Assembly: GCA_947469485.1 (NCBI GenBank)
Contig: CANIPU010000003.1
Span: 1 to 64,000 of the forward strand
Length of the DNA stretch: 64,000 nucleotides
Source: Chitinophagaceae bacterium
Lineage (GTDB): Bacteria; Bacteroidota; Bacteroidia; Chitinophagales; UBA10324
Reading direction: 5' to 3'
Below are positions 1-64,000 of the stretch, piece by piece. The notes under the pieces were generated by a model. It was not told the origin of the DNA. It ran no database searches and was given only the letters and a program-made list of their open reading frames with translations. The position numbers and the translations under genes are program-made. Every line of letters starts with the position of its first letter. Position 1 is the first letter of the stretch.

Positions 1-1614
1 ATAATGGCGAATCCGAATCCGGTGGTTGCGCTACCCGATGCGGAGTATCTCGAACTTTTTAATCGCAGTGCCTTTCCAATTAACATTATCAACTGGACTA
101 TTAGTGATGCGACAAGCACTTACACTATTCCATCCTACACCATTCAACCCGATAGCTTTTTGATTTTGTGTAGTGCTTCGAATTTTTCTTTGTTCTCTCC
201 TTTCGGAAATACTCTTGCTCTTTCTTCAATGCCAACATTGAATGATGATGGAGATAGTTTGAAACTGAGAAACGAAAATGGAACATTGATTAATGCTGTA
301 AATTATTCTTCGTCGTGGTACAGCGATGCATTGAAAGATGCAGGAGGTTGGTCATTAGAAAGAGTTGATCCTCAAAATCCCTGTGCAGGTCTTACAAACT
401 GGAAAGCAAGTACTAATTTTTCAGGCGGAACACCTGGAGAAATAAATTCGGTCAATGGAAATAATCCGGATTCATCTCCACCTCAATTATTGCGGGCTAC
501 AATCATCGATAATCAAACTATCAAATTATTTTTTAACGAATCGCTCGATAGTGCTATTGCAAGTTTTATTGGCAATTATACCGTTACACCTTCGCTCGGA
601 ACAATTAATTCTGCCTCTCCGAAAAATGATTTCTCCAATGTTGTAGTTTCTTTTTCACAACTTATTCTGCAGGGAACCATTTATACCATCACCTGTAACA
701 ATCTTTCTGATTGCACAGGAAATGTTATTTCTGATGATAACTCAGCGCAGTTTGCTGTTCCTGAAAATCCTGATTCAAACGATGTTATACTCAATGAAAT
801 TTTATTCAACCCGATAACAGGCGGTTCTGATTATGTTGAGCTGTTCAATCGCTCCAATAAAATTCTGGATTTGAAACAACTATACATTGCATCACGAAAT
901 GATACCGGTGCTGTTATTTCTCCCTCGCAATGCAGTGATGGATTTTTATTAATGCCTGGAGAATATGTTGCCTTTACTGAAAATACAGATTGGGTTACTT
1001 TAAATTATTTTACACCAAACCCTCAAAATGTTTTGGCTGTTACCACTCTTCCTTCTTTTAATGATGATGAAGGAACCGTAGTACTCACCACTTTTAATGG
1101 AAACATTTTAGATGAATTGCATTATAACGATAGTTGGCAGTTTCCATTATTAAACAATAATGAAGGTGTTTCGCTCGAACGAATTAATCCTGCAACAATA
1201 ACTCAGGACTCTTTGAATTGGCATTCTGCAGCATCTATAATTGGATTCGGGACTCCGGCATATCAGAATTCGCAATACAAAAACCCGCAAGGCGATAACA
1301 ATATCACCATTGAACCGCAAGTTTTTTCCCCTGACCAAGACGGCTATAATGATGTGGTTACTGTTCTTTATTCTTTTGATAAACCCGGATATGTAGCTAC
1401 TGTTACAATTTTTAATGAAAGAGGATTACCTATTCGGTCGCTTGTTCAAAATGCACTGCTTGAACAAAAAGGAGTTTTTAATTGGGATGGAATTACCGAT
1501 GATAAACTCCGGGCAGAAATTGGGATTTACATTATTTTCTTTGAGTACTTTGATTTAACTGGAAGTGTTAATCATGAAAAGAAAATTTGTGTGCTTGCCG
1601 GAAAACAAAACTGA
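1..1614 (+). CDS. Lamin-tail-domain surface protein, C-terminal part (cut by left edge)
   Basis: This is the C-terminal part of a large secreted protein. The frame is open to the left edge, and the first visible residues (IMANPNP...AEYLELFN) match the middle of a lamin-tail domain start, usually preceded by NE, so the ATG at 4 is internal. Two lamin-tail domains are visible, about residues 1-150 and 260-415; the second begins VILNEILFNP. An Ig/adhesin-like segment (about 155-255) separates them. The end (about 435-536) is a FlgD/CHU_C-like sandwich with VFSPDQDGYND and FNERG motifs, as in cell-surface proteins of Bacteroidota exported by type IX secretion. The role is probably extracellular binding or structure; no catalytic motif is seen. 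Confidence 0.75.
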   Translation: MMANPNPVVALPDAEYLELFNRSAFPINIINWTISDATSTYTIPSYTIQPDSFLILCSASNFSLFSPFGNTLALSSMPTLNDDGDSLKLRNENGTLINAVNYSSSWYSDALKDAGGWSLERVDPQNPCAGLTNWKASTNFSGGTPGEINSVNGNNPDSSPPQLLRATIIDNQTIKLFFNESLDSAIASFIGNYTVTPSLGTINSASPKNDFSNVVVSFSQLILQGTIYTITCNNLSDCTGNVISDDNSAQFAVPENPDSNDVILNEILFNPITGGSDYVELFNRSNKILDLKQLYIASRNDTGAVISPSQCSDGFLLMPGEYVAFTENTDWVTLNYFTPNPQNVLAVTTLPSFNDDEGTVVLTTFNGNILDELHYNDSWQFPLLNNNEGVSLERINPATITQDSLNWHSAASIIGFGTPAYQNSQYKNPQGDNNITIEPQVFSPDQDGYNDVVTVLYSFDKPGYVATVTIFNERGLPIRSLVQNALLEQKGVFNWDGITDDKLRAEIGIYIIFFEYFDLTGSVNHEKKICVLAGKQN

Positions 1615-1652
1615 CTGTTTTCATAATTGTAGGAAAAAAAAGAAATTTTGAG

Positions 1653-2546
1653 ATGACGCAAACGATTTTACTTGTTGATGATGATGCGCTTTGTATTAAA
1701 CTTATTTCACCTCTTTTAATCAATGCAGGATATTCTTTGCTTACTGCCGAGAATGCAAAGGAAGCTCAATTAATTCTCGAACAAAATAACGAGCAGATTG
1801 CTGTAGTACTTCTCGACTGGGAAATGCCTGAAATGAATGGCATTCAATTATTACGATGGATTCGAGAACAACCTAAGTTCGAAACTATTCAGGTGATTAT
1901 GCAAACCGGTATGGATCAACCCGAAAATATAAAAGAGGGGATTGATGCAGGTGCATATTATTATTTAACCAAACCAATAAAGCGCGAGGTACTGCTTTCA
2001 ACTATTCATGCTGCAATTCAAGACCATGAACACCAAAAAGAATTACTCACCAAATTAAAACAAGCTGAAAATTCATTTCGGTTGTTAGATGAAGCAGTTT
2101 TTCATTTTCATAATATGGCAGAAGGAGAGTTTTTAGCGGTTCGAATAGCAAATATTTGTGCCATACCTGAGGAAGCAATGTATGTTTCTGAATTATTAGC
2201 AAATGCTGTTGAGCATGGGAACCTTGGAATTACATATGAAGAAAAAACCAACCTGATTGAAAGCGGAAAATTACAGGATGAAATAGAAATTCGTTTGAAG
2301 AACCCCCAATATAAAAACAGGAGGGTCAGGGTTTCGATGAAAAAAGAAGAGGGAACTATTCATCTGGTAATTGAAGATGAAGGAGATGGTTTTGAATTTG
2401 AAAAGTTTTTGCAATTCGATGATTCGCGGATTTTTGACAATCATGGAAGAGGCATAGCCATAGTAAATTCTTATTTAAACATGCAGTACCTTGATAAAGG
2501 AAATAAGGTTATGGTTAAGCTTGCTTTGAAAGAGAGCGCTATCTAA
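1653..2546 (+). CDS. Response regulator with C-terminal HATPase (RsbW-like) domain
   Basis: This 297-residue cytoplasmic protein has an N-terminal receiver domain. Acidic residues lie at 9-11 (VDDD), the phospho-acceptor is D55 in LLDWEMPEMNG, and T85 and K107 complete the site. The C-terminal half has a GHKL ATPase fold: N-box ELLANAVEHGN at 180-190, G1-like EDEGDGF at 241-247 and G2-like HGRGIAI at 264-270. No phospho-accepting histidine domain is present, so the output resembles an RsbW/SpoIIAB-type serine kinase or anti-sigma module rather than a DNA-binding regulator. I chose the ATG at 1653 because the receiver starts immediately (MTQTILLVDDD); an upstream alternative at 1587 lies inside the preceding gene. 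The partner protein is not visible here. Confidence 0.85.
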   Translation: MTQTILLVDDDALCIKLISPLLINAGYSLLTAENAKEAQLILEQNNEQIAVVLLDWEMPEMNGIQLLRWIREQPKFETIQVIMQTGMDQPENIKEGIDAGAYYYLTKPIKREVLLSTIHAAIQDHEHQKELLTKLKQAENSFRLLDEAVFHFHNMAEGEFLAVRIANICAIPEEAMYVSELLANAVEHGNLGITYEEKTNLIESGKLQDEIEIRLKNPQYKNRRVRVSMKKEEGTIHLVIEDEGDGFEFEKFLQFDDSRIFDNHGRGIAIVNSYLNMQYLDKGNKVMVKLALKESAI

Positions 2547-2569
2547 GTATTTTTGCAATTGATTTTACA

Positions 2570-3784
2570 TTGAATAGGGAAACTCCATTTTTATTAAAGC
2601 AGATTGAACGATTAGCGTATCTCTTTTTATTATTTTCCTTAGCCCTTGGAAGATTAGTAGCTCTATTTTTTACTGCATTTCCATTTCTGCTCATAAGAAA
2701 AAAACCGAAAAAAGATTTTTTATTTTTTCCTTATACTCACAAAGATAATACTGGTGTAATTACAAGATTTCAGATTTTTTTACCCTTATTTGATAAAGAC
2801 TATTTCACATATGATATTCATTATCCTTGTAATATGGAATATCATGATAAAATATATTTCAAATCAAAATCAAGAGCTCAAGAATATTTTTTTTTAGCTA
2901 GATTATTTTGGAAAAGATTGTTTCAAACAATGAAAGCTGGAAATTACAGAGCAGTCTTTTTCCAAAGGGGGATGTTTCCTTTATATTATGATCAATTTTA
3001 TCCCTATTTAGAAAAATTAATTTGTTTATTAAACAAGAATGTTATTGTAGATTATTTCGATGCTGACTATGGACACAACAAAAAGTTAATTGACTCAATA
3101 GCTAAAACCACGAATAAGGTATCTGTAGTAAATGATTATTTATTTAGTTATTTCAAGTTATTAAATAGAAATGTTTATTTGAATGATCTTTCACTCGATC
3201 TTGCTGCCTATACAAAAAAAACTGACTTTTCCAATTACGAGAAACTTAATTTATTTTGGACAGGAAATCCAATCAATGCAGAGAATTTAATTTATATCAT
3301 TCCGATTTTAGAAAAAATTAACATAAAATCTCCCCTAAAATTGTCAATGGTTTGTAGAACAAGTGCAGGTTATAATAGTCCGATTCTTAATCATAAAATA
3401 TGGGAACCAAATACTTTTTTTGAATTATTAAATAGTGCAGATATAGCACTTTATCCTATAATTAAAGATGATGAATTTAATAAAGGTAAAGTAGCTTATA
3501 AAAGTCTTGAATATGGAGCTTCTGCGTTACCTATTATTGCTTCAAATATTGGTCTTTCACCGCATTTTGTAGCTGAAGAAGATGTTTTAATTGCTAATAC
3601 TCCTGAAGAATGGGAAAAGCAAATTATCAGATTGATAAATGATGAAGAATTAAGAAAAAAATTAGGAACCAATGCTCGAATTAAAACAGAAAAATTTCAT
3701 TCAGTAGAATCTACTTATAAAAATTTCCTTGCAATTTTATTAGGTGAAAACCCAGCTCCATTAAAAAACAAAGGGTCTATTTAA
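2570..3784 (+). CDS. Membrane-anchored glycosyltransferase (GT4-like)
   Basis: A 404-residue protein that probably transfers a sugar to a surface polysaccharide or glycolipid at the cytoplasmic face. A hydrophobic segment (about residues 12-42) followed by RKKPKK suggests an N-terminal membrane anchor. The C-terminal half has the nucleotide-sugar-binding pattern of GT-B group 1 enzymes, with YKSLEYGASALPIIAS near residue 318 and the closing helix pattern LINDEELRKKLGTNARIKTE. The start is a TTG at 2570, 23 bases after the preceding stop; no ATG lies nearby in frame. Base composition is visibly more AT-rich than the neighbours, common in transferred polysaccharide genes. Its last eight bases overlap the convergent gene at 3777. 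Donor and acceptor are unknown. Confidence 0.65.
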   Translation: MNRETPFLLKQIERLAYLFLLFSLALGRLVALFFTAFPFLLIRKKPKKDFLFFPYTHKDNTGVITRFQIFLPLFDKDYFTYDIHYPCNMEYHDKIYFKSKSRAQEYFFLARLFWKRLFQTMKAGNYRAVFFQRGMFPLYYDQFYPYLEKLICLLNKNVIVDYFDADYGHNKKLIDSIAKTTNKVSVVNDYLFSYFKLLNRNVYLNDLSLDLAAYTKKTDFSNYEKLNLFWTGNPINAENLIYIIPILEKINIKSPLKLSMVCRTSAGYNSPILNHKIWEPNTFFELLNSADIALYPIIKDDEFNKGKVAYKSLEYGASALPIIASNIGLSPHFVAEEDVLIANTPEEWEKQIIRLINDEELRKKLGTNARIKTEKFHSVESTYKNFLAILLGENPAPLKNKGSI

Positions 3785-6700
3785 GCAAGGTTATATCTCC
3801 CTTTACTTTCTTTTTCTTTCCTGAATCAAATTGAATTACACCTGAATAAACAAAAACACCGGTATTCAATTTCAATCCCTGGAAAGTTCCGTCCCAACCA
3901 TCATCAATACTATTGAGAGTATATAACCGCTCCCCTATCCTTGAAAATATATTCACTTCAACTTTGGCAACCCTGCTTCCATAAACTTTAAACAAATCAT
4001 TCTCCCCATCATTATTTGGAGTAAAGGCATTCGGAATAAAGAAATCTGGGTTTGGCCGAATTATAAAATGACCCGCGCTAGCACTGTCATAACACCCCAA
4101 TTCATTAATCGCATACATTAAAACATCAAAGCTTCCTGTATCTTCATAAACATGATAAGGATTAGCTAGACCACTGCTTCCGCCATCTCCAAAGTTCCAA
4201 GAATATGTAGTTGCATAACTCGATTGATTATTAAAGTAAATTGTTGCTCCCGATAAATCTATTGCCGAATCCGTTGTTGGTTTATAAGTAAAGGCGGCCA
4301 CAGGTGTTGGTAAAACAATTATGTATCCAACAGAAGTAAGAGTCTCTGAACAATTATTATTATCAGTAACACTTAGCGAAACATCATATAAACCATTAGG
4401 ATAAAAATGAGAAAAATTTGTTGCTGTTTCGGTTGAGCCATCACCAAGTGACCACAAATATGAAACTCCGGGTGTTGTTGTTGTAAATACTGTTGTTAGT
4501 GAATCACATGCAGAATGTGGTTGTGCATTAATATTTACAACAGGTAAAGGATTTACCCAAACTGAATGAGTGGTAGTTGAAGAAACACACCCGTTTTCAG
4601 AAACAACCAATGAAAATGTATTTAATCCGGGAGTATTTATTTGTACAGAAACTGGCCCCTGACCTGTGCCACTTACTATTACTCCAGTACCGGTATTCCA
4701 AATATAATTGGAGCTTGATGCTGAGCTTCCTGTATACTGCAGTGAAACAGATTCTTCAGCACATATTGTATCATCAGATAAAATAAATGGAGAAATAGGT
4801 GTTCCATATACGGTAATACTTGTGCTTGCTGCATTACTTGTACACCCGAGTTCTGTTACAGTAAGTGTAACTGTATAATTTCCTGCAGAACTGAAGTTGA
4901 TATTGTATGGGCCCTGGCCAGTGCCTGAAATAATATTTCCACCGCCAAAATTCCAATTATAAGAAGCACCAGCGCTTGCACTGCCCACATATGTTATTGT
5001 TGTAGAATTAATCAAACAAATTGCATTTGGAGCTGCTCCAATACTTGCGGTTGGTACAGGATTAACAGTAATCTGAATATTTGATGAAGGAGAAGTACAT
5101 CCATTTCCATCAGTATAAGAAACGGTATAATTTCCACTACTAACAACATTGATTGAAGATGTGTTTGCTCCAGTACTCCAAAGATTTCCTGTTGGATAAT
5201 TTGAAGATAGATTTACACTTCCTCCCTGACAAAAAGTGGTTGCACCTGAAGGAGTAATTACAGGTGCTGCAGGAATCGGATTAACTGTAACATTTACTGA
5301 AGGCGAAACTCCTGAACAACCGTTGGCATCTGTAACTGTTATTGTAAATGTACCTGATGCAATTACATTAATTGAACTTGTATTCGCGCCGCTGCTCCAC
5401 AAGTTTCCATTATTATAATTTGAGTTAAGTGTAACAGATCCTCCCTGACAAAAAGAAACAGGGCCGCTGGCTGTAATTAAAGGTGTTGGATTTGGATTGA
5501 CAGTTACTATTGTATTTGCTGAAGTATCAGCACAACCATTTCCTAAGTCAACAATGTATGAAAATGTTCCGGAGGAGGTTATGGACAACGAGGTGCCAGT
5601 AGATCCTGTATTCCATAGAATACCAGTTGGGTAATTAGCAGTAAGCGTAACACTACCTCCCTGACAAAAAGTAGTAGGACCACTTGCTGCAATTAAGGCA
5701 ACCGGTTGAGCAATAACAGTTATTGTTATTGGTGCAGCGGTTGATATGCAGCCATTGGCATCAGTAATAGTCGCTGTATAATTTCCGGATGAATTAACAA
5801 CTAATGTTGATCCAATTGTACCTCCGGGCTGCCAAACTGAATTAGCCCCTGCATCTGAAGTTAGAGTTACGGTTCCGCCGGTACAAAAAAATGTTCCTCC
5901 GGAAGCTGTGATATTAGGAGTCGGTGGTGATGGATTTACTGTAACCACGATATTTGTTGAAGCTGTACAGCCAGTTGCAGTAGTTGCTGTAACAGAATAT
6001 GTTCCGCTTGTTAAAGCAGAAATTGAAAAAGAGTTTGCACCAGTATTCCAGGTATAAGCCGCCGCAACAGAGGCAGTAAGAATAACGCTGTCTCCCTGGC
6101 AAAAGGTTGTTGGCCCTGATGGATTAATTGATAAATTAAACGCTGGTGGTTCGGTAACTACAAAAGTATCTAAAGCCGAAGTTCCACCGCTTGAAACTGT
6201 AACTGTATAAGTTCCTGCAATAAGATTTGAAATGTCTTCAGTTGTTGCGCCATTACTCCATGCGAAAGTATATGGGGCGCCAACCATAACATTGTAATCT
6301 TCGGTTTCACCATATCCATATAGGGAACAAGGCGCTGTTGGAATTGTTGCGTAAGTACAACGAACTCTCATTCTCTTTAGTCCACAGGAAGTATTTGCAG
6401 GAACGGTTGCGGAACCATTAAAAACCTGAAATCCAGGTCCTGCTCCCCAGATGTTTTCGCCTGCATCTAAAAAACTTCCATTATTATTCCAGTCAACCCA
6501 CACTCTGAATCCTTGCTGAAATGTGTTTGAACAGCCAGAATTAGCACATTGTACTGCAAAATTAAAAGTCTGACCGGGATTGACAGTTACTGTCATTGCG
6601 GAAAAATAATTAAAGTTGTTTGGCAAAACGCCATTACAACCAGAGTTTAAATTAGAAATATTTGTTGACCCTCCTGTTGTAGAGAAATTATTTATTTTAT

Positions 6701-6938
6701 CCCAAGTAGTGGTGCAATTACAGCCTGGATTAGTGTAGGTCGGCAAACAATAGGTTGGGTTACTTCCCCCTGAACCGCCTGCTATCGATAAATCGATAGA
6801 ACCATTATTAAACCCAAAACAAGAAACATTTGTAACAACTCCTGATGTTGTAAACGGACATTGGGCCTTACTCCAATTTGAGAGTATGAATAAAAAAATT
6901 ACCGTTAATATAATTCGTTTTTGTAAAAATCTTTCCAT
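3777..6938 (-). CDS. Giant T9SS type B surface protein (SprB-repeat, GEVED, Ig-like and PKD domains)
   Basis: A 1053-residue secreted protein. The signal peptide is about residues 1-25 (ends SKAQ). An SprB-type repeat begins TNVSCFGFNNGSIDLSIAGG; it is interrupted by a GEVED domain (about 60-218, containing FRVWVDWNNNGSF and YGYGETEDYNV) and resumes at PYTFAWSNGATTEDISNL. Five similar modules of about 80 residues follow, each with FCQGGSVTL-like cores (about 273-620), then about four PKD-like domains (about 627-955, e.g. SWNFGDGG). The C-terminus (about 965-1053) is a type B sorting domain (NAFTPNNDGENDLF). It is likely a surface-displayed adhesin or gliding-related filament protein. The ATG at 6938 is directly followed by the signal peptide. 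The stop overlaps the convergent glycosyltransferase by 8 bases. Confidence 0.88.
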   Translation of the reverse strand: MERFLQKRIILTVIFLFILSNWSKAQCPFTTSGVVTNVSCFGFNNGSIDLSIAGGSGGSNPTYCLPTYTNPGCNCTTTWDKINNFSTTGGSTNISNLNSGCNGVLPNNFNYFSAMTVTVNPGQTFNFAVQCANSGCSNTFQQGFRVWVDWNNNGSFLDAGENIWGAGPGFQVFNGSATVPANTSCGLKRMRVRCTYATIPTAPCSLYGYGETEDYNVMVGAPYTFAWSNGATTEDISNLIAGTYTVTVSSGGTSALDTFVVTEPPAFNLSINPSGPTTFCQGDSVILTASVAAAYTWNTGANSFSISALTSGTYSVTATTATGCTASTNIVVTVNPSPPTPNITASGGTFFCTGGTVTLTSDAGANSVWQPGGTIGSTLVVNSSGNYTATITDANGCISTAAPITITVIAQPVALIAASGPTTFCQGGSVTLTANYPTGILWNTGSTGTSLSITSSGTFSYIVDLGNGCADTSANTIVTVNPNPTPLITASGPVSFCQGGSVTLNSNYNNGNLWSSGANTSSINVIASGTFTITVTDANGCSGVSPSVNVTVNPIPAAPVITPSGATTFCQGGSVNLSSNYPTGNLWSTGANTSSINVVSSGNYTVSYTDGNGCTSPSSNIQITVNPVPTASIGAAPNAICLINSTTITYVGSASAGASYNWNFGGGNIISGTGQGPYNINFSSAGNYTVTLTVTELGCTSNAASTSITVYGTPISPFILSDDTICAEESVSLQYTGSSASSSNYIWNTGTGVIVSGTGQGPVSVQINTPGLNTFSLVVSENGCVSSTTTHSVWVNPLPVVNINAQPHSACDSLTTVFTTTTPGVSYLWSLGDGSTETATNFSHFYPNGLYDVSLSVTDNNNCSETLTSVGYIIVLPTPVAAFTYKPTTDSAIDLSGATIYFNNQSSYATTYSWNFGDGGSSGLANPYHVYEDTGSFDVLMYAINELGCYDSASAGHFIIRPNPDFFIPNAFTPNNDGENDLFKVYGSRVAKVEVNIFSRIGERLYTLNSIDDGWDGTFQGLKLNTGVFVYSGVIQFDSGKKKKVKGDITLLK

Positions 6939-7214
6939 TCACCAAAAATTAATTGATGAAAGTAAGCTAAATTTTTAATTCACCAAAACCAATTCGAACA
7001 TTGTATTCAAAAATATTACTTGTCCATCAATCAAGACTTCTGACAATTAAATGACTTACAACTATATAATATGAAATCGTAAAATTCGTTCTTAGCGAAA
7101 GTATTTTCACATGCACAGAAAAGAAACAATGAAAAACAAATTCAGAGGAATGGTTGCCCGCATATTGCGTAGCATCTATTTATCTTTCTTCTGGTAGGAA
7201 TAAAAACCTTACGG
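6939..7214. other. Intergenic gap, no gene recognised
   Basis: This 276-base AT-rich gap separates the LutB-like stop from the start of the T9SS type B gene, both on the minus strand. The T9SS promoter should lie in it, but I see no clean TAnnTTTG box with a -33 element. A 22-codon plus-strand frame at 7129-7197 has no supporting evidence. No terminator hairpin with a T-run was found. Confidence 0.4.
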
Positions 7215-8600
7215 TTATTCCAGCTTACTCTTCTCTTTCCAGAGTTGATTAAAAGATTTTTTTGCAATTAACGGCATTTCTCTTTTTGCACCCCAGGTTT
7301 TTGAAAATAACAACTTCATCATAAAATTTTTCATCCCTGCGCCACCAGTATTCATCATTTTTCTACTAAGCATTGCACGCTTCCAAACCATCCAGCCAAA
7401 TTTTTCACTGCGGTTATAATAACCTTGATTTACCGCATCTTTTCGATTCATCACCAATAAATTATGCAGTTCAATTTTCATGGGGCAAACCTCTGTACAG
7501 TTTCCACATAGTGATGAAGCTCCACTTAAATGCTTGAAATCCTCCATGCCTTTGAAGTGCGGTGTAATCACGCTTCCGATAGGCCCGCTGTAAGTTGTTT
7601 GATAGCTAAACCCTCCAATATTTTTATAAACCGGACAAGCATTTAAACAGGCGCCGCAACGAATACAATACAATGCTTGTCGTTGTTCCGCCTCTGCAAG
7701 CAAATTGCTGCGGCCATTGTCCATTAATATCACAATCATTTCCTCAGGTCCATCAACTTCGCCTTCTTGTTTAGGTCCGGTTAGTATGGAGTTGTAAACT
7801 GTTATCTGCTGTCCTGTTCCAAAAGTTGCGAGTAATGGAAGAAACAAATGCAAATCGTTTACAGAAGGAATTACTTTTTCAATTCCAACAATTACAATAT
7901 GCACTTTAGGAAATGTAACTGTTAATCGAGCATTTCCTTCGTTTTCCAAAACCAGAACTCCACCTATATCAGGCAAAATAAAATTTGCTCCGGTAATACC
8001 GATATCGGCTTTTGTATATTTATCTCGTAAAACTTTTCGCGCCACCATTGTTAGTTCCTGTGGTGTGCTGTTTATGTCAGTTCCTAAATGTTTATTAAAA
8101 ACTTTCGCCACATCTTCTTTGGACTTGTGCATGGCTGGAGTTACTATGTGAAAAGGTGGTTGCCCGTCAAGCTGTTGTATGTATTCTCCCAAATCGGTTT
8201 CTACCACTTCCACTCCCATTTTCTCTAAAAAACTATTTAGGTGAACTTCTTCAGTGGTCATTGATTTTGATTTCACTACACTTTTTGCTTCAATTCGATT
8301 TATGACTGAAGCAATTTCGGCGAGGGCCTCATCAGCCGTTTCTGCCCATACCACTTTACCGCCTCGCTTAGTGAAATTTGATTCGAACTCCAATAAATTT
8401 TTATCAAGGTTCTCAATGGCTTTCCATTTCAGATTCTTAGAGCGCATTTTCGCACTTTCCAGATCTTCATATTGAGTCTTTCCTTTCACTACTGTATCTG
8501 CATACTTGCCAATGTTCCAGCTGAGTTTGCGATGCATCTCTTTATCGAACGCGGTTTCATGAACTGCTTCTTTAAAGGAATCAAAAGTTTTTTCTGACAT
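7215..8600 (-). CDS. lutB: LutB-like iron-sulfur protein (lactate utilization family)
   Basis: A 461-residue cytoplasmic protein of the LutB/YkgF family, which works with LutA and LutC in L-lactate oxidation. The N-terminal and middle part has the LUD-type fold (ITGANFILPDIGGVLVLENEGN near 210). Two 4Fe-4S-type cysteine clusters follow, CIRCGACLNACP near 318 and CGNCTEVCP near 370. Length matches the family (about 460-475). The ATG at 8600 gives a complete N-terminus. It follows the alkyltransferase-like gene by 39 bases on the same strand. LutA and LutC are not adjacent, unlike the classical lutABC operon, so lactate as the substrate is inferred from family only. Confidence 0.85.
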   Translation of the reverse strand: MSEKTFDSFKEAVHETAFDKEMHRKLSWNIGKYADTVVKGKTQYEDLESAKMRSKNLKWKAIENLDKNLLEFESNFTKRGGKVVWAETADEALAEIASVINRIEAKSVVKSKSMTTEEVHLNSFLEKMGVEVVETDLGEYIQQLDGQPPFHIVTPAMHKSKEDVAKVFNKHLGTDINSTPQELTMVARKVLRDKYTKADIGITGANFILPDIGGVLVLENEGNARLTVTFPKVHIVIVGIEKVIPSVNDLHLFLPLLATFGTGQQITVYNSILTGPKQEGEVDGPEEMIVILMDNGRSNLLAEAEQRQALYCIRCGACLNACPVYKNIGGFSYQTTYSGPIGSVITPHFKGMEDFKHLSGASSLCGNCTEVCPMKIELHNLLVMNRKDAVNQGYYNRSEKFGWMVWKRAMLSRKMMNTGGAGMKNFMMKLLFSKTWGAKREMPLIAKKSFNQLWKEKSKLE

Positions 8601-8639
8601 TAAGATAGTGTTAATGGAATGCGATGGCGAATTTAATAT

Positions 8640-9041
8640 TCAATTGTTCTTTTTGCTTCGTTTCTTTTTGATTAAAGGTTCATCTGCCGGATTCCAAAAT
8701 AACTTTTTGAAATGAGTGATTTTATCATCCACTACTTCCACTCCTTCTGCCTGTAAAAGTTCTTCCATTAAAGAGGGTGTAGCAAAGTGATTTTTACCGG
8801 TGAGCAATCCATTTCTGTTTACAACTCGCTGTGCAGGAATTGGTGGAACTAAAATGTGACTGCTATTCATTGCCCAACCAACTGTGCGCGCACTTAAACC
8901 GGTGCCGAGATAATTTGCTATAGCACCATAATTAGTGACACGGCCACGCGGAATTTTTTTTACAACAGCAAATACTCTTTCAAAGAAATTTTCTTTATCG
9001 AATTTCGAAGGTTTGTTTTTTCGGAGCGAAGGGGGAAGCAT
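8640..9041 (-). CDS. Alkyltransferase-like protein (ATL, MGMT family)
   Basis: A 133-residue DNA-binding protein of the O6-alkylguanine alkyltransferase family. The helix-turn-helix and recognition region is visible (FFERVFAVVKKIPRGRVTNY at about 20-39, then ARTVGWAMNSS). The active-site PCHRV motif is replaced by IPAQRVVNRNG, so the acceptor cysteine is missing. Such alkyltransferase-like proteins bind alkylated guanine and recruit nucleotide excision repair instead of repairing directly. The C-terminal tail is lysine-rich (KKKRSKKNN). It lies downstream of recQ on the same strand, separated by a heptamer repeat hairpin, and the two may share a DNA-repair transcript. Confidence 0.85.
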   Translation of the reverse strand: MLPPSLRKNKPSKFDKENFFERVFAVVKKIPRGRVTNYGAIANYLGTGLSARTVGWAMNSSHILVPPIPAQRVVNRNGLLTGKNHFATPSLMEELLQAEGVEVVDDKITHFKKLFWNPADEPLIKKKRSKKNN

Positions 9042-9048
9042 AAGAACT

Positions 9049-9137
9049 AATAGTTAATAGTTAATAGTGAATAGTGAATAGTGAAAATTCAATATCAAAA
9101 AAAAAGTTGCATCAAAAACTTTTCACTATTCGCTATT
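9049..9137. repeat. Heptamer tandem repeat (AATAGTK x5) with inverted partner
   Basis: Five consecutive 7-base units run from 9049 to 9083 (two AATAGTT, then three AATAGTG). A distal inverted copy lies downstream: 9070-9087 (AATAGTGAATAGTGAAAA) pairs with 9120-9137 at 17 of 18 positions across a 32-base loop. It fills the gap between recQ and the ATL gene, so the readthrough transcript would carry a long hairpin. No T-run follows, so it is not a standard terminator. Confidence 0.75.
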
Positions 9138-9152
9138 AGTTTTTCACTGAAT

Positions 9153-11369
9153 TTAGTTTCCCATATCGCTTAAGAATTTGAGGCGCATGAGTTTCAATTC
9201 TTCATTGGTATAATTTTCTTCTCCCAGTTCCGTCATTGCGTCGTCAAATGAATCGCTCTCAGCAGTGCGGAAATATTCTATCACTTCATCTTGTCTTTCT
9301 TCCTCCATCATATCATTGATATAATAATTCAGATTGAGCTTGGTTCCTGACAAAATAATTGTTTCCATTTCCTGCAATACATCATCCAGCTTTAATCCTT
9401 TTCCTCGAGCTATTTGCTCAAGCGGAATTTTTTTATCAATATTCTGAATGATATAAATTTTCATTGCACTCTTATTCACAACTGATTTTACTACTACATC
9501 TGTTGGCTTATCAATGTCATTATCTTCAACATACTGCGCAATCATTTCAACAAACTGCTCACCATATCTTTCTGCTTTTCCTTTGCTCACACCGCTGATA
9601 TTGGCCAACTCTTCCATAGTTGTAGGATATTGAGTTGACATATCTATTAACGATGGTTCCTGGAAAATTACAAAGTGAGGTAGGTTGTTTGCCTTGCCTA
9701 CTTCCTTGGTTAAATCCTTCAGCATTTTGAAAAGAACAGGGTCAAGCGATGTTGCACCGCCTCCGCCTTCATCATCATTTGTTGCACCCAATCCTTCAAA
9801 GTCATGATTGAGAGAAACCATAATTTTTGTAGGTTTCTTCAGGAATTTTTTTCCTTTTTCGCTTAGCGCTATAACACCGTAATTTTCGATGTCTTTAATA
9901 ATAAAATTATTTATTAAAGCTTGCCGAACAATACTGTTCCAGAAATGATCATCTTTTTCTTTTCCAATTCCAAAAACCTTGAGCTTATCGTGACGATAGT
10001 TTGCGACCTCCTGATTTTTTGCGCCAATTAAAATATTTACAATGTATGGAATTGTAAAGCTTTCCTTTATTCCAGCTACAGCTTCCAGTACAGCTTTAAT
10101 GTATTGCGAACCATCAATTTGCTCTTTCGGATGCAAACAATTATCGCAATTACTGCAATTTTTTTGTTCTAATTCTTCTCCGAAATAATGAAGAATAAAT
10201 TTTCTGCGACAAACAGAAGTTTCGGCATAAGCCATTGTTTCAACCAATAAGTGTCCACCAAATTCGCGCTCCGAACTCCCTTTATCGCGCATGAATTTTT
10301 CGAGCTTTTGTATGTCGGTATAATTGTAATAAGCAATACAGTTTCCCTCCAATCCATCGCGACCGGCCCTACCGGTTTCCTGATAATAGTTTTCAATACT
10401 CTTCGGAATGTTATAGTGAATAACAAACCTGACATCCGGCTTATCTATTCCCATTCCAAAAGCAATAGTTGCAACAATTACATGTATGTCTTCATTAATA
10501 AACTGATCTTGTCGTTCGGCTCGCAAATGTGCTTCAAGACCTGCATGATAAGCAACTGCTAATATTCCATTAACCTGAAGTGTTTCAGCTATTTCTTCGG
10601 TTGATTTTCTGCTTAGTGTATAAATAATTCCGGATTTTCCTTCATTCTGCTTAATGAATTTAATAATGTTTTTCATTAATGCATCCTTGGGGCCCTTCGG
10701 ACGAACTTCATAATATAAGTTGGGGCGATTGAAAGAACTGATAAAAATATTAGGGTCTTCCATTCCCATCGTTTTCACAATATCCAATTGCACCTTTGGA
10801 GTTGCGGTTGCGGTTAATGCAATGATCGGAATACGATGATCAATGGCTTCAACAACAGCTTTGATGCGGCGATAATCAGGTCGGAAATCGTGTCCCCACT
10901 CTGAAATACAATGCGCTTCATCAACTGCTATAAACGAAATGTTTATTTCGGAAAAGAATTTGATATTGACATCCTTACCTAAAGTTTCAGGCGCTACATA
11001 AAGCATTTTTGTTTTGCCATCTGTAATATCTTTTTTAACCTGAGCGGCCTGAGTTTTTGATAAAGATGAATTCAGAAAATGGGCAACATGGTCTTTATCG
11101 CTGTAAGAACGAATCTGATCAACCTGATTTTTCATTAAAGCAATAAGCGGCGAAATGATAATAGCTGTGCCTTCGCTCATTAATGCCGGTAATTGATAGC
11201 ACAATGATTTTCCGCCTCCTGTTGGCATTATTACGAATGTATCCCTGCCATCCAGTAAACTCTGAATTATTTTCTCCTGATTTCCCTTGAATTTGCTAAA
11301 GCCGAAATGGTCTTTCAGCGCTTTGGTTAAGTTTACTTTTTCCTTAACCGTACTTCCTGTATTTTTCAT
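9153..11369 (-). CDS. recQ: ATP-dependent DNA helicase RecQ
   Basis: A 738-residue 3'-5' DNA helicase for recombination and replication repair. The Walker A motif is PTGGGKS at 49-55, the DEAH box is at 150-153 (VDEAHCISEWGHDFRP), and the motif VI region reads YQETGRAGRDG. The zinc-binding cysteines follow (CRRK then CSNCDNC), then an RQC winged helix and an HRDC domain near 545-625. A C-terminal extension of about 110 residues has a helix-turn-helix-like and acidic tail, as in other Bacteroidota RecQ proteins. The ATG at 11369 gives a complete N-terminus. It heads a minus-strand series with the ATL and LutB-like genes. Confidence 0.95.
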   Translation of the reverse strand: MKNTGSTVKEKVNLTKALKDHFGFSKFKGNQEKIIQSLLDGRDTFVIMPTGGGKSLCYQLPALMSEGTAIIISPLIALMKNQVDQIRSYSDKDHVAHFLNSSLSKTQAAQVKKDITDGKTKMLYVAPETLGKDVNIKFFSEINISFIAVDEAHCISEWGHDFRPDYRRIKAVVEAIDHRIPIIALTATATPKVQLDIVKTMGMEDPNIFISSFNRPNLYYEVRPKGPKDALMKNIIKFIKQNEGKSGIIYTLSRKSTEEIAETLQVNGILAVAYHAGLEAHLRAERQDQFINEDIHVIVATIAFGMGIDKPDVRFVIHYNIPKSIENYYQETGRAGRDGLEGNCIAYYNYTDIQKLEKFMRDKGSSEREFGGHLLVETMAYAETSVCRRKFILHYFGEELEQKNCSNCDNCLHPKEQIDGSQYIKAVLEAVAGIKESFTIPYIVNILIGAKNQEVANYRHDKLKVFGIGKEKDDHFWNSIVRQALINNFIIKDIENYGVIALSEKGKKFLKKPTKIMVSLNHDFEGLGATNDDEGGGGATSLDPVLFKMLKDLTKEVGKANNLPHFVIFQEPSLIDMSTQYPTTMEELANISGVSKGKAERYGEQFVEMIAQYVEDNDIDKPTDVVVKSVVNKSAMKIYIIQNIDKKIPLEQIARGKGLKLDDVLQEMETIILSGTKLNLNYYINDMMEEERQDEVIEYFRTAESDSFDDAMTELGEENYTNEELKLMRLKFLSDMGN

Positions 11370-11493
11370 TTATATTTTTTTACCCCCCTTTTCCCCAATA
11401 CCAAAGTAATAAAAATTATGACATTCTAGGAAAAAATTTTTGTAATGATGTATTCGCTTTGTTACCAAATTTAATAATTAATTGAACAAAATG

Positions 11494-11521
11494 TTGTTCG
11501 TGAAGGTAATTTTTACTTTTG
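11494..11521 (+). promoter_or_regulatory. Bacteroidota-type promoter for kdsD
   Basis: A TTG at 11494-11496 (-33 element) is followed after 17 bases by TACTTTTG at 11514-11521, a perfect TAnnTTTG -7 box. Transcription should start about 7 bases downstream. This excludes the TTG at 11519 as the start codon and favours the in-frame TTG at 11555. Confidence 0.6.
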
Positions 11522-11554
11522 CATAATCCAAAAACAGTTAAAACTATTTTTAAG

Positions 11555-12526
11555 TTGATTTTAACAGATAAAAAGATAATTGATTCAGCAAGGCGGACTA
11601 TTTCAATTGAAGCCAATGCAGTTAAAAAACTTATTAAGTATCTGAATGCCGATTTAATTCTGGCCGTAAAAAAAATATATTCATCAAAAGGCAGAGTGGT
11701 TGTTACGGGAATTGGTAAAAGCGCCATCATTGCTCAGAAAATTGTTGCCACTTTCAATTCAACGGGAACTCCTGCTTTATATATGCATGCTGCTGACGCC
11801 ATTCATGGCGATTTGGGAATGATTCAGAAAGAAGATGTTATCATTTGTATTTCAAAAAGCGGGGAAAGTGCAGAAATTAAAGTTTTGATTCCCTTAATAA
11901 AACATTCCGGCAATTTTTTAATTGGAATAGTTGGAAATGAAAAATCTTTTCTGGCAAAAAATTCTGATTCTGTATTGAACACTACGGTCGAAAAGGAGGC
12001 CTGTTCAAACAACCTTGCCCCAACTACAAGCACCACTGCACAAATGGCAATGGGCGATGTACTAGCTGTTTGTTTACAGGAAATCAGCGGCTTCAGCTCA
12101 AAGGACTTTGCGCGATTTCATCCCGGAGGTGCTTTGGGTAAAAAATTATACATGAAGGTATCAGACCTTTCAGCCCAACATACAAAACCAATGGTTTTTG
12201 AAACCGATAATATAAGTAAAGTAATTGTTGCAATGACCGGTGGAAGACTGGGCGCAACAGCGGTTTTAGATAAAAAAGGGAAATTGAAAGGAATTATTAC
12301 CGATGGAGATTTAAGGAGAATGATTGAAAAAAATTCGAATTATGGTAAACTAACTGCCGCAGAGGTGATGAGTAAAAATCCAAAAACAATTCAAATGGAA
12401 GAGTTGGCAGTAAATGCATTACAATTAATGCGTGAAAAAAATATTACCCAAATAATTGTAATGAATAAACAATCTTATAGTGGAATGATGCATGTTCACG
12501 ATTTATTGCGGGAAGGCCTGTTATAA
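11555..12526 (+). CDS. kdsD: Arabinose-5-phosphate isomerase, KpsF/GutQ family
   Basis: A cytoplasmic enzyme interconverting ribulose-5-phosphate and arabinose-5-phosphate, the first step towards the Kdo sugar of lipopolysaccharide. An N-terminal SIS domain carries VVTGIGKSA and ICISKSGESAE, and the signature FHPGGALGKKL lies near the junction. Two CBS domains form the C-terminal third (MTGGRLGATAVLDKKG..., MSKNPKTIQ...). The longest frame begins at a TTG at 11519, but that codon is part of the -7 promoter box, so I chose the next in-frame TTG at 11555 (MILTDKKIIDSARRT), which fits the usual length of about 320 residues. The mannose-1-phosphate guanylyltransferase follows after 53 bases, consistent with sugar supply for the envelope. 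Confidence 0.9.
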   Translation: MILTDKKIIDSARRTISIEANAVKKLIKYLNADLILAVKKIYSSKGRVVVTGIGKSAIIAQKIVATFNSTGTPALYMHAADAIHGDLGMIQKEDVIICISKSGESAEIKVLIPLIKHSGNFLIGIVGNEKSFLAKNSDSVLNTTVEKEACSNNLAPTTSTTAQMAMGDVLAVCLQEISGFSSKDFARFHPGGALGKKLYMKVSDLSAQHTKPMVFETDNISKVIVAMTGGRLGATAVLDKKGKLKGIITDGDLRRMIEKNSNYGKLTAAEVMSKNPKTIQMEELAVNALQLMREKNITQIIVMNKQSYSGMMHVHDLLREGLL

Positions 12527-12579
12527 ATCATGAATAGTTTAACTGAATGTTTTTTTCTTTGTACAAGCAAAACAACTAA

Positions 12580-13662
12580 ATGCCTATACACGACTATGTG
12601 TTGATTATGGCCGGCGGCATTGGAAGCCGTTTTTGGCCATTGAGTAAGAATAAAAAGCCTAAGCAATTTTTGGATGTGCTTGGTACTGGTAAATCTTTAA
12701 TCCAACAAACTTTTGAGCGTTTTGAGGAGATTGTGCCAACTGAAAATATTTTTGTTGTTACCAACGATGTATATAAAGATTTTGTGCATGAGCAATTACC
12801 TAAACTAAAAGAAACCAATATTCTTTTAGAGCCTGCCAGAAAAAATACTGCACCATGTGTTGCTTATGCGGCACATAAAATTTCTGCCCTGCATCCCACC
12901 GCCAATTTAATTGTTGCTCCATCAGACCATATTATTCTAAACGAAAAAATGTTTGGTGAAGTGATGGATAAAGCAAAAAACATTACTTCGCACAAAGATG
13001 TTTTGCTCACACTTGGTATTATGCCTACAAGGCCTGATACCGGTTATGGATACATTCAGTTTATTGAAGGCAGTGATGAAAACGGAGCACACAAAGTGAA
13101 AACATTTGTAGAAAAACCTACTCTTGATATTGCAAAAACATTTTATCAGAGTGGCGATTTTTTATGGAACTCAGGAATATTTATCGGTAGTGTGAAATCG
13201 TGGCTGCGCGCTTTTCAATTATACCAACCTGAACTGTTTGATATTTTTCAAAGAGGAAAAACCTACTACAACACCAAGAAGGAAAAAGAATTTATTAATA
13301 AAGTTTACACACTATGCCAGAATATTTCAATTGACATAGGAGTGATGGAGAAAGCAAAAAATGTTTTGGTGATGCCGGCCAAATTCGGCTGGAGCGATTT
13401 AGGAACCTGGGCATCGCTATATAATCTTCATCAGAAAGATTACATGGGCAATGCTGTGAGTGGAAAAAATGTGGTGGTGTTTGACACCAACAATTGCATG
13501 GTGATGGTGCCTGATAAAAAGCTGGTAGTGTTACAAGGGCTTGAAGATTATATTATAGTTGACACGGATGATGTGTTGCTCATTAGCCCGAAAGAACGCG
13601 AACAGGAAATCAAACAAATTGTAGCTGATATAAAAAGACAAAAGGGCGATAAGTTTTTATAG
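12580..13662 (+). CDS. manC: Mannose-1-phosphate guanylyltransferase
   Basis: A 360-residue cytoplasmic enzyme making GDP-mannose from GTP and mannose-1-phosphate. The nucleotidyltransferase signature is at the N-terminus (MAGGIGSRFWPLSKNKKPKQ, residues 10-29). LLEPARKNTAP and the metal-site region APSDH are present. FVEKPTLDIA and WNSGIFIGS are further family motifs, and FGWSDLGTW lies near 265. There is no fused phosphomannose isomerase domain; length equals the short form. A TTTG-containing promoter-like stretch at 12555-12561 precedes the ATG by about 20 bases. It lies with kdsD in a plus-strand sugar-nucleotide pair. Confidence 0.93.
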   Translation: MPIHDYVLIMAGGIGSRFWPLSKNKKPKQFLDVLGTGKSLIQQTFERFEEIVPTENIFVVTNDVYKDFVHEQLPKLKETNILLEPARKNTAPCVAYAAHKISALHPTANLIVAPSDHIILNEKMFGEVMDKAKNITSHKDVLLTLGIMPTRPDTGYGYIQFIEGSDENGAHKVKTFVEKPTLDIAKTFYQSGDFLWNSGIFIGSVKSWLRAFQLYQPELFDIFQRGKTYYNTKKEKEFINKVYTLCQNISIDIGVMEKAKNVLVMPAKFGWSDLGTWASLYNLHQKDYMGNAVSGKNVVVFDTNNCMVMVPDKKLVVLQGLEDYIIVDTDDVLLISPKEREQEIKQIVADIKRQKGDKFL

Positions 13663-13708
13663 GTTAGAATTTGTAAAATATTTTAGAAAACTATTTTCAC
13701 CTGATGAA

Positions 13709-13716
13709 TAGTTTTG
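13709..13716 (+). promoter_or_regulatory. -7 promoter box for the aminotransferase gene
   Basis: TAGTTTTG matches the Bacteroidota -7 consensus TAnnTTTG exactly, 21 bases before the ATG at 13738. No good -33 TTG lies at the usual spacing; TTTTAG at 13681 is the nearest candidate. The box overlaps an in-frame TTG at 13714, which is therefore unlikely to be the start codon. Confidence 0.45.
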
Positions 13717-13737
13717 TGTTGTTATAAAAATATTTTA

Positions 13738-14895
13738 ATGCCTCAGTTTCCAAACAAAGTCAGAAGTAAATTACCGAGAGTTGGTACTACTATTTTTACC
13801 GTAATGTCGGCCATGGCGGCTGAACACAATGCCGTAAATCTTGGCCAGGGATTTCCTGATTTTATGTGTCATCCTGATTTGTTGAAGTATGCCGATGAAG
13901 CAATGCAGAAAGGTTTGAATCAGTATGCACCCATGCCCGGATTGCTTTCGTTGCGCGAGCGCATTGCCGAAAAAGCAAATGAATTATACGGAGCAGATTT
14001 TAATCCTGCTTCTGAAATCACAGTTACCGCCGGAGGAACTGAAGCCATTTATGCTGCCATCACTGCCGTTATTAATGAAGGCGATGAGGTCATAATTTTT
14101 GAACCTGCATATGATTGTTATGCGCCGGCAATAGAATTGTGCAAAGGCATTCCGGTTTTTATTTCGTTGCAACCACCTGAATATAAAATTCCCTGGGAGC
14201 AGGTTCGTAAGCGCATTAATCCGCGTACACGAATGATTATGATTAATACGCCACATAATCCAACCGGAACAGTTTGGTCTCACGACGATATGCTGCAGCT
14301 GGAAAAACTCACACACGATACTGACATTATTATTATAAGCGATGAAGTGTACGAACATATCATATTCGACGGACTCGAACATCAAAGCGTATTGAAGTAT
14401 CCACGACTGGCAGAAAGAAGTTTTGTGATTTATTCTTTCGGAAAAACTTACCACAACACCGGCTGGAAAATGGGTTATTGCTTGGCACCCGAAGTGCTGA
14501 TGAATGAATTCCGGAAAGTGCATCAGTTCATTGTGTTTAGTGCTAACACTCCGTTGCAACATGCTTTTGCACAAATCATGAAACGAAAAAAACTGTACCT
14601 CGACCTGAAAGATTTCTATGAGCAGAAAAGAAATCTTTTTCTTAAGCTCATTGATGGTTCGCGGTTTAAATATGTTCCTGCTGCAGGAAGTTATTTTCAG
14701 ATTCTGGATTATTCAGCCATCACTAATGAAAAAGATACTGACTTTGCAGTGCGGTTAGTGAAAGAGTTTGGTATTGCTTCGGTTCCTGTTTCTGTATTCT
14801 ATAATCATAACGACGATCATAAACAGTTGCGCTTTTGTTTTGCTAAAGAGAATGAAACATTAGAAAAGGCAGCAGAGAAACTATTGAAAGTTTAG
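13738..14895 (+). CDS. PLP-dependent methionine-type aminotransferase (YbdL-like, class I)
   Basis: A 385-residue cytoplasmic fold-type I aminotransferase, closest by pattern to methionine aminotransferase YbdL and kynurenine aminotransferases. NLGQGFPDF is near residue 34, NTPHNPTG at 170-177 supplies the PLP-contacting asparagine, and D202 lies in SDEVYEH. The Schiff-base lysine is K236 in SFGKTYHNTGWKMGY. The likely reaction is transamination of methionine or aromatic amino acids with a 2-oxoacid. The start is the ATG at 13738 (MPQFPNKVRSKLP), because the upstream TTG lies in a promoter box. Substrate preference cannot be read from sequence. Confidence 0.88.
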   Translation: MPQFPNKVRSKLPRVGTTIFTVMSAMAAEHNAVNLGQGFPDFMCHPDLLKYADEAMQKGLNQYAPMPGLLSLRERIAEKANELYGADFNPASEITVTAGGTEAIYAAITAVINEGDEVIIFEPAYDCYAPAIELCKGIPVFISLQPPEYKIPWEQVRKRINPRTRMIMINTPHNPTGTVWSHDDMLQLEKLTHDTDIIIISDEVYEHIIFDGLEHQSVLKYPRLAERSFVIYSFGKTYHNTGWKMGYCLAPEVLMNEFRKVHQFIVFSANTPLQHAFAQIMKRKKLYLDLKDFYEQKRNLFLKLIDGSRFKYVPAAGSYFQILDYSAITNEKDTDFAVRLVKEFGIASVPVSVFYNHNDDHKQLRFCFAKENETLEKAAEKLLKV

Positions 14896-14900
14896 CTTTG
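14893..14900 (+). promoter_or_regulatory. Candidate -7 box before doxX
   Basis: TAGCTTTG fits TAnnTTTG exactly, ends 26 bases before the doxX ATG, and overlaps the TAG stop of the aminotransferase. No -33 TTG is present at correct spacing, so it may be coincidental. Confidence 0.3.
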
Positions 14901-14926
14901 ATTTTTCAAAACAAAAAATTCCATTC

Positions 14927-15346
14927 ATGAAAAAAAATAAAATTGATATAGCACTGTTACTGTTCCGGCTTGCTTTTGCTTTCTCGGTTGCCTATGCACA
15001 TGGATGGGGAAAGATTATTGGCGGAACCGATAAATGGATGAAGCTTGGCAGCAACATGGAAGTAATCGGAATCACATTTGCTCCTGTGTTCTGGGGATTC
15101 ATGGCAGCATTTGCCGAGTTTTTCGGAAGCATTATGATAGGCCTTGGATTTTTCACACGACTTGGTTCTTTTCTGTTAGCATTTACCATGTTCGTAGCTT
15201 TTTACATGCACATACATGATGGGGATGGATTCGGCGATGCATCACATGCGTTTGATTTAATGTGTGTTTCGGTTTTCTTTTTAATTGTTGGAGCCGGAAA
15301 ACATTCCATTGATAATAAAACAAAGCTCATCCCATGGCTTCAATAA
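14927..15346 (+). CDS. DoxX family membrane protein
   Basis: A 139-residue inner-membrane protein with four predicted helices, at about 7-25, 50-75, 78-100 and 105-126. The DoxX pattern is visible: early LLLFRLAFAFSVAYAHGWGK, central FAEFFGSIMIGLGFFTRLG, and a late D-rich loop between helices. The family is linked to quinone or redox functions, but the reaction of this member is unknown. Its last 13 bases overlap the start of the following DinB-like gene in another frame, so the two are probably co-translated. Confidence 0.85.
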   Translation: MKKNKIDIALLLFRLAFAFSVAYAHGWGKIIGGTDKWMKLGSNMEVIGITFAPVFWGFMAAFAEFFGSIMIGLGFFTRLGSFLLAFTMFVAFYMHIHDGDGFGDASHAFDLMCVSVFFLIVGAGKHSIDNKTKLIPWLQ

Positions 15347-15789
15347 TTGCAAACTGTGTTTCTGAAATTCTGGTGCGCGACCTGCAAAAACTTTCGGCAG
15401 AGCTGAATGCATTTCAATCAGAAGAAAACATCTGGAAAGTAGAGGGAAGTATTTCTAACTCATCTGGAAATCTTGCACTGCATTTGTGCGGAAACCTGCA
15501 ACACTTTATAGGTGCGGTGCTTGGCAACAGCGGATACATACGCAACCGCGATGCTGAGTTTTCGCAAAAGAATATTGCAAGAACCACTTTGATTGAAGAA
15601 ATAAATAAAACCATTGAAGCGGTGCAGCATGCCATGAGCACCTTAACTGACGAAGACCTTTATAAAGAATATCCCATTGACAAATGGAGCCAGCGGTCAA
15701 CCAAGGCTTTTTTTCTGTTGCACCTTACTGCACATCTGGCTTACCACACCGGGCAAATTAATTATTTGCGTAGGGCACTGGAGAAATAA
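15334..15789 (+). CDS. DinB-like four-helix protein (DUF1572 type)
   Basis: A 151-residue cytoplasmic protein of the DinB/YfiT-like metal-binding four-helix family. Candidate metal-ligand histidines sit in NLQHFIGAVLG near 50 and in LLHLTAHLAYHTGQINYLRR near 128-147, at typical spacing. Members act as thiol-dependent transferases or have unknown functions; the specific reaction is not known. The ATG at 15334 lies within doxX (13-base overlap), supporting translational coupling. A gene-free repeat array follows the stop. Confidence 0.82.
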   Translation: MASIIANCVSEILVRDLQKLSAELNAFQSEENIWKVEGSISNSSGNLALHLCGNLQHFIGAVLGNSGYIRNRDAEFSQKNIARTTLIEEINKTIEAVQHAMSTLTDEDLYKEYPIDKWSQRSTKAFFLLHLTAHLAYHTGQINYLRRALEK

Positions 15790-15827
15790 TTTACGCAACT
15801 TGTTTTGGCAGGTTCTGTTAGCTCTTA

Positions 15828-16060
15828 TATTCTATAAAATTATGCCCCTTTCAAACCCGTAAGAAGCCGCCTGACTAAAAATACTGCCCCTTACCGACCT
15901 GTAAGCATGTATATTCTATAAAATTATGCTCCTTTCAAACCTGTAAGAAGCCGCCTGACTAAAAATACTGCCTCTTACAGAACGGTAAGCACCAATATTG
16001 CATAAACTATTTCCCCTTACAGAACTGTAAGCTATGGTATTGTATAAAATAATGCCGCTG
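15828..16060. repeat. Tandem array of 16-bp palindromes at exact 42-bp spacing
   Basis: Five copies of a palindrome related to CTTACAGAACTGTAAG start at 15848, 15890, 15932, 15974 and 16016, each exactly 42 bases apart. The last is a perfect 7-2-7 inverted repeat. Each is preceded by an AT-rich lead of the type TATAAAATTATGCCC. A sixth lead (TGTATAAAATAATGCCG at 16041-16057) lacks the palindrome. Units 1-2 and 3-4 form an 84-base duplicate (15828-15911 and 15912-15995) about 90 percent identical. It occupies most of the gene-free stretch 15790-16182, between convergent genes, so it is not a promoter of either. A spacing of 42 bases is four helical turns, placing all palindromes on one face of the DNA. 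Function is unknown. Confidence 0.9.
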
Positions 16061-16182
16061 ATTTTTTAAATTATTGCCAATTTGGTACGAAAAAGCAGGT
16101 TTTCGAATTTCTTAAATAGAAAAACAAGATTGAACTATATATAAGCAACCTCTACAACCTAAATAATTATAAAATTAAATAT

Positions 16183-17550
16183 CTATTCCTTCACAAACTT
16201 CCTAACCTCCATTGTACCATCACCAAAATAAACCTTGATGAAATAAATGCCGGAAGCAAGCGCATGAATATCAATTTGGGTTGCAGGTCTTTGAACTTTG
16301 AACTTGAAACTTTGAACTCTACCTAAAGCATCTGTAATTTCAATTGCATTTATTGCCTTCTCGCTTTCAACTGTTAACTGGTTGGTGGCGGGGTTGGGGT
16401 AGAGGTTGAAATTGTTTTGGGAAGAAATAGTTGAAACACTTTCACTTGATGAGTCTGATTTATTAAAATAACTTTCAATAAAATTTGGCAACCCACTTTC
16501 TGATAATGTATTCGGAAGGAAGAACAACGCAGAATCAACATAACCACATGCTGCCCCTGAAAGATTCGGATTATTGATTGCTGCAATTGTGTTTTTTAAA
16601 TACTTGGAACAATAAATTTTCCCATCCGGACCTAATTGTATTGCGCCCATGTAAAGTCCGTTTCCTTGAGTTACAGTATAAGGAAAATTCTGAAAGTTGG
16701 GTAATGTTAAATCATATTGCACGATGTAATACGGAGAAGAATTTCCTCCTGAAACATACAATTTCATACTGTTCGATGAAAAAGAAATACAATATGATGA
16801 GCTTAATCCAGAAATAGTATCCGAATTAGAAAGAATACCATTTGATGCATCAAAATCAAAAAGTTCAATAGGTTGATTTGTTGCCCATCTCGCGGCAGCT
16901 AATTTTTGTCCATTTGGTGAACACTTTAAATATCCATAAATAATTGCTCCACCATTACTAGGCAAACCTATCTGAGTAATTATAGGAATACCAACACCTG
17001 AAACTGTAATAGGGTAAGCATAATATTCACTAGAAGGATTCGCATGGCAAATAACCCAATAATCAGTTCCGTTTGTATTTATAACAGCTACTAATTTTTC
17101 ACAAGCAGGAGTAAGGAGTTGAGTATTTAAACTTAGTAAGCCACCTAATCCCCCATTCAAACTCATGTCCACAACTGAGTAACAAATTCCATTGGAACCT
17201 CCTTGGGCATCTGCTGTGAAAATATAATATTTGCTATTGTCCATTGGAAATGGAATTATCAATGCAGATTGAGTAGAAGACGCGTGACCGAATAAACCAG
17301 ATGCCATCGTATCTCCAATAGAATTATAAACTGTAATACCATCTGTGGAAAATAACAGATTGCCTGAGGTGTCACAAATCGAGGAACATCCTTCTGCTGT
17401 TAGAATAGGACTCCAAATTGCAACGGGATTTCCTGAATTAAAATTAATACCAGCATGTTTACCAAAGTGCCAAATGTTTCCTTGCTTCTGAGCGAATAAA
17501 TTTCCCTCTACAAAAAAATTCAACAATAAGAAAATAAAATATTTTTTCAC
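16183..17550 (-). CDS. Secreted beta-propeller-like protein with T9SS type A sorting domain
   Basis: A 455-residue secreted protein. The signal peptide covers residues 1-20 (ends LFAQ). The body, about 21-365, opens with NIWHFGKHAGINFNSG and holds repeated strand motifs such as LLFSTDG, YYIFTADAQGG and IQLGPDGKIYCSKY, typical of a propeller found in Bacteroidota next to PKD domains. The C-terminal 75 residues are a type A sorting domain (NLYPNPATNQLTV... then SGIYFIKVYFGDG). No catalytic residues are recognised. It faces the palindrome array at its 3' end and sits downstream of the MBOAT gene with a 32-base gap. Confidence 0.82.
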   Translation of the reverse strand: MKKYFIFLLLNFFVEGNLFAQKQGNIWHFGKHAGINFNSGNPVAIWSPILTAEGCSSICDTSGNLLFSTDGITVYNSIGDTMASGLFGHASSTQSALIIPFPMDNSKYYIFTADAQGGSNGICYSVVDMSLNGGLGGLLSLNTQLLTPACEKLVAVINTNGTDYWVICHANPSSEYYAYPITVSGVGIPIITQIGLPSNGGAIIYGYLKCSPNGQKLAAARWATNQPIELFDFDASNGILSNSDTISGLSSSYCISFSSNSMKLYVSGGNSSPYYIVQYDLTLPNFQNFPYTVTQGNGLYMGAIQLGPDGKIYCSKYLKNTIAAINNPNLSGAACGYVDSALFFLPNTLSESGLPNFIESYFNKSDSSSESVSTISSQNNFNLYPNPATNQLTVESEKAINAIEITDALGRVQSFKFKVQRPATQIDIHALASGIYFIKVYFGDGTMEVRKFVKE

Positions 17551-17582
17551 TCAGATAAAAGTAAACCCTTTTCCCATAAGAA

Positions 17583-19040
17583 CTAAAACTGAAAATAAAT
17601 AAACGGCTGTATCTCCGCGCTCTTCACTTGTATCACGAGCCAAATCACAAACACCAGTGCGAGTGATTGCGCAATGACGGGCGCGCGCGATAAAATATTT
17701 TCTGATAGGGTATTCCACTTTGCCGGAATGAAATGGGTGAGGTAGCCGAACACGATGAGTGCAAACACCAATGCATAACCGCGCATCCACTGCATCGCAA
17801 TTGCTCCTTCAAAGTTTCCAAAAATGCGCGAGAGCATTTCGGTTGCGGTGGCAAAATCCTGCGCGCGAAAAAATATCCAGCAGAAGCAAACGAAATGAAA
17901 GGTGAGCAACACGCCGAGTGCGCGCATCAGAAAAGTTTTCGGCACATTCACAATGGTGCGGAAGAGTTTGTCAATGGCGAGCGCCACTCCATGCAGAAAT
18001 CCCCAGAATACAAAGTTCCACGAAGCGCCATGCCACAAGCCACCGAGCAACATGGTGATGAACAGGTTTACATACTGGCGCAGTTTGCCTTTGCGGTTTC
18101 CGCCGAGCGGCACATATAAATAATCGCGCAGCCAACTGCTGAGCGAAATGTGCCACCGCCGCCAAAACTCGGTGATACTTGCGCTTTGATACGGCTGATT
18201 GAAATTTATTCCCAACCGATAACCGAGCAACAATGCCACTCCGATTGCCATATCGCTGTAGCCACTGAAGTCGCAGTAAATCTGCATGGCATAACCATAC
18301 ACAGCCATCAGGTTTTCGAAGCCGGTATAAAGTGCGGGAGCATCGAACACACGGTCAACAAAATTGACGCTGATGTAATCGCTGATAACTGCTTTCTTAA
18401 ACAACCCGGTGAGAATGAGGAACACAGCAGCGGCGCGGTCGTCCTTCGTGATTTTTATATCGGTATGAATCTGCGGAAGAAAAAGCGAAGCGCGCACAAT
18501 AGGTCCTGCCACTAAGTGCGGAAAGAAGCTGATATAAAAACCAAAGTCGAAAATATTTTTTGCTGGCTTCAGCAATCCGCGATACACATCAATGGTGTAA
18601 CTGAGCACCTGGAAAGTGTAAAACGAAATGCCGACAGGCAGCACAATATCCACTACTTGAAAATTTCCAAGTTGTAAATCGTTGATGATGCCAAGTAAAA
18701 AATTCGTGTACTTGAAGTATGCAAGAAATCCGAGATTGATAACCAAGCTAATCACCAGCCACGCTGTTCGGTCGCGTTTCGAGTTTGATTTGTAAATGAA
18801 ATTGGCAATGGTGTAATCAATAACCGTAGAAAGAATGAGCAGCAGAAAAAACCACCCGCCACACTTGTAATAAAAGTAAAGTGAGAAGAGTGTGAGGTAA
18901 GTGATGCGCGCATTTTCTTTTTTGTAAACGAACTGATAAAAGAACAGCAACACCAGAAACAGGAACAAAAATATTCCGGTGTTGAAGAGCATGGGCTCAT
19001 TCTGATGATAAGTAAGCTGATGAAGAATTTTATCAAACAT
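17583..19040 (-). CDS. MBOAT family O-acyltransferase (AlgI-like)
   Basis: A 485-residue integral inner-membrane protein that moves acyl groups, usually acetyl, across the membrane for polysaccharide modification. About ten hydrophobic segments are visible. Family motifs include the central YCDFSGYSDMAIGVALLLGY, WRRWHISLSSWLRDYLYVPL and the catalytic histidine in LLGGLWHGASWNFVFWG. Length matches AlgI/DltB-like proteins (about 470-500). It is the last gene of a minus-strand operon after two SGNH-type proteins, 3 bases from the preceding stop, the arrangement expected for an AlgI-AlgJ/X-like O-acetylation system. GC content looks higher than in neighbouring genes. Confidence 0.93.
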   Translation of the reverse strand: MFDKILHQLTYHQNEPMLFNTGIFLFLFLVLLFFYQFVYKKENARITYLTLFSLYFYYKCGGWFFLLLILSTVIDYTIANFIYKSNSKRDRTAWLVISLVINLGFLAYFKYTNFLLGIINDLQLGNFQVVDIVLPVGISFYTFQVLSYTIDVYRGLLKPAKNIFDFGFYISFFPHLVAGPIVRASLFLPQIHTDIKITKDDRAAAVFLILTGLFKKAVISDYISVNFVDRVFDAPALYTGFENLMAVYGYAMQIYCDFSGYSDMAIGVALLLGYRLGINFNQPYQSASITEFWRRWHISLSSWLRDYLYVPLGGNRKGKLRQYVNLFITMLLGGLWHGASWNFVFWGFLHGVALAIDKLFRTIVNVPKTFLMRALGVLLTFHFVCFCWIFFRAQDFATATEMLSRIFGNFEGAIAMQWMRGYALVFALIVFGYLTHFIPAKWNTLSENILSRAPVIAQSLALVFVIWLVIQVKSAEIQPFIYFQF

Positions 19041-19043
19041 CTT

Positions 19044-20276
19044 TTACTGAATCTTGGTCTTATTATATGATTCCATCAATGCGTTAAATAGCATATGCCC
19101 CTGCAGTTCGTAGCCCGCTCTTGTTAAGTGCAGGTAATCCCGTTGCGCTAATCCTTTTGTGTACCATTTGTAAATGGAACCGAAGCCACCCATGAGGTGA
19201 TAAAAATCCCAGAAGGCAGCATTGTTGTGTTCACAGAAATATTTTTGAACAGCAACGGCTTTTGCCACACTTGCATTTTTGTACTTACGATACCGATAAC
19301 CATCCGGTGGAGAGGTGAGCAGGAAATTTGCATCCGGCAGCACGGCACGGATTTTTGTAATCACATTGGTGATATTATCTGCAAACTCTGTTTCGTTAAA
19401 GTATTTTGTGAAAGCTTCATTAGTACCTAGTGAAACAATAATCAAATCAGGTTTAAGTGAAACCAACTGATCAACAAAGTACAACGAACTATCGTAGTGC
19501 GCGAACATAGCGCCGTTAATACCAATCATATCGTACACCAAACCCTTCTGCGAATTTTCCAACTCCACTCCGTAAATCATGGATTGCATTTGTGTGCTGT
19601 CGCTCTTTATCATGTGCAACTGAAAATTGTGCATGGTATCGCGCAACGAAATTTCTGTTGTAAAAAAATCGGGAGTGGTGATGCGCGAATTGATGTAAGC
19701 AAGATTGGTTTGTGTTTCGTCTGTTACAGCTAAATCAAAAGCATCGGGTGCTTTGTAGTGAAACACTTTTATTTTATTGAACGCGTAGTTCAAACTATCC
19801 GCATCCTGAATATTAAAATCAAGATATGCCGATGAATCATATGTGCGGATGGTGATGCCACTGATTCCAATTGGTAATTGAAGTTTCGGAAAAACATTTC
19901 GCTTGGCTTCCCATGTCACATTTGTTCTGGTCGTGTAATTTCTTGGTTCGTTTGTTTTTGCAGCGCGATACGGAAACACTAAACCTCTTCCGGCATTACC
20001 GAATTTCCGCTGCAGCTGTTCGCGCATTATTCCTGAAAAGAAATCAGCCTGAATGTGTGAGTCGCCGATTTGAACCACCACAACTTTATCGCGTGTTCCG
20101 TTTTGCAGCTCATCCAGCTTTTTATAAAAACCGCTCAGCGCCGAATCGTTAATCAGGTAATTTAATGTATCCTGGATGAAAGTATAAGGTCTGGTAATCT
20201 CTTCCGTTGATTGTGCTTTTGAATCAACATTAATGAAAATAAAAATGAATAAAGAGATGATTAGAAGTTTTCTCAA
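19044..20276 (-). CDS. SGNH/GDSL-family secreted protein, O-acylation partner (second copy)
   Basis: A 410-residue periplasmic SGNH-fold protein, probably accepting acyl groups delivered by MBOAT and passing them to a glycan. Signal peptide MRKLLIISLFIFIFINVDSK. Block I is GDSHIQADFF, block III lies in SLGTNEAFTKYF, and block V is near DYLHLTRAGYELQG with the Asp-His pair. The longest frame starts at 20312, but I chose the TTG at 20276: its TTGA overlaps the TGA stop of the upstream gene, and the signal peptide then begins at residue 1. It is a diverged paralogue of the gene just upstream. Confidence 0.8.
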   Translation of the reverse strand: MRKLLIISLFIFIFINVDSKAQSTEEITRPYTFIQDTLNYLINDSALSGFYKKLDELQNGTRDKVVVVQIGDSHIQADFFSGIMREQLQRKFGNAGRGLVFPYRAAKTNEPRNYTTRTNVTWEAKRNVFPKLQLPIGISGITIRTYDSSAYLDFNIQDADSLNYAFNKIKVFHYKAPDAFDLAVTDETQTNLAYINSRITTPDFFTTEISLRDTMHNFQLHMIKSDSTQMQSMIYGVELENSQKGLVYDMIGINGAMFAHYDSSLYFVDQLVSLKPDLIIVSLGTNEAFTKYFNETEFADNITNVITKIRAVLPDANFLLTSPPDGYRYRKYKNASVAKAVAVQKYFCEHNNAAFWDFYHLMGGFGSIYKWYTKGLAQRDYLHLTRAGYELQGHMLFNALMESYNKTKIQ

Positions 20277-21724
20277 AGTGGTTTCTTTTTTTTCTGCTGA
20301 GATAAAAACCAATCATATTCAAACAACAATGATTGCACGAAAAGATTTGCAATCACTTTTCCGCCGCTTGCTTTAAAGTGTGTGTAATCTTTATTTGCCA
20401 ATGCAGGTTTTGCATCCGCCATTTTTATCATTGAACCTTCGCCACCCATTGCAGTAAATAAATCCCAGAAAGAAGATTGAGTGTTTGATGCAATTTCGCG
20501 CTGCGAAGAAATGAATGAAGGGATAGTAGGCATGGTTATATAATTTCCATCCTGCTTAATGCTTCTATCGCTGCATCCGACAATAAGAACCGGGGTATTG
20601 GTGAAAATTGTTTCCAGGTAATTTACTGTTTTGGTAAAGCTTCGTGAATACCAGCTGTAATCAGCTGTTTTCTCGCTGGCTATATTTACACCATACTGCA
20701 TCACTATTAGATCATAATCAAGAGCTTGTTGAATCTGACTGAATACTCTGTTTTTTACTCCTGATAAATGAATTCCAGATGAGCCACGCAAAGAATAATT
20801 ATCAACTACAATTCCCTTGCTGCTTTCAAAAGTAAAACCGTACACATACAAAGTATCCTTTGGAACAAAGCGGATTTCTATTGAGTTAATAGGATTATTC
20901 TGATTTACAATTAACCTGTTTATTTTATCATTGGCTATTAATTCAAGTTTTTGTTCTTCCCCATTATTCAGTCTGTATAAAATATAATCTCCAGAATCGG
21001 CCCTGCTGTATAACAACGAAACATTATAAAGCGGACTCAGTCCTTTTAATTCGGAAGAATAAGCACCGCTGTATTTAACCTTGCTTGCTTCCTTTGCAAT
21101 TGCAACGGAATCGGTAATACCTCTCATATTTCGCGGAACATAAACTTGTCCGTAAGCGCCATAAGGAACTTTGTGCTTTACCGAATCAGTGAGAGAATAA
21201 GTTTTCCAGTTATCTGAAAATGTCCATCCGATTGTTTTTCTGAAACCGGGAACATGAGTAGTGATGGGAACAAACCCAACGCCCTTACCTCCGAATTTTT
21301 TTTGTAATTCATTTCGCACATCCTGAGTGATGAGGTCCCCTTCAATTAATGAATCGCCAAACCACGCAATCCGCACAATTGTTTTGTCTCCTTTTTCAAC
21401 TCTTTTAAGTTTTTCAAAAAAATATTTCCACTCAGTTGAAGTATCCCCTTCGTATTGTTCAATCATTAAAACACTTGCTTTTCTGGCTAACGAGTCTTTA
21501 GCGGGAGGAGCAGGAGGCGGAGCAATCTTTTTTATTTTTTTTACCGGTTTCGGTTTTAGATCACTGAAGAAATCAGTTTTTTTTGCAGTAAATTTCCCAA
21601 TACTGAAATCGGTTTTAATAAACGACAGGCAGGAAACAATAACAGCTGTATATAAGATCAGCCTGAACGATTGCTGCACCGGTTTATCACTATCCACGCT
21701 GATTGTTTTATTTGGGGTGACCAA
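20273..21724 (-). CDS. SGNH/GDSL-family membrane-anchored protein, O-acylation partner (first copy)
   Basis: A 483-residue protein with an N-terminal membrane segment (about 20-38) and a proline- and lysine-rich linker (PKPVKKIKKIAPPPAPPAK) that would span the periplasm. The SGNH domain follows from about 105: block I AWFGDSLIEGDL, VMQYGVNIASE for the Gly-x-Asn block, and DYTHFKASGGKVIA for the Asp-x-x-His pair. It is the first gene of the SGNH-SGNH-MBOAT operon; the following paralogue overlaps it by four bases. Likely role: acetyl- or acyl-transfer on an exopolysaccharide. The ATG at 21724 begins the cytoplasmic tail. Confidence 0.8.
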   Translation of the reverse strand: MVTPNKTISVDSDKPVQQSFRLILYTAVIVSCLSFIKTDFSIGKFTAKKTDFFSDLKPKPVKKIKKIAPPPAPPAKDSLARKASVLMIEQYEGDTSTEWKYFFEKLKRVEKGDKTIVRIAWFGDSLIEGDLITQDVRNELQKKFGGKGVGFVPITTHVPGFRKTIGWTFSDNWKTYSLTDSVKHKVPYGAYGQVYVPRNMRGITDSVAIAKEASKVKYSGAYSSELKGLSPLYNVSLLYSRADSGDYILYRLNNGEEQKLELIANDKINRLIVNQNNPINSIEIRFVPKDTLYVYGFTFESSKGIVVDNYSLRGSSGIHLSGVKNRVFSQIQQALDYDLIVMQYGVNIASEKTADYSWYSRSFTKTVNYLETIFTNTPVLIVGCSDRSIKQDGNYITMPTIPSFISSQREIASNTQSSFWDLFTAMGGEGSMIKMADAKPALANKDYTHFKASGGKVIANLFVQSLLFEYDWFLSQQKKKKPL

Positions 21725-21810
21725 AAATAGAAAGCCCCTTTAGGTTACAACTAACGGTTTTCAACAACAAGAATTGTATAGTCTTGAAATAATTTTTTTT
21801 AATCAAACGG

Positions 21811-21844
21811 AAATAAAAAAGCTGCTTTGAGTTTTCAAAGCAGC
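21811..21844 (-). terminator. Rho-independent terminator after the choice-of-anchor V gene
   Basis: GCTGCTTTG at 21821-21829 pairs perfectly with CAAAGCAGC at 21836-21844 across a 6-base loop. Read on the minus strand, the hairpin is followed by TTTTTTATTT (21820 down to 21811). It lies 28 bases after the stop at 21872. Confidence 0.85.
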
Positions 21845-21871
21845 CTGATTCGCTTTTTTAGTTAACCAAGA

Positions 21872-22705
21872 TTAAAGCACAATTATTTTTTTCACATCGT
21901 GATTATTTCCGCTTGAATAGTCAATGAAGTACATGCCAGGTGCTGATGGTTTCTCAAAAGTTTTTGAATGAGTTCCTGCTGCTTGTTCTTCATTCATTAA
22001 AACCGAAACCATTTTCCCGTTCATATCAAAAAGCTCAATTTTCGTATTAGCAGAAAGAGAGCTTCTGAAACTCACAAATATTTTGTCTGTAACCGGATTT
22101 TGAATAAGCAAAGAATTTTTATCCTTTGTTAATTCTGAAACCGCATTGAATGGGTCGGGCTGAAATACCAATGATGTAGTATAGCAATGATCTCCGGAAG
22201 AGGAATTATTTGCATTGCCACAAATTGAAGCAACATAAATAGTTACATCACCAACATTTGTTGAAGGTGCTTGCCAGTTAAAAGTCCATGAGTTAGTTGT
22301 GTTTGCAGATTTATGCCCGACATAAGCGCGGTTGTTGGCTGCAGTTTGTAGCGAAGTATTTATAACATTACTAAGCGACCAGATTCCTTGCTTCACATCA
22401 GAACCATCAAGCATGGTTGATGAAAATCCAAAGCGGGTCATACCGGTTTCGTTGGTTGAAACTGTAACCACATAAGTTGAATCCGGTTTGTAAAATGGTT
22501 GATTGAATGAAACATCTAATGTTCCGGAAAAGGAATTCGGAGTGGTATTATGACATCCGGATTTACCGCAAGTGTTTTCTGAAGGAGCACCGGTGGCAAT
22601 TGTAGGCGGTTGAAGAATTTTTGTATAACTATCTGTTGTCAGAAAAACAAAAATCAGTGCAATGGCAGATGTGGCAATAATTGTAATCAGGTTTTTTCTT
22701 TTCAT
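21872..22705 (-). CDS. Choice-of-anchor V secreted protein, T9SS type A, with CxxxxCH motif
   Basis: A 277-residue exported protein. An N-terminal hydrophobic segment (about 6-24) serves as signal. A Reeler-like beta domain (about 38-190) follows, starting TGAPSENTCGKSGCHN; C46, C51 and H52 form a C-x4-C-H motif reminiscent of variant haem-binding sites. The C-terminus (about 200-277) resembles a type A sorting domain (SLLIQNPVTDKIFV ... GMYFIDYSSG). It is last in a minus-strand series and followed by a clear terminator. A run of ten C residues (on the coding strand) lies 13 bases before the ATG. Haem binding is inferred only. Confidence 0.75.
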   Translation of the reverse strand: MKRKNLITIIATSAIALIFVFLTTDSYTKILQPPTIATGAPSENTCGKSGCHNTTPNSFSGTLDVSFNQPFYKPDSTYVVTVSTNETGMTRFGFSSTMLDGSDVKQGIWSLSNVINTSLQTAANNRAYVGHKSANTTNSWTFNWQAPSTNVGDVTIYVASICGNANNSSSGDHCYTTSLVFQPDPFNAVSELTKDKNSLLIQNPVTDKIFVSFRSSLSANTKIELFDMNGKMVSVLMNEEQAAGTHSKTFEKPSAPGMYFIDYSSGNNHDVKKIIVL

Positions 22706-22717
22706 AATTATGTTTTT

Positions 22718-22727
22718 GGGGGGGGGG
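22718..22727. other. Homopolymer of ten G (C on coding strand) before a secreted-protein gene
   Basis: A G10 run in an otherwise AT-rich 27-base gap between bcp and the choice-of-anchor V gene. Read on the minus strand it is C10 located 13 bases upstream of the ATG at 22705. Such runs are prone to slippage during replication and also to sequencing error. Confidence 0.85.
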
Positions 22728-22732
22728 ATTTT

Positions 22733-23188
22733 TTAGATGGATTCTAAAATTTGTTCAGAGTGATTTTTGGTATCTACTTTATCAAATATTTTTTCAATTT
22801 TTCCTTTTTCATTTATTACAAAAGTAGTTCGTATGATACCCATGTATTTTTTGCCATACATGCTTTTTTCTCCCCAAACTCCATAAGCTTCAATTACCTT
22901 CTTAACTGTATCGGCAATCAAAGTAAAATTAAGATCATACTTATCAGCAAATTTTTTGTGCGACTTTGCATCGTCGGCGCTTACACCTACAATTTCATAA
23001 CCTTTCTTCTTTAATTGGCTCCAGTTATCTCGCAGGTTACAGCTTTCTGCAGTACAACCGGGTGTATCATCCTTCGGATAAAAATAAAGAATCACTTTTT
23101 TTCCTTTTAAATCTTTTAATGAAACTTTTTTTTCATTCTGGTCAATTCCTGAAAAGGCCGGGGCTTTATCGCCAATAGCTAATGGCAT
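22733..23188 (-). CDS. bcp: Thioredoxin-dependent thiol peroxidase (Bcp/PrxQ)
   Basis: A 151-residue cytoplasmic peroxiredoxin that reduces hydrogen peroxide and organic peroxides using thioredoxin. The peroxidatic and resolving cysteines are in FYPKDDTPGCTAESCNLRD (C45 and C50 spacing typical of atypical two-Cys PrxQ). The end, DTKNHSEQILESI, is also typical. Length equals the family. It is 6 bases after the M23 peptidase stop, so the two are likely co-transcribed. Confidence 0.95.
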   Translation of the reverse strand: MPLAIGDKAPAFSGIDQNEKKVSLKDLKGKKVILYFYPKDDTPGCTAESCNLRDNWSQLKKKGYEIVGVSADDAKSHKKFADKYDLNFTLIADTVKKVIEAYGVWGEKSMYGKKYMGIIRTTFVINEKGKIEKIFDKVDTKNHSEQILESI

Positions 23189-23194
23189 AATTTG

Positions 23195-24916
23195 TTAAAT
23201 TTTGAATTTGATAACTGTTGTGTTTATGTTTCCAACTTCATCAGAAACAAATAATTTGAAACTATGTTCACCCGCATTTAAATCTTTATTATTGCTCCAG
23301 GTAAGAATGCTGCTCTTAAAATCATATTCCATCAAAACCCATTCGCCATCTACATAACCATTGTACTTTGTAATACCACTCAGGTTGTCTGATATTTTTA
23401 CTCTGATATTGTTTCCTGTCAGAGTTTGATTGTTTTGAAGATTAAGGTAAGTAACAACCGGTTTTATTGTATCAAGAGTCACATAAAAATCCCCGAACTC
23501 ACGAATTTTAGTTTCAAGATAATTTCCATTCCATGTGGTGGTTTTTCCACTCACGCTTCCTTTATAATTACGAAAGCAAATCACAACTTTTGATTTCAGC
23601 TTCTCCGGAATATTTGAAGGTAGAATATTAATTGTAATGGCATTATGAATTGGCGTATACGGATCACCAACTGCGTAGGTTGGTGATTTGATTTTGCCGC
23701 TGACATAATTTTTCTTTCTGCAGGCAAAATATAAATCTTCATAAAGATTTCCGGTTGGGACAGTAATTTTTAAACTGTCGGTTGAATATGAATTCTCTTC
23801 GTTCCATTTAAATAATTTTAAAAATCCTTTAGCAGGAATTTCCGCTGCTTTATTTATCACTAATGTTTTTTTGATTTTAAACTTTAAAACCGAAATATTA
23901 CCCGAATAATCTCTCACGCTTATTTCAATGTTGTGCTTGAGTGTATCTGTCAGTTCTATTATTCCCCGATTCAAAACATTGCTATAAATACTTGCTTTAT
24001 TTCCGGGCAAAATAAAATTGCGGTAAATCTGAATACCTTTCATTTTATTCTCTTCATAATCAATGTGCGCGTTTGCATATCTTCCTTCAGAAAAGTCAAG
24101 CATGTTAAGACTGAATTCATAAAATTCCTTTCCATCTATTCTGGAGCTAATAGAATATATACCAAAGTCGCCATCAGCATCACTTGCATCCATAAAGTCT
24201 TTTGCACGAATTCCGATTTCTGTTTTTGATTTATTTACAATGATGGTTGATTCAACAGAATATTCATTCCCGGTTTTTGAAACAGCATATAGTTTTTCCT
24301 CAGCTAAAGATTCTATAGTGTTGAACTGATAAATCATCAGGCCGGTTATTACAGGCGCTTTATGATCATTAATTGAAATCCACTTTAAAGGATTGAGCGG
24401 AAATGATTCACCGCTTGCATCACGAATTTCAAAATGAAGATGTGGAGCAGTAGAGGTTCCTGAGTTTCCTGAAGAAGCAACCACCTCTCCTTGTTTTACT
24501 GCAAAAAGATTTTTTTCGGGATATAAATCAACCTCAAATGATTTTTTTACATACTGCTGTTCCTGAACATACTTGTCAATTGCATCAGAATATTTTGAAA
24601 GGTGACCGTATACACTCATGAATCCATTCGGATGCATGATGTATAATGCATGACCATAACCTCCTGCCTGAACTTTTATTCGCGAAACATATCCATCAGC
24701 AATTGCTTTTACCGGAATTCCTGTTTGTCCCCTTGTACTGAAATCTATTCCGGTATGAAAATGATCACCTCGAGGTTCACCAAAAGCACCAGCAACATAT
24801 AATGCTATATCCATTGGCGGTCGAAGAAAATTTTCATCAGCCAATGGAATGGATTTATTAAATGAAAGTAAAACAACAAGTATTATTAAAGAAAACAGAA
24901 ATCTAAATGGTTTCAT
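23195..24916 (-). CDS. M23 family metallopeptidase (LytM-like)
   Basis: A 573-residue envelope protein with a signal or membrane segment (about 2-20). The LytM/M23 zinc peptidase domain lies at about 45-175, with HFHTGIDFSTRG supplying the first His and Asp and HLHFEIRD the final ligands. The rest (about 180-573) is beta-rich with Ig-like modules and may bind the wall or a partner. M23 enzymes cut peptidoglycan cross-links; here all visible zinc ligands are present, so it is probably active. I chose the ATG at 24916 (MKPFRFLF) because the signal peptide follows; it overlaps the symporter stop by 14 bases. Confidence 0.85.
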   Translation of the reverse strand: MKPFRFLFSLIILVVLLSFNKSIPLADENFLRPPMDIALYVAGAFGEPRGDHFHTGIDFSTRGQTGIPVKAIADGYVSRIKVQAGGYGHALYIMHPNGFMSVYGHLSKYSDAIDKYVQEQQYVKKSFEVDLYPEKNLFAVKQGEVVASSGNSGTSTAPHLHFEIRDASGESFPLNPLKWISINDHKAPVITGLMIYQFNTIESLAEEKLYAVSKTGNEYSVESTIIVNKSKTEIGIRAKDFMDASDADGDFGIYSISSRIDGKEFYEFSLNMLDFSEGRYANAHIDYEENKMKGIQIYRNFILPGNKASIYSNVLNRGIIELTDTLKHNIEISVRDYSGNISVLKFKIKKTLVINKAAEIPAKGFLKLFKWNEENSYSTDSLKITVPTGNLYEDLYFACRKKNYVSGKIKSPTYAVGDPYTPIHNAITINILPSNIPEKLKSKVVICFRNYKGSVSGKTTTWNGNYLETKIREFGDFYVTLDTIKPVVTYLNLQNNQTLTGNNIRVKISDNLSGITKYNGYVDGEWVLMEYDFKSSILTWSNNKDLNAGEHSFKLFVSDEVGNINTTVIKFKI

Positions 24917-26363
24917 TCTTTTTTGAAATAAGAAACAAGCCAAGGAAAGTTAGCATACCATTTATCAGCAATAATTCAAAACCGAATTTGTATCCATTGA
25001 ATATTTTCTCGGAATTCATTGCCAGAAAATAAATTACACATGGAGCCGCAATACAAACGACAGGAATAAAAATGCCTGTGAGCTTACGATTTGTAAAAAT
25101 TCCGAAAGCAAATAAGCCAAGTAGCGGTCCATAAGTATACCCCGCAACTTTGAGGATGGTTGATATGACTGATGCCTCGATAACTTTTTGATAAATCAAA
25201 ATCAATATCACAAATAAAATTGTGATGCAAATGTGAACTGTACGACGGACAAACAGTTTTTTCTTTTCATCCCAATCAGTTCTTGTTTTCAATCCAAGTA
25301 TGTCAATACAAAAACTTGAAGTGAGTGCGGTAAGAGCCCCGTCGGCGCTAGGAAAAAGAGCAGACACTAATCCTATAATAAAAACCAATCCTGCAACAGG
25401 CGGAAGATAATTAAGTGCAACAGTTGAAAATGTTTCATCTGATTTCAGGGGGAATGAAATTCCTTTTTGTTGCATGTACAAATACAAGGCACCACCAAGA
25501 AAAAGAAACAGCAAATTCACTAAAACCAATATGACGCTGAATACTATCATGTTTTTTTGAGATTCACCCAACGAACGAACCGAAATATTTTTCTGCATCA
25601 TCTCCTGATCTAAACCGGTCATTGCAATTGTAACGAATGCACCTCCAAGAATTTGTTTCAGAAAAAAGTTATCTGCCTTCCAATCATTCTGCTGAAATGT
25701 TTGTGTAAATCCTGCTGAATCCATTGAATTTAATAATTGTGAAAATGAAAAATTCATTTCATCTGAAATTAAAAAAATGGTGATGAGCAGCGCGAGAATC
25801 ATTCCGGTAGTTTGCAGCATATCGGTCCACACAATTGTTTTTACTCCGCCATTAAAAGTGTAAAGCAGAATCATCAACAGAATAATGCAAACAGAAACAG
25901 CGAATGGAATGCCGACAGCATCCATAATGAAATGCTGCAACACCATCATCACTAAAAAAATACGAATAGAAGCACCAAGCGTTCTGGATAAAAGAAAAAA
26001 TGATGCCCCGGTTTTATATGCTGAATTACCAAAACGATTTTGCAGGTATGAATAAATGCTTGTTAGATTCATTCGATAGTATAACGGCAACAAAACAAAG
26101 GCCACAACAAAGTAGCCAATGAAATAACCAATCACTACCTGCATGTATCCAAAATGTTTTATAAAAACTTCACCTGGCACACTCATAAAAGTTACACCAC
26201 TAAGTGAAGTGCCAATCATTCCATAAGCAACAATGAGCCAAGGCGATTTTTTACTTCCCAGAAAAAAATCATGATTGCCTGCATTGCGAGAGGTGTACCA
26301 TGCAATAAAAAGCAGCACTAAAAAATAAGCAGCAATACAAATCAGAATAATAGAAGGACTCAA
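24903..26363 (-). CDS. Sodium/solute symporter (SSS family)
   Basis: A 486-residue inner-membrane transporter with about 13 helices. Family features are GTSLSGVTFMSVPGEVF near residue 52, YNGG-like YTFNGGVKTIVWTDMLQ near 168-184, and the SSS region SALFPSADGALTALTSSF near 345, which contributes the sodium site. Substrate is unknown; relatives move sugars, amino acids, proline or sialic acid. It follows the DUF6089 gene by 9 bases and overlaps the M23 gene, so it belongs to that operon. Confidence 0.9.
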   Translation of the reverse strand: MSPSIILICIAAYFLVLLFIAWYTSRNAGNHDFFLGSKKSPWLIVAYGMIGTSLSGVTFMSVPGEVFIKHFGYMQVVIGYFIGYFVVAFVLLPLYYRMNLTSIYSYLQNRFGNSAYKTGASFFLLSRTLGASIRIFLVMMVLQHFIMDAVGIPFAVSVCIILLMILLYTFNGGVKTIVWTDMLQTTGMILALLITIFLISDEMNFSFSQLLNSMDSAGFTQTFQQNDWKADNFFLKQILGGAFVTIAMTGLDQEMMQKNISVRSLGESQKNMIVFSVILVLVNLLFLFLGGALYLYMQQKGISFPLKSDETFSTVALNYLPPVAGLVFIIGLVSALFPSADGALTALTSSFCIDILGLKTRTDWDEKKKLFVRRTVHICITILFVILILIYQKVIEASVISTILKVAGYTYGPLLGLFAFGIFTNRKLTGIFIPVVCIAAPCVIYFLAMNSEKIFNGYKFGFELLLINGMLTFLGLFLISKKNETI

Positions 26364-26372
26364 ATGTTTTTT

Positions 26373-27233
26373 CTATTTAAGTGTAGGGCAGTTTCCAGGA
26401 TTCAATTTATTTTCCTGTTTATATACATTCAATTTATAGGTAATTGTAATGCCCGGAAAAAAATACCAGTCTTTATTTCTTAAATCTCCCCTTATTTGTC
26501 CTTTTGCAAAATGAAGCTTGGAAGAATCTGCAGCGACCTCATAACTTCTGTCGCTTAAGTCTAAAGCAGTTTGGCCTCTTACAGCGAGGATTTCATCCCT
26601 GTTTGGAAAAAAAGTACTTACATCATCAAGATAATCTGTAAAAGTTTTTCTTAGTGCGCAATCGACAGCAACACACCAATGTTCACCCAATCTCATTTTA
26701 ACTCCCAGACCTAATGGAATGGAAAGCTGAGTTAATCTGTATGGGGTTTGTCCTTTACCTGACGGCAGTCCTTGTCCTTCAGTGCCTAACGGTTGAAGAT
26801 CAATCCACTCTCCATTGTACAATGCCTGCGGGCTGAAATGAAATATTGCTAATCCACCTTCGAGATAAGGAGTAATAGTGCGCGTATAGCTTTCACCTTG
26901 CCATCCAAAAATATTCCATTCACCTATTAAACTTGCTTCGGTAATATAAGTTCTGAATGATAAGTTTCTTCTTATACGATATTCTTGCCCAGCATTATTT
27001 CTGGCGTCACTGCCAGTAATTAAACCATAAGTTGCAGCGGCTCTGAGTGAAAAATGCCACCGCGGGTTGTATTTATAAACCAGCCCTGCAGCCCATTGTG
27101 TTTCAGATGGTGCGAATGCAACAGGTGATAAATCACCAAGGTAATTTGTGATGCCACCAAATGCTCCAATCTCCGCTTTTTGGGCAAATGTGTTTGAATT
27201 GAAAAGCAACAACAAAAGAAAAATCCGCTTCAT
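26373..27233 (-). CDS. DUF6089 outer-membrane beta-barrel protein
   Basis: A 286-residue secreted protein with signal peptide (1-17, ends TFAQ). It then shows alternating beta-strand patterns typical of a small barrel, beginning EIGAFGGITNYLGDL and ending with an aromatic-rich strand (DWYFFPGITITYKLN). The YLGDL start motif and length match the DUF6089 family of Bacteroidota. Function is unknown. It heads a minus-strand operon with the symporter, M23 peptidase, bcp and the choice-of-anchor V protein. Confidence 0.8.
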   Translation of the reverse strand: MKRIFLLLLLFNSNTFAQKAEIGAFGGITNYLGDLSPVAFAPSETQWAAGLVYKYNPRWHFSLRAAATYGLITGSDARNNAGQEYRIRRNLSFRTYITEASLIGEWNIFGWQGESYTRTITPYLEGGLAIFHFSPQALYNGEWIDLQPLGTEGQGLPSGKGQTPYRLTQLSIPLGLGVKMRLGEHWCVAVDCALRKTFTDYLDDVSTFFPNRDEILAVRGQTALDLSDRSYEVAADSSKLHFAKGQIRGDLRNKDWYFFPGITITYKLNVYKQENKLNPGNCPTLK

Positions 27234-27300
27234 CTTTTTAAGAATTTGAAATTAACTAAATCTCCATTGACAAAACTAAATCTGTATCACCTAAGTTCAA

Positions 27301-27537
27301 TCAGAACTTTCTAACAATTATATTAACGGAGAAAATAATTAAGACACTTAAAGTTGCTTTACAAAATGGTGCGCAAAAATTTTCAATCAATGCTTTTGCT
27401 TCTTCCAAATTTTTAAAAGCAACATCTCCGGTGTAACGAATTACATCCAGGTCGCTGTTCAGCAGAAAAAAACTTTCAGCATCCGTGATTTCAAATTCAC
27501 GAAGCAAGAGTCGTGGTGTTTCTAAAAAAATTTTCAT
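27301..27537 (-). pseudogene. GNAT acetyltransferase remnant (N-terminal third only)
   Basis: Residues 1-53 match the start of a RimJ/RimL-like GNAT protein (METPRLLLREFE-type opening, then DVIRYTGDVAFKNLEEAKAL). After ALIENF the frame continues with unrelated sequence (CAPFCKATLSV...) and stops at 78 residues. The acetyl-CoA-binding motif is absent. No continuation was found in other frames up to 27234, so this is truncation rather than a frameshift. A palindromic dispersed repeat lies immediately upstream of its start. Confidence 0.75.
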
Positions 27538-27550
27538 TTATTGAAGTCTG

Positions 27551-27602
27551 CTTCGATAAGCTCAGTATGACAACGCGCTCTGTCATCCCGAGCTTGTCGA
27601 AG
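27551..27602. repeat. Palindromic dispersed repeat (CTTCGA...TCGAAG)
   Basis: Arms 27551-27572 and 27581-27602 are inverted repeats of 22 bases with three differences, around the 8-base loop ACGCGCTC. The outer core is CTTCGA(T/C)AAGCTC and the inner end TGTCAT. The sequence resembles a widespread extragenic palindrome of many bacterial genomes (the type with TGTCATCCCGAGCTTGTCGA). It sits between the E1 gene stop and the GNAT remnant. Confidence 0.85.
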
Positions 27603-27622
27603 GGTGCGCTTTGTGCAACGAA

Positions 27623-29611
27623 TTAATAATTCATCAACTCCTTCATCTTCTCACTCAATCTTGTCTTTGCCAGAAAATTATTTTCAAGTGGAATGGAAAA
27701 CGGAATCGGAGAATCAAGCGAAGCCACTCTCATAACGGGTGCATCTAAATCAGCAAAACAGTTTTCAGAAATCCACGCACTGATTTCCCCGCCAATTCCT
27801 CCTGTCAAACAATCTTCGTGCAACACAATCACTTTTCCTGTTTTCTTCACCGTGGTTTCAATCGCTTCTTTATCGAATGGAAGAAGAGTACGCAAATCCA
27901 ATATATCCGCAGAGAAATTTGGGACCTGCAACTTTAAATTCTGAACTTGTTCAGTTGCCCAATGCACGCCAGCACCATAAGTAATAATGCTCATGTCCGT
28001 TCCTTCTTCCACCAGATTGGCTTTACCGATTTCAATCGTGTAATACTCTTCAGGTACTGCACCACTGATGGCGCGATACAAGGCTTTGTGTTCAAAAAAC
28101 ATTATAGGATTCGGGTCTTCGAAAGCCGAAAGTAAAAGTCCTTTTGCATCATAAGGGTTCGAAGGATAAACTACTTTCAATCCCGGCGTGTGTGTGAACC
28201 ATGCTTCGTTGCTTTGAGAGTGAAATGGTCCTGCGCCAACTCCTGCGCCGGTTGGCATTCGCACCACAACATCTGCATTTTGTCCCCAGCGATAATGACT
28301 CTTTGCAAGATTATTTATGATTTGATTGAACCCCACTGTTACAAAATCAGCAAACTGCATTTCAACCATCGCCTTGAAACCCTTGATGGACAAGCCAAGC
28401 GCCGCACCCAGAATCGCCGACTCACAAATCGGTGTGTTGCGCACGCGCTCACGACCAAACTCTTCCACAAATCCTTCCGTGATTTTAAACACACCGCCAT
28501 ACTCCGCAATATCCTGTCCCATCAGCACAAGATTGTTGTGCTTGCGCATCGCGAGATTTAATCCTTCAGAAATCGCATCTACAATTCTTAATTCCCGTTC
28601 CGATTTTTTTGGTGTGATGATTTGCGGAACGAACGGCGCATACACATCATTCATCTCTTCATTTGTATCCGCAACAATTTCCGGCTCATCAAAAACCGGA
28701 GCGAGCGATTCTTCAATTTCTTTTTTCAGCAATGAATGCATCGAAGAAATACTTTCTTCACTGAGCAAATCTTCTTTCTTCAGAAACTCCTCATAATTTT
28801 TCAGCGGGTCTTTCTTCGCCCACTCTTCAATCAATTCTTTTGGCACATACTTAACACCGCTCGCTTCTTCGTGACCGCGCATCCTGAAAGTCATGCACTC
28901 GAGTAACACCGGCGCCTGCTCTCGAATGCAGTATTCGCGCAACTCTTTTATGGTGTGATAAACTTCGAGGAAATTATTTCCATCAATCGTCACCGCCTTC
29001 ATTCCGTAACCGATTCCTCTGTCGGCAAGTTGCTTGCACGCATATTGTTCCGAAGTCGGAGTGCTCAAACCATAACCGTTATTCTCAATCAGAAAAATCA
29101 CCGGCAGCTTCCACACACTCGCCACATTCAGTGCTTCGTGAAAATCACCTTCGCTCGTTCCGCCCTCGCCAGTGAAGGCAAGCGAAATTTTTCCCTCCTT
29201 CCGAAGTTTGTGCGCGAGCGAAATTCCGTTGGCAATGGTGAGTTGCGGGCCGAGGTGCGAAATCATTCCTACAATGTGATGCGCATTACTACCGAAGTGA
29301 AAACTCCGTTCGCGCCCTTTTGAAAAACCACTCTTCTTTCCCTGCCACTGTGCAAACAGTTGCGTCAGGTTCATGTTGCGCGTGGTAAACACACCGAGAT
29401 TGCGGTGCATAGGCAAAATATATTCATCGCCATCGAGCGCGAGTGTGGCGCCCACTGCAATTGCTTCCTGTCCGATTCCTGAAAACCACTTACTGATTCT
29501 TCCTTGCCGTAGCAGGTTCAGCATCTTCTCCTCAATCATCCGCGGATACAAAATGGATTTATACATCGAGAGCAATTGTTCATCGCTCAAATCTTTTCTG
29601 TCAAATTTCAT
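27623..29611 (-). CDS. 2-oxoacid dehydrogenase E1, fused alpha and beta subunits
   Basis: A 662-residue cytoplasmic thiamine-diphosphate enzyme, the decarboxylating E1 of a branched-chain (or related) 2-oxoacid dehydrogenase complex. The alpha part (about 1-310) has SGIGQEAIAVG, the HRN segment LPMHRNLGVF and the ThDP motif FTGEGGTSEGDFHEALNVAS ending IENNGYGLS. The beta part (about 340-662) has VLMGQDIAEYGGVF, TPICESAILGAALGLS, MQFADFV and LHEDCLTGGIGGEIS. The fusion is common in Bacteroidota. E2 and E3 are not adjacent. The GNAT remnant and a palindromic repeat lie beyond its 3' end. Substrate is inferred. Confidence 0.9.
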   Translation of the reverse strand: MKFDRKDLSDEQLLSMYKSILYPRMIEEKMLNLLRQGRISKWFSGIGQEAIAVGATLALDGDEYILPMHRNLGVFTTRNMNLTQLFAQWQGKKSGFSKGRERSFHFGSNAHHIVGMISHLGPQLTIANGISLAHKLRKEGKISLAFTGEGGTSEGDFHEALNVASVWKLPVIFLIENNGYGLSTPTSEQYACKQLADRGIGYGMKAVTIDGNNFLEVYHTIKELREYCIREQAPVLLECMTFRMRGHEEASGVKYVPKELIEEWAKKDPLKNYEEFLKKEDLLSEESISSMHSLLKKEIEESLAPVFDEPEIVADTNEEMNDVYAPFVPQIITPKKSERELRIVDAISEGLNLAMRKHNNLVLMGQDIAEYGGVFKITEGFVEEFGRERVRNTPICESAILGAALGLSIKGFKAMVEMQFADFVTVGFNQIINNLAKSHYRWGQNADVVVRMPTGAGVGAGPFHSQSNEAWFTHTPGLKVVYPSNPYDAKGLLLSAFEDPNPIMFFEHKALYRAISGAVPEEYYTIEIGKANLVEEGTDMSIITYGAGVHWATEQVQNLKLQVPNFSADILDLRTLLPFDKEAIETTVKKTGKVIVLHEDCLTGGIGGEISAWISENCFADLDAPVMRVASLDSPIPFSIPLENNFLAKTRLSEKMKELMNY

Positions 29612-29808
29612 TCAGGTAATTTCTGTGCGGCGAAAATAAGAAAGAGTTAGCAGCAGAATAGATGGTGAATGCAATGCAGTTCTTTAGTTGCCAACTGTAA
29701 ATAGAATGAGAGTGATAATTATCATTTTCTCCTGGCACTTCAACAAGTTCTTTTGCTTTTTCTTTTCCGCTATCAAATGATTGAAGTTGAAGAGAATTTT
29801 AAAATCAA

Positions 29809-31620
29809 ATGAACACAAATTCATCACCACATTCTTTTCACATTCCGGTAATGGGTTTGTGTTACACCGTTGACTCGCCGCTGAAAGTTGCGCGCTACGG
29901 AATATCTTCAGTTGTATCAATTATTGAAGATGACATGATTGAAAAGATGCGCAAGTATCACAGCGAAAAAGAAGGAATTGAATATCTCGCCATTGCCTCA
30001 ACAGATTTTGATCATCGGGCAAAGAGAGTGACAGCATATCTGAACCTGCTCGATAAAATTGTGGCCAGACAAATTGCTGAATTAAAAAACCAAACATTCA
30101 ATGAGGACAGCGATATAGAAAAATATTTTGAACTGTTGCCTGATAACCATGATTTGAAAAATGAGTATCAGAAAATGCTCGCCACAAAAAATGTGATTGA
30201 AAAAATTGAGCAGCAAAATGATTTGCGAAAAAAAATAGTTGCCGGTTCCATTGATGTAAATATTATGTCGAAAGTTGATCGCACCAATGTGAATGAACAG
30301 GGCGAACCGCTGCCCGCTGCATTTGCTGATGCTGTTGCCGCCTTTCGTGGTTATGCCAACAGCACTTTAAATTCTTCTATTGTTTTTTCAGCCGGATACA
30401 ATCCACGACTTTATTCGTTCATAGAACAATTTGCTGATTTTTTTCCGGATGAAAACGAAATCATCAAAAAGAAAATCATTCTGAAAGTGAGTGATTATCG
30501 TTCGGCATTAATTCAGGGGAAAATTTTAGCGAAAAAAGGTTTATGGATTTCTGAATTCAGAATTGAATCGGGATTGAATTGCGGTGGTCACGCATTTGCC
30601 ACCGAAGGCGAATTGCTCGGCCCCATTCTCGAAGAATTCAAAACAAAAAAAACTGAACTTGCAACGGAGATTTTTAAAATCTGTGCGGATGTAAATGCAA
30701 AAGCAGGAAAGAAATTCTTCACCGAAATGCCTGAACAAAAAATTACCGTGCAGGGTGGAATCGGCACATTCGATGAAAATAATTTTTTACTGAATCACTA
30801 CAACATTAACGGTACGGGTTGGGGCAGTCCTTTTTTGCTGGTACCCGAAGCCGTGAACATTGATAATGCAACTTTAAATCAGTTAGCAAATGCGGAACCT
30901 GATGATTTTTATATAAGCGATGCTTCACCACTCGGCATTCCATTTAACAATTTCAGAAAAAGTTCTTCGGAACTTGAACGCAAAAGACGAATTGAAGCAG
31001 GCAGACCCGGAAGTCCGTGTTATAAAAAATTTCTCTCTTCAAATACTGAATTTACCAAGCAACCCATTTGCACAGCATCACGCAAATACCAGCATTTAAA
31101 AATTCAGGAATTAAAAAAAATGGAATTACCAGAGGTAGAATTTCAAAAATCATTTGATGAAATCACAGCTAAAGAATGTTTGTGCGAAGGATTGGATGCT
31201 GCGGTGTTTTTAAATAATAACATGGAATTGTCGTACGGATTAAAAGCAGTGAGCATTTGTCCCGGACCAAACCTTGCATATTTCTCCGGTGTTTTTTCAC
31301 TCCGGCAAATGGTCGATCATATTTATGGTCGGGTTAATATTCTGAATAACAGGTATCGTCCCAATCTTTTTGTGAATGAATTGAATTTATATGTGGAGTA
31401 TCTGAAAAAAGAAATATCGAAAAACTTGAATTCACTCACTGAAAAAAAATCGAAATATTTTTTGTCGTTTAAAAATAATTTGCTCTCTGGCATAAATTAT
31501 TACCACCAGTTGATTCCAAGTTTGAAAAATGAATCGGAGCAATTGATAGGAAACATGAAGAGCGAATTATTGTCTGTCGAAAAAGTATTGCAGCAATTAA
31601 TTATTCCGGTAGCGAATTAG
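29809..31620 (+). CDS. Unrecognised cysteine-rich protein heading the nadA-nadB operon
   Basis: A 603-residue protein of a family I do not recognise, with no signal peptide or membrane segment. The N-terminus HIPVMGLCYTVDSPLKVARY and the later ITVQGGIGTFDENNFLL resemble the ends of an FMN-binding TIM barrel such as nitronate monooxygenase, which is inference only. Cysteines occur in conserved-looking contexts: C18, GLNCGGHAFAT, GSPCYKKF, PICTASRKY, ECLCEGLDAA and SICPGPNLAYFSG; some could hold an Fe-S cluster. The nadA start lies 7 bases after its stop. Context suggests a role near quinolinate or NAD synthesis, or redox protection of it. Start ATG at 29809. Confidence 0.55.
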   Translation: MNTNSSPHSFHIPVMGLCYTVDSPLKVARYGISSVVSIIEDDMIEKMRKYHSEKEGIEYLAIASTDFDHRAKRVTAYLNLLDKIVARQIAELKNQTFNEDSDIEKYFELLPDNHDLKNEYQKMLATKNVIEKIEQQNDLRKKIVAGSIDVNIMSKVDRTNVNEQGEPLPAAFADAVAAFRGYANSTLNSSIVFSAGYNPRLYSFIEQFADFFPDENEIIKKKIILKVSDYRSALIQGKILAKKGLWISEFRIESGLNCGGHAFATEGELLGPILEEFKTKKTELATEIFKICADVNAKAGKKFFTEMPEQKITVQGGIGTFDENNFLLNHYNINGTGWGSPFLLVPEAVNIDNATLNQLANAEPDDFYISDASPLGIPFNNFRKSSSELERKRRIEAGRPGSPCYKKFLSSNTEFTKQPICTASRKYQHLKIQELKKMELPEVEFQKSFDEITAKECLCEGLDAAVFLNNNMELSYGLKAVSICPGPNLAYFSGVFSLRQMVDHIYGRVNILNNRYRPNLFVNELNLYVEYLKKEISKNLNSLTEKKSKYFLSFKNNLLSGINYYHQLIPSLKNESEQLIGNMKSELLSVEKVLQQLIIPVAN

Positions 31621-31627
31621 AATAATT

Positions 31628-32620
31628 ATGCGGATGGAAAGTGTACCCGTAACTTCAACCGAAGCAGAATTGATTTCAGAAATCAATAAACTGAAGAAAG
31701 AAAAAAATGCAGTCATTCTTTCGCATTACTATATGCCTGCATCTATTCAGCAATTAGAGCGCGAAGGCGGGGTGGCAGATTTTAAAGGCGACTCACTAGG
31801 ATTGAGTATTGAAGCCACGAAAGTAAAAGCTCAAAACATTATTTTTTGCGGAGTAAATTTCATGGCTGAGACTGCAAAAATTTTAAACCCTGCAAAAAAT
31901 ATTTTAATACCTGATAAAGAAGCCGGTTGTTCATTGGCTTCGTCAATAACTGCGCAAGATGTTATTGCATTGAAAAAAAAATATCCCGGTGTGCCTGTAA
32001 TGGCGTACATAAATACTTATGCCGAAACAAAAGCTGAGTGCGATGTATGTTGCACTTCGCGCAATGCACTGAAAATTGCAGCTCAATTGCCTGGCGATAC
32101 CATCATTTTCATTCCTGATAAATTCATGGGCGAAAATCTGAAGCGGCAAATTCAAGCAACTACAAAAAAGAATTTGATTCTGTGGAATGGTACCTGCGAA
32201 GTACATGAACAGTTTTCATCGCGCTCACTCGCATCCTTTCAAAAGCAATTTCCGGAGGCTGAAATGCTAATGCACTGGGAGGTTCCAAATGAAACTGTTG
32301 CAGATAATTTATTTACAGGCAAAGGAATTTTAGGAAGCACAAATGATATTCTTACTTATGCAGGCGCAAGCAATTCGAAACAATTTATTCTTGCTTCGGA
32401 ATGCGATTTTAGTTCAACATTGAAAGCGGCATATCCTGAAAAGGAGTTTATCACTCCATGTATTTATTGTCCGTACATGAAAAAAATAAATCTGCAAAAC
32501 ATATTGAAAGCGTTGCAATCCATTGGCAACAATGAGCAACAGCATTATGAAATCAGTTTAAATGCAGAACTGTTAATGCGGGCGGCCATCCCTGTGAAAC
32601 GGATGATGGAACTTTCATGA
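31628..32620 (+). CDS. nadA: Quinolinate synthase NadA
   Basis: A 330-residue cytoplasmic enzyme condensing iminoaspartate and dihydroxyacetone phosphate to quinolinate, the second step of de novo NAD synthesis. It opens VILSHYYMPASIQ. The three expected 4Fe-4S ligands are in CDVCCTSRNA, LWNGTCEVHEQF and CPYMKKINL. FCGVNFMAETAKILNP is also characteristic. The ATG at 31628 lies 7 bases after the unknown gene; the last four bases ATGA overlap the nadB start. Confidence 0.96.
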   Translation: MRMESVPVTSTEAELISEINKLKKEKNAVILSHYYMPASIQQLEREGGVADFKGDSLGLSIEATKVKAQNIIFCGVNFMAETAKILNPAKNILIPDKEAGCSLASSITAQDVIALKKKYPGVPVMAYINTYAETKAECDVCCTSRNALKIAAQLPGDTIIFIPDKFMGENLKRQIQATTKKNLILWNGTCEVHEQFSSRSLASFQKQFPEAEMLMHWEVPNETVADNLFTGKGILGSTNDILTYAGASNSKQFILASECDFSSTLKAAYPEKEFITPCIYCPYMKKINLQNILKALQSIGNNEQQHYEISLNAELLMRAAIPVKRMMELS

Positions 32621-34143
32621 AAATTATTAAAACTCAGGTTACCGTTATTGGTAGCGGAATCGCCGGATTAATTTATGCGTTGCGATGTGCTGAGTTCTGC
32701 AATGTAACAGTTGTCACCAAAGGAAATCCCGAACAATCAAATACACAAATGGCGCAAGGTGGAATTGCTGCGGTATTGGCCAATGGTGATTCCCTTGAAA
32801 AACATGTGCAGGATACGCTGAAAGCCGGCGGAGGTTTGTGCAATGAAAAAACAGTGCGGTGGATGGTGGGACATGCCCCTGAAGCCATTCGTGAGCTGGA
32901 AAAATTCGGAGTGCAGTTCGACAAACTGCCAAACAAAACTTTTGATTTGCATCGCGAAGCCGGACACTCTGTTTCACGCATCGTACATCATAAAGATGAT
33001 ACCGGAATGGAGATTGAAAACTCCTTGCTCGCAAAAGCAAAATCAAATCCGAACATTCAGTTTTTTGCAAAGAATTTCGCCATTGATTTAATTACAAATA
33101 ACAATTGTTGCTATGGTGTAACCGTGTTGGATGAAATTAAAAATGAGCTGTTACAGATTCAATCTTCAATTACATTTCTTGCAACAGGCGGTGCCGGACA
33201 AATATTTTTTCAAAACACAAACGATGTTGTTGCTACCGGCGATGGGTTTGCCATGGCACACCGCGCTGGAGCAAAATTGATGAACATGGAATTTGTTCAG
33301 TTTCATCCAACCACTTTTTATGCTCCCGATAAAAAAACTTTTCTCATCACCGAAGCGGTTCGTGGATTTGGTGCACAATTGAAAAATAAAAACGGAGAAC
33401 CATTCATGCATAAATATCATTTGCTTGAGTCGCTTGCTCCCCGAGATATTGTATCGTTTGCTATTGCCAGTGAATTGAAAAATCAAGATGCTCCATGCAT
33501 GTATCTCGATTTGCGCTCGTTCGCTTTTTCAGAGATAAAAAATCATTTCCCCAATCTGGTTATTCGATGCGAAGCACAAAAAATAAATCTTCAAACTGAA
33601 ATGATTCCGGTTGTTCCTGCAGCGCACTACATGTGTGGTGGTGTAGTAACTGATTTGAATGCACAAACCTGCATTCAAAATCTTTTTGCAGCAGGCGAAG
33701 TTGCCTGCACTGGTGTGCATGGTGCTAACCGGCTTGCGAGCAATTCATTACTCGAAGCAGTTGTGTTTTCAAAACAAGCAGCCATTGCAACACAAAAAAA
33801 TATTCAGAATAGTAAAGTGCATCCGGAAAATATTTTCATTGATGAAATAAAAACAGATAATGTTGAAATTGATTTCAGTGAAACGAAAATCAATTTGCAA
33901 AAACTGATGTGGAATTTTTGCGGCATTATCAGAACAAAATCAGGATTGAAAACCTGTATAAACGAATTGCACAAAATGCATTTGCATCTCGCCACTCATA
34001 TTGAACAAAACGGTTTTTCATTTTCAAAACTGGAATTGCGCAATGAAATTGAAACTGCATTGCTCATTGCTATGGCTGCATTGAAAAGAAAAGAAAGCGT
34101 TGGCTGTCATTATATAAGTCAAATGGAAAAGCCCCGGTTTTGA
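32617..34143 (+). CDS. nadB: L-aspartate oxidase NadB
   Basis: A 508-residue FAD enzyme oxidising aspartate to iminoaspartate, the first step of de novo NAD synthesis. The Rossmann FAD motif is VIGSGIAGLIYALR at the N-terminus. NTQMAQGGIAAVL, REAGHSVSRIVHH and the capping motif EFVQFHPTTFYAP are present, as is the FAD-binding GANRLASNSLLEAVVF near the C-terminal third. The start overlaps the nadA stop by four bases (ATGA), supporting co-translation and direct supply of the labile iminoaspartate to NadA. Confidence 0.96.
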   Translation: MKIIKTQVTVIGSGIAGLIYALRCAEFCNVTVVTKGNPEQSNTQMAQGGIAAVLANGDSLEKHVQDTLKAGGGLCNEKTVRWMVGHAPEAIRELEKFGVQFDKLPNKTFDLHREAGHSVSRIVHHKDDTGMEIENSLLAKAKSNPNIQFFAKNFAIDLITNNNCCYGVTVLDEIKNELLQIQSSITFLATGGAGQIFFQNTNDVVATGDGFAMAHRAGAKLMNMEFVQFHPTTFYAPDKKTFLITEAVRGFGAQLKNKNGEPFMHKYHLLESLAPRDIVSFAIASELKNQDAPCMYLDLRSFAFSEIKNHFPNLVIRCEAQKINLQTEMIPVVPAAHYMCGGVVTDLNAQTCIQNLFAAGEVACTGVHGANRLASNSLLEAVVFSKQAAIATQKNIQNSKVHPENIFIDEIKTDNVEIDFSETKINLQKLMWNFCGIIRTKSGLKTCINELHKMHLHLATHIEQNGFSFSKLELRNEIETALLIAMAALKRKESVGCHYISQMEKPRF

Positions 34144-34161
34144 GGTAGTAGCTGACAATAA

Positions 34162-35628
<1,467 letters not shown>

Positions 35629-35674
35629 AAAAGAGAAACTGTTACATCAATAATCAGTACTTGCTGCTTTATTG

Positions 35675-36424
35675 TTATACAGAAGCCGACAGCATTTCGG
35701 GTTGAAGGTTTCTTTCCAATTGAATGGCTTTCGGAAACAGGATGTTGTTTTCAAGGTGAATGTGCATGAATAAATCTTCGGCAAACTCATTCAGCTTGGC
35801 ATACGAAACTTTATAAGTGTTACATGCTTCCGGTGGAGTGCTGTAGTTGTTGGTAACGCGTTGAATTTCTTTTACCAGTTTACCCACTGCATCGTGCTCG
35901 TGCTCCATCATATAAACCGGGTTTTTCACTGTGGCAAATGGTGGTGGATTTAATTTTGAATGCTGACGATTTGCCTGCACCAATTGTTTAATGTAAGGAA
36001 ACAATACCTGTTCTTCCTTCATCATGTGGCTGGCTAAATCGGCAACAATTTCATTCCACAATTCAAGCACTGTAACAGTTTCTGTGTAAGCATGTCCATG
36101 CACCCGGGCAACTTTTTCAATGTATTGTGTCATTACCGGAATGCTTCGATTGATGTAAGCATGATGTGTATTTAGAATGTAATCAATCAAAAAGTCAATT
36201 TCCCACTGATCGAAATTCTGTGAAGGAATTTTTCCTGTATTGGTAAGGTTTAACAAATCAGTTTCCAGTTTTGTTCTGTCAATTCCTTTTTCATCACAAA
36301 CTTTCGAGAGGGGTTTTTTACCTCCGCAGCAAAAATCAATTCCATAATGCTTGAACACATCTGCAGTGCGGTAATCTTCAGCCACTAATTCCCCAACTGT
36401 TTTTTCTTTCATTTCAGTTTCCAT
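35675..36424 (-). CDS. ric: Di-iron iron-sulfur cluster repair protein Ric (ScdA/YtfE)
   Basis: A 249-residue cytoplasmic protein that repairs Fe-S clusters damaged by nitric oxide or oxidants. The N-terminal ScdA domain shows YGIDFCCGGKKPL, and the C-terminal hemerythrin-like domain carries iron-ligand histidines in TVLELWNEIVADLASHMMKEE, MEHEHDAVGK and LFMHIHLENNILFP. Length is typical (about 220-250). Translation probably starts at the first ATG; MKEK at residue 5 is a minor alternative. It is divergent from the VOC remnant, and no clear regulator site was identified. Confidence 0.92.
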   Translation of the reverse strand: METEMKEKTVGELVAEDYRTADVFKHYGIDFCCGGKKPLSKVCDEKGIDRTKLETDLLNLTNTGKIPSQNFDQWEIDFLIDYILNTHHAYINRSIPVMTQYIEKVARVHGHAYTETVTVLELWNEIVADLASHMMKEEQVLFPYIKQLVQANRQHSKLNPPPFATVKNPVYMMEHEHDAVGKLVKEIQRVTNNYSTPPEACNTYKVSYAKLNEFAEDLFMHIHLENNILFPKAIQLERNLQPEMLSASV

Positions 36425-36550
36425 AAATTAAATTTTTACAAGATTATTTCATTGAAGTGCTGAATAAAATGATAATGGTCAGTTGAGTTGGGAGCGAAAT
36501 GAATTACAAATGAGAATTCATTATTTTCGAAAAAAAATTCTATTAAAATC

Positions 36551-36865
36551 ATGAAGAAAATCCTAATCCCCGTTTGTACTAAACTGTTCCTTTATGTTTA
36601 CACTTCATGCAATCAATCAGCAGAATATAAAACAGATAACAAAAGTGATTCTGCTTCAGCCTTTCATATAGTTGGTGCTTCGCAAATCACTATTGCGACC
36701 AATGACATCGAAAAATCAAAAGCGTTTTACGAACTGCTCGGATTTAAGCTAGTGCAGGAAATTTCGATCGGAAATTATTTTTCACTTTTAGTTTTTCACC
36801 CGAAGTTATCCGCACTTACTATGCCCGCAACTCTTGCAGGTCAAACAACCTTCCTGATAAATTAA
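36551..36865 (+). pseudogene. Truncated VOC/glyoxalase-like lipoprotein
   Basis: The 104-residue frame begins with a lipoprotein-like signal (KLFLYVYTSC) and then half of a VOC domain (ASQITIATNDIEKSKAFYELLGFK). The family needs about 120 residues with a second betaalphabeta half, which is missing. From about residue 83 the frame runs antisense through the 3' end of the ribonucleotide reductase gene (36806-36865), so the tail is not native. Probably a remnant created when the two genes became juxtaposed; a very short functional protein is less likely. Confidence 0.6.
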
Positions 36866-39364
36866 TCCATCAGCATCGCCGCAGTTCGGACATTTTTTAT
36901 CTGCCTTGGTTCCATCGGGAATATATTTTTTCAATGCACGCGCCACACCATTTATCCAGGTGTTGATGTTATCGTTGTCGAGATTTAAAGTAGTAACAAG
37001 ATTAACCGCTGAAGTCAATGGCATTCCGTGTCGCAGAACAGAACTGATGAGTTTTGCGTAATTCCAGAATTCTTTTTTGAACGAGCGCGAAAGTCCTTCA
37101 ATGGTCACTCGATAACCTTCTTTGTCGAGGTATTGAAAATCGTATCGATTCTGTTTGTCTTCTTCCTTGCTTTTTATCACCCACCCTTTTTCAACCCATG
37201 CAGGTATGGCAAATGAATCTTCCGCTTTACCGGTAAATATTTCATACGGTTTTCCTTTCAATACACCAACTACTGCAATCCATTTTTCACTTTCGTTCAT
37301 AAATCGAATTACTTCAGCATCCAGTTTGCGCGGGCGCTTCGGTGCTTTGTTCTCCAGAATTTCCTCAACAGAAACTTCAACTTTCTTTTCATTTGAAACC
37401 AATACACCGCTGCGGCTTCCGTCACGATAAATAGTAATTCCTTTTAATCCCTTCATCCATGCTTCGAGATATATGTCACCAACTTTTTCAACTGATACAT
37501 CTTCAGGAAGATTAATAGTAGAACTGATAGAGTGAGTAGTGTATTTCTGAACGATAGATTGCAATTCAATCCGCTTCATCCAATCAATTTCAGCAGCGGA
37601 ACTTCCGGCATACGGACTTTGTGAAATATCAGTGCGGTGTGTAACATCCATCCACATTTTCAGTTTCGGGTGATACACTTCAAACTCCTGCCAGCTATCG
37701 CCCATCGCATCAGTAAAATCAACGCGCCCGTTTTTATCTTCCGGATTTATTTTTCTTCTGCGTTTATATGAAAGCATGAACACGGGCTCCAATCCGCTTG
37801 AACATTGTGCGAGTATGCTGAGTGAACCGGTTGGCGCAACGGTGCTGATAGAAATATTTCTTCTTCCGTGTTCCATCATACGGGCATACAATTCCGGAAA
37901 TTCTTTTTCCATCATGTTGATGTATTCGCTCAGGTTTTCAATCTTCGGGTCGAAACCATCAAACTTGCCGCGCTCAATTGCCATGTCAACAGAACTGTCG
38001 AATTCCGCTTCGCATTTTGTGCGCATGATTTTCGAAATCTCCATGAGCGCATCATCCGAATCAAATTTAAATCCGAGAGCCGCCATGGTATCACCAAGTG
38101 CAGTAAAACCTAATCCTGTTCTTCTTCCTTTTTTTCCTGCTTCGTACAACAAGCGCCAGGTGCGGAGTTCCACCTCTTTAATGTATTCCGGCTCAGGGTC
38201 TTCAGCAACCTTCGCCATAATTTTTTCGATTGATTCCAATTCCAAATCAACCAGGTCGTCCATCAACCGTTGTGAATCGTAAGTGGTATCATAAAACTTT
38301 TTGTAGTCGAATTCTGCTTTTGATGAAAAAGGATTTTTTACGAAGTTGAAAAGGTTGATGGCAATCAATCGGCAACTGTCGCCGCCCTGCATGGCAATTT
38401 CAGAACAAGGATTGGTCGAAACATTTTTGAATCCAGGATAAATAGAAGAAGTGGAATAGTGATGCTGACGGTCCCAGAAAATTAACCCCGGCTCCGCTGA
38501 TTTATGTGCGCTCTTAATAATGGTCTCCCATAATTCACGAGCCTGCACTGTGTGGGTGGTCTTCGGAGTTTCTGCATCAATGGGAAAACGAAGAGTGAAG
38601 GGTGAGTTATTCTTTACTGCATTCATAAACTCATCAGTCAGGCGAACAGAAATATTTGCGCCTGTCACTTTTGATAAATCCTGTTTTACAGTTACAAATT
38701 TTTCAATGTCGGGATGCGATACATCCATTGTAATCATGAGCGCACCGCGTCTTCCGTTCTGAGCAACTTCTCGGGTTGTATTGCTGAATCTATCCATGAA
38801 AGAAACTGCGCCCGATGTTGTGCCCGCTGCATTCTCCACTCTTTCACCTGAAGGACGAAGAGTTGAAATATCAATTCCCACTCCGCAACGGCGCTTGAAC
38901 AATTGAACCAGTTGCTGGTCGGTGTACATAACTCCACCATACGAATCAAAAATTTCAGGCAGCACCACACAATTACTTAACGATGCAACCACATACGGAT
39001 TTCCCAATACCGCCATCACACTTCCCTGCGGAATAATGAATTTGAAGTGAGAAAAATATTCGTAAATTTTTTCTTCAGTCAGTGCTTCGCGCTTTTTATA
39101 TTGAGGTGATAAACCTTTCAGTGATTTCGGTTTCGCATAATTTTTTTCGATGCGCGCAAATTCTTTTGCCATGCGGCGATGCATATCATCGGGCGTGACT
39201 TCCACATACTTGCCATTTTTATTTTTCATGGCATATTTATTTATCCATGTGCTGGCAGCCAGTTCATCGCCTCCGAAATATTCGGTGCAGGCAGCAAGAA
39301 TTTCAGAGTATTCAAATTCAACTTTGGTCGGAATGCCGGTTTGTGTTTTTGTGTTGGAAGACAT
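36806..39364 (-). CDS. nrdJ: Adenosylcobalamin-dependent (class II) ribonucleotide reductase
   Basis: An 852-residue enzyme making deoxyribonucleotides with adenosylcobalamin, independent of oxygen. The substrate and thiyl-radical regions are visible: SLSNCVVLPEI, GVGIDISTLRPSGERV and NPCSEIAMQGGDSCRL, with the radical-carrying cysteine in NPCSEI. ISTVAPTGSLSI and the C-terminal zinc motif CPNCGDADG then CKSCGHSKC follow. I chose the ATG at 39364 (MSSNTKTQT) over the upstream start at 39412; the extra residues are not typical. No NrdB subunit or NrdR is in the window. A strong hairpin lies in the leader; a B12 riboswitch was not recognised. Its last 60 bases overlap the VOC remnant. Confidence 0.93.
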   Translation of the reverse strand: MSSNTKTQTGIPTKVEFEYSEILAACTEYFGGDELAASTWINKYAMKNKNGKYVEVTPDDMHRRMAKEFARIEKNYAKPKSLKGLSPQYKKREALTEEKIYEYFSHFKFIIPQGSVMAVLGNPYVVASLSNCVVLPEIFDSYGGVMYTDQQLVQLFKRRCGVGIDISTLRPSGERVENAAGTTSGAVSFMDRFSNTTREVAQNGRRGALMITMDVSHPDIEKFVTVKQDLSKVTGANISVRLTDEFMNAVKNNSPFTLRFPIDAETPKTTHTVQARELWETIIKSAHKSAEPGLIFWDRQHHYSTSSIYPGFKNVSTNPCSEIAMQGGDSCRLIAINLFNFVKNPFSSKAEFDYKKFYDTTYDSQRLMDDLVDLELESIEKIMAKVAEDPEPEYIKEVELRTWRLLYEAGKKGRRTGLGFTALGDTMAALGFKFDSDDALMEISKIMRTKCEAEFDSSVDMAIERGKFDGFDPKIENLSEYINMMEKEFPELYARMMEHGRRNISISTVAPTGSLSILAQCSSGLEPVFMLSYKRRRKINPEDKNGRVDFTDAMGDSWQEFEVYHPKLKMWMDVTHRTDISQSPYAGSSAAEIDWMKRIELQSIVQKYTTHSISSTINLPEDVSVEKVGDIYLEAWMKGLKGITIYRDGSRSGVLVSNEKKVEVSVEEILENKAPKRPRKLDAEVIRFMNESEKWIAVVGVLKGKPYEIFTGKAEDSFAIPAWVEKGWVIKSKEEDKQNRYDFQYLDKEGYRVTIEGLSRSFKKEFWNYAKLISSVLRHGMPLTSAVNLVTTLNLDNDNINTWINGVARALKKYIPDGTKADKKCPNCGDADGLIYQEGCLTCKSCGHSKCG

Positions 39365-39396
39365 ATGATGAGGGTTTTTTAGTCGAGGTTTCAGAT

Positions 39397-39432
39397 GCCG
39401 AACCCCATACATTTTTATGCACGGGGTTCAGC
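39397..39432 (-). promoter_or_regulatory. 5' leader hairpin of nrdJ
   Basis: Transcribed from the minus strand, 39432-39417 pairs with 39412-39397 through 16 base pairs, three of them G.U, closed by an AAAA tetraloop. The core is GAACCCC with GGGGUUC. The hairpin begins 68 bases before the ATG at 39364 and ends 32 bases before it. No U-run follows, so it is not a terminator. It sits just after a possible TATTTTTG -7 box, at the predicted 5' end of the mRNA, where a stabilising or regulatory stem-loop would act. Confidence 0.65.
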
Positions 39433-39444
39433 GGAGGTTGATGT

Positions 39445-39452
39445 CAAAAATA
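39445..39452 (-). promoter_or_regulatory. Candidate -7 box for nrdJ
   Basis: On the minus strand the bases read TATTTTTG, matching TAnnTTTG. A start about 7 bases downstream would put the hairpin at 39397-39432 at the extreme 5' end. No convincing -33 TTG is seen at the normal spacing, so this remains tentative. Confidence 0.35.
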
Positions 39453-39613
39453 TATTTACACAAATGTGTTAGGTAGAAAAAAGAATGCACAATCAATTGA
39501 AGTTATGTACATGTTGATAGAATCTTTATAAAAGTCATTAGGAAAATCGAAAATGATTTTTGCAGAGGGAAAAAATATTTTTTTGAGTCGCAAAAATCAA
39601 AAACAGAAAATAA

Positions 39614-40834
39614 CTATTCCAAATCTGTACTCAAAATATAACGGCAGATTCGGTTGTTGTTTTTATCCGCTACATAAATCACCTTCTTGAAATAACAAAC
39701 TCCTGAAGGCGAATCGAACTGAAATGGTCCGGCACCAAATCCACCGAACGAGGCAAGCACCTGCTTGGTGGAACCGGAATTAGCAGCAGGATTTACTCCT
39801 TCGTATCCTTTTTGTGTGAACTGATAGAGCGAATCTTTTCCGGCATCGACGATAAAAATATATTGCGATGCATCACCCGAAACACAAATGTCAGTCGGAT
39901 TGCTGAAGCGGTTTGCATCGTATAAAAATCCATCTGCTTTGCTGAAATCAAATTGTGTGAGCGAAGAATTTTCGATGTAAGAAATTCCGGCATCGGGGTC
40001 GTAAGTTTCTTTTATCCAGAGCGCTTTGAATTGCGCAGCAGCATCGGATTGCAGAATTAAAAAATCAGGAGAGGTATTTATTCCGCTTATGCTTTGCGGC
40101 GGCGCGGCGAAAGAAGTGATGGCACTCAAACCCAAAACAGATTTCAAGGATGATGTAACAGGATTCAATCCGATGGAATATCCGGTATTGCTTCCATCCT
40201 GATTAAAAAATAAAATGGTGTTATCGGGTCGCGCAACAGAACCTAAATCATTGGTGGGTCCGGTGCGTGCAACAAGTAAAGAATTATCTGCGCGTGTTGT
40301 GAGGCCTGTGAACTGAACGGCTTCGTCCAGCGCACCGCGAAATGCAGAGTTGTTGCGGCTAACATCGCAGAAAGGTTGAATGAGCGTGTCAATAATTAAT
40401 GGTTCAGTGGAAGTGGATGCATTGATGATGTGAAAAACAGCAGCAAGATTGTAAGTAGTGCCCGCCACAATTTTATTTACTCTGCCTGTAACATAAGTGT
40501 GCAAGCGTCGGTCTTGTGTTACATCAGTTGCACCTTCAATCGCAATGGTACGGTGACGCTCGCCTTTCTGATCGAAAACTCCGAGCCCTTCATCGTCAAT
40601 GATGTAAACCATTTCATCGTACCCGACATAAACATCAACCGGATGAGAAACATTTTTCCAGAACGGAAGCAGCGGTACATATCCAACCTGATTGGGAACA
40701 AGGTTCGGATCAATGGCACCCTGCTCAAAAATATCATCCGTGGTTTTATCTTTTTTACTTCCCAATAAAAAATCACAGGAAGAAAAAACCATAGCAAAAG
40801 AAAAAATGAATAAAAGAGTTTGCAGTTTTTTCAT
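39614..40834 (-). CDS. NHL/propeller-like lipoprotein
   Basis: A 406-residue lipoprotein: signal MKKLQTLLFIFSFAMVFSSC with the lipobox cysteine at 20. The mature part has repeated beta-blade patterns typical of NHL or SMP-30-type propellers, for example VDVYVGYDEMVYIIDDEGLG, PTDICVSGDASQYIFIVDAG and CYFKKVIYVADKNNNRICRY. It likely faces the periplasm or cell surface and binds proteins or carbohydrates; no catalytic residues are evident. Its start shares one base with the upstream PorV/PorQ-like gene stop (TGATG), so the two are translationally coupled, suggesting joint work at the outer membrane. Confidence 0.78.
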   Translation of the reverse strand: MKKLQTLLFIFSFAMVFSSCDFLLGSKKDKTTDDIFEQGAIDPNLVPNQVGYVPLLPFWKNVSHPVDVYVGYDEMVYIIDDEGLGVFDQKGERHRTIAIEGATDVTQDRRLHTYVTGRVNKIVAGTTYNLAAVFHIINASTSTEPLIIDTLIQPFCDVSRNNSAFRGALDEAVQFTGLTTRADNSLLVARTGPTNDLGSVARPDNTILFFNQDGSNTGYSIGLNPVTSSLKSVLGLSAITSFAAPPQSISGINTSPDFLILQSDAAAQFKALWIKETYDPDAGISYIENSSLTQFDFSKADGFLYDANRFSNPTDICVSGDASQYIFIVDAGKDSLYQFTQKGYEGVNPAANSGSTKQVLASFGGFGAGPFQFDSPSGVCYFKKVIYVADKNNNRICRYILSTDLE

Positions 40835-41835
40835 CAGAACAAACTTAATCCAAATGTGAAACGATGAATATATCCGAGTGTATACTTGTTGCTGAAACCG
40901 TAATCCATTTGAATGATGCCGAAGCGCCGTTTGAATTTCAATCCGAAACCAAATGAGGGCAACCCATTTTCATCCTGACCTAATTCATAACCTGTGCGCG
41001 CAAATAAATTTTCCTTCCACGAATATTCTCCGCCGAGCGAAAAGGTTTCGTTGTTATCTGTCGGGTGATTGAGTTGTCCGCAAAAAGTTAAGCGGTTATC
41101 TTTTTTCTTCACGGCATCCCACGCAACTCCCAACCGAAACATGGCGGGCACCGCCATTTTTTCAAAACCCGAAAGTGTATCCACTCCATTTAAAGTAGTT
41201 GCGATAACAGTTCCTTTTGGCTCTGCAGTGAAACCAAAATTGCTGACTCCGGCAGCGAATCGTGTGTTTGCTTTCCCGACTTCATATTGAAAACCAAAAT
41301 CAACAACTCCATTTTGTGTGTGAACCTCCGCATAGCTTTCTCTTAAATATTTCGCTGTGATGCCGAAGGAAAAATTATCTGTGAGAATCCGCCCGAGTGT
41401 TACACCCACTGCCATGTCGTAAGCGCGAAAAGTTTGTCCGGTTCCGTAAGGTTGAAACTCAGTAGTGTAAAGAATCTCCGGAGAATAAAATCCCATGTAG
41501 CTCACACCGAAAAAAGTTTCAGCAGATTTTTTAATCACCACACCGACAAACTGCTGATTCATTCCGGCGAAGAAACTGGTTTGTGAAGCCATCAGGTGAA
41601 TGTGCTGTGTATCCACTTTCGTAATGCCTGCAGGATTCCAGTACAAAGCAGATATATCATTTACCTCTGCAATGAATGCGCCGCCCATCGATGAACCGCG
41701 TGCATCCACACTGTTTTTCAGAAACTGAAACCCGGTAGTGCCTGTGCGTGTTCCGCCAAAAAGAGGAAGCAATTGCGCATCCGCATTTTGCAATGCAACA
41801 ATTAGTATGAAAAATAAAGTGAGCCGGCGCTTCAT
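40834..41835 (-). CDS. PorV/PorQ family outer-membrane protein
   Basis: A 333-residue outer-membrane beta-barrel of the FadL-like PorV/PorQ family linked to type IX secretion. The signal is MKRRLTLFFILIVALQNADA. The typical LKNSVDARGSSMGGAFIAE with SALYWNPAGI is present, followed by many amphipathic strands and an aromatic C-terminus (HRFTFGLSLF). I chose the ATG at 41835; the upstream TTG at 41844 lies in a CTTTGC promoter-like element. PorV shuttles cargo to the attachment complex, PorQ is its paralogue; which one this represents is unclear. Coupled to the propeller lipoprotein. Confidence 0.82.
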   Translation of the reverse strand: MKRRLTLFFILIVALQNADAQLLPLFGGTRTGTTGFQFLKNSVDARGSSMGGAFIAEVNDISALYWNPAGITKVDTQHIHLMASQTSFFAGMNQQFVGVVIKKSAETFFGVSYMGFYSPEILYTTEFQPYGTGQTFRAYDMAVGVTLGRILTDNFSFGITAKYLRESYAEVHTQNGVVDFGFQYEVGKANTRFAAGVSNFGFTAEPKGTVIATTLNGVDTLSGFEKMAVPAMFRLGVAWDAVKKKDNRLTFCGQLNHPTDNNETFSLGGEYSWKENLFARTGYELGQDENGLPSFGFGLKFKRRFGIIQMDYGFSNKYTLGYIHRFTFGLSLF

Positions 41836-41942
41836 CGGGTGCAAAGTAAATTACTGATTTGATAAATAGAAGGTTAACTATTAATCATAATGAAAAATTA
41901 AACTCGGTTTTTAGAAATTAATATTGCAGAAAAGAATTGCTG

Positions 41943-42578
41943 ATGAATTTTCTTCCTGAAGAAATAGAAAAATATGCAGAGGATTTTACTTCACCCGAAA
42001 GTGAAGTGCTGAGAGAGCTCAATCGCGAAACGCACGCAAAAATTTACATGCCGCAAATGCTGAGCGGGCATTTGCAGGGAGCAACTTTAAAATTATTCAG
42101 TCAGATGATTCGCCCGAAACGGATTCTGGAGATTGGAACTTTCACAGGTTACTCTACTATTTGTTTGGCTGAAGGATTAGCGGATGATGGAATCATTCAT
42201 ACGATTGATGTGAATGAAGAACTGGAACCAATGGTGAGGAAATATTTTTCGAAATCAGGAATGGAAAATAAAATTCAGTTTCATGTTGGAAGAGCAATGC
42301 AGATTATTCCAGCACTCAACGAAACTTTCGATTTGATTTTTATTGATGCCGACAAAGAAAACTATCCGAACTATTATGATTTGGTTTTCGACAAAGTGCG
42401 CCCCGGTGGAATCATCATTGCCGACAATGTTTTGTGGAGCGGGAAAGTGTTACAGGAAAAACAGGACAAGGACACAAAAGCGCTTGTGGAGTATTGCAAG
42501 AAAGTAAAAGCGGATTCGCGCGTTGAATGTTTATTGCTGCCGATTCGGGATGGATTGATGGTGGCGAGGAAAAAATAA
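41943..42578 (+). CDS. SAM-dependent O-methyltransferase (caffeoyl-CoA OMT-like)
   Basis: A 211-residue cytoplasmic class I methyltransferase. The SAM-binding glycine motif is ILEIGTFTGYSTICLAEGL, with the acidic DVNEEL following, and the metal-site motif IDADKENYPNYYDL and IADNVLWSGKV are typical of cation-dependent O-methyltransferases. Start is the ATG at 41943; the TTG at 41937 is less likely. The end RDGLMVARKK is conserved. Substrate is unknown; the enzyme is common and conserved in Bacteroidota. It is divergently oriented to the PorV/PorQ-like gene and followed by a GNAT-fold gene. Confidence 0.9.
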   Translation: MNFLPEEIEKYAEDFTSPESEVLRELNRETHAKIYMPQMLSGHLQGATLKLFSQMIRPKRILEIGTFTGYSTICLAEGLADDGIIHTIDVNEELEPMVRKYFSKSGMENKIQFHVGRAMQIIPALNETFDLIFIDADKENYPNYYDLVFDKVRPGGIIIADNVLWSGKVLQEKQDKDTKALVEYCKKVKADSRVECLLLPIRDGLMVARKK

Positions 42579-42651
42579 AATTGCTTCTTGATAATTATCA
42601 AATGATAAAGAACATACGCTATATATTTTCACGGCTTCTTATTTTGCACCC

Positions 42652-43767
42652 ATGTCAGTAACCATTCGCGAAGCAACAACCACGGCAGATTTAAAATTAT
42701 TTGCGAAACTTCCGTTCACACTTTATAAAGGAAATAAATTCTGGGTGCCACCCATGATTGATGATGAAGTGAAATCACTTTCAGCATCAACAAATCCGGC
42801 TTTCAAATTCTGCAAAGCAAAATTCTGGCTCGCATTTAATAACGGAAAGTGTGTCGGAAGAATCGGCGGCATCATTAACCAACTGGATATTGATAAGACC
42901 GGAAAAAAAATGGCGCGCTTCAGCCGCACCGAATTCATTGATGATGCAGAAGTGGTGAGCGCATTATTTGAAGTTGCAGAAAAGTGGGCACGCGAAAACG
43001 GAATGGAAGGTATTCACGGTCCGCTTGGTTTTACCAACCTCGACCATCAGGCAGTGCTGGTAGAAGGGTTCGAGCATCTTCCTTCCATCGCTTCAGAATA
43101 TCATTTGCCATATTATCATTCACAGGTGGAGAGATTGGGTTACGAAAAAGAAATTGACTGGGTGGAATTTCGTTTAACCATTCAGGCCGTTCCGGAAAAA
43201 GCTATGCGGTTGAATGAAGTGATTAAGCAACGATTCGGTTTGAAAGTGATTACTTTCAAAAGCAAGAGCGAGATGGTTCCGTACTCGAAAAAAATATTTG
43301 AATTACTCAATACTGCATTCGCTGATTTGTTCAGCATGGTGGCGTTGAGTGATGATATGATTCAGTTCTACATCAAAAAATATTTCAACATTCTGAACCC
43401 TGAATTTATTAAAGTGATTGAAAAGGAAGGTGAGGTGGTTGGATTCATTATTGGCTTGCCTTCACTAAGTGAGGCCATGCAAAAAGCAAATGGAAAATTA
43501 TTGCCTTTCGGCTGGTGGCATTTAATGAAGGCATTAAAAAATCCGACAGTGGTTGATTTATTATTAACCGGCATACATCCAAAATACCAGGGGCAGGGAG
43601 TTCCGGCATTACTGATTACAGAGCTGCAACAAACCATGATTGCAAAAGGAGTAAAGTATGCAGAGACAACGGGCATCATTGAAACCAATCAGAAAGCTAT
43701 TCAGGTGTGGCAGAACTACGAACACATTCAGCACAAGCGGAAGAGGTGTTACATAAAAATGTTCTGA
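42652..43767 (+). CDS. GNAT-fold protein of unknown substrate
   Basis: A 371-residue cytoplasmic protein with features of the GNAT acyltransferase fold. The acetyl-CoA-like core is near 303-320 (TGIHPKYQGQGVPALLITEL) and the preceding strand is EKEGEVVGFIIGLPS. A long N-terminal part carries PPMIDDEVKSLS and GPLGFTNLDHQAV. Members are often mislabelled as GTP cyclohydrolase in Bacteroidota; no cyclohydrolase motif is seen here. It ends exactly before the convergent TonB receptor stop. Activity is unknown. Confidence 0.7.
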   Translation: MSVTIREATTTADLKLFAKLPFTLYKGNKFWVPPMIDDEVKSLSASTNPAFKFCKAKFWLAFNNGKCVGRIGGIINQLDIDKTGKKMARFSRTEFIDDAEVVSALFEVAEKWARENGMEGIHGPLGFTNLDHQAVLVEGFEHLPSIASEYHLPYYHSQVERLGYEKEIDWVEFRLTIQAVPEKAMRLNEVIKQRFGLKVITFKSKSEMVPYSKKIFELLNTAFADLFSMVALSDDMIQFYIKKYFNILNPEFIKVIEKEGEVVGFIIGLPSLSEAMQKANGKLLPFGWWHLMKALKNPTVVDLLLTGIHPKYQGQGVPALLITELQQTMIAKGVKYAETTGIIETNQKAIQVWQNYEHIQHKRKRCYIKMF

Positions 43768-46062
43768 TCAGAAATTAAAAGAATATTGTAATGTGAAATT
43801 TCTTGGCGCATCGGGTTTGCCTATTCGAATTGCATAATCAGCATTCAATAAATTATTACAGAGTAAAGCAATTTTTCCATAAGCAGTCTGAAAAGCAAAT
43901 CTTAGATCAAAAACCCAGTCTCCCTGTAAATGTGTTTCGCGATAATTTTTTATTCCCGGAATAAACAGATTGAAATAAAAATCAATGTTATCCATTCGGC
44001 TATAAAATCGCCCTGTTCCGCCGAATGAAAATTTCTTCCACTCAAAATCAGAATTGAATTTTAATATATGTCGGTTTCTGTATCTAAGCAATCCAACCTT
44101 AAACAAGCTATCGGGATTTGTAAAACCTTTTACAAATCCTGCAATAAAATTCGATGGGTTCCGAAGTGCTGAGTCGGCCTGCAAATCAACCGGATAAGAA
44201 TAAGTATACCCTGCATTAAAATTCCATTTAACCTTATTGACAATTGTTTTCCCCCCTGTTTCCAGTTCAAGCCCTGCAATTCTCGCCTCATTAACATTGA
44301 GAGATTTAAACCCTAAGCCAATCAATGGGTCTGTTTGTTTTCCCCACTGCCCAAAAGTGAACTCCATCATGTTTTTGTAGCCCATCATATAAAACGCGCC
44401 GTCTACAAATCCGTTGAAATTCTTTTTTTCTATTTGTTTGCGAAGACCAAGTTCTGCGCTCCACCCTTCTTCAGGTAAAAGCGTTGGATTCGGATAAACA
44501 TGAATGTCTCCTATATAATAAGTGACAAATCTTTCAGCAGGACTTGGAAATCTAAAGCCTTGACCAAATGATGAACGAAGAAATAGTTTTTTAGGTAAAG
44601 AATATTGAATGCCTAATCTGCCAACCGGTTTTGATTGGTCAGTAATTGTATCAATTCTGAATAATTCATATCTGGCTCCTCCTTCAATTCTGAAGTGCTT
44701 CCAGTTTTTTTCGAGTTGAAAAAAAGCAGCTCCAAAATTTCCAATATGCAATCCTCCTAAACCATCGTCCTTGAAAAAATAAATATTACCGCTTATCCCG
44801 CTACTTAATATCCATGAAGAAAATTGTTTCTGATAGAAATAGTCTCCGCTATACAGATTTGTAACGGGTTGCCAAATGCCGGTGGATATCTGATTGGTAT
44901 GATAATACCTGAGGTGCAGGCTGTTTTTTGCTCCGCCTTTTGTAAAAAATGTGAGGTAGGGATCAACCGTAGTATAAACTTCCTTCAAAACCACAAGGGT
45001 AGTTGTACCTTGCAAGGGTTGGTATGCTCCTGTTGAATCATTGCTCCAGAATAAAAATTGTGAAGTGTTCTGAAACAATCCAGTTGTGTTTACGCCAAAT
45101 TGCATGCGATCGTTTATTCTATAACGATACTTAAAATGCCCCCGAACTCTTTTATCAAAATCTCCCTGTAACCAGCTTTGCGATTCATGAGCATAGGCAT
45201 CATAAACAAAATCGCTCTTCCCGATTTTTCTCTTGTGTAAAAAATAGCCGCCAAGAGCATAAGGGGTTTTGGCACTATCTGTAAGTCGATTTACAGGAAT
45301 GCTTCCGTCATATCGAGTGATAAACAAATTGAATTTTGTTTCCTGAGTATCGCTTGGAAAAGAAGTGTGAATATTTACCACTCCATTTAAAGCGGCAGAA
45401 CCATATTGAACCGAAGAAGCCCCTTTTACAATTTCTATCTGATCAATATTTTCCATTGAAATAAAATTCCATTTTACATCGTTGCGATCTGCTGTAAGCA
45501 ATGGCTGATCATCAAGTACAATCATTACCCTGCTTCCTGCACCAAATGCATATCCGCTTCCGCCCCGTATTCCTGCCTGGCCATCAATTACTGTTATTCC
45601 TGGAACCTGATCTAAAGCTTCGGCAGCAGACTGCAGGTTTTTATTCTGAAGTTCCTGTGAATGCAGAATATTCATACTTACCGTTTGCTCGGCCAACGGG
45701 CGGCTGTATCGATTTGCACCAACAACAATTTCGTTTAGTGTGCTTCCTTTTTGTTTTAAAATAATAGCTGGAACAACTGTTTCCTCATTAATTAAAATCG
45801 CAATTGATGTGTCATTCCATCCGATATAAGAAAATTTCAGTTGATGAGGTCCGGCTTTCAATGAAAGTTTCCAATTACCGTTCAAATCAGTATAAGTTCC
45901 GGTGTTGTTTTCAGCTAATACGGTAACCCCGATTAGTGCTTCTTTTTTTTCTTCATCAACAACTTTTCCTGAAACAAGAATGTTTTGTGCATCGGTTTTC
46001 AGGCAGAAAGCAAGTTGCAATCCTAAAATAAATAAAGATGAAATTATTAGTTTAAGATTCAA
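43768..46062 (-). CDS. TonB-dependent receptor with carboxypeptidase-like N-domain
   Basis: A 764-residue outer-membrane receptor. Signal peptide (about 1-25, ends TDAQ), CarboxypepD_reg-like domain (about 28-108, with SGKVVDEEKKEALIGVTV), plug domain (about 115-235, with LQSAAEALDQVPGITVIDGQ and EIVKGASSVQYGSAALNGVV), then a 22-stranded barrel ending in an aromatic strand (FTLQYSFNF). The TonB-box region is not certain. It may take up siderophores, cobalamin or sugars; no SusD partner follows, so it is not a SusCD pair. Its stop abuts the GNAT-fold gene. Confidence 0.92.
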   Translation of the reverse strand: MNLKLIISSLFILGLQLAFCLKTDAQNILVSGKVVDEEKKEALIGVTVLAENNTGTYTDLNGNWKLSLKAGPHQLKFSYIGWNDTSIAILINEETVVPAIILKQKGSTLNEIVVGANRYSRPLAEQTVSMNILHSQELQNKNLQSAAEALDQVPGITVIDGQAGIRGGSGYAFGAGSRVMIVLDDQPLLTADRNDVKWNFISMENIDQIEIVKGASSVQYGSAALNGVVNIHTSFPSDTQETKFNLFITRYDGSIPVNRLTDSAKTPYALGGYFLHKRKIGKSDFVYDAYAHESQSWLQGDFDKRVRGHFKYRYRINDRMQFGVNTTGLFQNTSQFLFWSNDSTGAYQPLQGTTTLVVLKEVYTTVDPYLTFFTKGGAKNSLHLRYYHTNQISTGIWQPVTNLYSGDYFYQKQFSSWILSSGISGNIYFFKDDGLGGLHIGNFGAAFFQLEKNWKHFRIEGGARYELFRIDTITDQSKPVGRLGIQYSLPKKLFLRSSFGQGFRFPSPAERFVTYYIGDIHVYPNPTLLPEEGWSAELGLRKQIEKKNFNGFVDGAFYMMGYKNMMEFTFGQWGKQTDPLIGLGFKSLNVNEARIAGLELETGGKTIVNKVKWNFNAGYTYSYPVDLQADSALRNPSNFIAGFVKGFTNPDSLFKVGLLRYRNRHILKFNSDFEWKKFSFGGTGRFYSRMDNIDFYFNLFIPGIKNYRETHLQGDWVFDLRFAFQTAYGKIALLCNNLLNADYAIRIGKPDAPRNFTLQYSFNF

Positions 46063-46221
46063 TTCAGCATAAAATTATGCCTGCAAAATATAAAGCGCTT
46101 TGATTTTTTAGAATAACTTTATTCACTCGTGAATTTTCATTTCGGAACTGTGTTCTGTTATATTATTTGAGTTACATACATCCTTAAATAAAACCGCTTT
46201 CAATCATATTCTAGTTTCTGT

Positions 46222-46229
46222 TATTTTTG
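46222..46229 (+). promoter_or_regulatory. -7 box before the GGGP synthase gene
   Basis: TATTTTTG matches TAnnTTTG, 19 bases before the ATG at 46249. The -33 position holds TTTC rather than TTTG, so strength is uncertain. Confidence 0.4.
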
Positions 46230-46248
46230 TCGTGATTAGGAAACCCGC

Positions 46249-47001
46249 ATGGAGCAAACTGTTTATCATTCTTTTTTTGAAGCAAGAAAAAACAATCGCA
46301 AAAAATTTGCGGTTTTGATTGACCCTGACAAGGTTAGCAGTGATTCAATTTTAAGTACTGTTGAACTTTCAGTTAAAGCAGAGGTAGATTATTTGTTTCT
46401 TGGAGGAAGCCTTTTGGTTAATGATACATTAGATGTTTGTTTAGATATAATTAAAAGCAGCTGTGATATACCAGTAATTTTATTTCCGGGAAGTGCAATG
46501 CAGGTAAATTCAAAAGCAGATGCTGTTTTTTTTCTTTCTCTCATTTCCGGAAGAAATCCGGAGTTATTAATTGGCCAGCATGTAATTGCTGCTCCAATGT
46601 TAAAGCAAAGTGGGTTGGAAATTATTTCAACGGGTTATATGCTTGTAAACGGAGGAGTACCTACCACCGTTTCTTATATTAGTAATACCACTCCAATTCC
46701 GGCGGATAAAAGTGATATTGCTGTGTGTACTGCGCTTGCCGGCGAAATGCTTGGATTAAAGGTTTTATATATGGATGCCGGAAGTGGTGCTCAGCAACCA
46801 ATTCGTAGTAATATGATAAAAGCAGTTCGCGAAAATGTAAACATTCCAATTATTGTTGGTGGTGGAATAACATCACCGGAAAAAGCATTGGAAAGCTGCC
46901 GTGCCGGTGCAGATATTGTTGTTGTAGGAAATGCAATTGAGAAAGATACTTCGCTCATTATGCGAATCGCAAATGCAATTCATGGAGTTGCTGCAATATG
47001 A
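46249..47001 (+). CDS. Geranylgeranylglyceryl phosphate synthase family protein
   Basis: A 250-residue TIM-barrel prenyltransferase joining a polyprenyl diphosphate to glycerol-1-phosphate, the archaeal-type ether lipid step. Motifs: VLIDPDKVSSDS, LGGSLLVNDTLD, LFPGSAMQVNSKADAVFFLS, YMDAGSGAQQPI, IIVGGGITSPEKALE and GADIVVVGNAIEKD. Bacterial members exist in Bacteroidota (and Firmicutes PcrB); the lipid they make in Bacteroidota is less clear. The gene begins a plus-strand run with rsgA, dtd and SRAP. No other ether-lipid genes, such as glycerol-1-phosphate dehydrogenase, are seen in the window. Confidence 0.88.
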   Translation: MEQTVYHSFFEARKNNRKKFAVLIDPDKVSSDSILSTVELSVKAEVDYLFLGGSLLVNDTLDVCLDIIKSSCDIPVILFPGSAMQVNSKADAVFFLSLISGRNPELLIGQHVIAAPMLKQSGLEIISTGYMLVNGGVPTTVSYISNTTPIPADKSDIAVCTALAGEMLGLKVLYMDAGSGAQQPIRSNMIKAVRENVNIPIIVGGGITSPEKALESCRAGADIVVVGNAIEKDTSLIMRIANAIHGVAAI

Positions 47002-47085
47002 GTTCAGTATTCAAATTTCAAACTATATTATTTTAGTGTTGCTCAGCAATAAGTTTTTTATTAAAAATTTTTTATTTCTGCTGAT

Positions 47086-48024
47086 ATGAAAGGCAGGGTG
47101 GTAAAAGCAACCGGAAGTTGGTACGAGGTGTTATTGGATGACAATAATTCAATGCAATGCAGGCTGAAAGGAAAGTTGAGGTTAGAAAATCGCCGAACTA
47201 CAAATCCTGTTGTTATAGGTGACTGGGTAACCATTGAACCAGAAAAAGACAACAGTGCAGCAGTAATCAGTGAAGTATTAAAACGCAATAATTACATCAT
47301 TCGGCAATCAGCCCGAAACAGAACTGCCGAACATATTCTAGCTTCGAACATTGACCGGGCATTCATTATTGCTACAATAAAACAACCGGCAACCACTACC
47401 GGATTTATTGACCGGTTTTTACTGACTGCCGAGGCATATCATATTCCTTCCACCATTCTGCTCAACAAAATGGATTTGTATAACGAGGATGATTTGAAGC
47501 AAGTTGAATTTCTGAAAAGTATTTACAGTAATGCTGGTTATTCAGTTGAATTAATTTCTGCAAAAACAGATGAACATTTGAATGATGTTCGGAAGATGAT
47601 GAAGGACAAGGTGAATTTGGTAGCAGGTCATAGCGGTGTAGGCAAAAGCACTTTCATTAATAAAATGATACCTGGCATGAATCTGAAAGTTGGTGATGTA
47701 TCGGACTATCACAGTAAGGGAATGCATACCACCACATTTGCGGAGATGTTTCGTATACCGGAAGGCGGATTTATAATAGACACCCCTGGAATAAAAGAGT
47801 TTGGAATTTTAGATATACTGCCGGAAGAACTCGCTCACTATTTTCCTGAAATGAAAAGCCGGATGCTCCATTGTAAATTCAATAATTGCAAGCACATCAA
47901 CGAACCGAAGTGCGCCATAAGAGATGCAGTAGAGAAAGGTGAAATTTCAAAAAGCCGTTATGGTAGTTATCTGGCAATTGCAGAAGATATTCGCAACACT
48001 GAAAAAATTTACGACAAGGAATGA
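47086..48024 (+). CDS. rsgA: Ribosome small subunit-dependent GTPase RsgA
   Basis: A 312-residue circularly permuted GTPase assisting late 30S maturation. An N-terminal OB fold begins GRVVKATGSWYEVLL. The G4 motif LLNKMD precedes the P-loop AGHSGVGKST, and G3-like DTPGIKEFG follows, showing the permutation. The zinc-knuckle is CKFNNCKHINEPKC. The ATG at 47086 is 84 bases after the GGGPS stop. The last four bases overlap dtd. Confidence 0.96.
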   Translation: MKGRVVKATGSWYEVLLDDNNSMQCRLKGKLRLENRRTTNPVVIGDWVTIEPEKDNSAAVISEVLKRNNYIIRQSARNRTAEHILASNIDRAFIIATIKQPATTTGFIDRFLLTAEAYHIPSTILLNKMDLYNEDDLKQVEFLKSIYSNAGYSVELISAKTDEHLNDVRKMMKDKVNLVAGHSGVGKSTFINKMIPGMNLKVGDVSDYHSKGMHTTTFAEMFRIPEGGFIIDTPGIKEFGILDILPEELAHYFPEMKSRMLHCKFNNCKHINEPKCAIRDAVEKGEISKSRYGSYLAIAEDIRNTEKIYDKE

Positions 48025-48473
48025 GATCCGTAATTCAACGCGTGAGTTTTGCAAGTGTAACGGTTGATGAAATTGTTATTGGAAAAATTGAAGCCGGCTT
48101 GTTGATTTTATTAGGAATTGAAGAGACGGATTCGCACGAAGACATTGAATGGCTCAGCAATAAAATATGCAACCTCCGGATTTTTGATGATGAAAACCGA
48201 GTAATGAATTTATCAGTAAAAGAAGAGAATGGAAATATTTTATTAGTGAGTCAGTTTACTTTGCATGCTTCTACTAAAAAAGGAAATCGCCCGTCGTATA
48301 TCAAGGCAGCAAAACCTGAATTTGCGATTCCGATGTATGAAAAAATGATTTTGCAATTGCAAAAAGATTCAGGTAAAAAAATAGAAACCGGAAAATTCGG
48401 TGCTGATATGAAGGTGGAGTTATTGAATGATGGTCCGGTTACCATATGTATTGATTCGAAATACCGGGAATAA
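48021..48473 (+). CDS. dtd: D-aminoacyl-tRNA deacylase
   Basis: A 150-residue enzyme removing mischarged D-amino acids and glycine from tRNA. The active-site motifs are VSQFTLHASTKKGNRPSY (the SQFTL and NRPS pair) and LNDGPVTI near the C-terminus. Length is typical of the Dtd family (about 145-150). The ATG overlaps the rsgA stop by four bases; the SRAP gene starts 3 bases after its stop. These three genes form a tight translation and repair operon. Confidence 0.95.
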   Translation: MRSVIQRVSFASVTVDEIVIGKIEAGLLILLGIEETDSHEDIEWLSNKICNLRIFDDENRVMNLSVKEENGNILLVSQFTLHASTKKGNRPSYIKAAKPEFAIPMYEKMILQLQKDSGKKIETGKFGADMKVELLNDGPVTICIDSKYRE

Positions 48474-48475
48474 GT

Positions 48476-49204
48476 ATGTGTTACAATTATTCCTACCTGC
48501 AAAAGCGTGGATTAAAATCGGCTCATCATGAAGGCAAAATAACAGAAGAGGAATATCGTGAACAGGTTTTGCAGCTGAATGGATTAAAAATTTCAGATTC
48601 AGCTATTCATGGTGGCGGGGTGGAAGAGCAATTGGTTTTTCCTGGTATGGAGGCGCCAGTAATCACAATAGAAAAAAAAATTGTTGAAGACTTTCAGTTT
48701 GGATTTTTGCCCGAATGGTCGAAAGATTATAAAGACTTCCGGAAAAATATTAACGCGCGCAGCGAAACCATTTTGGAAAAACCAACCTGGCGAAAAGCAT
48801 TTCAGAAAAATCAGCGATGTCTCATTATTTCATCTGCATTTTACGAAGAGAATAAAAAAACAAAGCAGCGATACCGTTTTTCGTTGAGCAAAGAAGAACC
48901 TGTATTGTATGCCGGCATTTACAATAGCTGGATTGATAAGAATGATGGAGTGGTGATTCCGACTTTCGCAATTATCACTTGCGAAGCAAATGAAACAGTT
49001 GCACCATATCACAACCGAATGCCAGTGATTTTAAAAAAAGCAGAACAGGAAAAATGGTTAGATAAAAAATTAAATCAAGAAACGATTTATGGTTTGCTGA
49101 AACCGATTTCTGCAGAAGCCATGTTTTCAATTGAGACCAACCAATTAGAACGGAAAAAGAAAAAGGAAACTAAAACTGATAGTCAGTTGGGCTTTGAATT
49201 TTAA
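48476..49204 (+). CDS. SOS response-associated peptidase (SRAP, YedK/HMCES)
   Basis: A 242-residue protein that crosslinks to abasic sites in single-stranded DNA through its N-terminal cysteine. Cys2 follows the ATG directly (MCYNYSY), as the mechanism requires after Met removal. Conserved NARSE lies in INARSETI, the Glu in SSAFYEE, and the active-site His in PYHNRMPVIL. A lysine-rich, low-complexity tail (KKKKETK) follows. It lies 2 bases after dtd. The start is fixed by the Cys2 requirement. Confidence 0.92.
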   Translation: MCYNYSYLQKRGLKSAHHEGKITEEEYREQVLQLNGLKISDSAIHGGGVEEQLVFPGMEAPVITIEKKIVEDFQFGFLPEWSKDYKDFRKNINARSETILEKPTWRKAFQKNQRCLIISSAFYEENKKTKQRYRFSLSKEEPVLYAGIYNSWIDKNDGVVIPTFAIITCEANETVAPYHNRMPVILKKAEQEKWLDKKLNQETIYGLLKPISAEAMFSIETNQLERKKKKETKTDSQLGFEF

Positions 49205-49346
49205 CAATCTGTGAACATTTTATTCAATCTCCCTCCTCCTATTTCAAAATATTTATATTTACCCCGTTAAGAAATTTTATTCTTTACAACAATTTAAAGG
49301 CATTCTATAATTAAATATGAGCAAGTCAAAACAAACCGACAACAAA

Positions 49347-50465
49347 ATGAAATTTATTGTTTCTACAGGTGCATTGTTAAAGCAGTTATCCCTTATTGAT
49401 GGAGTTATCAGCACAAACACAGTATTACCTATTCTTGAAGATTTTCTTTTCGAAATAAAAAAAGGACGATTAACTGTTTTCAGTACTGATCTTGAAACAT
49501 CAATGAGTACTGTTATGGAAGTGGAGGCAAAGGAAGATGGAAAAATTGCTATTCCGGCTCGCATGTTAATGAACATATTAAAGTCGTTGCCTGAACAGCC
49601 ACTCACATTCAGTATTGATGAGCAGAATTATGGTATTGAAATAACTTCAGACAATGGAAAATACAAGCTGACCGGTGAAAATGGAGACGATTACCCTCGT
49701 ATTCCGGTTGCTGAAGACATAAAAGATATTAAAATCAGTTCTTCTGTTTTAAAAAATGCAATTAATAAATGTTTGTTTGCTGTAGGTACTGACGATTTGC
49801 GACCAGCAATGACCGGAGTAAATTTTGAACTTAGTAAGGAGGGTATCACATTTGTAAGTACTGATGCTCATAAGCTGGTTCGATTTAAAAGATTTGATAC
49901 CAGAAGTACAACTTCTGCATCTTTTATTATACCTCGCAAAGCATTGCAATTAGTAAATGGCGCATTACCATCTGAAGACACTCAGGTAAACCTTTCCTAT
50001 AACAACAGCAATGCATTTTTCAGTTTCGGTACAGTAAATCTTATTTGCCGTTTGATTGATGCTCGATACCCTGATTACAATGCGGTAATACCTACTGATA
50101 ATCCGAACAAATTAATTATTACGACCAGCGAAATTCTGAATTCTCTTCGTCGATTAATTATATTTTCTAACAAAACTACCCATCAGGTTACTTTTGAATT
50201 AAAGGGAAGTGAACTAACAATTACAGCCCGCGATTTAGATTTCAGTAATGAAGCAACAGAAAAATTAGTTTGCAATTACAGTGGTGAGGATATTGAAATA
50301 TCTTTCAATGGTCGTTTCCTCAGCGAAATTCTGAGCGCTTTGAGTACCGATGAGGTTAAATTCGAATTCAGCACACCAACAAGAGCGTCATTAATTTCTC
50401 CAACATCAACTGATGATAAGGAAGACACACTGATGTTAGTGATGCCTATAATGGTAAATAATTAA
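49347..50465 (+). CDS. dnaN: DNA polymerase III beta subunit (sliding clamp)
   Basis: A 372-residue sliding clamp that tethers the replicative polymerase. Three clamp domains are visible, with KQLSLIDGVISTNTVLPILED at the beginning, DLRPAMTGVNF and FVSTDAHKLVR in the middle, and SGEDIEISFNGRF near the end, finishing LVMPIMVN. I chose the ATG at 49347 (MKFIVSTG), where family members begin; the ATG at 49317 adds a ten-residue basic tail (MSKSKQTDNK) and is a possible alternative. No dnaA is next to it, which is usual in Bacteroidota. It ends 1 base before the convergent DUF5606 gene. Confidence 0.95.
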   Translation: MKFIVSTGALLKQLSLIDGVISTNTVLPILEDFLFEIKKGRLTVFSTDLETSMSTVMEVEAKEDGKIAIPARMLMNILKSLPEQPLTFSIDEQNYGIEITSDNGKYKLTGENGDDYPRIPVAEDIKDIKISSSVLKNAINKCLFAVGTDDLRPAMTGVNFELSKEGITFVSTDAHKLVRFKRFDTRSTTSASFIIPRKALQLVNGALPSEDTQVNLSYNNSNAFFSFGTVNLICRLIDARYPDYNAVIPTDNPNKLIITTSEILNSLRRLIIFSNKTTHQVTFELKGSELTITARDLDFSNEATEKLVCNYSGEDIEISFNGRFLSEILSALSTDEVKFEFSTPTRASLISPTSTDDKEDTLMLVMPIMVNN

Positions 50466-50466
50466 T

Positions 50467-50904
50467 TTATTCAGCTGGTTTTTCTGCTGAAGCTTCTTCT
50501 TTCTTCAGCTCTTCTTCCGTCTTTACCAAATTATTTGCTTTAAGAATGTGGTACCAGCGCACCATCTTTTTTATATCACTGTTATGTACTCTAACCTTAT
50601 CATGATTAGTAATTGCTTTTGTAAAATAGTTCCGTAGATCATCATTAGAAGCTTTAGCTTCCGGAGCCGGAGTTTCATTTTCAATTTTTAAAAAATCCGC
50701 AAATACATATTTCAATTCCCGGTTTTCATCATTATCTAAATAAATAGTGATGTTCTCCAGCGAAGAAATGTTATGTACCCTTGCAGAGATGAATTGTGAT
50801 TTTCCATCTTCAAGATTGGTAACTACTACTCCATTTGATTGGGATGAAAGCACTCTGAAAAGTCCTGACATTCCGGTGATTGCAACTATTTCATGAAATT
50901 CCAT
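50467..50904 (-). CDS. DUF5606 family protein
   Basis: A 145-residue cytoplasmic protein of a family confined mostly to Bacteroidota. The N-terminal about 70 residues form a small beta domain (ITGMSGLFRVLSSQSNGVVV). The C-terminal part has an alpha-helical segment (DIKKMVRWYHILKANNLVK) and an acidic, alanine-rich tail (EEASAEKPAE). Function is unknown. It is tail to tail with dnaN with 1 base between the stops, and divergent from the membrane/TPR gene. Confidence 0.8.
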   Translation of the reverse strand: MEFHEIVAITGMSGLFRVLSSQSNGVVVTNLEDGKSQFISARVHNISSLENITIYLDNDENRELKYVFADFLKIENETPAPEAKASNDDLRNYFTKAITNHDKVRVHNSDIKKMVRWYHILKANNLVKTEEELKKEEASAEKPAE

Positions 50905-50965
50905 TAAAGAATATTTTGGATTGCGAAAATAGAAATATTTTTAAGCGCCGAACAAAACAGTTTAA

Positions 50966-52855
50966 ATGGTCAAACAAAAACCTCCGATTCAAAAACCTCC
51001 GATTCAAAAACCAATTATTAAAACTGAGTGGTTTGAACGGCCCGCTGTACATGCAGCCTTGCTTGCAATCATTGCGGCACTACTTTATGCTGTTACTTTC
51101 CAGAATGAGTGGGCGTTGGATGATGTTATCAGTATCACCATGAATTCATTTACCCAAAAAGGGTTTGCGGGTATTCCAGACCTTCTTTCAAAAGACAGCT
51201 TTGTTGGTTTTGTTGGAAATGCAAGTGACCTGACCGGTGGAAGGTGGCGACCATTAGCTCTGGTAAGTTTTGCTACAGAAATTGAATTGCTCGGCTGGAA
51301 TAAAACCGGTATTGACAATAATTTATCTCTCGCACATTTTATGCATTTCAATAATGTAATGCTTTATGCGGCAATTGCATTTTTGATATATCAGTTGTTG
51401 TATAAACATATCATAAAAGAAAAATGGTCTTCATTTTTTATTACTCTTTTATTTGTAATTCATCCAATACACAGCGAGGTAGTTGCGAATATCAAGAGTC
51501 GCGATGAATTGCTTTCTTGGTTTTTTCTTTTGCTTACTTTGGGTTTTACACTTGACTGGAAAAAGAAAAATAAAATACTTTTTCTGTTGTTGAGTAGTGT
51601 TTGCTTTTTTCTTGCTCTATTGTCAAAGGAAAACGGTGTGACATTTATTGCCGTACTTCCAATTACCTTTTTCTGTTTTACTAAAATGAATTGGAAAAAT
51701 AGTTTTATTGCAACAGCACCATTTATTGCAATTGTATTTTTTTATATCGTTCTCCGGTTTTCCATAATTGGGTTTGTTCACAAAGAAATTACCGAAGTAA
51801 TGAATTCGCCCTACCTGTATGCTACTCCTCTTGAAGCGTTGGCGACAAAAATGTTTGTGCTAGGAAAATATATTCTGATGCTGTTTCTGCCTCTGAATCT
51901 CAATTACGATTATTCATACAATCAAATTCCTTATACCTCTTTTAGTGACTGGCGGGTATTACTTTCTATTGCCGTTCAATTGGCATTATTGGTTTATGCT
52001 TTCAAAGAAATAGGAAAGAAGAGCCTGATTGCCTATGGAATTTTGTTTTATTTCTTCAGTGTGTTTATTGTTTCCAATCTGGTTGTTGATACCGGGGGTG
52101 TTATGGGTGAACGATTTGTATTTCAAGCCTCGTTCGGATTTCTGATTGCAATTGTTGCTGCCACATCTCTGCTTATTAAAAAAATACTTGTTGAGGAGAA
52201 AGTATTAAAACCAGTTATTGTCGGAGTTCTTTTAGTAATAGTTCTTCCTTTCTCCTACAAAACATATTCGAGGAGTAAAGAATGGAAAAATGACAAAACA
52301 CTTTTTATTAAAGATGCTGTTACGAACCCTTTGAGTGCAAGAACAAATAATGGCGCAGGCACATCATATATTTTTTTAGGTGATGAAGCAAAAGATTCAG
52401 TATTGAAAAAAGCCAGTTACGATAGTTCTGTTCATTTATTAAAAAAAGCATTGCGCATTCATCCAAAATATACAGACCCCTACCTGAATTTAGGAGTTGC
52501 CTACGATAGAAAAAAGCTGATTGATAGCGCTGAATATTTCTGGAATAAAGCACGCGAACTTCAACCATCACATCCAAAACTAGGTGAGTTTGATAAAGTA
52601 CTGGTTGCAGGCTTTCTCTCAAATGCTTCAAAAGATTATATAGCCGGAGATACTGTAAAAGCAATAAATGATTATCGAAAGGCAGTGAAGTATGGACCTA
52701 AAGATTCTAAGACCTGGTACAATCTTGCAGGAATTTATTTTACAGTTCACCAATATGACAGCGCACGAATATGTTTTAATCAAACTCTTGTTCTAAAGCC
52801 AGATCATGCTGAGGCTAAGCAGGCAATAAATTTTATGGATAGAACCGGAAAATAG
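50966..52855 (+). CDS. TMTC-like membrane protein with C-terminal TPR repeats
   Basis: A 629-residue inner-membrane protein. About ten hydrophobic helices span about residues 28-425. The first loop carries NEWALDDV, the acidic motif expected in GT-C family enzymes such as TMTC O-mannosyltransferases, and a later SKENGVTF motif agrees. The C-terminal about 160 residues contain TPR units (YDSSVHLLKKALRIHPKYTD, NLAGIYFTVHQYDSARI). It may transfer a lipid-linked sugar to proteins in the periplasm; this is inferred. The N-terminus has a tandem KPPIQ repeat (50975-51012). Upstream it faces the DUF5606 gene. Confidence 0.75.
   Translation: MVKQKPPIQKPPIQKPIIKTEWFERPAVHAALLAIIAALLYAVTFQNEWALDDVISITMNSFTQKGFAGIPDLLSKDSFVGFVGNASDLTGGRWRPLALVSFATEIELLGWNKTGIDNNLSLAHFMHFNNVMLYAAIAFLIYQLLYKHIIKEKWSSFFITLLFVIHPIHSEVVANIKSRDELLSWFFLLLTLGFTLDWKKKNKILFLLLSSVCFFLALLSKENGVTFIAVLPITFFCFTKMNWKNSFIATAPFIAIVFFYIVLRFSIIGFVHKEITEVMNSPYLYATPLEALATKMFVLGKYILMLFLPLNLNYDYSYNQIPYTSFSDWRVLLSIAVQLALLVYAFKEIGKKSLIAYGILFYFFSVFIVSNLVVDTGGVMGERFVFQASFGFLIAIVAATSLLIKKILVEEKVLKPVIVGVLLVIVLPFSYKTYSRSKEWKNDKTLFIKDAVTNPLSARTNNGAGTSYIFLGDEAKDSVLKKASYDSSVHLLKKALRIHPKYTDPYLNLGVAYDRKKLIDSAEYFWNKARELQPSHPKLGEFDKVLVAGFLSNASKDYIAGDTVKAINDYRKAVKYGPKDSKTWYNLAGIYFTVHQYDSARICFNQTLVLKPDHAEAKQAINFMDRTGK
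50975..51012 (+). repeat. 15-bp in-frame tandem repeat
   Basis: Two copies of CAAAAACCTCCGATT (50975-50989, 50990-51004) and a partial third follow the start of the TMTC-like gene and encode KPPIQKPPIQKP. A change in copy number would not shift the frame. Confidence 0.8.
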
Positions 52856-52857
52856 TA

Positions 52858-53361
52858 TTAAGGTAAATAGTGAAATGAATTAAAGAATTTTTCTTTCTGC
52901 ATTTCAGGTACATCTCCCACTATTGGGTTACATGTTAGTTCAAATAATTTATTGTCTTTATAAAACGCTCGAACCAATGATTTCAATCCATACATTTCAT
53001 ATCGGTATTCCATGCATAAACCTCCATTAAATTGCATTTCTTTAATATCGGTCACTTTAGTGGAAAAAATATCTTCAATCACTCCTATATTCAATTTCAC
53101 TTTATCACGAAAAGTTTGTTCGGTATAATTTGATTCTTCAAAGTTAACGCTGACATAAAAGTTGGTTAAAGGCTCGTCAAGCGTTGCAGATATAAACCAG
53201 CTATTCCCCTTTTTATCTGCTTTTGGTTTTTCGGGAAACTGAACTGAAAACTTCGCTTTCTTTTTTTCTGAATAAGATACCCAATCCCCTTCTCCATATT
53301 TGAAAGAAAATAAAGACAGAAGAACAACAGATATAATTGAAAGGCGAAATGCAGTTTTCAT
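52858..53361 (-). CDS. Secreted hypothetical protein
   Basis: A 167-residue exported protein. The signal segment covers about 1-20 (AFRLSIISVVLLSLFS). The mature part has the pattern seen in small PsbP-like or stress-related domains: KKKAKFSVQFPEKPK, then FYVSVNFEES, and a C-terminal FFNSFHYL, which often ends such domains. I do not recognise its function. It lies downstream of the DUF3089 gene by 78 bases on the same strand, with no promoter seen between, so readthrough is possible. Confidence 0.65.
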   Translation of the reverse strand: MKTAFRLSIISVVLLSLFSFKYGEGDWVSYSEKKKAKFSVQFPEKPKADKKGNSWFISATLDEPLTNFYVSVNFEESNYTEQTFRDKVKLNIGVIEDIFSTKVTDIKEMQFNGGLCMEYRYEMYGLKSLVRAFYKDNKLFELTCNPIVGDVPEMQKEKFFNSFHYLP

Positions 53362-53439
53362 TATGTAAATTTTTTTGTGAATTTAACATCAGTACGAACC
53401 GATAATCAGAATGTTATACTGAAGTAATCAACAGATTGT

Positions 53440-54510
53440 CTAATGATTTCCTTTCATATAGGCAGTACACCTGTCCTCAACATTCTTCCGAATATTCATA
53501 TAAAACAATCCGTAATCGAGTATGTGATAAATTTTCCAGTCAAATAAATTGCTTCCACGGAAAACAGGTTTGTTAATCCACAACAATCCGTTATGCACCT
53601 GGACATCACAAATGCCCGGATAGATGTGATGAATATTTCGTAACACTCCTCCATCATTGCATTTATTGTCTGCATAGAGTGAATCAATCCTCCATGTTAG
53701 TGGATTGGTGCAAACTGCATGATTCAATCCATATTCATAATAGGTTGGAATATATCCATAAGCAAAAGTGTTCCACGAAATCCAGCAATTGGTTTGTGTT
53801 GAATCTTCACAAGGTGAAATACAACAAAATGAATCTTTCGGAACAGGCATTCCAATCAAATAAGCACAAACCAATTGCTTTTGCAGCGGTTGATTATCAA
53901 AAAAATCTTTCATTAACCGAACGGCATGTATTGTTCCCTGGCTGTGCCCCGCAATAATTATTGGTCGGCCATTGTTATAATGTTGCAGGTAATATTCAAA
54001 CGCATGTTTCACATCGGCATAAGCAGTGTCGAGCGAATTTTTTTTTGCATCCATATCCTTTGTATAGAATGCACTGATGTGTGCCTGACGATAGCGGGGC
54101 GCATAAATTTTGCACGATACATTAAACACACTCGCTTGCAATCTGATGGTTGACTCATCTACTTTTTTGTTCAAAGTTTTGTCGTTCACATCTGCATTCC
54201 ATTTAAATTCTCCTTCGGGTTCATCAGTAAAAATGGTTGGATGAATAAAAAACACATCCACCTTGGCTGAGTCTTGTCCGTATTTTAAATTCTTATCAGG
54301 CATTTCATCTGCTTCATCTTTCATTGATGGCAAAGCGGCCCACGAAGAATTTTTACTGTAATCTGGAAACAGTGGAACGGCATTTTGACTGTATGGTGTT
54401 TGAATTAAGTATCTCTTTGATACTTTACAAGAAATGAAAGTAAAGAGAAGAAGAAAAATAAAAATTTGACGCACGAAACATTTTTTTTGAAATGGAATGT
54501 AAGAATACAT
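53440..54510 (-). CDS. DUF3089 alpha/beta-hydrolase lipoprotein
   Basis: A 356-residue lipoprotein; the signal ends LLLFTFISC, so Cys28 is the lipid anchor. The DUF3089 alpha/beta-hydrolase fold shows AGHSQGTIHAVRLM, whose serine is the likely nucleophile, and FFIHPTIF before it; a late IHHIYPGICDVQVHNG contains a possible catalytic His. The ATG at 54510 (MYSYIPFQ) was chosen because the frame upstream, back to 54732, runs antisense-like inside the NhaD gene. The NhaD stop lies 26 bases away. Substrate is unknown; possibly a lipid or ester. Confidence 0.82.
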   Translation of the reverse strand: MYSYIPFQKKCFVRQIFIFLLLFTFISCKVSKRYLIQTPYSQNAVPLFPDYSKNSSWAALPSMKDEADEMPDKNLKYGQDSAKVDVFFIHPTIFTDEPEGEFKWNADVNDKTLNKKVDESTIRLQASVFNVSCKIYAPRYRQAHISAFYTKDMDAKKNSLDTAYADVKHAFEYYLQHYNNGRPIIIAGHSQGTIHAVRLMKDFFDNQPLQKQLVCAYLIGMPVPKDSFCCISPCEDSTQTNCWISWNTFAYGYIPTYYEYGLNHAVCTNPLTWRIDSLYADNKCNDGGVLRNIHHIYPGICDVQVHNGLLWINKPVFRGSNLFDWKIYHILDYGLFYMNIRKNVEDRCTAYMKGNH

Positions 54511-54536
54511 TGATTGGAAAATAAGTATGATTCCTT

Positions 54537-55805
54537 TTATGAATTCATCATTGAATAAATTCCCAAATAACAACCCACACCCGCCAGGTATCCAATCAAA
54601 ACCGGAAGAGTAATTTTTTTCAGGTACCAGCCGAAAGAAATATTTTCCATTCCCATTACTACTACTCCTGCTGCAGAACCAATGATTAATAAACTTCCGC
54701 CGGTGCCGGCGCAAAATGCAATCATCTCCCACATTTTATGATCCATCGGAAACAGATGTAAAGGATACATTCCGATTGTGGCGGCCACTAATGGAACATT
54801 ATCAATAATGGAAGATGCAATTCCAAGCATTGTTATAACGATGTCTATATTGGGAATTGCCTTGTCTAACCAAACTGCTGTGTGTTCTAAAATTCCGGCC
54901 GTTTGTAAAGCAGCGACAGTTAAAAGTATTCCTACAAAAAATAATATTGAACTCAAATCAATTTTACTCAAAACACTTGCAACCTGCAATTCTTTTCGCT
55001 CGTGTTTTGCATGAAGCAATTCTGTGATAACCCAAAGCAGTGATAGTCCCAATAAAATTCCCATGTATGGCGGCAGGTGAGTGAATTGCTTAAAAACAGG
55101 TACAGAAACCAGACTCATAATACCAAGAAAAAAAATGTGTGATGAATATGGCTTGGGTGGTTCACGATCTTTTTCAATTTCATTTAGTTTCTCTCCCTTC
55201 ATTTCAAAACTGAAATAAATAAGCGGTAATAAAATTGAAACCAAGCTAGGAATAAAAAGGGTTTCAATAATGTTTAAAGCAGAAATTTGACCGCCAATCC
55301 ATAGCATGGTAGTTGTTACATCTCCAATTGGCGACCAGGCCCCTCCGGCATTGGCAGCGACTATTACCATGGAGGCAAAAACTATTCTTATCTTTTTATC
55401 AGCTATCATTTTTCGAAGAATAGAAACCATAACAATTGATGTTGTCAGATTATCAAGAATAGCAGAAAGAAAAAAAGTAATGAAACAAATTATCCAAAGC
55501 AACGAAACCTGGTTTCTTGTTTTCACAAGATTACTTACTACGCGGAATCCACGATGAGAATCAACCAATTCAACAATAGTCATAGCCCCCATTAAAAAAA
55601 ATACTATTTCAGAAATATCAGAAAGATGATGTGAAAGTTCGGGAAGCAATACAATGCCGTTCACGCTGCTAAACAATATTAATATCACCCAGCTGATAAC
55701 CGCTAACAATAATGCAGTTGCTGTTTTGTTTATTCGCAGCGGATGCTCCATGGCTATGGCCGCATATCCAACTAAAAATAAAATTACCAGAATTGAGTTA
55801 GCCAT
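54537..55805 (-). CDS. nhaD: Na+/H+ antiporter NhaD family
   Basis: A 422-residue inner-membrane sodium/proton antiporter of the NhaD/ArsB superfamily with about 12 helices. Signature stretches are ILDNLTTSIVMVSILRKM, VAANAGGAWSPIGDVTTTMLWI and SIIDNVPLVAATIGMY, where the Asp and polar residues form the ion path. Length is typical. It is divergent from kup, with 126 bases between, and followed by the DUF3089 lipoprotein. It likely works with Kup and MscS in sodium, potassium and osmotic balance. Confidence 0.92.
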   Translation of the reverse strand: MANSILVILFLVGYAAIAMEHPLRINKTATALLLAVISWVILILFSSVNGIVLLPELSHHLSDISEIVFFLMGAMTIVELVDSHRGFRVVSNLVKTRNQVSLLWIICFITFFLSAILDNLTTSIVMVSILRKMIADKKIRIVFASMVIVAANAGGAWSPIGDVTTTMLWIGGQISALNIIETLFIPSLVSILLPLIYFSFEMKGEKLNEIEKDREPPKPYSSHIFFLGIMSLVSVPVFKQFTHLPPYMGILLGLSLLWVITELLHAKHERKELQVASVLSKIDLSSILFFVGILLTVAALQTAGILEHTAVWLDKAIPNIDIVITMLGIASSIIDNVPLVAATIGMYPLHLFPMDHKMWEMIAFCAGTGGSLLIIGSAAGVVVMGMENISFGWYLKKITLPVLIGYLAGVGCYLGIYSMMNS

Positions 55806-55877
55806 GTTTTTGAATTACCACAAACTTAAAAAAACCATTGTCACTTCACCGTTTGAAAATTAAAGTTGTTACATTAC

Positions 55878-55909
55878 TTGATTCCTGAGTTGTTGCTACT
55901 ATATATTTG
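55878..55909 (+). promoter_or_regulatory. Promoter for kup
   Basis: TTG at 55878-55880 is followed after 21 bases by TATATTTG at 55902-55909, an exact TAnnTTTG -7 box with the spacing typical of Bacteroidota. Transcription would start near 55916, about 16 bases before the TTG start codon at 55932. Confidence 0.6.
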
Positions 55910-55931
55910 TTCCCGCTTATTATAGCATTTC

Positions 55932-57872
55932 TTGGAAAAATCACATGGGCTTAACAAGCTCACCCTTGCTGGATTATTAGTTACCCTCGGAATCATTTAC
56001 GGGGATATCGGAACCTCACCACTTTATGTGATGCAGGCAATATTGGGTGATAGACCTGTAAGCGAGCTATTGGTTTATGGTGGACTAAGTTGTGTTTTCT
56101 GGACCCTCACAATTCAAACTACAGTCAAGTATATAATTTTAACACTTCGAGCAGACAACAAAGGTGAGGGTGGAATATTTTCGTTATATGCATTGGTTCG
56201 CAAGCGTGGTAAATGGTTGGTTTATCCTGCAATTATTGGTGGTGCGGCATTACTTGCCGATGGTATAATTACGCCATCTATCACTGTTTCTTCTTCCATT
56301 GAAGGGTTACGGTTATATTATGAAGATATTAATACTGTTCCCATTGTTATTGCCATTCTATGTGGGCTTTTTATTTTTCAGAGAATGGGAACTATGTTAG
56401 TTGGAAGTTCTTTCGGGCCAATTATGTTCATCTGGTTTTCCATGCTTGGAATTCTTGGATTAGGAAATCTTGCAAATCACTGGGGAATTTTGCATGCAAT
56501 CAATCCAAAGTATGCAATTGAAATGCTTATAGAATATCCAAAAGGATTCTGGTTGCTTGGTGCTGTATTCCTGTGTACTACAGGGGCAGAAGCATTATAT
56601 TCAGACCTTGGCCACTGCGGAAGAAAAAATATTCGTGTCAGCTGGATTTTTGTAAAGACCTGCTTACTATTAAACTATTTCGGGCAAGGTGCATGGATTA
56701 TGCAGCACACTGGCGAAGTGTTATCAGCGCAAAATCCATTTTATGCCATTATGCCTGATTGGTTTCTTTTAGTTGGAATTATTATCGCAACAATGGCTTC
56801 TGTTATTGCAAGCCAGGCTTTAATTACCGGAAGTTTTACATTGATAAATGAAGCCATGCGATTGAATCTTTGGCCCAAAGTTCGTGTGCTTCATCCAACA
56901 GATTTACGCGGACAGATTTATGTTCCGAGCATAAACATTATGCTTTTTATTGGTTGTGTTGCAATGGTGTTAGGTTTCAAAGAATCAAAAAACATGGAAG
57001 CTGCCTATGGTCTTTCCATCAGCATCACTATGTTAATGACAACACTTTTATATTGTACATATTTATATGTCAAACGCGGTTCGTATTTTTTAGTTGGAAT
57101 AACTGCATTTGTCTTTCTTACCATTGAATTATGTTTCCTTGCTGCCAACTTGAATAAATTTATGCATGGTGGTTATGTTACTGTATTTATTGGTTCAGTT
57201 TTATTTGCCGTTATGTTTGTATGGTTTAAGGCTCGAAAAATTAAAAATCGTTATCTGGAATTTGTAAATGTTAAAGATTTTCTTCCTCCATTAAAAGCAC
57301 TGAGTGATGATGTAACTGTTCCGAAATATTGTTCTCACCTTATATATCTTACAAGTGCCGATTATCCATCACAAATGGAATCAAAAATTTTTTATTCCAT
57401 TTTCAATAAGCAACCAAAGCGTGCTGATGTTTATTGGTTTGTTCATGTTGATGTGGTTGATGAGCCTTATACATTGGAGTATGTTGTAACTTCGTTAATT
57501 CCCGGCGATGTTTTCCGGGTAGATTTTATGCTAGGGTTTCGCGTGCCACCACGCATCAATTTATATTTTAAGAAAGTGGTTGAGAACATGGTTGCGAATA
57601 ATGAAGTAGATACTGTTAGTCGATACGAATCATTAAACAAACAAAATGTATCAGGCGATTTTCGTTTTGTAGTGATAGAAAAGTTTTTGAGTTTCGAAAA
57701 CGAATTACCTTTTATTGAGAAATTGATTATGGATGGCTATTTCTTTTTAAAAAGTGTTTCGCTCAAAGAAGGCCGCGAGTTTGGATTGGATACCAGTTCG
57801 GTTACCATTGAAAAATTCCCTTTGATTTTGATTCCGCCTAAAGAAGTGAATCTGAAAAGAGTTTACGAATAG
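55932..57872 (+). CDS. kup: Kup-type potassium uptake protein
   Basis: A 646-residue inner-membrane K+/H+ symporter. The signature GIIYGDIGTSPLYVMQAIL and NKGEGGIFSLYALVR lie near the N-terminus, then LLADGIITPSITVSSSIEGL and TTGAEALYSDLGHCG. Twelve helices reach about residue 440, with a cytoplasmic tail following. The start is a TTG at 55932, just after the promoter; no in-frame ATG is available before the first helix. The stop touches the convergent mscS-family gene (57873). Confidence 0.94.
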   Translation: MEKSHGLNKLTLAGLLVTLGIIYGDIGTSPLYVMQAILGDRPVSELLVYGGLSCVFWTLTIQTTVKYIILTLRADNKGEGGIFSLYALVRKRGKWLVYPAIIGGAALLADGIITPSITVSSSIEGLRLYYEDINTVPIVIAILCGLFIFQRMGTMLVGSSFGPIMFIWFSMLGILGLGNLANHWGILHAINPKYAIEMLIEYPKGFWLLGAVFLCTTGAEALYSDLGHCGRKNIRVSWIFVKTCLLLNYFGQGAWIMQHTGEVLSAQNPFYAIMPDWFLLVGIIIATMASVIASQALITGSFTLINEAMRLNLWPKVRVLHPTDLRGQIYVPSINIMLFIGCVAMVLGFKESKNMEAAYGLSISITMLMTTLLYCTYLYVKRGSYFLVGITAFVFLTIELCFLAANLNKFMHGGYVTVFIGSVLFAVMFVWFKARKIKNRYLEFVNVKDFLPPLKALSDDVTVPKYCSHLIYLTSADYPSQMESKIFYSIFNKQPKRADVYWFVHVDVVDEPYTLEYVVTSLIPGDVFRVDFMLGFRVPPRINLYFKKVVENMVANNEVDTVSRYESLNKQNVSGDFRFVVIEKFLSFENELPFIEKLIMDGYFFLKSVSLKEGREFGLDTSSVTIEKFPLILIPPKEVNLKRVYE

Positions 57873-58964
57873 TTAGCTACCTTTTTGCTGCATAATTCTT
57901 ATCGGGTGTGCAATCTTGCTTCCGTATTTATGAATGGTTTCCAGAATGAAAAAGTTGACCTGTTCTTTAACTTTCATAAACTCCAGATACTCGGTTTGCG
58001 GCACATAATATTCAATCATCAGATTCACAGCACTATCGCTGAATGAATCAAAGCGCACGAAATTTTCTTCATTCATTTCTTCACGACCATCAAAATATTT
58101 CTGCAGTTCATTAATAATATTTCTAAGTTGTTCTGAGGTTGTTTCATAACTTAAACCAATCACCATATTCACTCTTCGGTATGTACGGAGTGTAAGGTTA
58201 TCTACACTTGAGTCAGTCATTTTTTTATTCGGAATGGTGACAAATGTTTTTTCTGTTGTACGCAATCTTGTACTTCGAAAACCTACTTTCTCAACCTTAC
58301 CGGTCACATCTCCCACTTTCACAATATCCCCAACAGTAAATGGCCGGTCTAAAAAAATAGTGAGCGATCCAAAAAGATTAGCTAAGGTATCTTGTGCAGC
58401 AAGAGCCAGTGCCAACCCCCCTATTCCTAGTCCGGTAAGAATGCTTGCAATATTAAATTGAAGAATGGCGCCAAGAATAATTCCAACACTTATAAGAGTG
58501 ACTATAATTTTTAATAGGTCTTTAATAAAAGGAACAAGCTGATCGTCCATTTTTGATTCAGTTAGTTCGGCGCGATCTCTTAAAATTATTGTGATAAAAT
58601 CTATAACACGCAATAGCACCCATGTAAAAGAAAGCGCAATAATGGTTGCAAATAACCTGGCTAAAATTGTTTTTAAATCCGTATCAAGAATTTCTACATC
58701 CCATGCTTTTGGAAATTTCAATAAACGAAACGCAAACGATGCGGTTAATAAAACAATCAACCATGATGCCGGACGAAAAATGAGTGCATTAAATTGTTTA
58801 ACCCTGTTTTCTTTTGTGTATCGGCGAAAGAAATTATAAACTATAGTTCCTAAAATTCCTGATATATATCTTTTAAATAAAAACACGATAAAAAGAATGC
58901 CCAAGAACCAGGCGTATTGCTCAAATGGATTATCCAGTATTTTCTGCGATAAAAATTCTTTCAT
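57873..58964 (-). CDS. MscS-family mechanosensitive channel
   Basis: A 363-residue inner-membrane channel that opens under membrane tension to release solutes. About three to four helices lie in the first 170 residues. The pore-lining region is visible (SILTGLGIGGLALALAAQ, with Gly/Ala ridge), then the beta-domain FLDRPFTVGDIVKVGDVTGKVEKVGFR with TIPNKKMTDSSVDN. Length matches short MscS proteins. It is tail to tail with kup with no spacer. Confidence 0.92.
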   Translation of the reverse strand: MKEFLSQKILDNPFEQYAWFLGILFIVFLFKRYISGILGTIVYNFFRRYTKENRVKQFNALIFRPASWLIVLLTASFAFRLLKFPKAWDVEILDTDLKTILARLFATIIALSFTWVLLRVIDFITIILRDRAELTESKMDDQLVPFIKDLLKIIVTLISVGIILGAILQFNIASILTGLGIGGLALALAAQDTLANLFGSLTIFLDRPFTVGDIVKVGDVTGKVEKVGFRSTRLRTTEKTFVTIPNKKMTDSSVDNLTLRTYRRVNMVIGLSYETTSEQLRNIINELQKYFDGREEMNEENFVRFDSFSDSAVNLMIEYYVPQTEYLEFMKVKEQVNFFILETIHKYGSKIAHPIRIMQQKGS

Positions 58965-59107
58965 TGAAATTTTAATTATTCAGTCAACAAAAATAGAATT
59001 GAATATTAAGGTTGTGTTTTAATATTTATTATTAAAAACTCTTTTTTTACTTTTTATTTTTCTCTTATGCTTTTTCTTATACATTCACACAACAAACCTC
59101 TCTTAAA

Positions 59108-61141
59108 ATGAAAAAATTCTTTACCTTTTTCATTGCAATAATTTCAATTGCAATTGTTTCAAAAGCTCAATCATTTAGTGATGATTTTGAAAGCTATACC
59201 TCAGGAAGTCTTCTTGCGCAATCCTCAACAACATGGGCAACATGGAGCAGTGCGGCAGGCGGGGGAACAGATGATGTTGCCGTTAGCAATACTTTGGCGC
59301 ATAGCGGAACCAATTCCATTTATCTTGCTTCAACAGCAACAAATGGTGGTCCGGATGATTTGATTCTTCCTTTTAGTTCACAATACAATACAGGCACTTT
59401 TATGTTTGAAAGCTGGATGTATGTAACAACAGGAAAAGGAGCCTATTTTAATTATCAGGGAACTTCAACTTACGGTGATGTATATACAATGGATGTTACT
59501 TATGAAACAAATGGAAATGTAAAATTTGAAAACAGCGGTTCTCTTCTTTTACAAACAACCTATCCTCAGGGACAATGGTTTGATTTTAAAATGATTGCTA
59601 ATTTGAATAATGCTTCCTGGTCTGTTTTGATAGATGGAATTGTAGTTGGCTCTTTTCAAAATCCGATTTTTGATATTGCTGCAATGGACTTTTATCCGAT
59701 TTTAAATTCATCGTTTTATATGGATGATGTTAGCTACAGCCATACTCCTTACACATTACCGAACTTAAATGCTTCTTTAATGGGGCTGACTATTCAAAAC
59801 GGATTAGCATCTCAAACCAGAAATCCAAAAGTGACCGTTAGAAATCTTGGTGTATCTGCCATTACTTCATTTGATCTTACCGTAAATTATAACGGAGCGC
59901 CAGTTACACAAAATATTACCGGAGTAAATTATGCTTCAGGAACAGCAAATGCTATTACCTTATCACAAACAATTACACTTTTCGCAGGAACAATTCCGGC
60001 AAACATTATAATCAGTAATGTTAATGGGAATATAAGCGATGATGATATGTTAGATGATACCGCAACCGCGTCGGTTACAGCGGTAACACCCGCTCTGGGT
60101 AAGGTAGTAGTTGCTGAAGAAGCAACAGGCACCTGGTGTCAATGGTGTCCTCGCGGCGCTGTTTATATGGATTTAATGACAGAAAAATATGGAGATTTTT
60201 ACGCCGGAATTGCAGTTCATAATAATGATCCAATGGAAGATTCGGCTTATGATGCATCAATTGGAGCTTTTATTTCAGGTTATCCAAGTGCATTAGTTGA
60301 CCGGTTACCGAAAATTGATCCTTCAGCAATAGAGCAGGATTTTCAAACAAGAATTTTAGTAAATCCAAAAGTTTTTATAACAAATGGAGCAACCTTCAAT
60401 TCATCAACCCGTCAATTAAAAGTTTCTTTAAAATCTGATTGGCAGGTAGCTGTAACTGGTTCAAATTACAAATTGGCTTGTGTGCTTACCGAAGATAGTT
60501 TGCATGGAACAACAAGCAGTTGGGCACAATCAAATGCTTATTCTGGAGGCGGTAGTGGTGTTATGGGTGGATTTGAATTATTAGGAAATCCTGTACCTGC
60601 TTCTCAAATGAATTACAATCATGTTGCTCGATTTATTTATCCGAATTGGGACGGAGCACCAGCTTTTTCCGGAAGTGTAAATGCCGGAGACATTGTAATT
60701 GATAATTTCACTTTTACATTACCATCAGGATGGGATGAAAACCAAATTCATATTATTGGAATGGTTATAGAAAACAATGGAATTATTGATAATGCTTCTC
60801 ACACAACAATTGATGAAGCTATTGCGAATGGCTTTTTACCAGGAACAGATTTGGGGGGCATTGGCAGCGGAATAACTTTTGTTGACCCTTCACAGCAAAT
60901 TTCATTATATCCAAATCCTTCCAGTGACCAGTCATTTTTAAAGCTAAATTTAAATATCCAATCTGATGTAGTGGTTTCAATTTATAATTTGAATGGAAGT
61001 TTATTACAATCAAAAGACTATGGGAAATTATCTGGAGGAAATATTCTTCCAATTGAAACATCTTTGCTTGCCCAGGGAGTTTATTTGGTTGAGATTTCAC
61101 TAAATGGAAAAAAAGAAATGCTGAAATTGGCAAAAGACTAA
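59108..61141 (+). CDS. Omp28-related secreted protein with thioredoxin-like CxxC and T9SS type A domain
   Basis: A 677-residue secreted protein. The signal is MKKFFTFFIAIISIAIVSKA. A LamG/Concanavalin-like region (about 22-215) is followed by an Ig-like segment (about 220-330), then an Omp28-like thioredoxin-fold part with EEATGTWCQWCPRGAVYMDL near 340, where CQWC is the active-site-type pair. The C-terminus is a type A sorting domain (ISLYPNPSSDQSFLKL ... GVYLVEISLNG). It is likely displayed on or secreted from the cell; redox activity is inferred from the CxxC. A terminator lies 20 bases after the stop. Confidence 0.82.
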   Translation: MKKFFTFFIAIISIAIVSKAQSFSDDFESYTSGSLLAQSSTTWATWSSAAGGGTDDVAVSNTLAHSGTNSIYLASTATNGGPDDLILPFSSQYNTGTFMFESWMYVTTGKGAYFNYQGTSTYGDVYTMDVTYETNGNVKFENSGSLLLQTTYPQGQWFDFKMIANLNNASWSVLIDGIVVGSFQNPIFDIAAMDFYPILNSSFYMDDVSYSHTPYTLPNLNASLMGLTIQNGLASQTRNPKVTVRNLGVSAITSFDLTVNYNGAPVTQNITGVNYASGTANAITLSQTITLFAGTIPANIIISNVNGNISDDDMLDDTATASVTAVTPALGKVVVAEEATGTWCQWCPRGAVYMDLMTEKYGDFYAGIAVHNNDPMEDSAYDASIGAFISGYPSALVDRLPKIDPSAIEQDFQTRILVNPKVFITNGATFNSSTRQLKVSLKSDWQVAVTGSNYKLACVLTEDSLHGTTSSWAQSNAYSGGGSGVMGGFELLGNPVPASQMNYNHVARFIYPNWDGAPAFSGSVNAGDIVIDNFTFTLPSGWDENQIHIIGMVIENNGIIDNASHTTIDEAIANGFLPGTDLGGIGSGITFVDPSQQISLYPNPSSDQSFLKLNLNIQSDVVVSIYNLNGSLLQSKDYGKLSGGNILPIETSLLAQGVYLVEISLNGKKEMLKLAKD

Positions 61142-61161
61142 TTACCTTTTTAATTATTTGA

Positions 61162-61201
61162 AATACAAAGGGCGATCTTAAATTTGATCGCCTTTTGTAT
61201 T
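61162..61201 (+). terminator. Rho-independent terminator after the Omp28-like gene
   Basis: AATACAAAGGGCGATC (61162-61177) pairs with GATCGCCTTTTGTATT (61186-61201) at 15 of 16 positions across an 8-base loop (TTAAATTT). The TTTTGTATTT end gives the T-rich tail after the GC-rich top. It lies 20 bases after the stop at 61141. Confidence 0.85.
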
Positions 61202-61332
61202 TAGATGTATTTGAAAATCAAAAAAAATAATACCTTGAAATAATCTTGCCCTTAAAACTGTTCAACGATTTTATTACTGTTGAAATGAAATAATCATTCA
61301 ACCATTTTGCACTCAGCCACAGAATTATTTTT

Positions 61333-62514
61333 ATGGTTCATAGAAAAATTATGTTTGAAGAATTTCTGACCCCCCTCAACTTATCGTCTTTCATTGATTT
61401 AAAAAATCTGCACGACACACAGTGGGGGAAGCAAATACGATTTAACACAGAAGGAATTGAAGATCTGATTGGAATTGATCTCGCAATAATCGGTGTGATG
61501 GAAGATCGCGGCTCATTGCGTAACAGTGGTTGTGCCGAGGCGCCTGATGCGGTTCGCCATCACCTTTACAAACTTTATAAGCAACAATACGATTTGAATA
61601 TTGCTGACCTTGGAAACATTATTCGAGGTGTAACAATGCGCGATACTTATGTTGCATTGAGTAAGCTAGTTGCCGAGTTATTACGAATGAAAATTGTGCC
61701 TGTCATTATTGGCGGCAGTCATGATTTAACTTATGCGCAGTACGGCGGTTATCAAGAGCTGGAGGAAATAATAAATGTTGCTGTGGTTGATTCGTTTATT
61801 GATATCCGCGAGAACGAACCTGAAATTAACAGCGATAATTACCTTATGCGGTTAATGATGCATCAACCGAATTATCTTTTCAACTACAGTCACATTGCTT
61901 ATCAAACACATTTTGCTCCTCCGCATACATTAGAAACACTTGATAAATTGCATTTCGATTTATATCGTTTGGGGAAACTGTTTGATGGTACCGTAGAAAT
62001 GGAACCTGTATTGCGCTCTACAAATATGTTGAGTTTTGATATTTCAGCGGTAAGATATTCCGATGCTCCAGGAAACAGAAATGCGACACCAAATGGTTTG
62101 CGTGGTGAAGACGCGTGCCAGATTGCACGATACGCAGGATTGAGTGAGCAGATGACTTCATTTGGTTTGTATGAAATAAATCCGATGGTTGATGATAGAG
62201 AACAAACCGTTCAGCTTGCTGCTCAAATGGTTTGGTATTTTGCTGATGGGTTTTATAGTCGGCGAAAAGAACACCCGCGTGATAATGATGAGAGTTTTAC
62301 AAAATATATCATACACTTCCGTCAAAATCATTATGAAATGACCTTCTGGAAAAGTATAAAAAGCGACATGTGGTGGATGGAAGTTCCGGTTGGTGGCCGC
62401 GGAAGAATCAGAAGAAAAAACAAAGTGCTGCCATGCTCTTATGAAGATTATCAATCAGCATGTAAAGAAGAATTACCTGAGCGTTGGCTCAAAGCTTATC
62501 ATAAACTGTCCTGA
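61333..62514 (+). CDS. Arginase-fold protein (formimidoylglutamase-like) with altered metal ligands
   Basis: A 393-residue cytoplasmic protein of the arginase/agmatinase/formimidoylglutamase fold. The recognisable elements are PVIIGGSHDLTYAQYGGY (H130), VAVVDSFIDIRENE (D153 and D157) and MLSFDISAVRYSDAPG (D236). Compared with the canonical D-x-H-x-D and S-x-D-x-D motifs, the His is Phe (155) and one Asp is Ser (238), so two of six manganese ligands are missing. The same pattern, as I recall it, occurs across Bacteroidota members labelled formimidoylglutamase. The ATG at 61351 (MFEEFLTP) is an alternative start. Confidence 0.72.
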   Translation: MVHRKIMFEEFLTPLNLSSFIDLKNLHDTQWGKQIRFNTEGIEDLIGIDLAIIGVMEDRGSLRNSGCAEAPDAVRHHLYKLYKQQYDLNIADLGNIIRGVTMRDTYVALSKLVAELLRMKIVPVIIGGSHDLTYAQYGGYQELEEIINVAVVDSFIDIRENEPEINSDNYLMRLMMHQPNYLFNYSHIAYQTHFAPPHTLETLDKLHFDLYRLGKLFDGTVEMEPVLRSTNMLSFDISAVRYSDAPGNRNATPNGLRGEDACQIARYAGLSEQMTSFGLYEINPMVDDREQTVQLAAQMVWYFADGFYSRRKEHPRDNDESFTKYIIHFRQNHYEMTFWKSIKSDMWWMEVPVGGRGRIRRKNKVLPCSYEDYQSACKEELPERWLKAYHKLS

Positions 62515-62669
62515 GTTTTATTTTCCTTAATGAATTAAGCTTGTTTCGAAAATTGTTTGGTTGGAATTAGTGCTAAAAGCAAATTCCTGAACAAAATTTC
62601 AGATCAAAAAAGCTACATAATATCGTTTTATTATTTTAGCGAATTACAAATCATACAACAACACCAATA

Positions 62670-64000
62670 ATGGGAACCGAATCAGTGACGACTGGAGAAA
62701 AAAAGAAAAAAAACATTCCTGAATTACAGGAGGATAATAAAATAGAGCCGCATTCAAAAAGTAAGGTGAGTCGTGAAGATGCTTTAGAGTATCACATGAA
62801 AGGCCGCCCTGGAAAAATTGAAGTGATTCCTACTAAGGAAACCAAAACACAGCGCGACCTTGCTTTAGCATACTCACCAGGTGTAGCAGAACCCTGCCTT
62901 GAAATTGCCAGAGATGTGGAGAATGTTTACAAATACACTGCTAAAGGAAACCTGGTGGGTGTAATTACTAATGGAACCGCCGTATTGGGCCTTGGAGATA
63001 TTGGCCCTGAAGCATCAAAGCCGGTAATGGAGGGTAAGGGATTGCTCTTTAAAATATTTGCGGATATAGATGTGTTCGATATCGAAATAAATACCAAAAA
63101 TGTTGAGGAGTTTATAGCAGCAGTAAAAGCATTAGAGCCAACCTTTGGTGGAATAAATTTAGAAGATATTAAAGCGCCTGAGTGTTTTGAAATTGAATCG
63201 CGATTAAAGGCCGAAATGAAAATTCCGGTCATGCACGATGATCAGCACGGCACTGCAATTATTTCAGGGGCAGCTTTATTAAATGCTTTAGAAGTTGCTG
63301 ATAAAAAAATTGATAAAATAAAACTGGTTGTAAACGGGGCGGGTGCATCAGCCATCAGCTGTGCAAAGTTGTATGTTGCCCTTGGTGTATTATGCGAAAA
63401 CATAGTGATGGTGGATAGCAGTGGAGTTATCCGTGCAGACCGAGATGGTTTAGATGGAACCAAAAAACAATTCGCAACTACAAGAAATATTTCAACGCTT
63501 GAAGAAGCAATGAAGGGTGCGGATGTGTTTCTTGGATTATCAAAAGGAAATATATTATCGCAGAAACATATTCAGTCAATGGCAGATACACCAATTGTAT
63601 TTGCATTGGCAAATCCGGATCCCGAAATTAGTTATGAATTGGCAATTGCTTCGAGAGAAGATATTATTATGGCTACTGGAAGAAGTGATTATCCTAATCA
63701 GGTAAATAATGTTTTAGGATTTCCATTCATATTTCGCGGAGCTCTGGATGTTCGCGCAACGGAAATTAATGAAGCCATGAAACTTGCAGCTGTCAAGGCT
63801 TTGGCGGAATTAGCCAAAAAACCTGTGCCTGATTTGGTTAACCTTGCTTACAACGAAAAAAATATATCGTTCGGAAAAGAATATATCATTCCAAAACCAA
63901 TTGACCCACGATTACTTACTACAGTTTCTCCCGCAGTAGCAAAAGCTGCAATTGAAAGTGGAGTTGCGCGCAACATAATTACTGACTGGGAGGGATATGA
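62670..64000 (+). CDS. maeB: NADP-dependent malic enzyme, MaeB type (cut by right edge)
   Basis: The first 443 codons of a malic enzyme that oxidatively decarboxylates malate to pyruvate with NADP. The frame is open to the right edge, so the protein continues. Signatures: [88 protein letters not shown] (NADP-binding) and [15 protein letters not shown]. The closing [18 protein letters not shown] is typical. Beyond the edge a C-terminal phosphotransacetylase-like domain is expected, as in MaeB. The ATG at 62670 gives a polar N-terminal extension with a KKKKN stretch before the core. Confidence 0.94.

What the first reader, a model, noticed from the sequence alone, without database searches (positions are those of the whole stretch)
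15828..16060. Array of five 16-bp palindromes at an exact 42-bp period in a gene-free gap
The sequence shows five copies of a palindrome (best copy CTTACAGAACTGTAAG) starting at 15848, 15890, 15932, 15974 and 16016, so every step is 42 bases. A 42-base period equals about four turns of B-DNA, so all sites would lie on one helical face, as needed for cooperative binding of one dimeric protein. Spacers share an AT-rich lead. It lies between convergent genes, so it is not a promoter of a neighbour. It could be a chromosome-organisation or partition site, a multimeric binding array or a new repeat family.
Basis: partly seen in the sequence, partly recalled or inferred. Interest (0 to 1): 0.8.

Follow-up and report, generated by a model that had tools for sequence, protein, structure and literature searches.

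The report
Relic of a gene-embedded palindrome array
The evenly spaced palindromes look like what is left of the middle of a broken gene, from an undescribed bacterial family whose genes carry evenly spaced, often mirror-symmetric DNA sites inside their own coding sequence, probably docking sites for the protein they encode.

Summary
In detail: five palindromes exactly 42 bp apart between convergent genes, an array unique in this genome. By unit profile its best match is the coding sequence of a gene, G005:C54, in a same-genus genome (0 of 5000 permutations; next best of 22 arrays far lower). At the protein level the same gene gives the highest score, but under a stricter null it ties with L072 read on the other strand, so strand and nearest gene are not settled. 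Both genes belong to a family for which I found no name: N-terminal helix, linker, C-terminal MarR-like winged helix. In 22 of 22 long-ORF members tested the linker is encoded by 42-bp repeats, with different peptides between subgroups. In 18 of 22 the repeat DNA is more mirror-symmetric than synonymous recoding gives, and within arrays the codon positions vary almost equally. I read the window array as a leftover linker: every frame has stops, and no helix or winged helix is detectable nearby. Three other broken copies keep arrays. That the protein binds its own gene's array is inferred, by analogy with pSK41 Rep and lambda O.

The parts
15826..16058 (.). Array of about 5.6 units of 42 bp, related to the linker-coding arrays of the family; best unit match is the G005:C54 gene (L045), which would put the former gene on the - strand, but the strand is not settled
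15848..15863 (.). palindrome copy 1 (CTTTCAAACCCGTAAG, 3 mismatches to the pattern)
15890..15905 (.). palindrome copy 2 (1 mismatch)
15932..15947 (.). palindrome copy 3 (2 mismatches)
15974..15989 (.). palindrome copy 4 (1 mismatch)
16016..16031 (.). palindrome copy 5 (exact, CTTACAG AA CTGTAAG)
15815..15898 (.). first copy of an 84-bp duplication (89% identical to 15899-15982)
15899..15982 (.). second copy of the 84-bp duplication
15916..15918 (-). TAG in the most open frame (- strand), the frame that matches the G005:C54 protein
   Evidence: frame; position worked out by hand from the sequence
15832..15834 (-). TAG at the same place of the duplicated 84-bp unit, same frame
   Evidence: frame; position worked out by hand from the sequence
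15334..15789 (+). flanking DinB/DUF1572-like gene; in G005 an intact family gene lies directly 3' of its orthologue (83% identical)
16183..17550 (-). flanking gene with Por secretion tail; only 31% identical to the gene at that side of the slot in G005

Best explanation
The array is the surviving linker-coding part of a dead gene of an undescribed family (coiled-coil-like N-terminal helix, linker with low predicted order, C-terminal MarR-like winged helix). In living members the linker is encoded by 42-bp units, in most of them with dyad symmetry, so that half-sites alternate in orientation every 21 bp (two helical turns, seven codons). Most likely the encoded protein, dimerising through its N-terminal helix, binds the array inside its own gene with its winged helix and forms a phased nucleoprotein patch; the linker peptide itself hardly matters. 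Shown: similarity of the window array to coding arrays of the family (best by unit profile: G005:C54), the family architecture by sequence and one predicted structure, the 42-bp period in every long member tested, DNA-level symmetry in most, and decay of other copies. Inferred: self-binding, dimerisation, which strand the dead gene lay on, and any consequence (autoregulation, roadblock, DNA bridging or selfish maintenance).
For: Relationship: the window unit against the G005:C54 array scores 0.474; the other 21 arrays average 0.355 (sd 0.022, max 0.414); 0 of 5000 column permutations reach it. Unit consensus identity is 26 of 42, next best 21 of 42. The translated - strand frame (X at stops) has the highest score and z of 132 frame-by-gene comparisons with the G005:C54 protein (score 60, z 8.6 against letter shuffles; z 6.2, 0 of 200, against shuffles that keep the period), and it is the most open of six frames (2 stops against 3 to 7). 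Slot: in G005 an intact family gene with 42/84-bp architecture lies directly 3' of the DinB orthologue, as the array does here. Family: 18 of 18 ORFs above 150 aa and 4 of 4 further ones have their best self-identity at 42, 84 or 126 bp, all at 0.54 or more; of 147 other ORFs of 180-400 aa in the loci, 9 had a best lag that is a multiple of 42 and 3 scored 0.54 or more. Dyad symmetry beats codon permutation (p<0.05) in 17 of 22 and synonymous recoding in 18 of 22. BLAST finds the own-genome gene's array on its own reverse complement (122 bp, 72%, E 2.5e-12). Within arrays the pooled mismatch fraction by codon position is 0.38/0.38/0.41 (lag 42). The model of the own-genome protein has a helix at 2-29, pLDDT<50 at 31-87 and a confident winged helix after it, similar to MarR-type regulators at modest scores. 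Decay: L037, L046 and L069 are broken copies that keep an array; L029 and L033 are C-terminal fragments without one.
Against: The nearest gene and strand are not settled: under the period-keeping null the + strand frame against L072 ties (z 6.23 against 6.17 for G005:C54), with L074 next (5.6), also on the + strand; in ungapped-style DNA local alignment the best was L074 on the opposite strand (z 4.5), G005:C54 second (z 3.7). No trace of the N-terminal helix or the winged helix is left beside the array. The slot-mate in G005 (C117) has a different unit (0.348, no better than permutations), and the flanking secretion-tail genes are only 31% identical. Four arrays (L069, L071, L072, L074) show no excess dyad symmetry. 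Upstream of the genes extra sites were not found beyond shuffles in 20 of 22 (exceptions L040, and L069 whose array runs on upstream), so ordinary promoter autoregulation is not indicated. The DNA search with the G005:C54 array did not find the window array. No binding was tested.
Confidence: 0.57

Rival explanations
1. The array is still functional as a stand-alone, non-coding binding array, kept after loss of the ORF or never coding, and bound in trans by a protein of the family or another dimeric regulator.
For: Its raw dyad symmetry (0.516) is higher than that of the 18 coding arrays scored in the same call (max 0.501), and palindrome columns are more uniform among the five units (0.89) than spacer columns (0.72).
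Against: With few copies the null is also higher (0.393); the excess over the null (0.12) is not the largest. The one family gene found in this genome carries a different unit (score 0.359). The array was not found by DNA search in the other five genomes of the genus. The symmetry may be inherited from its time as a coding array.
Confidence: 0.18
2. The 14-residue repeats of the family matter only at the protein level, as spacer or heptad-like repeats, and the DNA palindromes are a by-product.
For: 42 bp is 14 codons, or two heptads. Four arrays show no excess dyad symmetry, and two of them (L072, L074) vary clearly more at third codon positions. In the related pairs the linker still has a mild third-position excess.
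Against: Linker peptides differ between subgroups; in 18 of 22 arrays the symmetry exceeds synonymous recoding and pooled variation is nearly equal over codon positions; in 7 of 8 related pairs the relative third-position excess is larger in the winged-helix part than in the linker (worked out; pairs are not independent, L034/L039 is the exception); the linker has low predicted order in the one model made.
Confidence: 0.12
3. An ordinary intergenic minisatellite that arose locally and has nothing to do with the gene family.
For: An 84-bp duplication is visible, the array is single-copy, and the protein-level match does not single out one gene.
Against: The unit matches the G005:C54 coding array (0 of 5000 permutations), the period and super-period are those of the family, and the position is a family-gene slot.
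Confidence: 0.08
4. A chromosome-organisation or partition site.
For: Phased palindromes on one helical face.
Against: Single copy, not found in the other genomes of the genus by DNA search, no partition gene among nine neighbours scanned.
Confidence: 0.05

Closest known systems
RepA_N plasmid initiators (pSK41 Rep)
   Same: Winged-helix protein whose binding sites (four Rep boxes) lie centrally within its own gene, where the DNA encodes a linker (PMC5703833, passages read).
   Different: There the winged helix is N-terminal and the C-terminal domain contacts the primase; here the winged helix is C-terminal behind an N-terminal helix, no relative was found in the plasmid, phage or viral collections, and the repeats have a 42-bp period. 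Binding is shown there, not here.
Bacteriophage lambda O protein and its origin
   Same: Nearly perfect inverted repeats that bind O dimers lie within the O gene (PMC5043065, passages read).
   Different: Lambda has four repeats of a 19-bp sequence (PMC4488673, passages) in a phage replication gene; here there are about 4 to 11 units of 42 bp and no link to replication.
MarR-type winged-helix regulators
   Same: Fold of the C-terminal domain at modest scores (Foldseek best rows RovA, a ygaV-type regulator, SlyA at E about 2e-3 to 5e-3; NadR and MarR entries at Z about 8 to 9).
   Different: No Pfam or NCBIfam model above its cut-off in the 5 members tested; T4 MotA and ribosomal rows score as high; no extra sites upstream in 20 of 22 genes.

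Membership tests
new family (helix, 42-bp-array linker, C-terminal winged helix) | 42-bp repeat array with a unit like that of a member | tested here: met
   unit matches the G005:C54 coding array, 0 of 5000 permutations
new family (helix, 42-bp-array linker, C-terminal winged helix) | open reading frame through the array | tested here: not met
   2 to 7 stops in the six frames; hence relic, not member gene
new family (helix, 42-bp-array linker, C-terminal winged helix) | winged helix and N-terminal helix encoded next to the array | tested here: not met
   hmmsearch --max on six frames of 15100-17650: best E 0.36 (winged helix) and 0.54 (N-terminal helix), negative scores
RepA_N initiators | RepA_N domain | tested here: not met
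   no RepA_N match listed in Pfam scans of 5 family proteins at E up to 1 (one protein) or 0.1 (four)
RepA_N initiators | binding sites inside the gene's linker region | tested here: inconclusive
   dyad arrays are there in most members but binding is untested
MarR family | MarR profile match | tested here: not met
   no MarR model listed by Pfam for 5 proteins; NCBIfam SlyA only 15 bits against cut-off 120 for one
MarR family | MarR-like winged-helix fold | tested here: inconclusive
   MarR-type chains lead the Foldseek list but none at E <= 0.001; Z 8 to 9, tied with unrelated winged-helix and ribosomal rows
partition site (parS or parC type) | adjacent partition genes | tested here: not met
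   nine neighbouring proteins scanned with Pfam: eight matched other families, one nothing

The most novel reading that the evidence does not exclude
A family of chromosomal genes that carry, inside their own coding sequence, a phased lattice of alternating half-sites for the protein they encode. The DNA site is the selected part, the linker peptide is free to drift, and each copy evolves its own specificity, so that gene and array form one self-recognising unit that duplicates, moves and dies as a unit, leaving orphan arrays such as the one in this window.
Probability: 0.38. Interest if true: 0.85.

Novelty: new variant of a known kind. Interest (0 to 1): 0.64.

Why it matters
Coding sequence in which the DNA sites seem to be conserved while the encoded peptide drifts is known to me only from initiators of plasmids and phages (pSK41 Rep, lambda O). 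If the self-binding is real, these genes give a natural series of matched protein and site pairs, one per gene, in which changes of specificity can be followed, and a warning that phased intergenic palindrome arrays can be dead genes.

Tried and rejected
Rfam search of 15000-17000: nothing at E up to 1. Terminator-like sites: 0; promoter-like: 1, fewer than in shuffles. RNA folding: both strands fold better than shuffles (z -2.4 and -4.1), expected for repeated palindromes, not pursued. Phages, plasmids (tblastn with one member) and IMG/VR: no relatives found. Phylum search: 6 of 395 genomes matched, one the window's own; read, three of the other five hits are short regulator-like ORFs, one a heptad-repeat protein with strong 21/42/84-bp self-identity (L050) and one an unrelated-looking protein with a 36-bp repeat (L053); none was counted as family. 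G060 was rejected after reading. Single weak unit hits in G002 and G003 (E 0.017 and 0.039; read only, sequence) and short DNA hits in G002 and G005 (no array there) were taken as chance. The frame I first thought homologous (by comparison with G005:C117, note) was dropped when the unit and frame tests pointed elsewhere. Of 26 distinct family loci, 22 arrays were used in the statistics; L029, L033, L037 and L046 were left out because their open frames were under 150 aa. The 22 include L069, whose gene has a frame change, and L043, cut by a contig end. PHROGs, NCBIfam and PADLOC: only matches below cut-offs or weak ones, mostly coiled coil or winged helix (strongest SMC-type coiled coil, E 5.1e-5, for L034; YabA, E 9e-4, for L040). 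PDB sequence search with the winged-helix alignment: best E 0.0028, ygaV regulator. Literature: searches found no paper; some searches listed 6 of 6, 20 of 316, 10 of 19, 10 of 28 and 7 of 7, none of which describes the family as far as title and abstract start show; passages were read in three papers, the rest as listings only. I did not scan the whole genome for other 42-bp arrays.

Full report
Observation. Five palindromic copies start at 15848, 15890, 15932, 15974 and 16016, each step 42 bases. Seven pattern matches occur in the window against a mean of 1.43 in shuffles, 0 of 100 shuffles reaching 7. The self-identity of the region peaks at 42, 84 and 126 (0.59, 0.77, 0.62), and an 84-bp duplication with 89% identity explains part of the regularity. 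The region lies between a DinB/DUF1572-like gene and a convergent gene with a Por secretion tail. By DNA search it is single-copy in the genome and only the window's own genome matched among 60 searched.

The slot in relatives. All 6 genomes of the genus have the DinB gene. Downstream of it, G005 has an intact gene on the opposite strand (L010, 255 aa) whose middle is made of 42-bp units in 84-bp super-units. In the other four relatives (G001 to G004) I saw no array there (by reading), and the DNA search found none. On the other side of the slot the secretion-tail genes of window and G005 are only 31% identical. That G005 gene led to a family.

The family. Searches with the G005 protein and with alignments of its C-terminal domain found members or remnants in 5 of 16 genomes of the window's family-rank group, 12 of 396 genomes of its order (2 of 164 genera) and 7 of 18 genomes of one further genus (the same seven as). 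A broader model on the order gave 12 of 396 genomes; one of these (G060) proved not to belong, and G003, a remnant, fell below the threshold. The 18 members aligned in A4 share an N-terminal segment of helical, heptad-like character, a variable linker and a C-terminal winged helix (L043 is cut by its contig end). A structure model of the own-genome protein (L028, G000:C1) has a helix at 2-29, pLDDT below 50 at 31-87 and high confidence beyond (mean pLDDT 70.5). The winged helix resembles MarR-type regulators at modest scores (no Foldseek match at E 0.001 or less); T4 MotA and ribosomal rows (one named RPS19) score as high in the second comparison, so the fold alone does not fix function.

The arrays. 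In 18 of 18 open frames above 150 aa and 4 of 4 more, the strongest self-identity of the coding DNA is at 42, 84 or 126 bp. Among 147 other ORFs of 180 to 400 aa read from the same loci in six frames, 9 had a best lag that is a multiple of 42, and 3 reached a score of 0.54, one of them the heptad-repeat protein L050. The linker peptides differ from subgroup to subgroup, for example LCEGILKLQGSFTQ, NNTNPLQQTGNSEA, SLSNPKSEVGKTEH and LTDGVTESRVGAKQ. The repeat DNA is dyad-symmetric in most: against column permutation in 17 of 18, against codon permutation in 17 of 22 and against synonymous recoding in 18 of 22 (p<0.05 each). The four that fail both nulls (L069, L071, L072, L074) are alike in unit and in the longer region behind the array. 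BLAST places the own-genome gene's array on its own reverse complement over 122 bp (72%, E 2.5e-12), and the G005 protein matched the opposite strand of its own gene (E 1.1e-7). Within arrays the pooled mismatch fractions at codon positions 1, 2, 3 are 0.38, 0.38, 0.41 at lag 42 and 0.40, 0.40, 0.41 at lag 84. In 7 of 8 related pairs the relative third-position excess is larger in the winged-helix part than in the linker, though the linker has a mild excess too; in the eighth, L034/L039, the linker differs by 2-4% and the part behind it by 10-14%. A period-42 array with a dyad has a second dyad 21 bp away, so half-sites alternate every 21 bp, two helical turns and seven codons. Scans of up to 250 bp upstream and downstream found no site beyond shuffles in 20 of 22 genes upstream and 21 of 21 downstream; the exceptions are L040 upstream (19.4 bits against a shuffle maximum of 16.1) and L069, where the array itself runs on upstream of the truncated frame.

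The window array and the family. Its unit profile fits the G005:C54 array (L045) at 0.474; the other 21 arrays average 0.355 (sd 0.022, max 0.414); 0 of 5000 permutations reach it. For scale, 10 of 231 pairs among the family arrays reach 0.474. Consensus identity is 26 of 42 against at most 21 of 42 for any other array. At the protein level the highest score of 132 frame-by-gene comparisons is the - strand frame with the same gene (z 8.6 against letter shuffles; second L072 on the + strand, z 6.2). With shuffles that keep the period the two tie (6.17 and 6.23), and L074 on the + strand follows at 5.6. In DNA local alignment L074 on the opposite strand was best (z 4.5), G005:C54 second (3.7). 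So membership of the array in this family of repeats is well supported, while the nearest gene and the strand are not settled: a palindromic array reads alike on both strands. The - strand frame is the most open of six (2 TAG at 15916-15918 and 15832-15834, against 3 to 7 stops); its two stops sit at the same place of the duplicated 84-bp unit, so the duplication, or homogenisation, followed the stop, which is inference. No winged helix or N-terminal helix is detectable in 15100-17650. A model of the window unit found, besides the five window units, one weak hit each in G002 and G003 (E 0.017 and 0.039) in the 6 genomes of the genus.

Decay is common in the family. L037 and L069 have frame changes with the array still there, L046 has an array (0.57 at lag 42) with stops and a frame change, and L029 and L033 are C-terminal fragments without arrays. 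The fragments lie beside the same kind of neighbour gene as the intact copies L020 and L024 (by reading), so the gene was probably lost in place there. The window array would be a further stage: array without either end.

Mechanism. The most likely reading is that the protein, dimerised by its N-terminal helix, binds the phased half-sites in its own gene. The support is indirect: DNA-level symmetry and evenness over codon positions, a winged-helix fold, a linker of low predicted order, and two known precedents in which an initiator's sites lie in its own gene: pSK41 Rep, whose four Rep boxes lie where the gene encodes a linker (PMC5703833, passages), and lambda O, whose inverted repeats lie within the O gene and bind O dimers (PMC5043065, passages). 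In lambda, extra copies of the origin arrest the phage, possibly as decoys (PMC4488673, passages), which shows what an orphan array could do in principle. Replication itself is not indicated: no relative was found in the phage, plasmid or viral collections.

Limits. No binding data. The period and symmetry tests fold arrays at 42 bp with bounds set by self-identity. The nulls do not model the tree, and the 22 arrays fall into about ten groups by unit similarity (pairs above 0.45), so they are not independent. One protein of 22 was modelled. The genome was not scanned for other non-coding arrays. The literature library holds open-licence papers only, and some listings were capped.

Noticed in passing
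G000:C1, about 70870-71470 (L020, L028): The window's own genome has one intact member of the family, with a different 42-bp unit, beside a large ORF that reads like an outer-membrane receptor (not searched); fragments lie beside a similar ORF in G003 and G004.
   Followed up: partly
L034 and L039 (G040:C21 and C24): Two members in one genome whose arrays are nearly identical (2-4% difference) while the parts behind them differ by 10-14%, as if the arrays were homogenised or held constant.
   Followed up: partly
L069 2150-2750: Family gene with a frame change within the array in MAG Umea1_bin-1585; N-terminal helix and start of the array are in one frame, the rest in another.
   Followed up: partly
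L050 (G637:C38): A heptad-repeat protein (IAELNSHNAEL...) with strong 21/42/84-bp self-identity and a winged-helix-like C-terminus; not counted as family, but it could be an independent case.
   Followed up: no
window 16289-16318: Short 7-bp tandem repeat (CTTTGAA) inside the flanking Por-secretion-tail gene.
   Followed up: no
window 50975-51012: Perfect 15-bp tandem repeat, 2.5 copies, CAAAAACCTCCGATT.
   Followed up: no
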